Source: Gammaproteobacteria bacterium (GTDB taxonomy: Bacteria; Pseudomonadota; Gammaproteobacteria; SZUA-229). Taken from it: a stretch of 38,948 nucleotides of DNA. The DNA is taken from NCBI GenBank assembly GCA_029881275.1, contig JAOUMX010000001.1, positions 1 to 38,948 of the forward strand, read 5' to 3'. The notes beneath the pieces are model-generated. The model did not search any database and had not been told where the DNA came from. It was given only the letters and a program-made list of their open reading frames with translations. Of the stretch, positions 1 through 38,948 are shown piece by piece. The position numbers and the translations under genes were made by a program. Numbering within the stretch: the first letter of the stretch is position 1; each line of letters begins with the position of its first letter.

Positions 1-558
1 AGGGGATAGTACGACGTCATTCGATCCGACAAACAGCATACTGGTGAATTTGCCTGTTCTACCGACTTTGGTCGTGTGCATGATTTCAAACCCGGGGTAG
101 TTACGCATGGGGTTAAATCCATAAACTTCTTCCGGTGGGCGTACCCAGGGGTAGAGGTAACCGACTTCTATGTAATCCGATAACAGGAAGGTCTGTAAAT
201 TCAGCTTACCGACGCGGACACGGACATTGCCCATGGTGTATTCTACAAAACCCCATTCCAGACTGAGATCATACTGACTGCCATCACGGTTATGGGCCAG
301 CAGCTGGGCGGCACCGGAGATTTCCGAGGTCAGTTCAGTTCTCAGATTGATGCCATAGCGGGTATCGTATTCAACAGAAATAGCATCACCGATTCGGTTC
401 AGGTAAAGACCGTTATCAGCGCCAGGACTAGCGGTGTCGTCGACCCTTACGGAAGCAGCACCCACGGTTAGGAAGGTGTTAATCTCATATTCCCCAGCAA
501 ATGACTGATTTGCTAAAAGAGCTAAACTGACACCCAGCGCGGTAGTTTTAATTTTCAT
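1..558 (-). CDS. Porin-like outer membrane protein, C-terminus cut by window edge
   Basis: The minus-strand frame is open from an ATG at 558 to the left edge, giving 186 residues of a longer protein. It starts with a clear Sec signal peptide: MKIKTT, a hydrophobic stretch, then QSFA with likely cleavage after residue 21. The mature part alternates polar and hydrophobic residues with many Gly, Tyr and Asp (for example VEYDTRYGINLRTEL and YTMGNVRVRVGKLNL), as in beta-barrel strands of Gram-negative porins. AGGGG lies about 8 bases before the ATG. A promoter candidate lies upstream at 614-641. The barrel type is inferred from composition and strand pattern. I do not recognise the specific family or substrate, and an alginate or phosphate-type porin or an uncharacterised barrel would all fit. 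Confidence 0.7.
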   Translation of the reverse strand, partial: MKIKTTALGVSLALLANQSFAGEYEINTFLTVGAASVRVDDTASPGADNGLYLNRIGDAISVEYDTRYGINLRTELTSEISGAAQLLAHNRDGSQYDLSLEWGFVEYTMGNVRVRVGKLNLQTFLLSDYIEVGYLYPWVRPPEEVYGFNPMRNYPGFEIMHTTKVGRTGKFTSMLFVGSNDVVLSP

Positions 559-613
559 AGTCAAACCCCTGACTTTTTCTTTTTGTGGTTAATTGAGTTG
601 CTAATTGCTAGAA

Positions 614-641
614 AGTATGGCAGATAATTTCTGTAATTCAA
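614..641 (-). promoter_or_regulatory. Candidate promoter of the porin-like gene
   Basis: On the minus strand TTGAAT (636-641) and CATACT (614-619) are 16 bases apart. A TG one base before the -10 makes it an extended -10. Transcription would start near 607, leaving a leader of about 48 bases. This is read by eye only. Confidence 0.45.
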
Positions 642-917
642 TGAAACTAAATAATATTTTACATTGATACTGCCATTAGCGGTCATTTGGTGGCGTCTTC
701 ATTTATGGATGATTGTTGCTCTGCACAATCAATTTAGACTGACGGCTTGATATATATTCAAATACCACCATCTACCTTATGAATTATAGATGATTATTGA
801 AAATAGCAAGTTTTCGAGCTTAACTATTATCAAAATTTGGCCGGCTAATGGTTTTTTTCGAGGTATTTGTCCGTAATTGCATAATGGCTCTTCTGGATTG
901 GCTAATGTTAGAATTAA

Positions 918-934
918 TTAATCTTAAAGATTAA
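918..934. repeat. Perfect 17-base palindrome, possible operator
   Basis: TTAATCTT-A-AAGATTAA has 8-base arms around one central base with no mismatch. It overlaps the weak -35 element (931-936) of the promoter candidate just downstream, so it could bind a dimeric regulator. The regulator is unknown. AT-rich DNA yields chance palindromes, but an 8+8 perfect arm pair is less likely by chance. Confidence 0.45.
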
Positions 935-967
935 GACCTGACAGGGACCTATTATAATGAGTCCCTG
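931..967 (+). promoter_or_regulatory. Candidate clpS-clpA promoter with inverted repeat around the -10
   Basis: A perfect TATAAT lies at 953-958, with TTAAGA (931-936) 16 bases upstream as a 4-of-6 match to the -35. The -10 sits in the 12-base spacer between CAGGGAC (942-948) and GTCCCTG (961-967), a perfect 7-base inverted repeat. Transcription from about 965 would give clpS a leader of about 200 bases. The inverted repeat may be an operator, or may fold at the extreme 5' end of the transcript. Confidence 0.45.
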
Positions 968-1168
968 GCAACAAAAATCTCAAGTAATGGCGTTGTCGTT
1001 GTTAACATAGCTGTTAAATAGTTTGATTTTTTGTGTATAAAATACGCAACAATGAAGGCGGTTACCCGGATTCTGGTGATACCATTATTTGTACATATGT
1101 AACGAAATAAAGGTTTTGTTAACAGGACAGAAAATCATTATTTCATGAACTACACTAGAGACTAAGGC

Positions 1169-1492
1169 ATGAGTGATCAGCAATCGGATTTTAACCAGGA
1201 TGGTGATTTGGCGGTCGAGGAGGCGACTCCCAAACTTAAACCGCCACGAAAGTACAAGGTTGTACTGCTTAATGATGACTATACCCCGATGGAATTTGTG
1301 GTGCAGATACTGACTACATTTTTTGCAATGAACCAGGAACTGGCAACCAAGGTCATGTTGACGGTGCACACAAAAGGTAAAGCCATTTGTGGTGAATACA
1401 GTTATGAGATTGCAGAAACCAAGGTTGAACAGGTTAATGATTATTCCAGAAAACATCAGCATCCTTTGCTGTGTACGATGGAAGATGTGTGA
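1169..1492 (+). CDS. clpS: ATP-dependent Clp protease adaptor ClpS
   Basis: ClpS is the N-degron adaptor that binds proteins with bulky hydrophobic N-terminal residues and hands them to ClpAP. The 107-residue protein has the usual length. After a disordered acidic N-terminus (residues 1-25) comes the folded core with the signature [13 protein letters not shown]35, D36, D37 and H67 (in [11 protein letters not shown]) match the pocket that holds the substrate's N-terminus. The gene is directly upstream of clpA (53-base gap) on the same strand, the classic gammaproteobacterial pairing, and probably shares its transcript. An AAGG close to the ATG is a weak ribosome site. The long antisense frame over this gene is treated as a shadow. 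Confidence 0.97.
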
Positions 1493-1545
1493 CGGATTTT
1501 TGAGTATGCCGGATGATTCCGGCGATTAGATGAGGCGAAGTAGAT

Positions 1546-3810
1546 ATGTTGAGTAAGGAGCTTGAGGCTTCTTTGAACCTCGCGTTTAACGAAGCAAGAA
1601 ATAAGCGACATGAATATATCACAGTAGAGCATCTGCTTTTGGCATTACTGGATAATTCCAGTGCCAATTCTGTGCTTAAGGCCTGTGGTGCTGATTTGTT
1701 ACGCCTCAAAAATGAATTACTTGAATACCTGGAAGAAAATACCCCGGTATTCAATGAAGCCATAGGGGGAGAAGTTCAGCCCACGCTGGGTTTTCAACGA
1801 GTTTTACAAAGAGCAGTATTTCATGTCCAGTCTTCTGGTAAGAAAGAAGTCATTGGTGCTAATGTGCTGGTCGCTATTTTTGGCGAGCAGGAGTCTCAGG
1901 CTGTATATCTGTTACATCAGCAGGATGTCAGTCGCCTGGATATCGTTAATTATGTGTCTCACGGTATTTCAAAAGTGTCTGATGAAAATGAAGACTCTGA
2001 AATCGAAAGTAACGATGAAGTTAGCGTTGATGCTGAAAAACAGCCGCTGGAGAATTTTGCCACCAATCTTAATATGCGTGCGCTGCAGAATAAAATTGAT
2101 CCATTGATTGGCCGTGATCAGGAAATAGAACGTACTATTCAGATTTTATGTCGTCGCCGTAAAAATAATCCATTGCTGGTAGGTGAAGCAGGTGTTGGTA
2201 AAACCGCCATAGCAGAAGGACTGGCCAAGAAAATTGTTGATGGTGAAGTTCCTTCTATTCTTGACGGTTGTACTATTTATTCACTTGATCTGGGTTCTTT
2301 AGTCGCAGGCACCAAGTACCGGGGTGATTTTGAAAAACGTCTTAAAGGTGTGCTTAAACAGTTACAGAAAGACCCGGGTGCCATTTTATTTATTGATGAA
2401 ATTCATACCATTATAGGTGCAGGTTCGGCATCGGGTGGTGTTATGGATGCCTCTAACCTGATTAAGCCTATGCTGGCATCGGGTGAGTTGAAATGTATTG
2501 GTTCAACCACTTATCAGGAATTCAGAGGTATCTTTGAAAAAGACCGTGCACTCACCCGTCGCTTCCAGAAAGTTGATATCAATGAGCCAAGTGTGTCTGA
2601 AACCGTTGATATTTTAAAAGGGCTAAAAACCTATTTTGAAGACCACCATAATGTGAAGTACAGTTTAAATGCTTTGAAGTCTGCTGCTGAACTGGCTGAT
2701 CGCTACATTATGGATCGTTTTTTACCCGATAAGGCAATTGATGTTATTGATGAAGCGGGTGCTAACAGACGTATGTACAGTACGGATGACAGTAAGCCAC
2801 GTAATATTAATGTTCACGATATAGAGAATATCGTTGCCAAAATTGCACGCATACCGGCTAAAACAGTGTCTTCATCCGATGCGGATGTGCTGAAAAATCT
2901 GGAACGTAATTTAAAACTGGTTGTATTTGGTCAGAATGAAGCAATTGAAACTATGGCCGATTCAATCAAGATGTCACGTTCAGGTCTGGCTTTACCGGAT
3001 AAACCTGTGGGTTCATTCCTGTTCGCCGGTCCTACCGGTGTTGGTAAGACGGAAGTGACCAAACAGCTGGCTAAAGTGCTGGGCATTGAACTGATACGAT
3101 TCGATATGTCTGAATATATGGAAAGACATACGGTGTCCCGTTTGATTGGTGCGCCTCCAGGATATGTTGGCTTTGATCAGGGTGGTTTACTAACAGAAGC
3201 TATTAATAAACACCCGCACGCGGTATTGCTGCTGGATGAAATAGAAAAGGCTCATCCTGATGTATTTAATTTGTTATTACAGGTTATGGATCATGGCACA
3301 CTGACCGATACCAACGGGCGTAAATCGGATTTTCGTAATGTCATTATTATTATGACAACCAATGCCGGTGCTCAATTAATTGGTCGACGTTCCATGGGCT
3401 TTACTGAGCAGGATCATGAAACTGACGGCATGGAGGAAATTAAGCGTTTGTTTACACCGGAGTTCAGAAACCGTATGGATGGTATTATTCAGTTTAAACC
3501 ACTGGATGAAAGAACCATTACCAATGTGGTCGACAAGTTTATTATTGAGCTAGAACATCAGCTGGAAGAAAAACGCGTCACTATGCATGTGGATGATTCA
3601 GCCCGTAAATGGCTGGCCATAAAAGGATATGATCCAAAAATGGGTGCTCGTCCTATGGCCAGGGTTATTCAGGAACACCTTAAACGCCCATTGGCGGATG
3701 AGTTGTTATTTGGTCGTTTGAATAAAGGCGGTGCGATTAGAGTGACTTTAAATACCACTAAGGATGAGCTTGAAATCGAAGTGCTTGAAAAGGAAAACGC
3801 AACCAGTTAA
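1546..3810 (+). CDS. clpA: ATP-dependent Clp protease ATP-binding subunit ClpA
   Basis: ClpA is the hexameric AAA+ unfoldase that feeds substrates into ClpP; with ClpS it degrades N-end-rule proteins. The 754-residue length is normal. An N-terminal ClpS-binding repeat domain (about 1-140) is followed by an acidic linker (146-165). AAA domain 1 has Walker A at 213-220 (GEAGVGKT) and Walker B ending D284-E285. AAA domain 2 has Walker A at 495-502 (GPTGVGKT) and D564-E565. The short middle region, with no ClpB-type coiled coil, makes it ClpA rather than ClpB. The ClpP-docking loop, IGL in E. coli ClpA, aligns with MGF here (617-619). A strong terminator follows the stop codon. Confidence 0.97.
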
Positions 3811-3830
3811 TTGACTAACAGTATGACAAC

Positions 3831-3864
3831 AAAAAAAGGCCGTGATTATCACGGCCTTTTTTAT
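3831..3864. terminator. Bidirectional rho-independent terminator between clpA and infA
   Basis: A perfect 8-bp stem (GGCCGTGA at 3838-3845, TCACGGCC at 3849-3856) closes a TTA loop. It is flanked by seven A on the left and six T on the right, so it can end transcription of clpA from the left and of infA from the right. Confidence 0.92.
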
Positions 3865-3879
3865 TGGGAATTCAATTGA

Positions 3880-4098
3880 TTACTTGGCGCGATAAACGAT
3901 ACGACCTTTATTTAAATCGTAGGGTGTCAGTTCTACAGTTACCTGATCACCTGTCATTATACGAATATAGTGTTTACGCATTCTGCCTGAGATGTGAGCA
4001 GTCACAATATGACCATTTTCAAGTTCTACACGGAACATTGTATTAGGCAGGGTTTCAACAACCGTACCGTCCATCTGTATTGCTTCTTCTTTTGCCAT
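3880..4098 (-). CDS. infA: Translation initiation factor IF-1
   Basis: IF-1 binds the 30S A site during initiation. The 72-residue length equals that of E. coli IF-1. The S1-like OB fold is recognisable throughout: [19 protein letters not shown] at the start, FRVELENGH, the basic [13 protein letters not shown] segment that contacts 16S rRNA, and the terminal [10 protein letters not shown]. It is convergent with clpA and shares the terminator between them, the same arrangement as in E. coli, though without the serW tRNA found there. A promoter candidate lies at 4129-4156. Confidence 0.98.
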
Positions 4099-4128
4099 TC
4101 AAATTCTCTAAAGGAAAGTTGCGGCACA

Positions 4129-4156
4129 ATTATCAATAAAATGAGACATTTAGCAA
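4129..4156 (-). promoter_or_regulatory. Candidate infA promoter
   Basis: On the minus strand TTGCTA (4151-4156) and GATAAT (4129-4134) are 16 bases apart, giving a leader of roughly 25 bases before the infA ATG. This is read by eye. Confidence 0.45.
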
Positions 4157-4176
4157 GTCTTTATATTGCATGATGC

Positions 4177-5028
4177 CTATTTTGTTGCGATTTCCGGTTC
4201 AGGAAGAAGAAACACAGGGTCTACAAGTGTTTGATTTACATAGATTCCAAGATGGAGGTGAGGGCCTGTGACGCGCCCTGTTTTTCCGACTGCGCCGATG
4301 ATCTGTCCTTTTTTAATGATATCGCCGATTTTTACGTCAATTCGACTCATATGAGCATACATGCTGATAATGCCCTGTCCATGGTCAATATAAACCATAT
4401 TGCCACTGAAAAAGAAATCGCCGGCTTCAATGACGGTGCCATCTTCTACGGATTTGATTGGTGTGCCTTCGATTGCGGCAATATCCAGTCCTGAATGGGG
4501 GCGTCGAGCCTGTTGATTGAAAAACCGGCGTAAGCCAAAAATACTACTGACTCTGCCTTCAACGGGTGTAATGAAATTGGCTTTGACGTCGTTATCTGAC
4601 CAGTGTTTTTTAGCCTTGTTTTTACGGATCTTTTCTTTGTTGATGCGTTCAAGGTCTTTTTTATTGGGACTGACTTTGCGTTTATCGGTGATGGTCAAGT
4701 ATTGAGAAGCATATGTTTTTGGCTTAACTTCAAAATTCCGGGTTTCTGTTGAATTATCGGGCCATTTTATTTCTATGTTTTTTTTACCGGGCTTGGTGTC
4801 CAGGGGAATACCAATCAGTGCATATGACTGGTTTTCATTGCTAATAGTGGCAACGGGGTGATTATTAAAAAATATTTTTGGATGTGAATCAGTATTAACA
4901 GGAATCAGTGCGAGCCCGCCTGGAACAGGGTTATGCCTGGGAAATGCGAACGCCGGGTGACTGTTAATGAGCAGGGCAGTTAGAATAGATAAGATTAAAA
5001 AATATTTTTTCACAGTTATACACGGCAT
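4177..5028 (-). CDS. Secreted M23 family (LytM-type) peptidase
   Basis: M23 enzymes are zinc endopeptidases that cut peptidoglycan cross-links. This 283-residue protein has a hydrophobic signal peptide ending HPAFA, with cleavage likely after residue 28. An all-beta N-terminal region (about 30-115), a Lys-rich linker (116-150) and the M23 domain (about 153-273) follow. The zinc ligands are present: H178 and D182 in HSGLD, and H259 in HLH (257-259), with H226 in MYAH as the other active-site histidine. This suggests an active enzyme rather than an EnvC/NlpD-type activator with lost ligands. A GTG at codon 6 (5013) is an alternative start that would give a more standard signal peptide. Neither start has a good ribosome site. 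It is divergent from the aminotransferase gene, with only 58 bases between. Confidence 0.9.
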   Translation of the reverse strand: MPCITVKKYFLILSILTALLINSHPAFAFPRHNPVPGGLALIPVNTDSHPKIFFNNHPVATISNENQSYALIGIPLDTKPGKKNIEIKWPDNSTETRNFEVKPKTYASQYLTITDKRKVSPNKKDLERINKEKIRKNKAKKHWSDNDVKANFITPVEGRVSSIFGLRRFFNQQARRPHSGLDIAAIEGTPIKSVEDGTVIEAGDFFFSGNMVYIDHGQGIISMYAHMSRIDVKIGDIIKKGQIIGAVGKTGRVTGPHLHLGIYVNQTLVDPVFLLPEPEIATK

Positions 5029-5086
5029 TTTTAATTAGTTAGTATAGTGTAAATGTATACAGCTATATAAATAAAGGGTTTCAGGC

Positions 5087-6256
5087 ATGTCTTTTTTTCA
5101 TCTTGCAGATCGCATGAATGATATCAAACCATTTTATGTTATGGATTTACTTGCCAGAGCAAAAAAACTCGAAGCATCGGGACGATCAATTATACATCTT
5201 GAAGTAGGCGAGCCGGATTTCTCTACACCAGAAACAATTATAAAGGCAGGGCATAGTTCACTTGATACCTGTCAGATGCACTACACGCCAGCAGTAGGGT
5301 TGACAGAATTACGTGAGAAAATAGCCGGTTACTATCAGTCCCATTTTAATGTTCAGGTACCTGTTGAAAGAATTATTGTTACACCGGGTGCATCGGGCGC
5401 ATTGCAACTGGCCCTGTCAGTTTTAATTAATCCTGCTGATGAAGTGTTGATGACCGACCCCGGGTATCCCTGTAATCGACATTTTGTGCGTTTATTAGAA
5501 GGTCAGTCGGTGAATATTCCGGTGACCAGTGCAACAAATTATCAATTAACCGCTGATTTAATAGCGCGTCACTGGTCAGCCAAAACAGCGGCAGCATTGG
5601 TTGCTACACCGTCAAATCCAACCGGGACTATCATTAACCAGAGCGATATGTCTGCCATTATTGAGGCAGTGAATAAACAGCAGGGTTATTTAGTGGTGGA
5701 TGAAATCTATCAGGGCTTAACCTATGAAACTGAAAATTTCACTGTTTTATCATTAACAGATCAGGCTTTTGTCATTAACAGTTTTTCCAAATTTTTTGGA
5801 ATGACAGGATGGCGATTGGGCTGGATGGTTGTACCGGATGAATTTGTTGAAGCAGTCGATAAACTGGCACAGAATATTTTTCTCGCCCCACCTACCTTAT
5901 CGCAATATGCGGCTATTGAAGCTTTTAATGCGCCTAGCCTGAATATTCTTGAACATCGTCGCCAGGAGTTCAAACGACGTCGGGATTATTTGTTACCGGC
6001 ATTAAAGTCGTTGGGATTTGAAATATCGGTTGATCCTCAAGGTGCTTTTTATATCTATGCAAACTGTCATCGTTTCACAGATGATTCATTTGGTTTTGTA
6101 AATAGACTGCTGGAAGAGGCGGGCGTGGCGATTACGCCAGGGATAGATTTTGGTGAATTTAATGCCCATCAGCATGTAAGATTTGCCTATACCCGGCCAG
6201 TTTCGGTACTGGAAGACGCTGTGGCCCGATTAAATGATTTTCTGAAACATTTCTAG
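5087..6256 (+). CDS. PLP-dependent class I/II aminotransferase
   Basis: A fold-type I aminotransferase of 389 residues, the usual length. Seen motifs are HLEVGEPDF near the N-terminus, the PSNPTG motif with N177, VVDEIYQGL with D205 that contacts the pyridine nitrogen, the Schiff-base lysine K235 in SFSKFFGMTGWRLGW, and RFAYTR near the C-terminus where the substrate carboxylate arginine lies. The family includes aspartate, alanine and aromatic aminotransferases, and the substrate cannot be read from motifs alone. The gene is 53 bases upstream of cysE on the same strand. In many gammaproteobacteria trmJ rather than an aminotransferase precedes cysE-iscR, so a link to cysteine supply is only suggested by position. 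Confidence 0.9.
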   Translation: MSFFHLADRMNDIKPFYVMDLLARAKKLEASGRSIIHLEVGEPDFSTPETIIKAGHSSLDTCQMHYTPAVGLTELREKIAGYYQSHFNVQVPVERIIVTPGASGALQLALSVLINPADEVLMTDPGYPCNRHFVRLLEGQSVNIPVTSATNYQLTADLIARHWSAKTAAALVATPSNPTGTIINQSDMSAIIEAVNKQQGYLVVDEIYQGLTYETENFTVLSLTDQAFVINSFSKFFGMTGWRLGWMVVPDEFVEAVDKLAQNIFLAPPTLSQYAAIEAFNAPSLNILEHRRQEFKRRRDYLLPALKSLGFEISVDPQGAFYIYANCHRFTDDSFGFVNRLLEEAGVAITPGIDFGEFNAHQHVRFAYTRPVSVLEDAVARLNDFLKHF

Positions 6257-6309
6257 CGGCAGCTTATTTCAGTTAAACTTAAGCGTTCGTTTTATTTAAG
6301 GAATAACCT

Positions 6310-7092
6310 GTGCTTTCTCTGATTAAATCAATACGTGAAGACATCAAGAGTATCTTTGATCGTGATCCGGCTGCTCGAACAACATTTGAGGTCATTACAA
6401 CTTATCCGGGTCTTCATGCCGTTGTTTTTCATCGTATAAGTCATATTCTGTGGAAGGCTAATCTAAAGTGGCTTGCGCGCGTCATGTCAAATATTGTTCG
6501 CTGGTATACGGGTATTGAAATTCATCCAGGTGCCCAGATAGGCCGTCGTTTTTTTATTGATCATGGAACCGGTGTGGTTATCGGTGAAACGGCTGAAATT
6601 GGTGATGATTGCACCTTATATCATGGTGTAACACTGGGAGGAACAAGCTGGGAAAAGGGTAAACGCCATCCCACATTAATGAATAATGTCATTGTCGGTG
6701 CCGGTGCAAAGGTGCTGGGGCCGATAGTGATAGGGGAAAATGCGAAAATTGGCTCCAATGCCGTTGTGACCAAGGATGTCCCAAGTGAAGCAACCGTGGT
6801 TGGTGTGCCAGGGCGCGTTGTTGAGCATAAGAAAGACGAAAAACATCAGCAAAGAGCTGCTACAGCGGAAAAAATGGGGTTCAGTGCCTATGGTGCTACT
6901 CAGGATGCCCCTGACCCGGTGGCTACGGCCATTAATTGTATGCTTGACCATATTCATCTGATGGATGCAAAAATGGAAACCATGTGTGCTGCGTTGAAAG
7001 CCCTGGGTTCAGAACTGGATGATCTTCATATGCCCGAACTTGGTAAGCTCGAAATTCAGACTGAAGGTGAACCGAAGCCTGAAAAAGAATGA
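6310..7092 (+). CDS. cysE: Serine O-acetyltransferase
   Basis: CysE transfers acetyl from acetyl-CoA to L-serine, the committed step of cysteine synthesis. The start is GTG, supported by AAGGA about 8 bases upstream. A short helical N-terminal part (1-65) leads into the left-handed hexapeptide-repeat domain (about 68-170). Catalytic residues D84-H85 (IDHGTG) and H105 (LYHGVTLGG) are present. The compact N-terminus resembles the shorter EpsC-type CysE more than the longer E. coli form. Residues about 175-260 form a charged C-terminal extension beyond the core. Its place directly before iscR is common in gammaproteobacteria and fits provision of cysteine for the desulfurases downstream. Confidence 0.94.
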
Positions 7093-7143
7093 TTCGAATT
7101 TTAAAGAAAATCAGTCATTTAGATTAATCGGATTTATTATATA

Positions 7144-7168
7144 ATACTTGACTAATTTACTCGGGATT
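7144..7168 (+). promoter_or_regulatory. IscR type 1 binding site over the isc promoter
   Basis: The 25 bases starting ATACTTGACTAATTTACTCG match the published type 1 IscR consensus (ATASYYGACTRWWWYAGTC followed by RRSTAT) at 22 of 25 positions by my count. The site contains the -35 element of the operon promoter, so holo-IscR binding would block RNA polymerase. This predicts the known autorepression circuit of the isc operon. Confidence 0.85.
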
Positions 7169-7177
7169 GATTATACT
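7148..7177 (+). promoter_or_regulatory. isc operon promoter
   Basis: TTGACT (7148-7153) and TATACT (7172-7177) are 18 bases apart, close to the sigma-70 consensus. Transcription would start near 7184, about 22 bases before the iscR ATG. The -35 lies inside the IscR box. Confidence 0.8.
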
Positions 7178-7205
7178 GCCACCTGATTAGTTAGAGAGAT
7201 CGGGT

Positions 7206-7685
7206 ATGAGACTTACATCTAAAGGGCGTTATGCAGTTACAGCCGTACTGGATTTATCCTTTCATCAAAATGAAGGTCCAGTATCATTAGCAGATATTTC
7301 TGCGCGTCAGGAAATTTCACTTTCTTATCTGGAGCAGTTGTTTGCTCGATTAAGGCGTAATAAGGTGGTTAACAGTACCCGAGGCCCAGGTGGTGGTTAC
7401 AAGTTAAGTCGTGATCCGGCTGACATCAGCATGGCAGAAATCATACTGGCAGTTGATGAAACTTATGATGCAACAGCCTGTGGCAGTAGCAGTAAACCCT
7501 GTTCAGGTAATTATCAGTGTTTAACGCATGATTTGTGGCAGGAACTGAGTCAGGAAATTCATACTTTTCTGAAAGAGATAACACTTGCTGAAATGATGTC
7601 GAAAAGAACCGTCAGAGAAGTGGCTGATCGACAGGATCGTGTCGTTCAGACACATGAGCTGAAGAAAGTGGTATCAGTTGGATAG
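7206..7685 (+). CDS. iscR: Iron-sulfur cluster regulator IscR
   Basis: IscR is an Rrf2-family repressor that senses cluster supply through its own [2Fe-2S] cluster. The 159-residue protein starts with the Rrf2 winged helix (MRLTSKGRYAVTAVLDL, recognition region SLSYLEQLFARLRRNKVV, wing GPGGGYKL). Cluster ligands are C92, C99, C105 and H108. The first interval is one residue longer than in E. coli IscR (C92, C98, C104, H107), but the pattern is otherwise intact. It is the first gene of the isc operon and its promoter carries an IscR box. Its TAG stop overlaps a GTG upstream of the next gene's preferred ATG. Confidence 0.97.
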   Translation: MRLTSKGRYAVTAVLDLSFHQNEGPVSLADISARQEISLSYLEQLFARLRRNKVVNSTRGPGGGYKLSRDPADISMAEIILAVDETYDATACGSSSKPCSGNYQCLTHDLWQELSQEIHTFLKEITLAEMMSKRTVREVADRQDRVVQTHELKKVVSVG

Positions 7686-7690
7686 TGGTA

Positions 7691-8833
7691 ATGTCTGTTT
7701 ATCTTGATAATAATTCTACAACTGCATTAGATCCTCAGGTTCTGGATGCAATGTTGCCTTATTTCAAGGATATTCATGGAAACCCATCCAGTGTGCATCG
7801 TTACGGACGTTTAACACGTAATGCGCTGGAACAGGCCAGGGATCAGGTTGCCCGGTTAGCAGGTGCTCGAAACGAGCAGGTGATTTTTACTTCTGGCGGT
7901 ACTGAGGCTAATAACCTGGCTATTTTAGGCGCGTTATCACACAAGGCACCCGCACACCTTGCTGTTAGTTCAATTGAGCACGCATCGATCATTGAGCCTG
8001 CAAAGTCATTGTTTAAAAAAGGCTGGAAGCTGGATTTAGTCAACGTCGATTCCGGATGTTATATATTAGCTGACAATCTTAAGTCTGTTATTTCAGAGGA
8101 TACCCGTCTGGTTTCAGTAATGATGGCTAATAATGAAACAGGTGTAGTGCAGGATATTCAAAGTTTGAAACAGGGTATTCAGTCTGATCAAATATTATTT
8201 CATTCTGATGCCAGTCAGGTTGCAGGAAAGCTGCCATTAAATTTCAATGAAATAAATATAGATATGATGACCCTGTCTTCACATAAAATATATGGTCCTC
8301 AGGGAGCGGGAGCTTTAATAGCCAATCGTTCCATTGAGTTAGAACCGGTATTGTATGGTGGTGGACAGGAACGTGGTATCAGAAACGGAACTGAAAATAT
8401 TGCAGCCATTGTTGGTTTTGGTGCGGCTGCCGAATTAGCGATTAAACAGCTCGAAGAAACCCAAAAGCATCTCAGGTCATTGAGAGACCAGCTAGAAAGA
8501 GAACTGGCTGCTATGCAGAACATTACTTTGTTTGCAGCTGAATCAGACCGCTTGCCGAATACATTACAGTTTGCTGTGAATGATTTTGATGGAGAGGCAT
8601 TGCTTATGCTGCTTGATAAAAAAGGTATTGCTGTTTCAAGTGGCTCTGCCTGTCAGAGCAGTGCTGGTGCACCCAGTCATGTTTTATTGGCTATGGGTGT
8701 GAAGCCTGAGCTTGCAAAACATGCCATACGAGTGAGTTTTGGCAGAAATAATATAGCTAAAGATGTACAGATTTTAATAGAAGCATTGAAAGATATTACT
8801 TTGATCCAACATAAATCTATGTGTGTTGGGTAA
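7691..8833 (+). CDS. Cysteine desulfurase, second (NifS/IscS-like) copy
   Basis: A PLP enzyme of the class V aminotransferase fold that takes sulfur from L-cysteine as a persulfide. With the ATG at 7691 it has 380 residues; a GTG at 7685 overlapping the iscR stop would add two. Seen are YLDNNSTT at the N-terminus, TSGGTEANN, H97 (SIEHASI), D173 (HSDASQ), the PLP lysine K199 (SSHKIYGP) and the catalytic cysteine C321 in SSGSACQSS. It clearly differs from the canonical IscS encoded 31 bases downstream: it is shorter, has QSSAGAPSH where IscS has TSSSLEPSY, and lacks the C-terminal extension that helps bind IscU. It may serve another sulfur acceptor, such as a tRNA thiolation or molybdenum cofactor pathway, but that is inference. 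Confidence 0.92.
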   Translation: MSVYLDNNSTTALDPQVLDAMLPYFKDIHGNPSSVHRYGRLTRNALEQARDQVARLAGARNEQVIFTSGGTEANNLAILGALSHKAPAHLAVSSIEHASIIEPAKSLFKKGWKLDLVNVDSGCYILADNLKSVISEDTRLVSVMMANNETGVVQDIQSLKQGIQSDQILFHSDASQVAGKLPLNFNEINIDMMTLSSHKIYGPQGAGALIANRSIELEPVLYGGGQERGIRNGTENIAAIVGFGAAAELAIKQLEETQKHLRSLRDQLERELAAMQNITLFAAESDRLPNTLQFAVNDFDGEALLMLLDKKGIAVSSGSACQSSAGAPSHVLLAMGVKPELAKHAIRVSFGRNNIAKDVQILIEALKDITLIQHKSMCVG

Positions 8834-8864
8834 GACAAATTTAAACATATAAGAGATAACGATT

Positions 8865-10088
8865 GTGAGCAACTTGAAATTACCAATTTATTTTGATTAT
8901 TCAGCAACTACACCTGTTGATGAACGTGTAGCAGAAGCAATGATTAAGTGCATGACATTTGATGGTAACTTTGGTAATCCTGCTTCTCGTAGCCATGCCT
9001 TTGGCTGGAACTCTGAGGAAGCGGTTGAAGAAGCTCGTGGTCACGTCGCGGCTTTGATTAATGCAGATCCAAGAGAAATTGTCTGGACATCAGGTGCCAC
9101 AGAATCAAATAACCTGGCAATAAAAGGTGTCGCACATTTTTATAAAAAGAATGGCAAACATATCATTACCAGTAAAACGGAACATAAAGCGGTTCTTGAT
9201 ACCTGTCGTCAGCTTGAGCGTGAAGGTTATGATGTTACTTATCTTGATCCGGAGCCAAATGGCCTGATTGATCTCAAGAAGCTGGCTGATGCAATGCGTG
9301 ATGACACTATTCTAGTTAGCATTATGCATGTAAATAATGAAATAGGTGTCATTCAGGATATTGCTGCCATCGGTGAAATGTGTCGTGAGCGTAAAATAAT
9401 ATTTCATGTGGATGCTGCTCAAAGTGCTGGCAAAGTTGATATAGATCTTGAAAAGATGAAAGTTGACCTGATGAGTTTTTCAGCACATAAGATCTATGGT
9501 CCCAAAGGGATTGGTGCCTTGTATGTGCGCCGTAAACCTCGTATTCGTCTGGAAGCGCAGATGCATGGTGGCGGTCATGAACGGGGTATGCGTTCTGGTA
9601 CTCTGGCAACGCATCAGATTGTGGGTATGGGTGAGGCATTTCGGATTGCCAAACAGGAAATGCATGCCGAGAATGATCGTATTATGAAATTACGTAATCG
9701 TTTGTGGAATGGCTTTAAAGATATGGAAGAAGTCTACCTGAATGGTGACTTTGAGCATCGGGTAGCGGGTAATCTTAATGTCAGTTTTAATTTTGTTGAA
9801 GGTGAAAGCCTGATTATGGCGCTGAAGGATATTGCTGTATCCAGTGGCTCTGCATGCACATCTTCAAGCCTGGAGCCCAGCTATGTTTTAAGGGCACTAG
9901 GACGCAGCGATGAGCTGGCGCATAGTTCATTACGCTTTACTATTGGTCGTTATACCAAAGAAGAAGAGATCGATTACACCATTAATCTGGTTAAACAGGC
10001 GGTCTCCAAATTGCGCGATCTGTCACCTCTGTGGGATATGTTTAAAGAAGGGGTTGATCTGAATTCGGTAGAATGGGCCGCTCACTAA
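8865..10088 (+). CDS. iscS: Cysteine desulfurase IscS
   Basis: IscS is the main sulfur donor for cluster assembly on IscU and for tRNA thiolation. The 407-residue product begins at a [22 protein letters not shown] matches the N-terminus of E. coli IscS (404 residues), so the start is convincing. It carries [10 protein letters not shown]107 (TEHKAV), D183 ([10 protein letters not shown]), the PLP lysine K209 ([10 protein letters not shown]) and the mobile catalytic cysteine C331 in [21 protein letters not shown], the signature of group I desulfurases. The C-terminal [10 protein letters not shown] resembles the IscU- and frataxin-interacting tail. It is followed by iscU after an 84-base gap. 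Confidence 0.97.
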
Positions 10089-10172
10089 GCGACTGTTTGG
10101 AAAAGTTAAGGTAAAATGCGCAATATAGTCAGTTATGTTGCAGATTGTTTAATAAGAATTAGGAGAAAATCA

Positions 10173-10556
10173 ATGGCTTACAGTGAAAAAGTCATGGATC
10201 ATTACGAAAATCCACGCAATGTTGGTACCCTGGACAAGGACGCGGCTAATGTCGGAACAGGTATGGTGGGTGCGCCAGCCTGTGGTGACGTTATGCGGTT
10301 ACAGATTCAGGTGAGTGATGACGGCATTATTGAGAATGCCGTATTTAAAACTTATGGCTGTGGTTCGGCGATTGCGTCCAGTTCACTGGTAACAGAATGG
10401 ATGAAAGGCAAAACCCTGGAAGAGGCTAAAAAAATCAAGAATCTGGACATTGCTGAAGAACTGGCTTTGCCACCTGTAAAGGTTCACTGTTCAGTACTGG
10501 CTGAAGATGCAATCAGTGCTGCAGTAGAAGATTATTTGAAAAAACGGGCAGGTTAA
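10173..10556 (+). CDS. iscU: Iron-sulfur cluster scaffold IscU
   Basis: IscU is the scaffold on which [2Fe-2S] clusters are built. The frame is open from an ATG at 10116, but the ATG at 10173 is right: AGGAG lies 7 bases upstream, and the product [18 protein letters not shown] is 127 residues, close to the 128 of E. coli. The ligands C37, C63 and C106 are present, with D39 and H105. LPPVKVHCS (99-107) contains the segment recognised by the chaperone HscA. The 84 bases between iscS and this start contain nothing else evident. It is translated with iscA (2-base gap). Confidence 0.97.
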
Positions 10557-10558
10557 TT

Positions 10559-10885
10559 ATGGCTTTAACGATTACTCAGTCAGCAGCAGAACGTGTAAAA
10601 GCATACCTTGATAATCGTGGTAAAGGTATCGGCGTGCGACTGGGTGTTAAGACATCCGGCTGTTCAGGTATGGCATACGTTATTGAATTTGTCGATGAAG
10701 TTAACGACGCTGAAGACGTGCTGTTTGAAGATAATGGCGTGACCATTGTTGTTGATAAAAAGAGTCTTGTTTATATTGATGGCACTGCTATTGATTATGG
10801 TAAAGAAGGCTTGAATGAGGGTTTTAAATTTACCAATCCTAATGAGTCAGATCGTTGTGGATGTGGTGAAAGCTTTACTATCTAA
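10559..10885 (+). CDS. iscA: Iron-sulfur carrier protein IscA
   Basis: An A-type carrier that delivers iron or clusters to apo-targets. The 108-residue length is typical. The three conserved cysteines are C35 (TSGCSGMAY), C100 and C102 (RCGCGESF). The Asn-rich [16 protein letters not shown] end is typical of IscA rather than ErpA or SufA, and the position between iscU and hscB settles the name. It starts two bases after the iscU stop, so translation is probably coupled. Confidence 0.96.
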
Positions 10886-10893
10886 GAATAGTC

Positions 10894-11439
10894 ATGTCAG
10901 TCGATCTGTTTAACAAAAGTTATTTTGATATTTTTAATGTGCCACTTTCATATGATATTGATCTGAATAAAGTCGGTGAAATATATCTGAAATTGCAGAA
11001 AAGCGTACACCCTGATCGTTATGCTAATTCTGGTGATCAGGAAAAACGTATTGCAATGCAACAAACGTCATTAATCAATCAGGCCTTTTACACATTAAAG
11101 GATCCGGTCAGCAGAGCGCAATATATGCTTAAGCTCAAGGGTCTTGATATGGATTCTGAAACAGATACGACAATGGATGCTGAGTTTTTGATGGAGCAAA
11201 TGGAGTTTCGTGAGTCCATTATGGAAGTTCAGGATAAAAGTGATCCATTATCAGAGCTGGATTCTATGCTCGCTGTACTGGGTAAAAAGATGGATGGTTT
11301 GAGTAAGGATTTTACTAATTTATTTGTAAATGCTTCCTATGATGCAGCTCGAGAAGCAGTGAGAAAAATGCAATTCATAATCAAGGCTAAAAAAGAAGTC
11401 AATGAATTATCTGAAAAATTAGAAGATGAGTTAATGTAG
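10894..11439 (+). CDS. hscB: Fe-S assembly J-domain co-chaperone HscB
   Basis: HscB brings IscU to HscA and stimulates its ATPase. The protein has 181 residues; the family is about 170. A J domain occupies about 1-75 with HPD at 39-41 (SVHPDRYAN). A C-terminal three-helix region (about 90-175) containing [11 protein letters not shown], typical of the IscU-binding domain, follows. It lies 8 bases after iscA and 7 bases before hscA. Confidence 0.95.
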
Positions 11440-11446
11440 TTTAGTT

Positions 11447-13345
11447 ATGGCCTTACTTCAAATTGCAGAACCCGGACAATCAAGTGCGCCGCATCAAAGA
11501 CGTTTTGCTGTGGGTATAGATCTGGGTACAACGAATTCGCTTGTGGCTACTGTCCGAAGCGGTGTCGCAGAAACATTGCCCGATGCGTCTGGTAATCATC
11601 TTCTGCCTTCCGTGGTGCGTTATCAGCCTGATCATGATCCGGTAGTTGGTATAGAAGCAAAATCCAGTTCAGTTGATGATCCATTAAATACCATCGTGTC
11701 GATTAAGCGCTTAATGGGGCGTGGTATTGAAGACCTTAAATCACTGGGTAATCGTCTGCCTTACAAATTTGCAGAAACCGAATCGTCAGTACCCAGAATT
11801 GCTACATCAGCAGGTCATGTTAGTGCTGTCGAAGTTTCCGCTGAAATTTTAAAATCGTTAAAAGACAGAAGTGAACAAACATTAGGTGATGAACTGGTGG
11901 GTGCTGTGATAACTGTACCTGCCTATTTTGATGATGCGCAACGTCAGGCAACAAAAGATGCTGCCAGACTGGCCAACATTAATGTTCTGCGCTTATTGAA
12001 TGAACCGACTGCAGCTGCGGTTGCTTATGGCCTTGATAGTGGCCAGGAAGGTGTTATTGCCGTTTATGATCTTGGTGGTGGTACCTTTGATATTTCTATT
12101 CTGCGTTTAAATAAAGGTGTCTTTGAAGTTTTGTCGACGGGTGGCGATAGTGCACTGGGTGGTGATGACTTTGATCATGCTATTGCAGAATGGATTATTC
12201 CACAGATTGGTTTGAATAAAACTGAATTAGAACCTTCACAAGCACGTCTTTTGTTGCGTGAAGCCTGTAAGGCAAAAGAAGCACTGGCTGAGAATGAGCA
12301 GGTTGAGTTAAATATTGAATTAAATGAAAATCATCGATGGTTTGGTTTATTAACACGAGATCAGTTTCAGCAACTGGTGGATCCATTGATTAAAAAAACA
12401 CTTCTTGCCTGCCGCCGTGCAATTCGTGACGCGGGTGTTGATCAGGCTGATATTGTTGATGTGGTTATGGTTGGTGGTTCAACACGTACGCTTAGAGTAA
12501 GAGAGCTTGTTGGTGACTTTTTTAAACAGCAGCCTTTGGTCAGTATCGATCCAGATAAAGTCGTTGCCATAGGTGCTGCTATTCAGGCAAATTCACTGGC
12601 CGGAAATGACCCGGACGGTGAAATGTTATTACTGGATGTAATACCGCTTTCGCTTGGTATTGAAATAATGGGTGGTTTGACCGAGAAGATTATCCATAGA
12701 AATACACCTATACCTGTTTCCCGTGCGCAGGAGTTTACCACTTATAAAGATGGTCAAACTGCAATGGCCGTGCATGTGGTTCAGGGTGAGCGTGAACTGA
12801 TATCAGATTGTCGATCCCTTGCCAGATTCGAGTTACGTGGCTTTCCTCCTCAGGTGGCGGGAAGTGCGCGTATTCGTGTTACTTTTCAGGTTGATGCCGA
12901 TGGTTTGCTGAGTGTTTCTGCCAGGGAGGAAACGTCTGGCGTCGAAGCTCATGTTGAAGTTAAGCCCTCATATGGTTTAAATGATGCTGAAATTGAGAAG
13001 ATGCTGCGTGATTCGATGGATTATGCAAAAGATGATATGTTGGCGCGTAGCTTGCGCGAGCAACAGGTAGAAGCAGACCGTGTTATCGTCGCCCTTGACG
13101 CGGCTATGGCAGAAGATGCTGATGAGATGTTAGAGGCTGATGAGCGAGATGCTATATTAAAAGCCCGTGATATTCTGCTGCAGACAAAACAGACGTCAAA
13201 CGATGTGCAGGAAATTAAGCAGGCAGTTCAGGCTGTTGAACGTGCCAGTGCCAGTTATGTGGCTAAACGTATGAATGCCAGTGTACAGAAGACGATGGCA
13301 GGCCATAAAGTCGAAGAATTTACAGTTGAGGATGAGAATAAATAA
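11447..13345 (+). CDS. hscA: Fe-S assembly Hsp70 chaperone HscA
   Basis: HscA is the specialised Hsp70 that uses ATP to release the cluster from IscU. The 632-residue protein is slightly longer than E. coli HscA (616). The nucleotide-binding domain starts at about residue 20 with [13 protein letters not shown] and carries [29 protein letters not shown] and [10 protein letters not shown]. The substrate domain contains the [10 protein letters not shown] transition. The C-terminus lacks the EEVD-like tail of DnaK. A 24-residue N-terminal extension precedes the ATPase domain. Its TAA overlaps the ATG of fdx by one base. Confidence 0.96.
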
Positions 13346-13683
13346 TGCCGCAGATTATCTTTCTGCCCCATGAAGAGTTATGTCCAGAAGGTATGGTCAT
13401 TGACGCTGAAAAGGGTGATACCATTTGTGATGCCGCGTTAAAGCATGGTATTGAAATTGAGCATGCCTGTGAAAAGTCCTGTGCCTGCACTACCTGTCAT
13501 GTCTATGTGCGTGAGGGCGGTGATTCCCTTAATGAAAACTCTGATGAAGAGGATGATTTACTGGATAAAGCATGGGGACTGGATCCGGATTCACGGCTCA
13601 GTTGCCAGGCAACGGTTGGTGATAAGGATCTTGTGATCGAAATTCCAAAATATACGATTAACATGGTATCTGAGAATCATTAG
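13345..13683 (+). CDS. fdx: [2Fe-2S] ferredoxin of the isc system
   Basis: This adrenodoxin-type ferredoxin supplies electrons during cluster assembly. The 112-residue protein has ligands C42, C48, C51 (EHACEKSCACTTC) and C87 (SRLSCQATVG), the same positions as E. coli Fdx, including the extra C46. The acidic NENSDEEDDLLDKAWGL helix is the usual partner-binding surface. It overlaps hscA by one base. Confidence 0.97.
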   Translation: MPQIIFLPHEELCPEGMVIDAEKGDTICDAALKHGIEIEHACEKSCACTTCHVYVREGGDSLNENSDEEDDLLDKAWGLDPDSRLSCQATVGDKDLVIEIPKYTINMVSENH

Positions 13684-13692
13684 GAGCCGGGT

Positions 13693-13893
13693 ATGTCACT
13701 AAAATGGTCTGATAGTCTTGATATTGCCTTAGCACTGGATGAGGCTCACCCAGATGTGGATCCGCAATATATTCGGTTTACGGATTTGCATCAGTGGATT
13801 TGTGAACTGGATGAATTTGACGATAACCCGGAAAAGTCAAACGAGAAAATTCTCGAAGCCATTCAAATGAACTGGATCGAGGAAAAAGACTAG
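13693..13893 (+). CDS. iscX: Fe-S assembly protein IscX
   Basis: IscX is a small acidic protein that binds IscS and modulates cluster assembly, probably as an iron-dependent regulator. The 66-residue length is exact for the family. [22 protein letters not shown], the ..RFTDLHQWI.. core and the terminal [10 protein letters not shown] match it closely. GGAG stands a few bases before the ATG. It is the last gene of the isc operon. The 149 bases after it hold only a weak stem (AATAGTT at 13905-13911, AACTATT at 13914-13920) without a T run, so I call no firm terminator. Confidence 0.96.
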
Positions 13894-14042
13894 TTTCCTG
13901 TCCTAATAGTTTGAACTATTTCAATTATCCTCCTTTGCCTGTCAGTAAATTCCGCGTAAAATCACGGGTTTAGTCTATTATCTTATGCATATTTCCATAT
14001 TTCAGCCTGATTATGTCAGGTTGAGCTAATCTGAGGATTTAA

Positions 14043-15173
14043 GTGAGCAGCGCACCTATTAATTTCCCGGCCATGGAAAAAGCCAATTTGCTGGGTATGA
14101 ATCGTCAGGATCTGGAAACCTTTTTCATCAGTATGGGTGAGAAAGCATTTCGTGCGTCTCAGGTTATGAAATGGATACATCAGCTAGGTGTTAATGATTT
14201 TGCTGATATGAGCAATATTGGCAAGGCGCTTCAGCAGCAACTTAATCAAATTGCCGAAATCAGAGCACTGGACATAGTTGTTGATCAGCTATCCGGTGAT
14301 GGAACACGTAAGTGGGTTTTCAGGTTAAAAGACGGAAACTGCATAGAGACTGTATTTATCCCGGAGGATGATCGAGGAACATTGTGCATATCATCACAGG
14401 TGGGTTGTGCACTGGATTGCAGTTTCTGTTCTACCGGCCGGCAGGGGTTTAGTCGGAATCTGGGCTCTGATGAAATTTTAGCCCAGGTATGGCTGGCAAG
14501 TCGTTTGCTAAATGAAGAAAAGAAACCTGGTCGTAAAATCACCAATCTGGTTCTTATGGGAATGGGAGAGCCCTTGCTGAATTATGATAACGTAGTTAAA
14601 GCTATTGACGTGTTTCTGGATGATTTTGCCTATGGTTTAAGTAAACGGCGAGTGACTGTTAGCACTGCGGGTGTTCTTCCGGCAATGGAGCGTCTTTCCG
14701 AACGTCATGATGTTCAGCTGGCAATTTCTCTGCATGCGACTACAGATGAGCTGCGTAATGACCTGGTACCGATTAATCGTAAATATCCAATAAAAGATTT
14801 GATTACCAGTTGTCATCAATTTATGGAAAAAAGATCACCACGTTCGAGATTAACTATTGAATATGTGATGCTTGCTGGTGTTAATGATAGTGAGCAAAAT
14901 GCCAGGGAACTGGTAAGACTGATGAAAGGTCTGTCTGTTCTGGTTAACCTGATACCATTTAATCCATTTATAGGCTCAGGTTATAAGACATCTTCTCCAG
15001 AAGTTGTTAACAAGTTCAGAGATGTTTTACATAAAGCGAGTATAACAACGGTTATTCGTAAAACACGTGGAGAGGATATTGATGCTGCATGTGGTCAGCT
15101 GGTGGGTAAAGTTGAAGATAAAAGTCGACGGCAGCAAAAATTTATAAAACCACGTATTGGAATGCATTCATGA
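14043..15173 (+). CDS. rlmN: Dual-specificity 23S rRNA/tRNA adenine-C2 methyltransferase RlmN
   Basis: RlmN is a radical SAM enzyme that methylates A2503 of 23S rRNA and A37 of some tRNAs. The start is a GTG at 14043, preferred over an ATG at 14073 because GAGGA lies 6 bases before it; the product is 376 residues. The [4Fe-4S] motif C122-x3-C126-x2-C129 (CALDCSFC) is present, as are C115 and the methyl-carrying C350 (DIDAACGQL). GDGTRKWVF, IETVFIP and LVLMGMGEPLLNYDNV are conserved family segments. It needs a cluster from the operon upstream. ndk, often located just before rlmN, is absent. The next gene overlaps by 4 bases. Confidence 0.96.
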   Translation: MSSAPINFPAMEKANLLGMNRQDLETFFISMGEKAFRASQVMKWIHQLGVNDFADMSNIGKALQQQLNQIAEIRALDIVVDQLSGDGTRKWVFRLKDGNCIETVFIPEDDRGTLCISSQVGCALDCSFCSTGRQGFSRNLGSDEILAQVWLASRLLNEEKKPGRKITNLVLMGMGEPLLNYDNVVKAIDVFLDDFAYGLSKRRVTVSTAGVLPAMERLSERHDVQLAISLHATTDELRNDLVPINRKYPIKDLITSCHQFMEKRSPRSRLTIEYVMLAGVNDSEQNARELVRLMKGLSVLVNLIPFNPFIGSGYKTSSPEVVNKFRDVLHKASITTVIRKTRGEDIDAACGQLVGKVEDKSRRQQKFIKPRIGMHS

Positions 15174-15940
15174 AAACAATAAAAAAAATAATCATTATGC
15201 TAATTGCTTTAACGCTGACTGCCTGTGGTGGATATAACAACGCCAGAAAAACTGAAATTAATGATAGAAAGCAAAGTGCCAATATTAATGTTCAGCTTGC
15301 GTCAGGTTATATGAAGCGAGGACAATTTGAAGTCGCCAAAGAAAAATTATTAAAAGCTATTGATCTAGATGATAGCTATGTGCCTGCTTATACCACTATG
15401 GCTGTTCTGATGAATGGTTTAGGTAAGGTGGAAGAGGCTAAAAGTTATTATCTTGATGCGCTGGATATTGATTCAAATAATCCAGAATTATTGAATAACT
15501 ACGGAACATTTTTATGTCAGCATAATGAGCTTGACGAAGCTAAAGAACAATTTATTAAAGCGTTAAATAACCCATTGTATGAAACACCAGAAGTTGCCCA
15601 TAGTAATATGGGTTACTGTTTGATGAAAAATGATAATCCTGACTATGAGTTGATAGAAAAGCATTTACGTTTAGCATTAACTGCCAATCCCAATATGCGA
15701 TCTTCATTACTGGCTATGGGTGAGCTGGGTATAAAAACTAAACGTTATTTAATGGCGAGAGCTTATATGCAACGCTATCACGCTATCTCAAATCCTACTT
15801 CTGCAAGTTTATGGCTGCAGATCCAGGCTGAAAAAGCACTTGGTGATCAAAAGCATTTCGCGCAACTATCTAAGCAGTTACTGGATGACTTTGCTGATTC
15901 ACCAGAGGCTAAAAATCTAAAGGAGTTGACTCGTAGATGA
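15170..15940 (+). CDS. pilW: Type IV pilus biogenesis/stability lipoprotein PilW (PilF)
   Basis: PilW/PilF is an outer-membrane-directed lipoprotein with TPR repeats needed for assembly of the PilQ secretin of type IV pili. The 256-residue protein has a signal peptide with lipobox LTAC (lipid on C19). TPR repeats start near residue 40 (QLASGYMKRGQFEVAKEKLLKA..), and LLNNYGTFLCQHNELDEAKEQF is a hallmark of this family. It overlaps rlmN and rodZ by 4 bases each (ATGA), so it sits tightly in the operon, as in Pseudomonas. No other pilus gene is in this window. Confidence 0.92.
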   Translation: MKTIKKIIIMLIALTLTACGGYNNARKTEINDRKQSANINVQLASGYMKRGQFEVAKEKLLKAIDLDDSYVPAYTTMAVLMNGLGKVEEAKSYYLDALDIDSNNPELLNNYGTFLCQHNELDEAKEQFIKALNNPLYETPEVAHSNMGYCLMKNDNPDYELIEKHLRLALTANPNMRSSLLAMGELGIKTKRYLMARAYMQRYHAISNPTSASLWLQIQAEKALGDQKHFAQLSKQLLDDFADSPEAKNLKELTRR

Positions 15941-16986
15941 GCAGCGAAGATACGTTACCCGAACAGGCTCCAGTTGATGAAGTAATTCGTTATCAGGAAT
16001 TTGGTGTGCGTCTGAGAGAAGCTAGAGAAGCACTTGGATTATCCATTATGGATGTTGCTGAGCAATTAAATCTTAAAGTAGATGTGCTGAATGCTCTTGA
16101 ATCATCAAATATTGATAAATTACCGGCACCTACTTTTACTCAGGGATATATTCGAGCTTATGCCAGACTGCTTAAATTGCCGGCAGATGATATTCTTCAG
16201 GGCTATAATTCTGCTGTTCCCGAGAGACAGCATCCTCTAGTCCCAAATTATGGAATGCCAATACTGGCTGCCAGTGAAAAATCATCATTTAATATTTTTA
16301 TTGTTTTAGTTGTATTGCTAGTGATAGCAGCCGTATCTTATTTTGTTATTGATGTACAATCACCGCCTGTTTCACAGGAGAGTGATCTAATTGAAGAAAA
16401 TTCATTATCAAATGCACAATCAGAACAGGATCAGGATTCATTAATTAATACTGATGAGATTATAACTAATGTTCCAGAAACTAATGATCAGGCAACAGAG
16501 TCAGAGAATGTTCAATTGCCCGAAAGTGATGTTTCAACTGTTGACAGTAAGCAAAGCCAGCCTGTTGAAATTGAAGATGTCTCTCAGGATGTAAAAACAT
16601 TACCAGCTGAAGAGAAAGTAGTCGTTCAGGGTGAGGATTTACTGGAGATAGTGACTTCATTTGCTTCATGGGCTGAAGTTCAGGATGTTAACGGTGCTCG
16701 CCTTATATTTGAATTATTAGACAAAGGGCAAACTTATCAGGTAAAAGGTAAAGCTCCATTTAGTGTGTTTCTGGGTAATGCGCCAGCGATTAAAATTCTT
16801 GTTAATAGTAACAATGTTGATTTTTCAGGTTATATACGGAAAAATAATATTGCTCATATAACAGTTGATAATAATGGCATAGCCAGATTTAATCGACGTG
16901 ATAAAATGATCATTACTTCAAATGATGAAAATACTCAACACGAAGCTTCAGATGCAACAGACCCTTTTGCTAATGATCTTCAATAA
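15937..16986 (+). CDS. rodZ: Cytoskeleton protein RodZ
   Basis: RodZ links the MreB cytoskeleton to the cell-wall elongation machinery. The 349-residue protein has a cytoplasmic helix-turn-helix domain (about 20-90), one transmembrane segment (about 118-138), an acidic, Gln- and Ser-rich periplasmic linker (about 145-225) and a C-terminal DUF4115 beta domain (about 245-320, containing FASWAEVQDVNGARLIFELLD). This domain order is diagnostic. In many relatives ispG follows; here hisS follows directly after 23 bases. Confidence 0.94.
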   Translation: MSSEDTLPEQAPVDEVIRYQEFGVRLREAREALGLSIMDVAEQLNLKVDVLNALESSNIDKLPAPTFTQGYIRAYARLLKLPADDILQGYNSAVPERQHPLVPNYGMPILAASEKSSFNIFIVLVVLLVIAAVSYFVIDVQSPPVSQESDLIEENSLSNAQSEQDQDSLINTDEIITNVPETNDQATESENVQLPESDVSTVDSKQSQPVEIEDVSQDVKTLPAEEKVVVQGEDLLEIVTSFASWAEVQDVNGARLIFELLDKGQTYQVKGKAPFSVFLGNAPAIKILVNSNNVDFSGYIRKNNIAHITVDNNGIARFNRRDKMIITSNDENTQHEASDATDPFANDLQ

Positions 16987-17009
16987 CCTGTTTTAATCAG
17001 TAGTACTTT

Positions 17010-18275
17010 ATGTCCGTAAAAATACAATCAATTCGTGGTATGCACGATGTACTGCCTGACCAGTCTGGTTTATGGCAATATTTTGAAAATATAATAAGAA
17101 ACACTGTGCAGAGTTATGGCTATCGTGAGATCCGAATGCCCGTGCTTGAATCAACAGATTTATTCTGTCGATCAATCGGTGAGGTTACAGATATCGTAGA
17201 GAAAGAAATGTATACCTTCGCAGATCGAAATGGGGACAGCCTGACCTTGAGACCGGAAGGAACAGCGAGTTGTGTTAGAGCCGGTATTCAGCATGGCTTA
17301 TTGCATAATCAACAGCAGAGGCTCTGGTATATGGGGCCTATGTTCAGGCATGAGCGTCCTCAAAAGGGTCGCTACCGGCAGTTTCATCAGATTGGTGTTG
17401 AAACATTTGGTATAGATGGGCCGGATATAGATGCTGAATTGATTCTAATGACAGCGCGTTTCTGGAAGTCGCTTGGTCTGACCAATGTACATCTTGAATT
17501 AAATACACTGGGTAGTAATGAAGCACGTGCTCTATACCGCGGCGTGCTCGTTGACTATCTAAGTCAGCATGAAAATCATTTAGATGAAGAAAGTAAGCGC
17601 CGATTGACAACAAACCCTTTAAGAATCCTGGACAGTAAAAATCCGGATTTGCAGGAAATAATTGAAGCTGCGCCAAAATTAATGGATTATCTTGATGATG
17701 AGTCACGGCAGCACTTTGAACAACTGAAAGTCATCCTGCACGCAGCCGGTATTGATTTTAGAGTGAATACCCGCCTTGTACGCGGACTCGATTATTACTG
17801 CAAAACCGTGTTTGAATGGGTGACCGATGAGCTGGGTGCGCAGGGCACAGTATGTGCGGGTGGTCGTTATGATGGTCTTGTTAGTCAGTTAGGTGGTAAA
17901 CCAACAACTGCTGCAGGTTTTGCCATGGGTGTCGAACGCTTGCTCTCGTTAATAGAAAATACGACCCTTCAGTTGAATAATGGTATAGACATATTTATGC
18001 TGCTGCAGGGCGACAAGGCACAAATACAGGGTCTAATCCTTGCAGAACAAATTCGCACCGAGTGTAGTAATATAAAAATTCAGGTTAATTGTGGTGGTGG
18101 CAGTTTTAAAAGTCAGATGAAAAAAGCTGATAAGAGTGGAGCTAAACTGGCGCTGATTCTTGGCGAAGATGAGATAATTCATGACTCAGTGGCAATTAAG
18201 CATTTACGTTCAGAAAGTGAACAGAAATTAATCAGGCAAGATGAATTATCTAAAGTCTTGTCTGAGTTATTATAG
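17010..18275 (+). CDS. hisS: Histidyl-tRNA synthetase
   Basis: A class II aminoacyl-tRNA synthetase that charges tRNA-His. The 421-residue protein begins [15 protein letters not shown], as in other bacterial HisRS. It has motif 2 ([17 protein letters not shown]), the histidine-specific [15 protein letters not shown] and AGGRYDGL segments, motif 3 ([11 protein letters not shown]) and a C-terminal anticodon-binding domain (about 325-421). It lies in the rlmN to bamB gene row, 17 bases before yfgM. Confidence 0.97.
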
Positions 18276-18292
18276 ATATAAAATGGGGCTAG

Positions 18293-18943
18293 ATGATGGA
18301 TTTTGAAACAGAAGAACAACAGATTGAAGCACTTAAAAAATGGTGGAAAGATAATGGTAGAACCATCATCGCAGGGTTTGTTATCGGGGTTAGTGTAATT
18401 GCTGGCTGGCGTTATTATATAGATTACCAGAGAAACCATGCTGAATATGCCAGTAGTGTTTATGAAAAAATTTTACTAGCAGCTAACAATAAAGATGCGA
18501 TTGCGCAACAACAGATGGATGTGAATAAATTACTGGCAGAATATTCTGATACGCCATACGCATCACTGGCTGCACTTATATTTGCTAAATCACAGTTTGA
18601 AAATGGAGATGTTATCAATGCGCAGCAGAATCTTGAATGGGTTATGCTTAACTCAAAGCAGGCTGAGTTAAAGCATTTGGCGCGAACACGTATGATACGA
18701 CTAATGGCTTCAATGCAGAAATATGATGACGCCTTAAAGCTTGCAACTGTTGATTATCCTGAGAGTTTCGCCGTGATCTATGAAGAGTTAAAAGGTGATA
18801 TTTATGTATTTATGCAGAGATTCGATGATGCCCGTGCTGCATATGATAAGGCCATTTTAGCGTCATCTCAGCAACCAAGTCAGTGGTTGCGCTTAAAACG
18901 TGATGATCTTGGGGAGCCCATGTTAAAAGAGCCATCTGCATGA
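18293..18943 (+). CDS. yfgM: YfgM-type inner-membrane TPR protein (ancillary SecYEG translocon subunit)
   Basis: YfgM of E. coli is anchored in the inner membrane, associates with the Sec translocon and PpiD, and exposes TPR repeats to the periplasm. This 216-residue protein has the same layout: an acidic N-terminus (FETEEQQIEALKKWWKDNG), one membrane segment (about 24-43) and a TPR region (50-216, DUF2133/TPR_21 type). Two ATGs are adjacent (18293 and 18296) and either may be used. It lies between hisS and bamB, as in E. coli, and overlaps bamB by 4 bases. The gene symbol rests on synteny plus architecture. Confidence 0.9.
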   Translation: MMDFETEEQQIEALKKWWKDNGRTIIAGFVIGVSVIAGWRYYIDYQRNHAEYASSVYEKILLAANNKDAIAQQQMDVNKLLAEYSDTPYASLAALIFAKSQFENGDVINAQQNLEWVMLNSKQAELKHLARTRMIRLMASMQKYDDALKLATVDYPESFAVIYEELKGDIYVFMQRFDDARAAYDKAILASSQQPSQWLRLKRDDLGEPMLKEPSA

Positions 18944-20079
18944 AATTAAGATTGCTGCTTTTGCTTGTTCCATTTGTTCTTCTTAATTCATGTGGATCCG
19001 AAGAAGATAATTCAGAACCACCAAGTGAGCTGGTTGATTTTGAATCATCTGTAGAAATTAAAAAGTTATGGGATGTATCTGTTGGCGGCGGCGTTGGTCA
19101 GCATTATTTGAAATTATATCCACTTATGTTATCTGATCGTCTGATTGTTACAGACAGAAATGGAAGTGTTCAGGCTATTAATCTCGATAACGGACATGAG
19201 CTTTGGAGTGTGGATCTTGATGTTGTCATCAGTGGCGGCGTTGGCGGCAATGAAAAATACCATGCTGTCAGCTCGCGTGATGGCGAAGTGATTTTAATCG
19301 ACGCAGATAAGGGAAAAATAAAGTGGCGTGCAAATGTATCAAGTGAAGTTCTGGTGCCAGCAGAAATTGTTGCAGATAAATTAATAGTTAGGACCGTTGA
19401 TGGAAAAATTATCGCTTTGTCATTAACTGCTGGAGAAGAACAGTGGGTATTTAAAAGGGATATTCCTGCGCTTAGTTTAAGGGGAAGTAGCCGACTATTA
19501 ACTATTGATAATAAAATCTTTGCAGGATTAGATAGTGGTCGTCTAGTAGCGCTGGATAATAATGGTAATTCATTGTTTGATGCAGCTGTTGAAATACCGC
19601 GAGGAAAATCTGAGCTGGAAAGAATTATTGATATTGATGGCGATTCTGTATTTAGTAATAATGTTCTTTATGTGGCCAGTTTCCAGGGCAGTGTAATTGC
19701 TCTTGATGTTCGTCGAGGACAACTTATCTGGAAGCGAAAATTATCGACCTATACAGGTGTTGATATTTCGGGATCATCATTATTCAGTTCTGATGAGCGT
19801 GATCATTTGTGGGCGCTTGATCGAAATAATGGTGCTACCTTATGGAAGATGGAGAAGCTGGCTGCCAGACGTTTAACGAAACCTTCGGTGATAATGGATG
19901 CTATTGTTGTCGGTGATTATGCAGGTTATCTGCATTTTGTTTCACAATATGATGGCCATTTTCTTGCTCGCGTTGACACGGATACTTCAGGATTTATTGT
20001 GCCACCATTAATTAGGGGTGATCGCCTGTATGTTCTATCAAGTGACGGTGAATTAAGTGCATACCAATATGCGCAATAG
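18940..20079 (+). CDS. bamB: Outer membrane protein assembly factor BamB
   Basis: BamB is the lipoprotein beta-propeller of the BAM complex that inserts beta-barrel proteins. The 379-residue protein has a signal peptide with lipobox LNSC (C18). Repeated PQQ-like blades follow, seen as recurring patterns such as VQAINLDNGHELWSVDL, VILIDADKGKIKWRANV, VIALDVRRGQLIWKRKL and LWALDRNNGATLWKMEK. The length matches the family. It is translationally linked to yfgM. In E. coli der follows directly; here another gene intervenes. Confidence 0.95.
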   Translation: MKLRLLLLLVPFVLLNSCGSEEDNSEPPSELVDFESSVEIKKLWDVSVGGGVGQHYLKLYPLMLSDRLIVTDRNGSVQAINLDNGHELWSVDLDVVISGGVGGNEKYHAVSSRDGEVILIDADKGKIKWRANVSSEVLVPAEIVADKLIVRTVDGKIIALSLTAGEEQWVFKRDIPALSLRGSSRLLTIDNKIFAGLDSGRLVALDNNGNSLFDAAVEIPRGKSELERIIDIDGDSVFSNNVLYVASFQGSVIALDVRRGQLIWKRKLSTYTGVDISGSSLFSSDERDHLWALDRNNGATLWKMEKLAARRLTKPSVIMDAIVVGDYAGYLHFVSQYDGHFLARVDTDTSGFIVPPLIRGDRLYVLSSDGELSAYQYAQ

Positions 20080-20189
20080 TAAATAATATATTGTATTAAA
20101 TCTGTTTTCCGGATTTGAAATCAAATTAAAAAAGCACATGACCTATACTAGGTGGATGACTATAAATATAAATAACAACAAGGATTATC

Positions 20190-21626
20190 ATGAATATTAA
20201 AAGAATCAGCGCTGTAGAAATCTTGCTATGGACTTTTGCTTTTTTATTGATTCTTCTGGTCGTTAGTCCATTTGGTCTGGGGTTCAAGATCAAAAATGAT
20301 TATCCTGCTGTTCTTGCCGGAGTGTCTGATCTTGTGCAGGCGGATATAAAAATTATAAGTTACGACCGTGGTTTTTATTCTTCCAGTGTTATTCTTGATA
20401 TTGCCTTGCCTGATGTACCGTTTAAATTACAACTAAAAGAAAATATTATCCATGGTCCTGTTTATCTCGGATTAATTAATCAGGGTAAATCACCATTTGT
20501 TGCCGCGGTGGTGACAGGTGAGCTCGTTCCGCCAGCTGAATTGGCAGTACAAATTAATCAGCTCTTTTCTGGTAAAGCGCCAATGCTTTATCAGAATGTG
20601 ATTGAGTTTTCAGGTAGCATGACTTCAGAATCGTATATGCCGCCAATTAATACCATAATCACAGCTGAAGGTAATGACATCAGCATTAGATCTTCGGGGT
20701 TGACTCTGGTTTCACGATATTTTCCTGCTGAAGGAAGGCTTTCAGGCGAATCTTCATTGCCAACATTATTAATAAGCACAGATACCGATAAAATGGAAAT
20801 TCAGCGTCTGAATTTGAACTTTTCAGGTATAAAGGGCAACAATAATTTATTAATTGGCGATTCGATATTAACCCTGGGCTTGCTTGATTATCATTCAAAT
20901 GGTGAGCAGTTATCAGTACGTTCATTTAATGTTCAAACGATGACTAATGAGCAGGGGAAATTTCTTAATTCACAGTTGCAGATGAATGCACAGGAAATAC
21001 TGGCATCAAATGTAAAATTGGGCCCTGTTGCTTTCAATGTGAGTATTAAAGGACTGGATGCGGACAAGTTGATTGAGCTTCAGGACATTCAGAAGGATAT
21101 GCAGCAGAAGCTGGAGCAGGGTATACCTGAAGAGCAGGTGACGGCTATGTATGCCGGTCAGATGCTGGGTATATTGCCCGATTTATTGAAGCAGTCAGAA
21201 ATTAATATTAATCCACTAAAAGTTGAGAGCGATATTGGTGCTTTGACTTCTGATCTGGCTTTTTCAATTGAGGGTCTTGATGCATCGGCGCCTGCTGATC
21301 CCCTGTTTATTTTGAATGCTATTAATCTTGATATCGGTCTGCAAATTGATGAAGGTCTTTTGCAGCAAATCGTGAAATGGCAGTTACAGGCTAATGATCA
21401 GATGGTAACGGGTGATGCCATTACTCGCAGGAAAGAGGCGGCGATTCCTATAGACCAGAAGGTTAGTGAGAATATTCAGGGATTACTGGATGAAGACTGG
21501 TTGGTCAGAGACAATAGTGTTTATCAGAGTCATATAAGCTTTCACCAGGGGCAGATGTTGCTCAACGGTAAACCGGTTGACCCCATCGCCCATTTAATGA
21601 CCCAGATGGCAGCCCCAGGCAGATAA
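20190..21626 (+). CDS. DUF945 (YdgA-like) family membrane-anchored protein
   Basis: A 478-residue protein with one N-terminal membrane segment (about 10-30, VEILLWTFAFLLILLVVSPFGLGFKI) and a long, mostly beta periplasmic region. The start, in which the anchor is followed by a YDRGFYSSSVILDIALP segment and then HGPVYLG, resembles the YdgA/DUF945 family, whose biochemical role is poorly defined. The C-terminal part (SHISFHQGQMLLNGKPVDP) also fits that family. It is separated from bamB by 110 bases and is followed by a terminator, so it looks like its own unit inserted between bamB and der. Family assignment is from pattern recognition only. Confidence 0.65.
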   Translation: MNIKRISAVEILLWTFAFLLILLVVSPFGLGFKIKNDYPAVLAGVSDLVQADIKIISYDRGFYSSSVILDIALPDVPFKLQLKENIIHGPVYLGLINQGKSPFVAAVVTGELVPPAELAVQINQLFSGKAPMLYQNVIEFSGSMTSESYMPPINTIITAEGNDISIRSSGLTLVSRYFPAEGRLSGESSLPTLLISTDTDKMEIQRLNLNFSGIKGNNNLLIGDSILTLGLLDYHSNGEQLSVRSFNVQTMTNEQGKFLNSQLQMNAQEILASNVKLGPVAFNVSIKGLDADKLIELQDIQKDMQQKLEQGIPEEQVTAMYAGQMLGILPDLLKQSEININPLKVESDIGALTSDLAFSIEGLDASAPADPLFILNAINLDIGLQIDEGLLQQIVKWQLQANDQMVTGDAITRRKEAAIPIDQKVSENIQGLLDEDWLVRDNSVYQSHISFHQGQMLLNGKPVDPIAHLMTQMAAPGR

Positions 21627-21679
21627 TATTCAGTTAAATCGTAACAAACCAGCCATTTTACTGTAAAATACACACTCAT

Positions 21680-21705
21680 GGGTCAGCTAAGCTGACCCTT
21701 TTCTT
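21680..21705 (+). terminator. Rho-independent terminator after the DUF945-like gene
   Basis: GGGTCAG (21680-21686) pairs with CTGACCC (21692-21698) around the loop CTAAG, followed by TTTTCTT. The stem is GC-rich, with a moderate T run. It lies 32 bases before the der ATG, so it may also attenuate transcription into der. Confidence 0.75.
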
Positions 21706-21729
21706 GTTCATATTATCCAGTTAGAGAAC

Positions 21730-23145
21730 ATGTTACCTGTCATTGCTTTAGTAGGCCGGCCCAATGTCGGCAAATCCACCTTATTTAATGTGTTGACCAA
21801 AACACGTGAAGCACTTGTTGCTGATTTTCCAGGTCTTACACGTGATCGTAAATATGGCAATGGTAAATATGAGAATAAACATTTTATTGTAATTGATACC
21901 GGTGGCTTGAGCGGCGAGTCTGAAGAACTTGATGATCGTATGGCTCAGCAAACATTACTGGCCATTGAAGAAGCAAATCTGGTCTTCTTCATGGTAGATG
22001 CACGTGATGGATTGACTACCGCTGATGAAGCTATTGCCAATCAAATACGACGTTATGGTAAAACGATTCACCTTGTTGTTAATAAAATAGATGGTATTAA
22101 TGCTGAACAGGCCGAAGCGGACTTCTTTAGCCTGGGATTTGGTGATCCGCATTCAATTTCAGCTGCTCATGGACGCGGTGTTAAACAGCTCGTTGAAAAG
22201 CTATTTTCGGACTGGCAGGACTGGGATGAGGTAGAAGCTGAGCAGGCAAAAGGCATCAAGGTTGCTTTGGTTGGTAAGCCTAATGTGGGTAAGTCTACGT
22301 TAATTAATCGTATGTTAGGTGAAGAGCGGGTTGTGGTGATGGATATGCCCGGTACCACACGTGACAGTATTTTTATTCCGTTTGTTCATAATGAAAAACA
22401 ATATACATTAATTGATACTGCAGGTGTTCGTCGAAAAAAGAATGTCAAACAGACGATTGAAAAATTCAGTGTTATAAAAACATTGCAGGCCATTGACAGG
22501 TCTAACGTCACAATTTTACTGATTGATGCAAAAGAAGGTATTTCAGATCAGGATTTGCATTTGCTTGGTTATATTGTTGACTCTGGCAGGGCGCTAGTTA
22601 TTGCCATAAATAAATGGGATGGCATGAGTGACTATGATAAACGTCAGATAAAAGAACAATTAGAAAAAAGACTGGTTTTTATAAATTTTGCAGAAATCTT
22701 TTATATCTCTGCATTGCATGGGTCGGGTGTAGGGAAATTATATCAGGCTATAGATAGAGCCTATGCTTCAGCTACAAAAAATCTATCCACTCCTGAATTA
22801 ACCCGTATTCTAGAAAAGGCGACCCAGATACACCAGCTGCCCCTGGTTAAAGGGCGTCGTATTAAATTGCGCTATGCACATCAGGGCGGTATGAATCCAC
22901 CTGTTATTGTCATACATGGTAACCAGACCGACCTGGTTCCGCCATCTTATATTCGCTATCTTACAAATCTATTTGTCGAAGAACTGAAATTAACCGGAAC
23001 ACCTCTCAGGCTGGAATTTAAAACAGGCAGTAATCCGTTTTCGGGAAGAAAAAATACCCTGACAGATCGGCAGGCAAATCGCAAAAAGCGTATGCTTCAG
23101 CATTATAAAGAAGTAAAAAAGAAACCTCGAAGAAGAGTAGATTAA
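21730..23145 (+). CDS. der: Ribosome biogenesis GTPase Der (EngA)
   Basis: Der is the essential tandem GTPase of 50S subunit assembly. The 471-residue protein has two G domains: G1 motifs at 8-16 (GRPNVGKST) and 182-190 (GKPNVGKST), DTGG near 56, NKID at 118-121, and DTAGVRRK and NKWD in the second domain. A KH-like domain ends with the basic tail [22 protein letters not shown]. Its stop overlaps the stop of the convergent minus-strand gene by 4 bases, with no terminator hairpin between them. Confidence 0.97.
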
Positions 23146-24683
23146 TTGTTATTCGTGATGATTAAATGTGCTATTTCATCCAGCTTGATATTTGTTCCAG
23201 TATCAACTGTTAATGTCAATTCTAGTTCATCATCATTTAGTGGTTTGTAACTGGACAGTTGCTTATGCATAATATGGGTATCCGCATCTGATACGGAGCT
23301 TTTTTCCCTGTCACGTTTCAATAGTCGTGACTTCATAAGCTCTTCACTGGCTACGCAATTTAGAATAATAAATTTAACGCCAAGATTTTCAGCTGTTTTT
23401 CTGAAGTTTTTACGGTAATCCGCATTCAAAAAAGTGGCATCTACCAGAGTAGTATAGCCAGATTGAATGATTGTTCCGGTTAAATCCAGCAGGTGATTGT
23501 AGACACTGTCTGTTATGTTCTGGTCATACAGGTTCTGTACCGAGCCTGAATACAGCCTCTTTCGCTCATTGTCTGAGTGGATGATAACACCATTAAGTAA
23601 CGTTACTAATCTATTGGCCAACCAGCTTTTTCCAGATCCTGATATCCCATGGGTAATAATGATCGAGACAGGTTTTGTTGTGCAATATTGTCTGGCTAAA
23701 TTAAGATAGTTATTGAGTATTTCAGTATCTTTTCTGTATTCTTCTGAGCTACTTGAAATTTGCTGTAGTCGTAATCCGGTTACTTTTGCTCTGACCATGG
23801 CGCGATATATCTTGTAGTAAGTTAGCGTTTTTAGTCCAGTGTAATCGCCAGTTGTTTCAAGATAGCGGTTTAGAAATATCGATGCAAAAATATGTTTCTC
23901 ATGATCCTCAAGATCCATAATTAAAAAAGCGATTTCACTCATGGTATCAATCCAACGGAAACTGTCATTAAACTCGATTCCATCGAAGGGAGTGACTTTG
24001 TTATCTATTAAGGTAATGTTTCCCAGGTGAAGATCACCATGACACTCTCTAATATAGCCGGTTTCTTTTCTGTCTTTAAATGTGTTGGTCAATTGTTGGT
24101 GAAGTAATTGTGTGGCGGATTCTATTGTATGTAATGTCTGCAGCTGTTTGTCATTAATAATCGGTTTTAAGAGTTTGAAATTATGCATGACAGGTTTGAG
24201 TATTTCATCCGAATCTCCAAAAGGCTGTTCAGGTGAAATGCGATTAATGGTTTGATGGAAGTCTGCAATTACTTCGGCAAGCTCAATAATATGATGAATC
24301 GTCAGTGTGTTTTCTGTTACCAGATTGCTAAGCAGGCCATGCTGATCGAACTGCTTCATTTTGATGGCATATTCAATTACAGTACCATTACCATTTAATG
24401 TGATCTTGTTTTGTGATTCTGTTATCGGTATTACATCAAGATAGATATCCGGTGCTAATCGCCCATTGAGTCTTAGTTCTTCTTCACAGTAAAATTTACG
24501 TTTAACGAGCTCGGTAAAATCGAGAAAACCAAAATTAACGGATTTTTTGACTTTGTAGGCAAATTGCCCGGTCAGGAAAACCAGTGATATATGTGTTTCA
24601 ATGAATTCAACATGATCTGTGGATTCTGGGTAAAATCCACTATCAAGCATAGCTTTTAGTATTTTTTCCTGCTGCAAGTTCAT
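23142..24683 (-). CDS. APH-like kinase domain fused to P-loop ATPase/kinase domain, function unknown
   Basis: A 513-residue two-domain protein. The N-terminal part (about 25-330) looks like an aminoglycoside phosphotransferase-type kinase: the catalytic-loop motif HxDxxxxN is HGDLHLGN at 215-222, and FDGIEF (233-238) provides a metal-binding Asp. The C-terminal part (about 335-513) is an AAA_33/zeta-type P-loop kinase with Walker A GISGSGKS at 346-353 and an Arg-rich lid region near [12 protein letters not shown]. This fusion is a known conserved-hypothetical family in proteobacteria, annotated as bifunctional aminoglycoside phosphotransferase/ATP-binding protein; there is no reason to read it as drug resistance. 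The substrate is unknown. It is divergent from mrcB, with 54 bases between. Confidence 0.82.
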
Positions 24684-24737
24684 GTGAATTCACTTTTTTA
24701 GGGAACTTTTAGCTACATTTTGTAGTATAACGCTGTT

Positions 24738-27086
24738 ATGCCGAAAAAATCCAAGTCTTCGAAACAAAAAAAGAACAGCTCAAGGCGTCGTACCCGTACT
24801 CTCAGGGCTGGGAAAATTAATTCTATTTTATTCTCGTCAAAAGCAATGCTCTATGTCTACTTGCCTGTGATCTTGCTTCTGGTCTTTTATGTGATTTATC
24901 TTGACCTGCGAGTGACCTCAAAGTTTGAAGGTAGTATCTGGTCTTTGCCAGCACAGGTTTATGCTCGACCTCTGGAGTTATATGTTGATAAACGGTTAAC
25001 CGCCAGCCAGTTTGAACAGGAACTCCAACTCATCGGTTTCAGGAATACCAGTAATATTCCTGTCGAGGCAGGGCAATATCGTTACTGGAATAATGCACAT
25101 TTTGAATTAATTACACATGACTTTAAATTCTGGGATGGCCTGCAAAAGAGCCGCGCACTTAGAATTGATTTTTCATCTGATTCGATCAGGTCAATTAAGG
25201 ACCTTTACGGGCATGACGATATTGATCTATTCAGACTTGAACCCGCTCGGATTGCCGGTATTTATCCAACCCATGCCGAAGACAGGGAGATTATTAAGCT
25301 GGAAGATGTGTCCAAGCGGCTGGTTCTGGCTTTACTGGCAGTTGAGGATCGGCGTTTTTATCAGCATTGGGGTATTGATCCCCGTGCCATTGGCCGGGCA
25401 TTTCTGGCGAATATAACGCCGGGTGGTGCAATACAGGGGGGAAGTACCCTCACGCAACAACTGGTCAAAAACCTGTTTTTATCATCTGAACGTAGCTTAT
25501 GGCGTAAATTTAACGAGGCTGTCATGGCGGCGTTACTCGAATTCCATTATGACAAAGCGCTAATTCTGGAAACTTACCTGAACGAGATTTACCTGGGGCA
25601 GGATGGCGCGCGGGGTGTCCATGGTTTTGCCCTTGCCAGTCAGTATTATTTTGATCGTTCCCTGGATAAATTGAGTACAGATCAACTGGCACTTCTGGTT
25701 GGGCTTGTAAAAGGTGCATCCTGGTTTGATCCACGTCGTCATCCTGAACGGGCACTGGAACGTCGCAATCAGGTGTTATCGTTAATGTCTGATCAGGGAG
25801 TTATAAGCAAACAACAATTTGATGTTTATAAAAAGCGTCCCCTTGGTGTGTCCGCAAAGCCTAATCGTGCCACTAATCGTTTTCCAGCATTTATTGATCT
25901 GGTCAAACGTCAGTTGCAATCTGATTATGATGAAAGCGACCTTCGATCCGAAGGTCTTAAGATATTTACTACACTTGAACCCTATGTGCAGTTTTCAGCA
26001 GAGGCATCGGTTGAAGCGTCCATTCCTCACCTGGAAGATAAATATCAGAATACTAATGAGCTAGAAACCGCTGTGATCATCATTTCACCTGAAAGTGGTG
26101 AAGTGCAGGCCATTGTGGGCGGGCGTAATCCTCGTTATCCGGGTTTTAATCGTGCCATTGATGCAGTGCGTCAGGTGGGGTCATTAATTAAACCGGCCAT
26201 TTATCTATCCGCTCTTCAACATGCGGATCGCTATAATCTGGCGACCGTTCTGGATGACTCGCCATTGCATATGAAAGAGCGTAGTGGACGGATATGGTCA
26301 CCACAAAATTATGATGAGGAATTTGTCGGTGACATTTTGCTCTATCAGGCGCTGATGTATTCTCGAAATGTACCCACGGTTCGTCTTGGTCTGGATGTGG
26401 GTCTGGCAGATATCGTAAAAAATCTGGAGGCATTGGGCGTTAAACGTGAGGTGCCGCCATACCCATCGATGACATTAGGCGCGTTCAGTTTATCTCCGCT
26501 GGAAGTAGCCAGTATGTATCAAACCATTGCCGCAAATGGATTTGATATTCCATTGCGTGCTATCCGTGAGGTGACCGATTCAGAAGGGAAACCGCTTAAA
26601 CGCTATGCACTGAAACTGGAACAAACACTGGACCCGAAGGCGATTTATCTGATCAAAGATGTATTGCATAGAGTGACACAGGAGGGTACCGCCAGATCCC
26701 TGAAAAATCAGTTTGAGGTTGCGCTTGCCGGTAAAACAGGTACCACAGATGATCTGAGAGATAGCTGGTTTGCGGGTTTTAGTGAAAATCATCTGGGTGT
26801 TGTCTGGGTGGGGCGTGATGATAATCAGACCACCGGCCTGACCGGTGCGACCGGCGCCTTGAAAATCTGGTCCAGGGTAATGCAGGCTATTCCTCAGGAA
26901 AGTATTCAGCTGGAATTGCCTGAAGATATGGAATTACACTGGATAGATATCAAATCCGGACGATTAACTAATAAAGCATGTGAAGGTGCGGTAGAATTAC
27001 CCTTTGTTAAGGGCTCGGCGCCAGAAGCGTGGGCTGAATGTGAATCCAGGTCTGGACTGAAATGGTTGAAAAAAATATTCGAATAA
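24738..27086 (+). CDS. mrcB: Penicillin-binding protein 1B (bifunctional transglycosylase/transpeptidase)
   Basis: A class A PBP that polymerises and cross-links peptidoglycan. The 782-residue protein has a very basic cytoplasmic N-terminus (1-30), a membrane segment (about 37-57), and a UvrB-like UB2H domain (about 62-150, FEGSIWSLPAQVYARPLELY), which marks the PBP1B type and binds the activator LpoB in E. coli. The GT51 domain has catalytic E203 (AVEDRRFYQHWGID) and GGSTLTQQLVKN. The transpeptidase has S482-x-x-K485 (GSLIK), SRN at 542-544 and KTGT at 666-669. The 3' end overlaps the next gene, a TPR lipoprotein, by 25 bases. Confidence 0.96.
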   Translation: MPKKSKSSKQKKNSSRRRTRTLRAGKINSILFSSKAMLYVYLPVILLLVFYVIYLDLRVTSKFEGSIWSLPAQVYARPLELYVDKRLTASQFEQELQLIGFRNTSNIPVEAGQYRYWNNAHFELITHDFKFWDGLQKSRALRIDFSSDSIRSIKDLYGHDDIDLFRLEPARIAGIYPTHAEDREIIKLEDVSKRLVLALLAVEDRRFYQHWGIDPRAIGRAFLANITPGGAIQGGSTLTQQLVKNLFLSSERSLWRKFNEAVMAALLEFHYDKALILETYLNEIYLGQDGARGVHGFALASQYYFDRSLDKLSTDQLALLVGLVKGASWFDPRRHPERALERRNQVLSLMSDQGVISKQQFDVYKKRPLGVSAKPNRATNRFPAFIDLVKRQLQSDYDESDLRSEGLKIFTTLEPYVQFSAEASVEASIPHLEDKYQNTNELETAVIIISPESGEVQAIVGGRNPRYPGFNRAIDAVRQVGSLIKPAIYLSALQHADRYNLATVLDDSPLHMKERSGRIWSPQNYDEEFVGDILLYQALMYSRNVPTVRLGLDVGLADIVKNLEALGVKREVPPYPSMTLGAFSLSPLEVASMYQTIAANGFDIPLRAIREVTDSEGKPLKRYALKLEQTLDPKAIYLIKDVLHRVTQEGTARSLKNQFEVALAGKTGTTDDLRDSWFAGFSENHLGVVWVGRDDNQTTGLTGATGALKIWSRVMQAIPQESIQLELPEDMELHWIDIKSGRLTNKACEGAVELPFVKGSAPEAWAECESRSGLKWLKKIFE

Positions 27087-27556
27087 AATCACTTTTATTC
27101 ATTGCGACATTAATGAGTTTACTGGCGTCCTGTTCTGTCAGCCGAGCACCAGAAGTATGGGACCCTCTGGTCGAAGATCCACAGCAGGCGTCTCAGGGTA
27201 TAGATCGTTCTGTTAGCCACTTATCACCGGCGATTGCCTCATTGCTTCTGACGGCTGATCAGGCCATTGAAAAGCAGCAATGGCAGCAGGCTATTGCATC
27301 TCTGGAGCGTGCTTTACGTATTAATGGTAAACAGGCGGAAGTCTGGACTCGTCTCGCGGTAGTTTATCTCGGACAGTATAATCCCCAGCAAAGTATTCAT
27401 ATGGCCAAGCGTTCCAATAGTTATGCTCGTGCGGATAAATCATTACAGGCATATAACTGGTTGATCATGTCACGTGCTTATACCTTGATGCAGAATCAGC
27501 TTATGGCCGATGAAGCCGTGCAAAAGAGTCAGCAATTAGAGCAGGCCAGTCATTGA
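27062..27556 (+). CDS. TPR-containing lipoprotein downstream of PBP1B
   Basis: A 164-residue protein with a signal peptide and lipobox LLASC (lipid on C23), followed by a TPR region (about 60-160: SLLLTADQAIEKQQWQQAIASLERALRI.., VWTRLAVVYLGQYNPQQSI). The start overlaps mrcB by 25 bases. No closer in-frame ATG would keep the signal peptide, so the overlap is probably real. Coupled expression and envelope location hint at a role in supporting PBP1B, by analogy with lipoprotein activators such as LpoB. However, it does not show the LpoB domain, so that is speculation. Its TGA overlaps the next ATG by one base. Confidence 0.85.
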   Translation: MVEKNIRIKSLLFIATLMSLLASCSVSRAPEVWDPLVEDPQQASQGIDRSVSHLSPAIASLLLTADQAIEKQQWQQAIASLERALRINGKQAEVWTRLAVVYLGQYNPQQSIHMAKRSNSYARADKSLQAYNWLIMSRAYTLMQNQLMADEAVQKSQQLEQASH

Positions 27557-29523
27557 TGCGGCCAGCCGATTTTCTGGGCAGTGAGGGCCCGTTTTCAAAG
27601 TCATTAAATGGATATATGCCAAGGCAGGGGCAGCAGGCGCTGAGCGATGCGATTGCCGACGTTCTGGATAATAATAATGTTCTGGTGGCTGAAGCAGGTA
27701 CTGGTATAGGTAAAACCTTTGCTTATCTGGTTCCGGTTTTGTTATCCGGTAAGAAAACATTAATTTCCACAGGTACGCGTCACCTTCAGGACCAGTTATT
27801 TCACAGTGATTTACCAGTGGTGATGCGAACGCTGGGTATCGCGTCAAAAGTATCTTTACTTAAAGGGCGTGCCAATTATTTATGTTTGCATCGACTGGAT
27901 ATCTCAACTGATCAGATGTTTTTAACCAATGAAACAAAAGATCATATTCAAAAAATTCGTTTCTGGGGTAAATCAACTATCAGTGGTGATATTTCCGAAA
28001 TGTCTGAAATTACTGAAGATGCACGTGTCTGGCCGTTAGTGACATCAACCGTTGAGAATTGTCTCGGTTCTGAATGTTCGCAGTGGGATGACTGTTTTGT
28101 GGTAAAAGCCCGACGTGAAGCTCAGGAATCCGATGTTGTTGTCATTAATCATCATTTGTTGCTGGCAGACATGTCATTAAAAGAAGAAGGCTTTGGCGAA
28201 CTGTTGCCCAGTTCCGAAGTTTTTATTATTGATGAGGCACATCAGTTGCCGGAAGTGGCGACCCGATTTTTTGGTAAAACCATCAGTAGTCGACAACTTA
28301 ATAATCTTATTAATGATGTTGTTGCAGAGCATCTAAAAGATGCACCGGACATGTATGATATAAGGGATACAGCTGATGATTTACATACAGCCGTTAGTGA
28401 TTTTAGACTTGCATTAGGCGCTAATAATCAACGCGAAGCCTGGTTCAATATTGTTAATAAACCCGCGCTTAAAAAAATGCGTGATAATTTACAGGCAAAA
28501 TTAACAGACCTTGCCGATGTTCTTGAAGTGGCCGCTGAACGCAGTAAAGGTCTGGAACAATGTTATCAACGTTGTATGCTCATGGTGCGAAATCTGGAAA
28601 CCTATGGTTGTGTTGATACAGCGTCTGAGAATGCACAACAGGAATATATTTACTGGTATGAAACCTTTACTAAAGGTTTCATTTTACATATGACACCACT
28701 GGATATTGCGGCCCTGTTTAAAAGTCATCAGCAATCTCATTCTGCCAGTTGGGTGTTTACATCTGCAACCTTACAGGTAGGTAGTGATTTTAATCATTTT
28801 GCAAATAATCTTGGGCTGGAAAATTATCAGCAGGGAAACTGGAATAGCCCTTTTGATTATCAGCAACAAAGTTTAATGTATTTGCCTGAGGCATTGCCAG
28901 AGCCATCCAGTTATGATTTCACCAGCAAATTGATTGAAAAGGCGATACCTGTTTTGCAATCCAGTGGCGGTCGTGCTTTTATTTTATTCACCAGTTATCG
29001 AGCACTCAATGAAGCTGCTCAGTTACTGGAAACAAAAATTGACTTCCCCATTTTGTTGCAGGGAAGTTTGCCCAAACATCAGTTGCTGGAAAAATTTAAA
29101 ATGTTGGGTAACGCTGTGTTATTAGGCACCAGCAGTTTCTGGGAAGGAGTGGATGTGCGTGGTGAGGCATTGTCCTGTGTGATTATCGATAAGCTACCTT
29201 TTGCATCGCCAGGTGATCCTGTGATGCAGGCAAGACTGGATGCAATTAAACGTTCGGGTGGTCAGGCTTTTATGGATTATCAGTTGCCACAGGCAGTGAT
29301 TGCACTTAAACAGGGTGCTGGGCGATTAATCAGAGATGCTGCAGATTATGGTGTGCTGATGCTGGGTGATCCACGTTTAACAAATAAAAGTTATGGGCGG
29401 TTGTTCATTAAAAGTCTTCCGGATATGCCGCAAACCCGTCATCTGAATGATGTGAAAAAATTCTTTGCGCTGCGTAAAGCAGCGTCAACTTCAGTTCCTA
29501 AAACAGTGGCCGTGGATATTTGA
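27556..29523 (+). CDS. DinG/YoaA-family ATP-dependent DNA helicase
   Basis: An XPD-like superfamily 2 helicase with a [4Fe-4S] cluster. The ATG at 27556 overlaps the preceding stop by one base and is preferred over the TTG one codon upstream; the product is 655 residues. Walker A is AGTGIGKT (47-54). Cluster cysteines C110 (NYLC), C169, C174 and C180 follow, then the DEAH box at 226-229 (IIDEAH). Helicase domain 2 contains SSFWEGVDVRGEALSCVIIDKLPF and QGAGRLIRD. Length and motifs suit YoaA, which in E. coli works with the HolC clamp-loader subunit in damage tolerance, better than DinG, which is longer. YoaA is the more likely identity but I leave the symbol empty. Confidence 0.92.
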   Translation: MRPADFLGSEGPFSKSLNGYMPRQGQQALSDAIADVLDNNNVLVAEAGTGIGKTFAYLVPVLLSGKKTLISTGTRHLQDQLFHSDLPVVMRTLGIASKVSLLKGRANYLCLHRLDISTDQMFLTNETKDHIQKIRFWGKSTISGDISEMSEITEDARVWPLVTSTVENCLGSECSQWDDCFVVKARREAQESDVVVINHHLLLADMSLKEEGFGELLPSSEVFIIDEAHQLPEVATRFFGKTISSRQLNNLINDVVAEHLKDAPDMYDIRDTADDLHTAVSDFRLALGANNQREAWFNIVNKPALKKMRDNLQAKLTDLADVLEVAAERSKGLEQCYQRCMLMVRNLETYGCVDTASENAQQEYIYWYETFTKGFILHMTPLDIAALFKSHQQSHSASWVFTSATLQVGSDFNHFANNLGLENYQQGNWNSPFDYQQQSLMYLPEALPEPSSYDFTSKLIEKAIPVLQSSGGRAFILFTSYRALNEAAQLLETKIDFPILLQGSLPKHQLLEKFKMLGNAVLLGTSSFWEGVDVRGEALSCVIIDKLPFASPGDPVMQARLDAIKRSGGQAFMDYQLPQAVIALKQGAGRLIRDAADYGVLMLGDPRLTNKSYGRLFIKSLPDMPQTRHLNDVKKFFALRKAASTSVPKTVAVDI

Positions 29524-29525
29524 TT

Positions 29526-30215
29526 ATGAAATTGCTGGCCCTGGATACCTCAACTGAAGCCTGTTCTGCCGCGCTCTATATTGATGGCGAGATTGAGCAA
29601 CGCTTCGAAATGGCACCACGTGAACATACGCAGTTAATTTTGCCAATGATTGATGACTTGTTGAGTGCTGCCGATATTAAAATAAAACAGCTGGATGCGT
29701 TGGCTTTTGGTCGCGGGCCGGGTTCATTTACCGGTGTTCGTATAGCTACCGGTATTGTACAGGGCATGGCCTTTGGTGCGGATTTACCGGTGATACCCGT
29801 GTCCACCCTGGCTTCAATTGCGCAATCGGTTTACGATGATCATCATCATACTTCGGTACTGGCAGCCATTGATGCCCGTATGGGTGAAGTTTACTGGGGA
29901 CAGTTCAGGATTAATCAGCAAGGTATAATGGTGCTGGTTGGTGAGGAAATGGTTATCAAACCGGATCAGGTCTCTTCGCTGCTGGAGGATGAATGGGCAG
30001 GCGCAGGTTCCGCCTGGGCTGTGTATGAAAACCTGTTAAACAGGTCGCTGGTACAGCCTGTTAATCACTATTATGCGGACTATTATCCACAATCAGGGAG
30101 CATTGCAAAACTGGCGGTTTATGACTTTGAGCAGGGTGTCAGATTATCCGCTGACCAGGCGATTCCTCTGTATCTCAGGAACGATGTTGCGAAAAAATCC
30201 ACCAAGACAAAATAA
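29526..30215 (+). CDS. tsaB: tRNA threonylcarbamoyladenosine biosynthesis protein TsaB
   Basis: TsaB partners TsaD and TsaE in making t6A37 on ANN-decoding tRNAs. The preferred ATG at 29526 gives 229 residues, starting MKLLALDTSTEACSAALY, as in the family; a TTG two codons upstream overlaps the helicase stop and is less likely. H39 lies in PREHTQLILP, and GRGPGSFTGVRIATGIVQGMAFG is the diagnostic segment (about 63-85). In E. coli tsaB (yeaZ) is next to yoaA as well, which supports the helicase assignment upstream. No terminator separates it from prfB. Confidence 0.95.
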   Translation: MKLLALDTSTEACSAALYIDGEIEQRFEMAPREHTQLILPMIDDLLSAADIKIKQLDALAFGRGPGSFTGVRIATGIVQGMAFGADLPVIPVSTLASIAQSVYDDHHHTSVLAAIDARMGEVYWGQFRINQQGIMVLVGEEMVIKPDQVSSLLEDEWAGAGSAWAVYENLLNRSLVQPVNHYYADYYPQSGSIAKLAVYDFEQGVRLSADQAIPLYLRNDVAKKSTKTK

Positions 30216-30225
30216 TGTCATTTTC

Positions 30226-30254
30226 TTGGGTTAAAACGCTTGTTAGGGTAATAT
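30226..30254 (+). promoter_or_regulatory. Candidate prfB promoter
   Basis: TTGGGT (30226-30231) and TAATAT (30249-30254) are 17 bases apart, placing the start of transcription near 30261, about 22 bases before the prfB ATG. This is read by eye. Confidence 0.45.
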
Positions 30255-30282
30255 TAGCCCCCCTTTTGTAGTGCATGACCTT

Positions 30283-31381
30283 ATGATTGAAATAAATCCA
30301 ATTATTAATCAAATCAATGACCTTCGTGAGCGTGGAGAATCGCTTAGGGGGTATCTTTGACTTCGATACCAAGAAAGAACAGTTAGCAGAAATCCAGCGC
30401 GAACTTGAGCAACCCGATGTCTGGAATAATCCGGAACGGGCGCAGAAGCTGGGGCAGGATCGGGCACGTCTGGAAGAGATAGTGCTGGTGCTCGAAACTC
30501 TCTCGAATGGTCTTGATGATAGCCAGGAACTGCTGGATATGGCGGTTGAAGAGAATGATGAGGACAGTATTCAAAGTGTTATAACAGATTTGCAGGCAAT
30601 TGAAGAACAGGTTGCAGAACTGGAGTTTCGCAGAATGTTTTCTGGTGAGATGGATGCCTGTAATGCATTTCTGGATGTGCAGTCCGGGTCTGGTGGTACA
30701 GAAGCGCAGGACTGGGCTGAAATGCTTTTGCGTATGTATCTGCGCTGGGGTGAAGCTCATGGATTTAAGACTGAATTAATCGAAGCATCACCGGGTGATG
30801 TTGCCGGTATAAAAAGTGCTACTATTCGTTTCGAAGGTGAATATGCCTATGGCTGGCTAAGAACAGAAACAGGTGTGCATCGTCTGGTCAGGAAATCACC
30901 GTTTGATTCGGGTAACCGGAGGCATACCTCCTTTGCCGCCGTATTTGTTTCAGCTGAAATCGATGATGATATTGATATTGAAATCAATCCGGCTGATTTA
31001 CGTATTGATGTTTATCGTGCCAGTGGTGCAGGTGGACAGCATGTTAATAGAACGGAATCTGCGGTACGTATTACACATAATCCCAGTGGTATAGTTGTGC
31101 AATGTCAGAGTGATCGTTCACAACATAAAAATAAAGCCACTGCTATGAAGCAGTTAAAAGCAAAATTGTACGAACTGGAAATGCAAAAGCGTAAAGGTGA
31201 ACAGCAGGCGCTGGAAGACACCAAGTCTGATATTGGCTGGGGTAGTCAGATACGCTCGTACGTACTCGATGCATCAAGAATAAAGGATTTAAGAACCAAT
31301 GTCGAAACGGGTAATACGCAGGCGGTTCTGGATGGCGGTATTGATATGTTTATTGAAGCAAGCCTGAAAAGTGGTTTGTAA
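30283..31381 (+). CDS. prfB: Peptide chain release factor 2, expressed by programmed +1 frameshift
   Basis: RF2 ends translation at UGA and UAA. The zero frame runs from the ATG at 30283 ([14 protein letters not shown]...LRGYL) to an in-frame TGA at 30358. Reading must slip forward one base there to continue in the frame ending at 31381, giving 365 residues, the same length as E. coli RF2. The [19 protein letters not shown] that follows the slip matches the family without a gap. The anticodon-like SPF is at 205-207 and the catalytic GGQ at 250-252, the same positions as in E. coli. A plain frame call would start at 30317 and miss the true N-terminus. Expression is autoregulated: low RF2 slows termination at the TGA and favours the shift. 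It is followed by lysS. Confidence 0.97.
30346..30361 (+). promoter_or_regulatory. RF2 programmed +1 frameshift site
   Basis: AGGGGGTATCTTTGAC holds the known elements: an internal Shine-Dalgarno AGGGGG (30346-30351), a 3-base spacer, the slippery CTT (30355-30357) and the stop TGA (30358-30360) followed by C. It is the same arrangement, and as far as I recall the same bases, as in E. coli prfB. Confidence 0.97.
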
Positions 31382-31564
31382 GCTTTAGTATTAATACGGT
31401 TATTAAGTCTACCTGAAAAGTGGATTGTAAAATATAGCATCAAAACGATTGTCAGGGTCACCTGAAAAGTGAATTGCAAGGATGTAATAAGGCTACCTGA
31501 AAATCGGATTACAGGATGCAGTATTAAAATGTTTATTGAAGTCAGCCTGAAAAGCGGATTTTAA
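31338..31564 (+). repeat. Tandem degenerate copies of the prfB 3' end
   Basis: The last part of prfB, core CCTGAAAAGTGGTTTGTAA at 31363-31381, recurs four times downstream: CCTGAAAAGTGGATTGTAA at 31412-31430, CCTGAAAAGTGAATTGCAA at 31461-31479, CCTGAAAATCGGATTACAG at 31496-31514 and CCTGAAAAGCGGATTTTAA at 31546-31564. Core-to-core steps are 49, 49, 35 and 50 bases. The sequence left of each core also matches the gene, best in the last copy, which would still read MFIEVSLKSGF-stop against [11 protein letters not shown]-stop in prfB. The array nearly fills the 216-base gap before lysS. Confidence 0.88.
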
Positions 31565-31597
31565 TATAATTTAAAGAATTTAACCAAGTAACTAATT

Positions 31598-33115
31598 ATG
31601 ACTGATAACGAACAGAATACTGAAGAACAGATTGATGAAAATAAACTGATTGCACAACGTCGCGAAAAGCTTAATGGTTTACGTGAAAAGGGCAATGCTT
31701 TCCCAAATGATTTTCGTCGTGATGCACTGGCTGCGGAATTGCATCTTGCTTTTGTTAATCATAGTGCCGAAGAGCTTGAACAGGAACAGGTAAAAGTTCA
31801 GGTTGCCGGTCGCTTAATGGCTAAACGTATTATGGGTAAAGCCAGTTTTGCGCAGCTTCAGGATATGTCCGGTCGTATACAATTATTTTTGCAGCGTGAT
31901 AGTTTACCCGAGGGTGTCTATAACGAAGATTTTAAAAAATGGGATATCGGTGACATTATCGGTGCTGAAGGTGTCATGTTTAAAACAAAAACCGGTGAGC
32001 TTTCAGTTAAGGTTGACCGAGTTGTTCTGTTAACAAAATCATTACGTCCGTTACCGGAAAAATGGCATGGTCTGTCAGATCAGGAAACACGTTATCGTCA
32101 GCGTTATGTTGATCTGGTAATGAATCAGGAAGTTAGAGAAACATTTATAAAACGTTCAAAGATTATTTCATATATCCGGCATTTTTTTGAAAATAAAGGG
32201 TTTATGGATGTTGAAACACCAATGTTGCAAACTATACCAGGTGGCGCAACAGCACGTCCATTTGTTACCCATCATAATGCACTTGATATGCCGATGTTTA
32301 TGCGCATCGCACCTGAGTTATATCTGAAGCGTCTGGTCGTTGGTGGCTTCGAAAAGGTTTTTGAAATAAATCGTAACTTCCGTAATGAGGGTTTGTCAAC
32401 GCGCCATAATCCGGAATTTACCATGCTGGAGTTTTATCAATCCTATGCGGATTATATAGACCTGATGGACATCACCGAAGAGCTACTGCGCGGTCTGGCA
32501 CAGGAGGTTGTGGGTACAACACTGATTAATTATCAGGGTGAAGTCTATAATTTTGGAAAGCCATTTACCCGTATGACGGTATTCGATTCGATCTTGCATT
32601 TTAATTCAGATATTACAGCAGAAGATTTATCAGACATTGAAAAAGCAAAAGCAATCGCTGAAAAACTTCAGATACAGGTAAAAGATATTTATGGCCTGGG
32701 TAAAATTCAGATAGAAATTTTTGAGAAAACAGTTGAGCATTTGTTAAAAGACCCAACTTTTATTACTGAATATCCAACTGAAGTATCACCGTTGGCTCGA
32801 CGTAATGATAAAAATATTTTTGTTACTGATCGTTTTGAGTTTTTTGTTGGTGGCAGAGAAATTGCTAATGGTTTTTCCGAGTTAAATGATGCTGAAGATC
32901 AGGCTGAGCGATTCATGCGTCAGGTTGAAGAAAAAGATGCTGGTGATGATGAAGCGATGCATTATGATGCTGATTATATTCGCGCACTCGAGCATGGATT
33001 ACCACCTACGGCAGGTGAGGGTATAGGTATAGATCGTCTGGTTATGTTATTAACTGACTCGCCGTCTATCCGTGACGTTATATTGTTCCCTCATATGCGA
33101 GCCGAGGTGCTTTAA
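31598..33115 (+). CDS. lysS: Lysyl-tRNA synthetase (class II)
   Basis: LysRS charges tRNA-Lys. The 505-residue protein has an N-terminal OB-fold anticodon-binding domain (about 60-175: [23 protein letters not shown]) and a class II catalytic core. Motif 1 lies near [10 protein letters not shown], motif 2 is [18 protein letters not shown], and motif 3 is [26 protein letters not shown]. It follows prfB, as in E. coli, after the 216-base repeat-bearing gap. Its stop lies only 2 bases from the stop of the convergent HDOD gene. Confidence 0.97.
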
Positions 33116-33117
33116 AA

Positions 33118-33960
33118 TTATAAAAGAAGTGTCTGTTTTGTGTTTTCGATGATTTGCTGATTTTCATCCATTTCGACAACATTCACTTCTGTATCCATAC
33201 CCAGTTTGGCAAAGGCAGGAACCTTGTTCCAGTCAGCAGGTGCGTGTGCATCATCTACATGCCCGCCCTGGAGTAGGGCAACCTGAACAATGTCGACCAG
33301 ATTGGGGCCTGCTTCAACGTGGTCATATTCAAAATTGTTACATTCCTTAACTACATCAATCATGATTGCAGGGAAGTTCCAGGTTTTTAATATTAATTCG
33401 CCCACCTTGCCCTGAATTTCCCAGATGATTTCAGATAAGGCATTAGAATCCTGAAATAACTCATCGTCATCTTCGGCCATTAACAGAATTGGCAAAGAAC
33501 CAATATTGTGTATCAGGCCCGCCAGTAATGCCTGTTCAGGATTAATGCCGGGAACCGTGGTTGCTAGCATTCGGCATATTGCGGCGACTTCCACAGATGT
33601 GCCCCATATATTTCTGAAATGTTCGTCCAGTACATCGGATGTTGCCTGGTAAATCTGTTTCATGGCGAGGCTGATAACGAGATCTCTAACCATGCGTATG
33701 CCCAGTCGTGTAACCGCCATTTGCAGGTCTTCGATAGGTGTGCGGCTTCGATATAAGGGGCTATTAGCAACCTGTATCAGGCGTGCAGATAATGAAGCAT
33801 CCTGTGTCAGGGTTTCTGCTATTTGTTGTGCGGATGAGTTTTCGCTTTCAACCGCTTCACGAATTTTAAGGGCTACTTCAGGTAGTGTTGGTAATATTAT
33901 TTGATCAGATTCGACAGCCTGTTTTAAATCGTCAAAAAATGTTTCAGCTTTTGAACTCAT
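33118..33960 (-). CDS. HDOD domain protein, copy 1
   Basis: HDOD domains are degenerate relatives of HD phosphohydrolases found in signalling proteins; most have lost the metal site and act as scaffolds or regulators. This 280-residue protein is almost all HDOD (about 15-220), with LPTLPEVALKIREAVE, LTQDASLSARLIQVANSPLYRSR and VTRLGIRMVRDLVISLAMKQ. The HD position reads GLIHNIG, so the Asp is Asn. There is no GGDEF, EAL or receiver domain. CGGGA lies 6-8 bases before the ATG. It is followed upstream by a close paralogue, 49 bases away on the same strand. A specific function cannot be given. Confidence 0.88.
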   Translation of the reverse strand: MSSKAETFFDDLKQAVESDQIILPTLPEVALKIREAVESENSSAQQIAETLTQDASLSARLIQVANSPLYRSRTPIEDLQMAVTRLGIRMVRDLVISLAMKQIYQATSDVLDEHFRNIWGTSVEVAAICRMLATTVPGINPEQALLAGLIHNIGSLPILLMAEDDDELFQDSNALSEIIWEIQGKVGELILKTWNFPAIMIDVVKECNNFEYDHVEAGPNLVDIVQVALLQGGHVDDAHAPADWNKVPAFAKLGMDTEVNVVEMDENQQIIENTKQTLLL

Positions 33961-34009
33961 AAGTATCCCGGAATTTTTTATGGATTATAGTATTTATTTT
34001 CAGTAATGC

Positions 34010-34846
34010 TTATTTAAATAAGGACTGTGTTTCATCGAAAATGATTTTATTTTCTTCAATATCAAGAATATTCGATGAGCCATCAATTCCAAGCTTACTA
34101 AATGCTTTTATCTTAGACCAGTCATCGGGACATTCAAGCCCGGTAAAAATACTTCCCTGAACCAGAGCAACCTGTACCACATCCACATAATCAGCCGGAC
34201 TGGAGTTGTTGCGAGAGAAGTTCAAGCATTCTGAAACGACATCAATCAAGGGTTGCGGGAAATTCCACGCCCTGAAAATATGTGCGCCGACTTCGCTTTG
34301 GCAATGAAGAATAACTTTGTTCAGTTCATCAGGTGCATTAAATAACTCATCTTCATCTTCAGCCAGTAGCAAAATAGGCAAGGCACCAATGTTATGGGTA
34401 AGACCCGCTAACATGGCGAGTTCAGTATCCAGTTCTTTATGACTGGCAGTAAGTAGTCTGCTTAATGCAGCTGTTTTTATGCTTGATAGCCAGAGCTCCT
34501 TGAATCTTTCCTCCAGTACATCGTTGCTGGCTTTGTATATTTGCTTCATGGCAAGGCTTATGACCAGGTTTTTCACCAGGCCAAGGCCAAGGCGTGTGAT
34601 AGCCATTTGCAAGTTATCGGCCAGAGATCTGCTTCTGTACAAAGGACTGTTGGCAACCTGTAGCATGCGCACAGAGAGGGCGGGATCTATGCTGATTGCC
34701 TCTGCGAGACTCTGTGCGGTCGCATTGGGCTTTTCACATTCCTGTTGAACTTTTACAGCAATATCAGGCAAAGAAGGGAGAAATAACTGTTCTGTCGCAA
34801 CAGCTTCTCTTATCTGGCTGAGAAATTCATCAGTGTTGTATGTCAT
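34010..34846 (-). CDS. HDOD domain protein, copy 2
   Basis: A paralogue of the neighbouring HDOD gene; by eye close to half of the residues are identical, including IAVKVQQECEK, VANSPLYRSR, TRLGLGLVKNLVISLAMKQIY and ILLLAEDEDELF. The HD position reads GLTHNIG, again with Asn for Asp. The frame can be extended to a TTG at 34867, but the ATG at 34846 gives 278 residues, aligns with copy 1 and avoids a stem-loop, so I prefer it; no clear ribosome site is visible. The pair probably arose by tandem duplication and is likely cotranscribed. Confidence 0.87.
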   Translation of the reverse strand: MTYNTDEFLSQIREAVATEQLFLPSLPDIAVKVQQECEKPNATAQSLAEAISIDPALSVRMLQVANSPLYRSRSLADNLQMAITRLGLGLVKNLVISLAMKQIYKASNDVLEERFKELWLSSIKTAALSRLLTASHKELDTELAMLAGLTHNIGALPILLLAEDEDELFNAPDELNKVILHCQSEVGAHIFRAWNFPQPLIDVVSECLNFSRNNSSPADYVDVVQVALVQGSIFTGLECPDDWSKIKAFSKLGIDGSSNILDIEENKIIFDETQSLFK

Positions 34847-34859
34847 TTTTAATTGGTTA

Positions 34860-34900
34860 TAAAACAATCAACGTGACAGTTTATCAATGAGGTTGATTGT
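34860..34900 (-). terminator. Stem-loop between ygfZ and the HDOD pair, possible terminator
   Basis: On the minus strand ACAATCAAC (34892-34900) and GTTGATTGT (34864-34872) form a perfect 9-bp stem around a 19-base loop, followed by a short T run (TTTTAT). It could end ygfZ transcription or be leader structure of the HDOD gene. The stem is AT-rich and the loop large, so it would be a weak terminator. Confidence 0.4.
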
Positions 34901-34980
34901 GTTTAATTGTTTCCTTTTGAACGGATCTAAAAATGCTTATATTTTATTCTAGTCAAAATATTCAGTTAGGTTTGTATTTC

Positions 34981-36027
34981 TTATGATTTTTCGGCTGAAT
35001 AGGGCAAGTCCAGAAGGGTTATTTCAGGACCATTTTCATCATATAGTCGGATGTTACTTTTCTCGGCATCATTAATATCGATAACTGCCAGCGCATCGGT
35101 TGCACCTTCCGAATCCGGTTGCGCATCAACTATGGTCCCGGTTCCCTGGCCTGATGTGGAATCACTGGAGAATAGTGGGGTGCCGGGCTTTATCTGTTCT
35201 TCAGTGGCTATTTTTATAAGGAACATACGGCGTTTCAATTTACCAAGATATTGCATTCGCGCAACAATCTCCTGGCCTGAATAACAGCCTTTCTGGAAGT
35301 TGACGCCGTTTATTAGCTGCATATTGGCCATTTGAGGAACAAAGGCTTCGGTTGTTTCAGGGTAAATGACGGGTATACCGGCCAGTATATCGAGTCGACT
35401 CCATGGGCCATAGCCTATGGGTGCAGTGTTTACATCAAGAGTGCTCCATAGCTTTTTCATGTCTTCAAGTTCGCCATAGATCTCATAGCGAGGATGTATA
35501 CCGGGGACTTTGACAATGGTATATCCATTGATCTGTTTTGTGTCGTCATTCTGTTCTGGCAGTTGATTAAAAATATCTTTTAGTTTTTCATTGGCTTTCG
35601 GACCTGAAACACCAAAATGTACCAGTGAATCACTGCTGTCTTCCATGGTTACCTTGGCCATGAGTATGAACATACGGATGCGATTTAGTGTTGTTTCAAC
35701 TAATGTACGTGGCAGTCGAAGATAAAAGGTTTCATTGCGTTTGAAAATTCTAAAATTCGATAGCATGCGGCCTTTAGGGGTGCAGTAGGCGCTTAACTGG
35801 CTATGATTCTCACTAACATTACGAATATCATTGGTGAGTTGTCCCTGCAGGAAATCCGAGGCGCCATCACCGTAAACTGATATTAACCCAAAATGACTAA
35901 GGTCAGTCATGATGAGGCCGGTTTGAGCCATTCGTTGTTCACGTTGTATATTACCAAAACTGATGACTTTACCGTCTGTTATTTCGGCGCCGGCATTTTC
36001 AAGAAATAATTGCCATTCTGGTTTCAT
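34981..36027 (-). CDS. ygfZ: YgfZ-family folate-binding Fe-S cluster repair/assembly protein
   Basis: YgfZ is a tetrahydrofolate-binding relative of the glycine cleavage T-protein that supports activity of some Fe-S enzymes, notably radical SAM tRNA modification enzymes, under oxidative stress. The 348-residue protein shows DFLQGQLTNDI near residue 58 and the signature KGCYSGQE at 246-253 with the conserved C248. The C-terminal beta-barrel follows (LKRRMFLIKI...). The length is close to E. coli YgfZ (326). It is divergent from sdhC with 180 bases between, and functionally echoes the isc operon elsewhere in the window. Confidence 0.93.
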   Translation of the reverse strand: MKPEWQLFLENAGAEITDGKVISFGNIQREQRMAQTGLIMTDLSHFGLISVYGDGASDFLQGQLTNDIRNVSENHSQLSAYCTPKGRMLSNFRIFKRNETFYLRLPRTLVETTLNRIRMFILMAKVTMEDSSDSLVHFGVSGPKANEKLKDIFNQLPEQNDDTKQINGYTIVKVPGIHPRYEIYGELEDMKKLWSTLDVNTAPIGYGPWSRLDILAGIPVIYPETTEAFVPQMANMQLINGVNFQKGCYSGQEIVARMQYLGKLKRRMFLIKIATEEQIKPGTPLFSSDSTSGQGTGTIVDAQPDSEGATDALAVIDINDAEKSNIRLYDENGPEITLLDLPYSAEKS

Positions 36028-36096
36028 GGTTATAGCCCACAGTGTTATATTGATAAGGTATATTAGATAAGTTCGATATACCTGTCAGCATACTTA

Positions 36097-36125
36097 TTTT
36101 TTTGAATAAAATACAGAAGTATAAT
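36097..36125 (+). promoter_or_regulatory. Candidate sdh operon promoter
   Basis: A perfect TATAAT at 36120-36125 lies in the 180-base ygfZ-sdhC gap. The -35 is poor: only TTTTTT (36097-36102) is at 17 bases. This points to a leader of about 76 bases and possibly activator-dependent expression. Confidence 0.35.
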
Positions 36126-36207
36126 TTTGTTCTACACTTGATAGCATAAATTATAAAGGCAGCTTTGGCATTCCGGAACAAAAAAATGTATAAAGGAACG
36201 ATTCCTC

Positions 36208-36591
36208 ATGGCGGGCTCTGACTCTCGACCTTTTTTTCTTAATTTAATAAAAATTCGTTTGCCTGTTCCAGGTGTGGTTTCAATATTTCATCGTATTTCA
36301 GGTGTGTTTCTGTTTATTGCCATACCCTGGTTTGTTTATTTATTAGAGTTGTCATTAAAAAGTGATGAAGGTTTTGAACAGGTAACACGTTTACTGAATC
36401 AGACATTTAGTAAATTATTACTTATTGTTATATTACTGTCATTAATTCATCATTTATTTGCGGGCATCCGCTTTCTATTAACGGATTTTGATATTGGTCT
36501 TGATAAACAGCAATCTAAAAATACTGCCTGGCTGGTTATTATTCTTGGAATAATTTCGTTTGTACTAATTATGTTTGGGGTCTGTTCATGA
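36208..36591 (+). CDS. sdhC: Succinate dehydrogenase cytochrome b556 subunit
   Basis: SdhC anchors complex II in the inner membrane and, with SdhD, holds heme b and the quinone site. The 127-residue protein has three membrane segments (about 30-48, 66-92, 105-125). RLPVPGVVSIFHRISG holds S25 and R29, matching the quinone-site residues of E. coli SdhC. H82 in HHLFAGIRFLLTDF aligns with the heme ligand H84. It overlaps sdhD by 4 bases (ATGA). Confidence 0.95.
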   Translation: MAGSDSRPFFLNLIKIRLPVPGVVSIFHRISGVFLFIAIPWFVYLLELSLKSDEGFEQVTRLLNQTFSKLLLIVILLSLIHHLFAGIRFLLTDFDIGLDKQQSKNTAWLVIILGIISFVLIMFGVCS

Positions 36592-36926
36592 GTGCTCCCG
36601 GGTTACAGGGATTACGTCCCTGGATAATACAGCGGATTACAGCTGTTTATCTTGCTATTTTTATTATTTATTTTGCTTTGAGTGCGCCTTCTATGGGCAC
36701 GATGACTGCAGGTGAATGGCGAGCCTGGGCAGGTTCACCTGTGAATACTATTTCATTGGGATTATTTCTAATTGCGACTTTATGGCACGCATGGATAGGT
36801 GTGCGTGATGTAATTCTTGATTATTTTCCAAACGTAGTCGCTCGATTATTTGTGCTGGCTCTTGTGGCAGCGGTATTGCTGGGAAGTTTACTCTGGGGAT
36901 TAAAAGCTTTATTGCTCATGTTATAA
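36588..36926 (+). CDS. sdhD: Succinate dehydrogenase hydrophobic membrane anchor subunit
   Basis: The second membrane anchor of complex II. The 112-residue protein has three membrane segments (about 17-33, 54-76, 86-111). LWHAWIGVRDVILDY contains H67 (heme side) and D78-Y79, which match the heme and quinone residues in E. coli SdhD. It starts inside the sdhC stop and ends 4 bases before sdhA. Confidence 0.94.
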   Translation: MSAPGLQGLRPWIIQRITAVYLAIFIIYFALSAPSMGTMTAGEWRAWAGSPVNTISLGLFLIATLWHAWIGVRDVILDYFPNVVARLFVLALVAAVLLGSLLWGLKALLLML

Positions 36927-36930
36927 CACT

Positions 36931-38703
36931 ATGACTATTTCAAATATACAACGTAGACGTTTTGATTCGCTCATTATTGGTGCAGGTGGTGGTGGCTTAC
37001 GGGCCGCGCTACAACTGGCAGAAGCGGATGCAAGTGTTGCTGTGGTGTCAAAGGTTTTTCCCACAAGATCACATACCGTAGCTGCTCAAGGTGGTATGAA
37101 TGCTGCACTGGCAAACGTATTGCCCGACAACTGGCACTGGCATATGTTTGATACTGTAAAAGGCAGTGATTATCTTGGTGATCAGGATGCTATCGAGTAT
37201 ATGTGTCGGGCTGCGCCAAAAGTAGTTTATGAACTGGAGCATTTTGGCGTGCCATTTTCGCGACTTGATAATGGTCGTATATATCAACGTCCATTTGGTG
37301 GACAAAGTCAGAATTTTGGTGGTGAACAGGCGGCAAGAACCTGTGCAGCAGCTGATAGAACAGGGCATGCTATTTTACATAGTTTGTATCAACAAAATAT
37401 ACGTGCCAAAACACACTTCTTCGATGAATATTTTGCAGTTGATTTATTAAAAGATGATGATGGAAATATTCTCGGTGCCTTTGTGTTTGATATTCATACC
37501 GGCGAAGAATTAATCATCGAAGCAAAAACAACATTACTGGCAACCGGTGGTGCAGGGCAGCTATTTCGTACCACAACAAACGCCCTGATCAATACCGGTG
37601 ATGGTATGGGGATGGCGTTACGTGCCGGTATTCCATTACAGGATATGGAGTTCTTCCAGTTTCATCCAACCGGTATTGCCGGTCGCGGTATGTTAATTAC
37701 TGAAGGTGCACGTGGTGAAGGTGGTTATCTGGTAAATGTTAATGGTGAACGTTTTATGGAACGTTATGCACCTAAAGCAAAAGACCTTGCCAGTCGTGAT
37801 GTGGTTAGTCGTGCTATTGAAACTGAAGTCAGGGAAGGACGTGGATGTGGACCAGATAAAGATCATGTCATGTTGAAGCTGGATCACCTGGGTGTTGATG
37901 TTATTCAGAAGCGTTTACCGGGTATACGGCAAACATGTATCACATTTCTGGGTATGGATCCGGCCGAAGAGCCGGTACCTGTTTATCCAACTGCTCACTA
38001 TACAATGGGTGGTATACCCACAGATCGTCATGGTCAGGTGGTAATACCGGTAAAGGATACACCTGAAGAAGCGGTAACCGGGCTATATGCTGCTGGTGAA
38101 TGTGCATGTGTTTCAGTGCATGGTGCAAATCGACTGGGTGGTAATTCCTTGCTGGATATACTGGTGTTTGGTCGAGCTGCGGCTAATCACATTATTGATT
38201 ATTTAAAAGAAAATCATTATCACCGGCCCTTGAATGAAAAAAGTGTTGAAAAAGCCTATCAGCGCTTGCATCGCTGGGATGATACGGGTGAAGGTGAATC
38301 TGTTGAAAAGATTCGTTCTGATCTTAAACGTGTGATGGAAAAGAACTGCGGTGTTTTTCGGACTCAGGATGTACTGGATAATGGTATTAAAGAAGTTTCA
38401 GCTTTGCATGAAAAACTAAAGCATGCTCGTATTAAAGATCATTCTGCCATGTTCAATACGGCGCGAGTTGAAGCGCTGGAGCTGGAAAACCTCATGGATG
38501 TTGCCCTGGCGACGGTTTATTCTGCCAGTGCGAGAACTGAAAGTCGTGGCGCCCATTCGAGAGTTGATTTTCAGGAACGTGATGACATGAACTGGATGAG
38601 ACATACCCTGTATTCACTTGAAGGCAGAAAACTGGATTACAAACCTGTTAGAACTAAACCGATGACTGTTGCTACATTTCCGCCAAAGGCGCGCGTGTAT
38701 TAA
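36931..38703 (+). CDS. sdhA: Succinate dehydrogenase flavoprotein subunit
   Basis: SdhA oxidises succinate to fumarate using covalently bound FAD. The 590-residue protein (588 in E. coli) has the dinucleotide-binding GAGGGGLRAAL (18-28) and RSHTVAAQGG with H48, the flavin-linked histidine. LINTGDGMGMALRAG, FFQFHPTGI, TEGARGEGG, the YTMGGIPTD loop and NRLGGNSLLD are further conserved active-site and FAD contacts. The C-terminal domain includes ESRGAHSRVDF and ends KPMTVATFPPKARVY. It is followed by sdhB after 32 bases. Confidence 0.98.
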   Translation: MTISNIQRRRFDSLIIGAGGGGLRAALQLAEADASVAVVSKVFPTRSHTVAAQGGMNAALANVLPDNWHWHMFDTVKGSDYLGDQDAIEYMCRAAPKVVYELEHFGVPFSRLDNGRIYQRPFGGQSQNFGGEQAARTCAAADRTGHAILHSLYQQNIRAKTHFFDEYFAVDLLKDDDGNILGAFVFDIHTGEELIIEAKTTLLATGGAGQLFRTTTNALINTGDGMGMALRAGIPLQDMEFFQFHPTGIAGRGMLITEGARGEGGYLVNVNGERFMERYAPKAKDLASRDVVSRAIETEVREGRGCGPDKDHVMLKLDHLGVDVIQKRLPGIRQTCITFLGMDPAEEPVPVYPTAHYTMGGIPTDRHGQVVIPVKDTPEEAVTGLYAAGECACVSVHGANRLGGNSLLDILVFGRAAANHIIDYLKENHYHRPLNEKSVEKAYQRLHRWDDTGEGESVEKIRSDLKRVMEKNCGVFRTQDVLDNGIKEVSALHEKLKHARIKDHSAMFNTARVEALELENLMDVALATVYSASARTESRGAHSRVDFQERDDMNWMRHTLYSLEGRKLDYKPVRTKPMTVATFPPKARVY

Positions 38704-38735
38704 ATTTATGATATTGATATTCAACTGAGGTAGCT

Positions 38736-38948
38736 ATGCGTTTTCGCATTTATCGATACAGTCCTGAAAAAGATCAGAAACCTTTTATGCAGGATTATGA
38801 ATTAAACAATATTGTGCCTGGCATGATGTTACTGGATGCGCTTTTGTTGTTAAAAGAGCAGGATCCAACGCTGGCTTTCAGACGGTCTTGTCGTGAAGGC
38901 GTGTGTGGTTCAGATGGTATGAATATCAATGGTACAAATGGTCTTGCC
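38736..38948 (+). CDS. sdhB: Succinate dehydrogenase iron-sulfur subunit, C-terminus cut by window edge
   Basis: The first 71 residues, from the ATG at 38736, with GAGG 5 bases upstream. SdhB passes electrons from FAD to quinone through three clusters. The window shows the beta-grasp start of the ferredoxin domain ([16 protein letters not shown]) and the beginning of the [2Fe-2S] site, [21 protein letters not shown], with two of its cysteines visible. The remainder of the gene lies outside the window. Confidence 0.96.

Follow-up and report, generated by a model that had tools for sequence, protein, structure and literature searches.

In Escherichia coli, one cysteine desulfurase, IscS, feeds many sulfur acceptors. 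The window analyzed here, i.e., the whole stretch of 38,948 nucleotides from a gammaproteobacterial genome, carries an isc operon in which a second desulfurase gene, referred to as A, stands between iscR and iscS, and this raises the question of whether its product is a spare IscS, an additional donor for iron-sulfur (Fe-S) assembly, or the donor for some other acceptor.

All the genes from cysE to fdx lie on the + strand. The serine acetyltransferase gene cysE (6310–7092; TIGR01172, 261.9 bits, over the cut-off) precedes iscR in the window, as it does in many relatives, and iscR (7206–7685) scores just under the cut-off of its model (TIGR02010, 194.8 bits against 207.55; PRK10857, 194.9 of 275) and shows the Cys/Cys/Cys/His pattern which we take to be that of the IscR ligands. 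Gene A (7691–8833, 380 aa) begins with the ATG at 7691, 5 nt past the iscR stop codon (7683–7685), with the in-frame GTG at 7685 as a possible alternative start, and ends with the TAA at 8831–8833, leaving a gap of 31 nt to the GTG of iscS at 8865. It is followed by iscS (8865–10088; 783 and 762 bits, above both IscS cut-offs) and by iscU (10164–10556; TIGR01999, 223.4 bits), iscA (10559–10885; TIGR02011, 173.6 bits), hscB (10894–11439; TIGR00714, 114.3 bits), hscA (11447–13345; TIGR01991, 892.5 bits), and fdx (13345–13683; TIGR02007, 188.7 bits), all over their cut-offs. For iscU, the ATG at 10164 is the likely start, given that the listed ORF begins at 10116 but the family match only at residue 22. 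In A, the PLP lysine (K199) and the catalytic cysteine (C321) are encoded at 8285–8287 and 8651–8653, respectively, and are invariant in 21 aligned relatives; together with the reading frame and the domain scores, they confirm that a second desulfurase does lie between iscR and iscS, as the sequence-only reading of this DNA had stated.

The host genome, which is 100% complete in 231 contigs, gives no desulfurase match at E ≤ 1e-3 besides A and the adjoining IscS, no SufB match, and no SufS match at E ≤ 1e-100. The same genome has a second iscR-iscU pair (L188, G000:C147; iscR at 6938–7438, iscU at 7518–7952) with no desulfurase, an IscU that is 93% identical, and an IscR-box match of its own, and this pair stands just before a long gene that is aconitase-like, to judge from its sequence.

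Both Pfam (Aminotran_5, 286.8 bits) and NCBIfam, in which the NifS model TIGR03402 is the best match, place A among the group-I cysteine desulfurases, and the alignment and the trees agree. The protein does not reach the cut-off of any NCBIfam model matched, with 423 of 530.75 bits for NifS, 364 of 480 for DndA, 332.2 of 643.2 (TIGR02006) and 343.9 of 548 (NF010611) for the two IscS models, and, for group II, 181.2 of 475.1 for SufS (TIGR01979) and 108.3 of 493.6 for CsdA (TIGR03392), the nearest miss being PRK02948, with 285 of 304. According to the section "2. Classification and Distribution" of PMC8300815, group I is marked by a cysteine in an extended SSGSAC loop, and A combines membership of the aminotransferase class-V family with the PLP lysine and a cysteine in such an extended loop; it would act as a desulfurase carrying its persulfide on Cys321. 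An identity as the NifS of nitrogen fixation was rejected, given the score below the cut-off, the different position in the tree, where rhizobial NifS (L181) is not a member of the clade of A despite the best NCBIfam match, and neighbors that are isc rather than nif genes. It is also unlikely that A is the desulfurase of the SUF system, as SufS itself is present over its cut-off in 25/25 SUF-type genomes that have A and no iscS at the locus. The solved structures nearest in sequence are PDB 9wep, 9wer, 9wew, 9wf8, 9wfb, 9wfe, and 9wfy, all entries for a 406-residue "cysteine desulfurase"; the three that were aligned differ by a few residues, and the set may represent mutants of a single enzyme.

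With E. coli IscS and the IscS of the window, A shares the enzyme family, the PLP lysine, the catalytic cysteine, the length of the catalytic loop, and the operon. It differs in having lost W45, R223, R225, R340, Leu333 (E. coli numbering), and the C-terminal tail, whereas the adjoining IscS, which is 37% identical to A and has 407 aa, retains W45, E49, Arg220/223/225, Arg340, Leu333, and the tail. The sequence-only reading had described A as shorter, devoid of the IscU-binding tail, and different in its loop; this holds for the length, the tail, and the letters of the loop. The loop length is unchanged, CQSSAGAPS being as long as the loop of IscS. A nine-residue loop is found in 150 of 154 clade-A rows, and CQSSAGAPS was rejected as a special feature, being one of many spellings, mostly of equal length, within the clade.

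An arrangement of this kind might be a peculiarity of one genome, given the earlier claim that the usual operon has a single desulfurase at this position. For this lineage, that claim does not survive a survey of other genomes. Of 24 relatives belonging to its genus or family, 19 have a member of the clade; among the five others, completeness is 58–81% in G003, G011, and G019, 99% in G004, and 92% in G022. Directly after A comes iscS in all 12 of the 12 family loci, including five (L006, L007, L008, L009, and L010) in which the assembly breaks just downstream of A, within the first part of iscS; a second iscR-iscS start stands at another contig end in L189 (G013:C17), which suggests that a similar second iscS region splits the assemblies of this family.

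At the level of the class, 370 genomes that are at least 90% complete were sampled and loci were read in at least 87 genomes with a clade member; in the 87 loci counted, iscR lies upstream in 77, and the gene directly downstream is iscS in 53 and iscA in 26. The best 80 of 596 loci from named genomes include 39 that are clade members by identity, with iscS (27/39) or iscA (8/39) directly downstream, and at least two of these named loci hold the same genes as loci of the class sample; the carriers include Methylophilus, Methylotenera, Nitrosomonas, Nitrosospira, Sulfuricella, Accumulibacter, Methylobacter, Aromatoleum, Azoarcus, and others. Two culturable hosts, Methylophilus rhizosphaerae and Aromatoleum tolulyticum, are among those with iscS after A (L044 and L065). 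Outside the class the same order recurs: of 20 regions hand-picked from 120 genomes drawn across the phylum, 15 have iscS after A, most of them with cysE-iscR ahead, and in three of the 20, A stands ahead of SufB/D- and SufC-like genes. The genomes of other classes are probably for the most part Alphaproteobacteria, judging from this suf arrangement. The iscR-A-iscS order is old and common, and not a curiosity of one genome.

Several loci depart from this order. In one family (G259, G336, and G162), iscS-iscU are found at a second iscR locus (L185, L186, and L187), and A remains in iscR-A-iscA-hscB-hscA-fdx (L170, L173, and L172). In seven other loci (L029, L040, L138, L149, L160, L166, and L171), the gene after A encodes a divergent IscS-like protein, which in most cases lacks W45 and the tail, and next come iscA and, where the stretch suffices, rlmN, with no hscBA match; SufB is present in the tested genomes, which cover six of the seven (all but L040). 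In a Nitrosomonas MAG (L062, 5171–8219) and in G308 (L167, 1286–4369), A has moved out of the isc locus and stands ahead of a sugar-nucleotidyltransferase-like gene and a phosphoglycerate-mutase gene; the neighbors of these two displaced copies offer no functional hint. Group-I matches also occur in open frames of 1140–1197 codons (G156:C9:42565, G261:C56:36168, G164:C60:25207, and G384:C6:224363), each of which may be a fusion or merely a long open frame.

The placement of A under the IscR box, another claim of the sequence-only reading, is borne out at the level of sequence. The IscR type-1 box is matched by ATACTTGACTAATTTACTCGGGATT on the + strand at 7144–7168, 62 nt before iscR and thus ahead of A; this stretch agrees at 22 of 25 positions with the consensus that we take to be that of the box, the best of 50 shuffles reaching 19 and the E. 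coli control 24 of 25. In the same test, 100 of 154 loci with iscR (a few of them counted twice) scored at least 20, L209 being the only one from another class to do so. A may be regulated by IscR.

The residues that A has lost and kept were counted in 88 IscS proteins and in 152 different A proteins (154 rows), of which the class sample and the named loci supplied 131 and other classes 21. Membership in A was decided by identity, and the trees served to check representatives. Both Lys206 and Cys328 (E. coli IscS numbering) are present in 152/152 A. On the other hand, W45 is found in 0/152 A, where 143 have arginine, and in 88/88 IscS; in E. coli IscS, according to the available part of PMC2854127, this residue contacts TusA and ThiI, and its replacement abolished TusA binding and reduced both mnm5s2U and s4U. 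Arg223, of the CyaY/IscX patch, is absent from 151/152 A, and Leu333 is retained in 4/152 A against 87/88 IscS. When Leu333 was replaced in E. coli, the IscU-dependent s2C fell to 20%, and the levels of mnm5s2U and s4U were normal (PMC2854127, as given in its Table 3). Among the other group-I proteins (54 rows, 53 of them distinct), Leu333 is present in 21 of 27 with iscU nearby and in 10 of 27 without, a difference with a Fisher p of 0.005 when kinship is ignored.

The tail was judged by its motif, SP[LM][WY], which occurs in 0/152 A and 86/88 IscS, because the number of residues past E. coli position 392 is an alignment-dependent measure that was not reproduced in a second alignment. From position 376 on, there are 3–23 residues in the beta- and gammaproteobacterial A and 4–27 in those of other classes, compared with 29–30 in 72 beta- and gammaproteobacterial IscS and 13–30 in 16 IscS of other classes. 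Arginine at position 45 and short tails are both common in other group-I enzymes, many of them encoded beside iscU, so these two features alone do not exclude IscU, and the missing tail was not accepted as stand-alone proof against IscU binding. Taken with the loss of Leu333 and the retention of A in SUF genomes that have no IscU over the cut-off, the missing IscU tail nevertheless lends good support to the earlier suggestion of an acceptor other than IscU. On the alternative given in the same reading, a backup under stress, the sequences are neutral.

The Fe-S systems that accompany A bear on the same point, and 80 hand-picked genomes were scored for IscU, SufB, and the TusA family. Where A is present with no iscS at the locus (25 genomes), SufB and SufS over the cut-off were each found in 25/25, and IscU over the cut-off in one (G145). 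Where A is accompanied by iscS (13 genomes), IscU was found in 13/13 and SufB in one (G095). Three genomes in which A separates iscR from iscA-hscBA-fdx have IscU (3/3), no SufB (0/3), and iscS-iscU at a second iscR locus, and nine in which A has an IscS-like neighbor have SufB (9/9), SufS over the cut-off (8/9), and no IscU over the cut-off (0/9). With up to five candidates scored, 20 of the 25 genomes without iscS at the locus gave no group-I match at E ≤ 1e-50 other than A. A accompanies ISC as well as SUF, and each of the two has a desulfurase of its own.

It may still be the case that Fe-S assembly itself, on IscU, IscA, or a SUF scaffold, draws additional sulfur from A, with co-regulation by IscR matching the supply to the demand for clusters. 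That A lies within the isc locus and downstream of an IscR-box match fits this role, as does the presence of iscA directly after A, where iscS is missing, in 26 of the 87 class-sample loci counted, with sufB following that iscA in G378 and G228, and the short tail is shared with group-I enzymes encoded beside iscU in other phyla. Against an auxiliary donor stand the fact that each system keeps its own desulfurase (SufS in 25/25 genomes; iscS after A in 53 of the 87 loci counted), the absence of Leu333 from 148/152 A, and the three genomes in which iscS-iscU are at a second iscR locus and A stays with iscA-hscBA-fdx. This role appears unlikely, though not remote.

The reading that we favor, tentatively and at rather less than an even chance, is that A is an IscR-linked desulfurase for a scaffold-independent acceptor, most likely MnmA, supplied directly and without TusA. 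Encoded behind the IscR box, A would make a persulfide on Cys321 from cysteine, as IscS does; it would not work on the IscU scaffold and would serve an acceptor that is independent of the Fe-S system used by the cell, passing the sulfur directly to the tRNA 2-thiouridylase MnmA with no need of TusA. A precedent exists in Bacillus subtilis, where YrvO and MnmA alone make s2U without Tus proteins, as reported in the available part of PMC5372745. The likeness lies in the proposed mode, a dedicated desulfurase acting directly on MnmA, and transfer by A is predicted by this analogy; the difference is that yrvO adjoins mnmA, whereas A does not. No MnmA match at E ≤ 1e-10 was found in any clade-A locus examined, in comparison with eight other group-I loci that have one, and the mnmA of the host genome lies ~75 kb from A on the same contig.

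The case for MnmA as the probable acceptor was built on 34 genomes with SUF and A but no regular IscS next door (the 25 without iscS at the locus and the nine with an IscS-like neighbor). MnmA is present over its cut-off in 33 of these (the exception, G152, is 95% complete), ThiI over its cut-off in one, and no TusA-family match was found in 16; with ThiI so rare (1/34), a role of A as its donor is unlikely. In one small and complete genome (G123; 1.4 Mb, 100% complete), A, SUF, and MnmA are present with no TusA, ThiS, or MoaD match and no ThiI or IscU over the cut-off, so that MnmA is the only tested acceptor left there; this genome and the YrvO precedent together make MnmA the first choice. 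MnmA itself does not need A, since it is present over its cut-off in 13/13 SUF genomes taken as lacking A, among them all four (G036, G039, G043, and G104) without any group-I match at E ≤ 1e-50. The absence of the TusA family is not clearly tied to A, being seen in 16/34 SUF genomes with A versus 4/18 without (Fisher p of 0.13), and overall in 16/50 versus 6/30 (p of 0.31).

The same genomes leave room for another possibility, namely that A feeds ThiS (for thiamine), MoaD (for Moco), or a rhodanese- or TusA-like carrier rather than MnmA. ThiS over the cut-off and MoaD-like matches were found in 33 and 27 of the 34 genomes, and in 34/35 and 28/35 of a slightly wider set, so that these acceptors are open nearly everywhere, and some TusA-family match occurs in 34/50 A-bearing genomes, with four in the host genome; the cut-off of the TusA model is strict, only 4 of 80 genomes exceeding it. 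In 16 of the 34 SUF-type genomes, i.e., in 16 of the 18 that have a TusA-family match, a TusA-like gene lies within ~1.5 kb of a frame of 350–600 codons that weakly matches the ThiI model, and this gene may serve the neighboring protein rather than MnmA. The host genome offers an example (L220, G000:C70), in which a 351-aa protein with weak ThiI and MnmA model matches (1345–2400) is overlapped by an 80-aa TusA-like gene (2388–2630); such a pair may represent a further thiolation system and is a candidate to accept the sulfur. Against these acceptors stand the genome that keeps A with no ThiS, MoaD, or TusA match (G123) and the loss from 152/152 A of W45, the TusA and ThiI contact described for E. 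coli IscS in the part of PMC2854127 that is available. A donor role for ThiS, MoaD, or such a carrier is, in our judgment, improbable, and tRNA thiolation through MnmA is the best supported of the readings weighed, with a claim that still falls short of even.

The phylogeny bears on whether A is a copy of iscS at all. In a tree of 60 proteins, evaluated by bootstrap and SH-aLRT, with a bootstrap that stopped short of being fully settled, 24 A proteins (14 from the class and 10 from other classes) form a clade with a support of 100/99, separate from the clade of 10 IscS, with a support of 99/97, and the clostridial proteins and rhizobial NifS fall outside both. Two quick trees (131 and 134 proteins, archaeal ones included) agree with this, and support is weak for the deeper branching order of A, IscS, and the other proteins. 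With these separate clades and an identity of 37%, a recent duplication of iscS was rejected, and the near-identical duplicates envisaged in the sequence-only reading are not what is found. That A is a redundant copy of iscS with no role of its own, as its frequent position directly beside iscS and the same chemistry motifs might suggest, is next to untenable and already contradicted by this phylogeny and by conservation, the active site being invariant across 152 proteins and A being the sole group-I match at E ≤ 1e-50 in 20/25 SUF-type genomes (up to five candidates scored).

Because the clade holds members from this class and from others, it predates the divergence of the classes that were sampled. 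Apart from L209 and the plasmid row L183, which has a long branch, the A rows of other classes group together in one quick tree and are not recovered as a single group in the 60-protein tree. Two plasmid desulfurases (L183, 5998–13116; L184, 3986–9107) lie beside DUF4007 genes, that of L183 also beside a PAPS-reductase-family gene, and these loci resemble those of DNA-phosphorothioation (dnd-type) systems.

In the literature searched, which mostly did not extend to subscription papers, no functional study of clade A was found, and the clade is not mentioned in the available parts of PMC9628965, PMC4440780, and PMC2682760; the arrangement proved to be standard in the clade, which the sequence-only reading had named, in combination with a known role, as a refuting result, and no known role was found. 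One described system comes close. As far as the available parts of PMC6956336 and PMC11475020 describe it, the alphaproteobacterial isc-suf operon holds two desulfurases, IscS and SufS, and is conserved in several families, and this "IscS" (Caulobacter CCNA_01941, Rhodobacter), which in Caulobacter is 34.9% identical to E. coli IscS (PMC11475020), is likewise a group-I desulfurase encoded after iscR, there ahead of sufBCD-sufS, whereas in the window A precedes a full isc operon. In three loci (L215, L216, and L218), none with an iscR match in the stretch read, the gene ahead of SufB/D- and SufC-like genes falls in clade A, with L215 and L216 also in the 60-protein tree. This suggests that the alphaproteobacterial isc-suf "IscS" is an A, on the tree evidence of these three proteins and not of the named ones. 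The broadest form of the proposal, that the whole clade is an unrecognized, dedicated s2U donor across several classes, direct to MnmA, independent of TusA, under IscR, and labeled "IscS" in alphaproteobacterial isc-suf operons, is doubtful.

Many genomes of the phylum have a second desulfurase behind iscR, with either ISC or SUF, which lacks contacts that E. coli IscS uses. If A has an acceptor of its own, the sulfur traffic of these bacteria would be split at the first enzyme, and both the annotation of A as "IscS" and the models in which all sulfur flows to IscS would be wrong for them. A is also a candidate answer to the question of what supplies MnmA where no TusA was found, and, if this is true, tRNA thiolation would follow the Fe-S and cysteine status of the cell through IscR.
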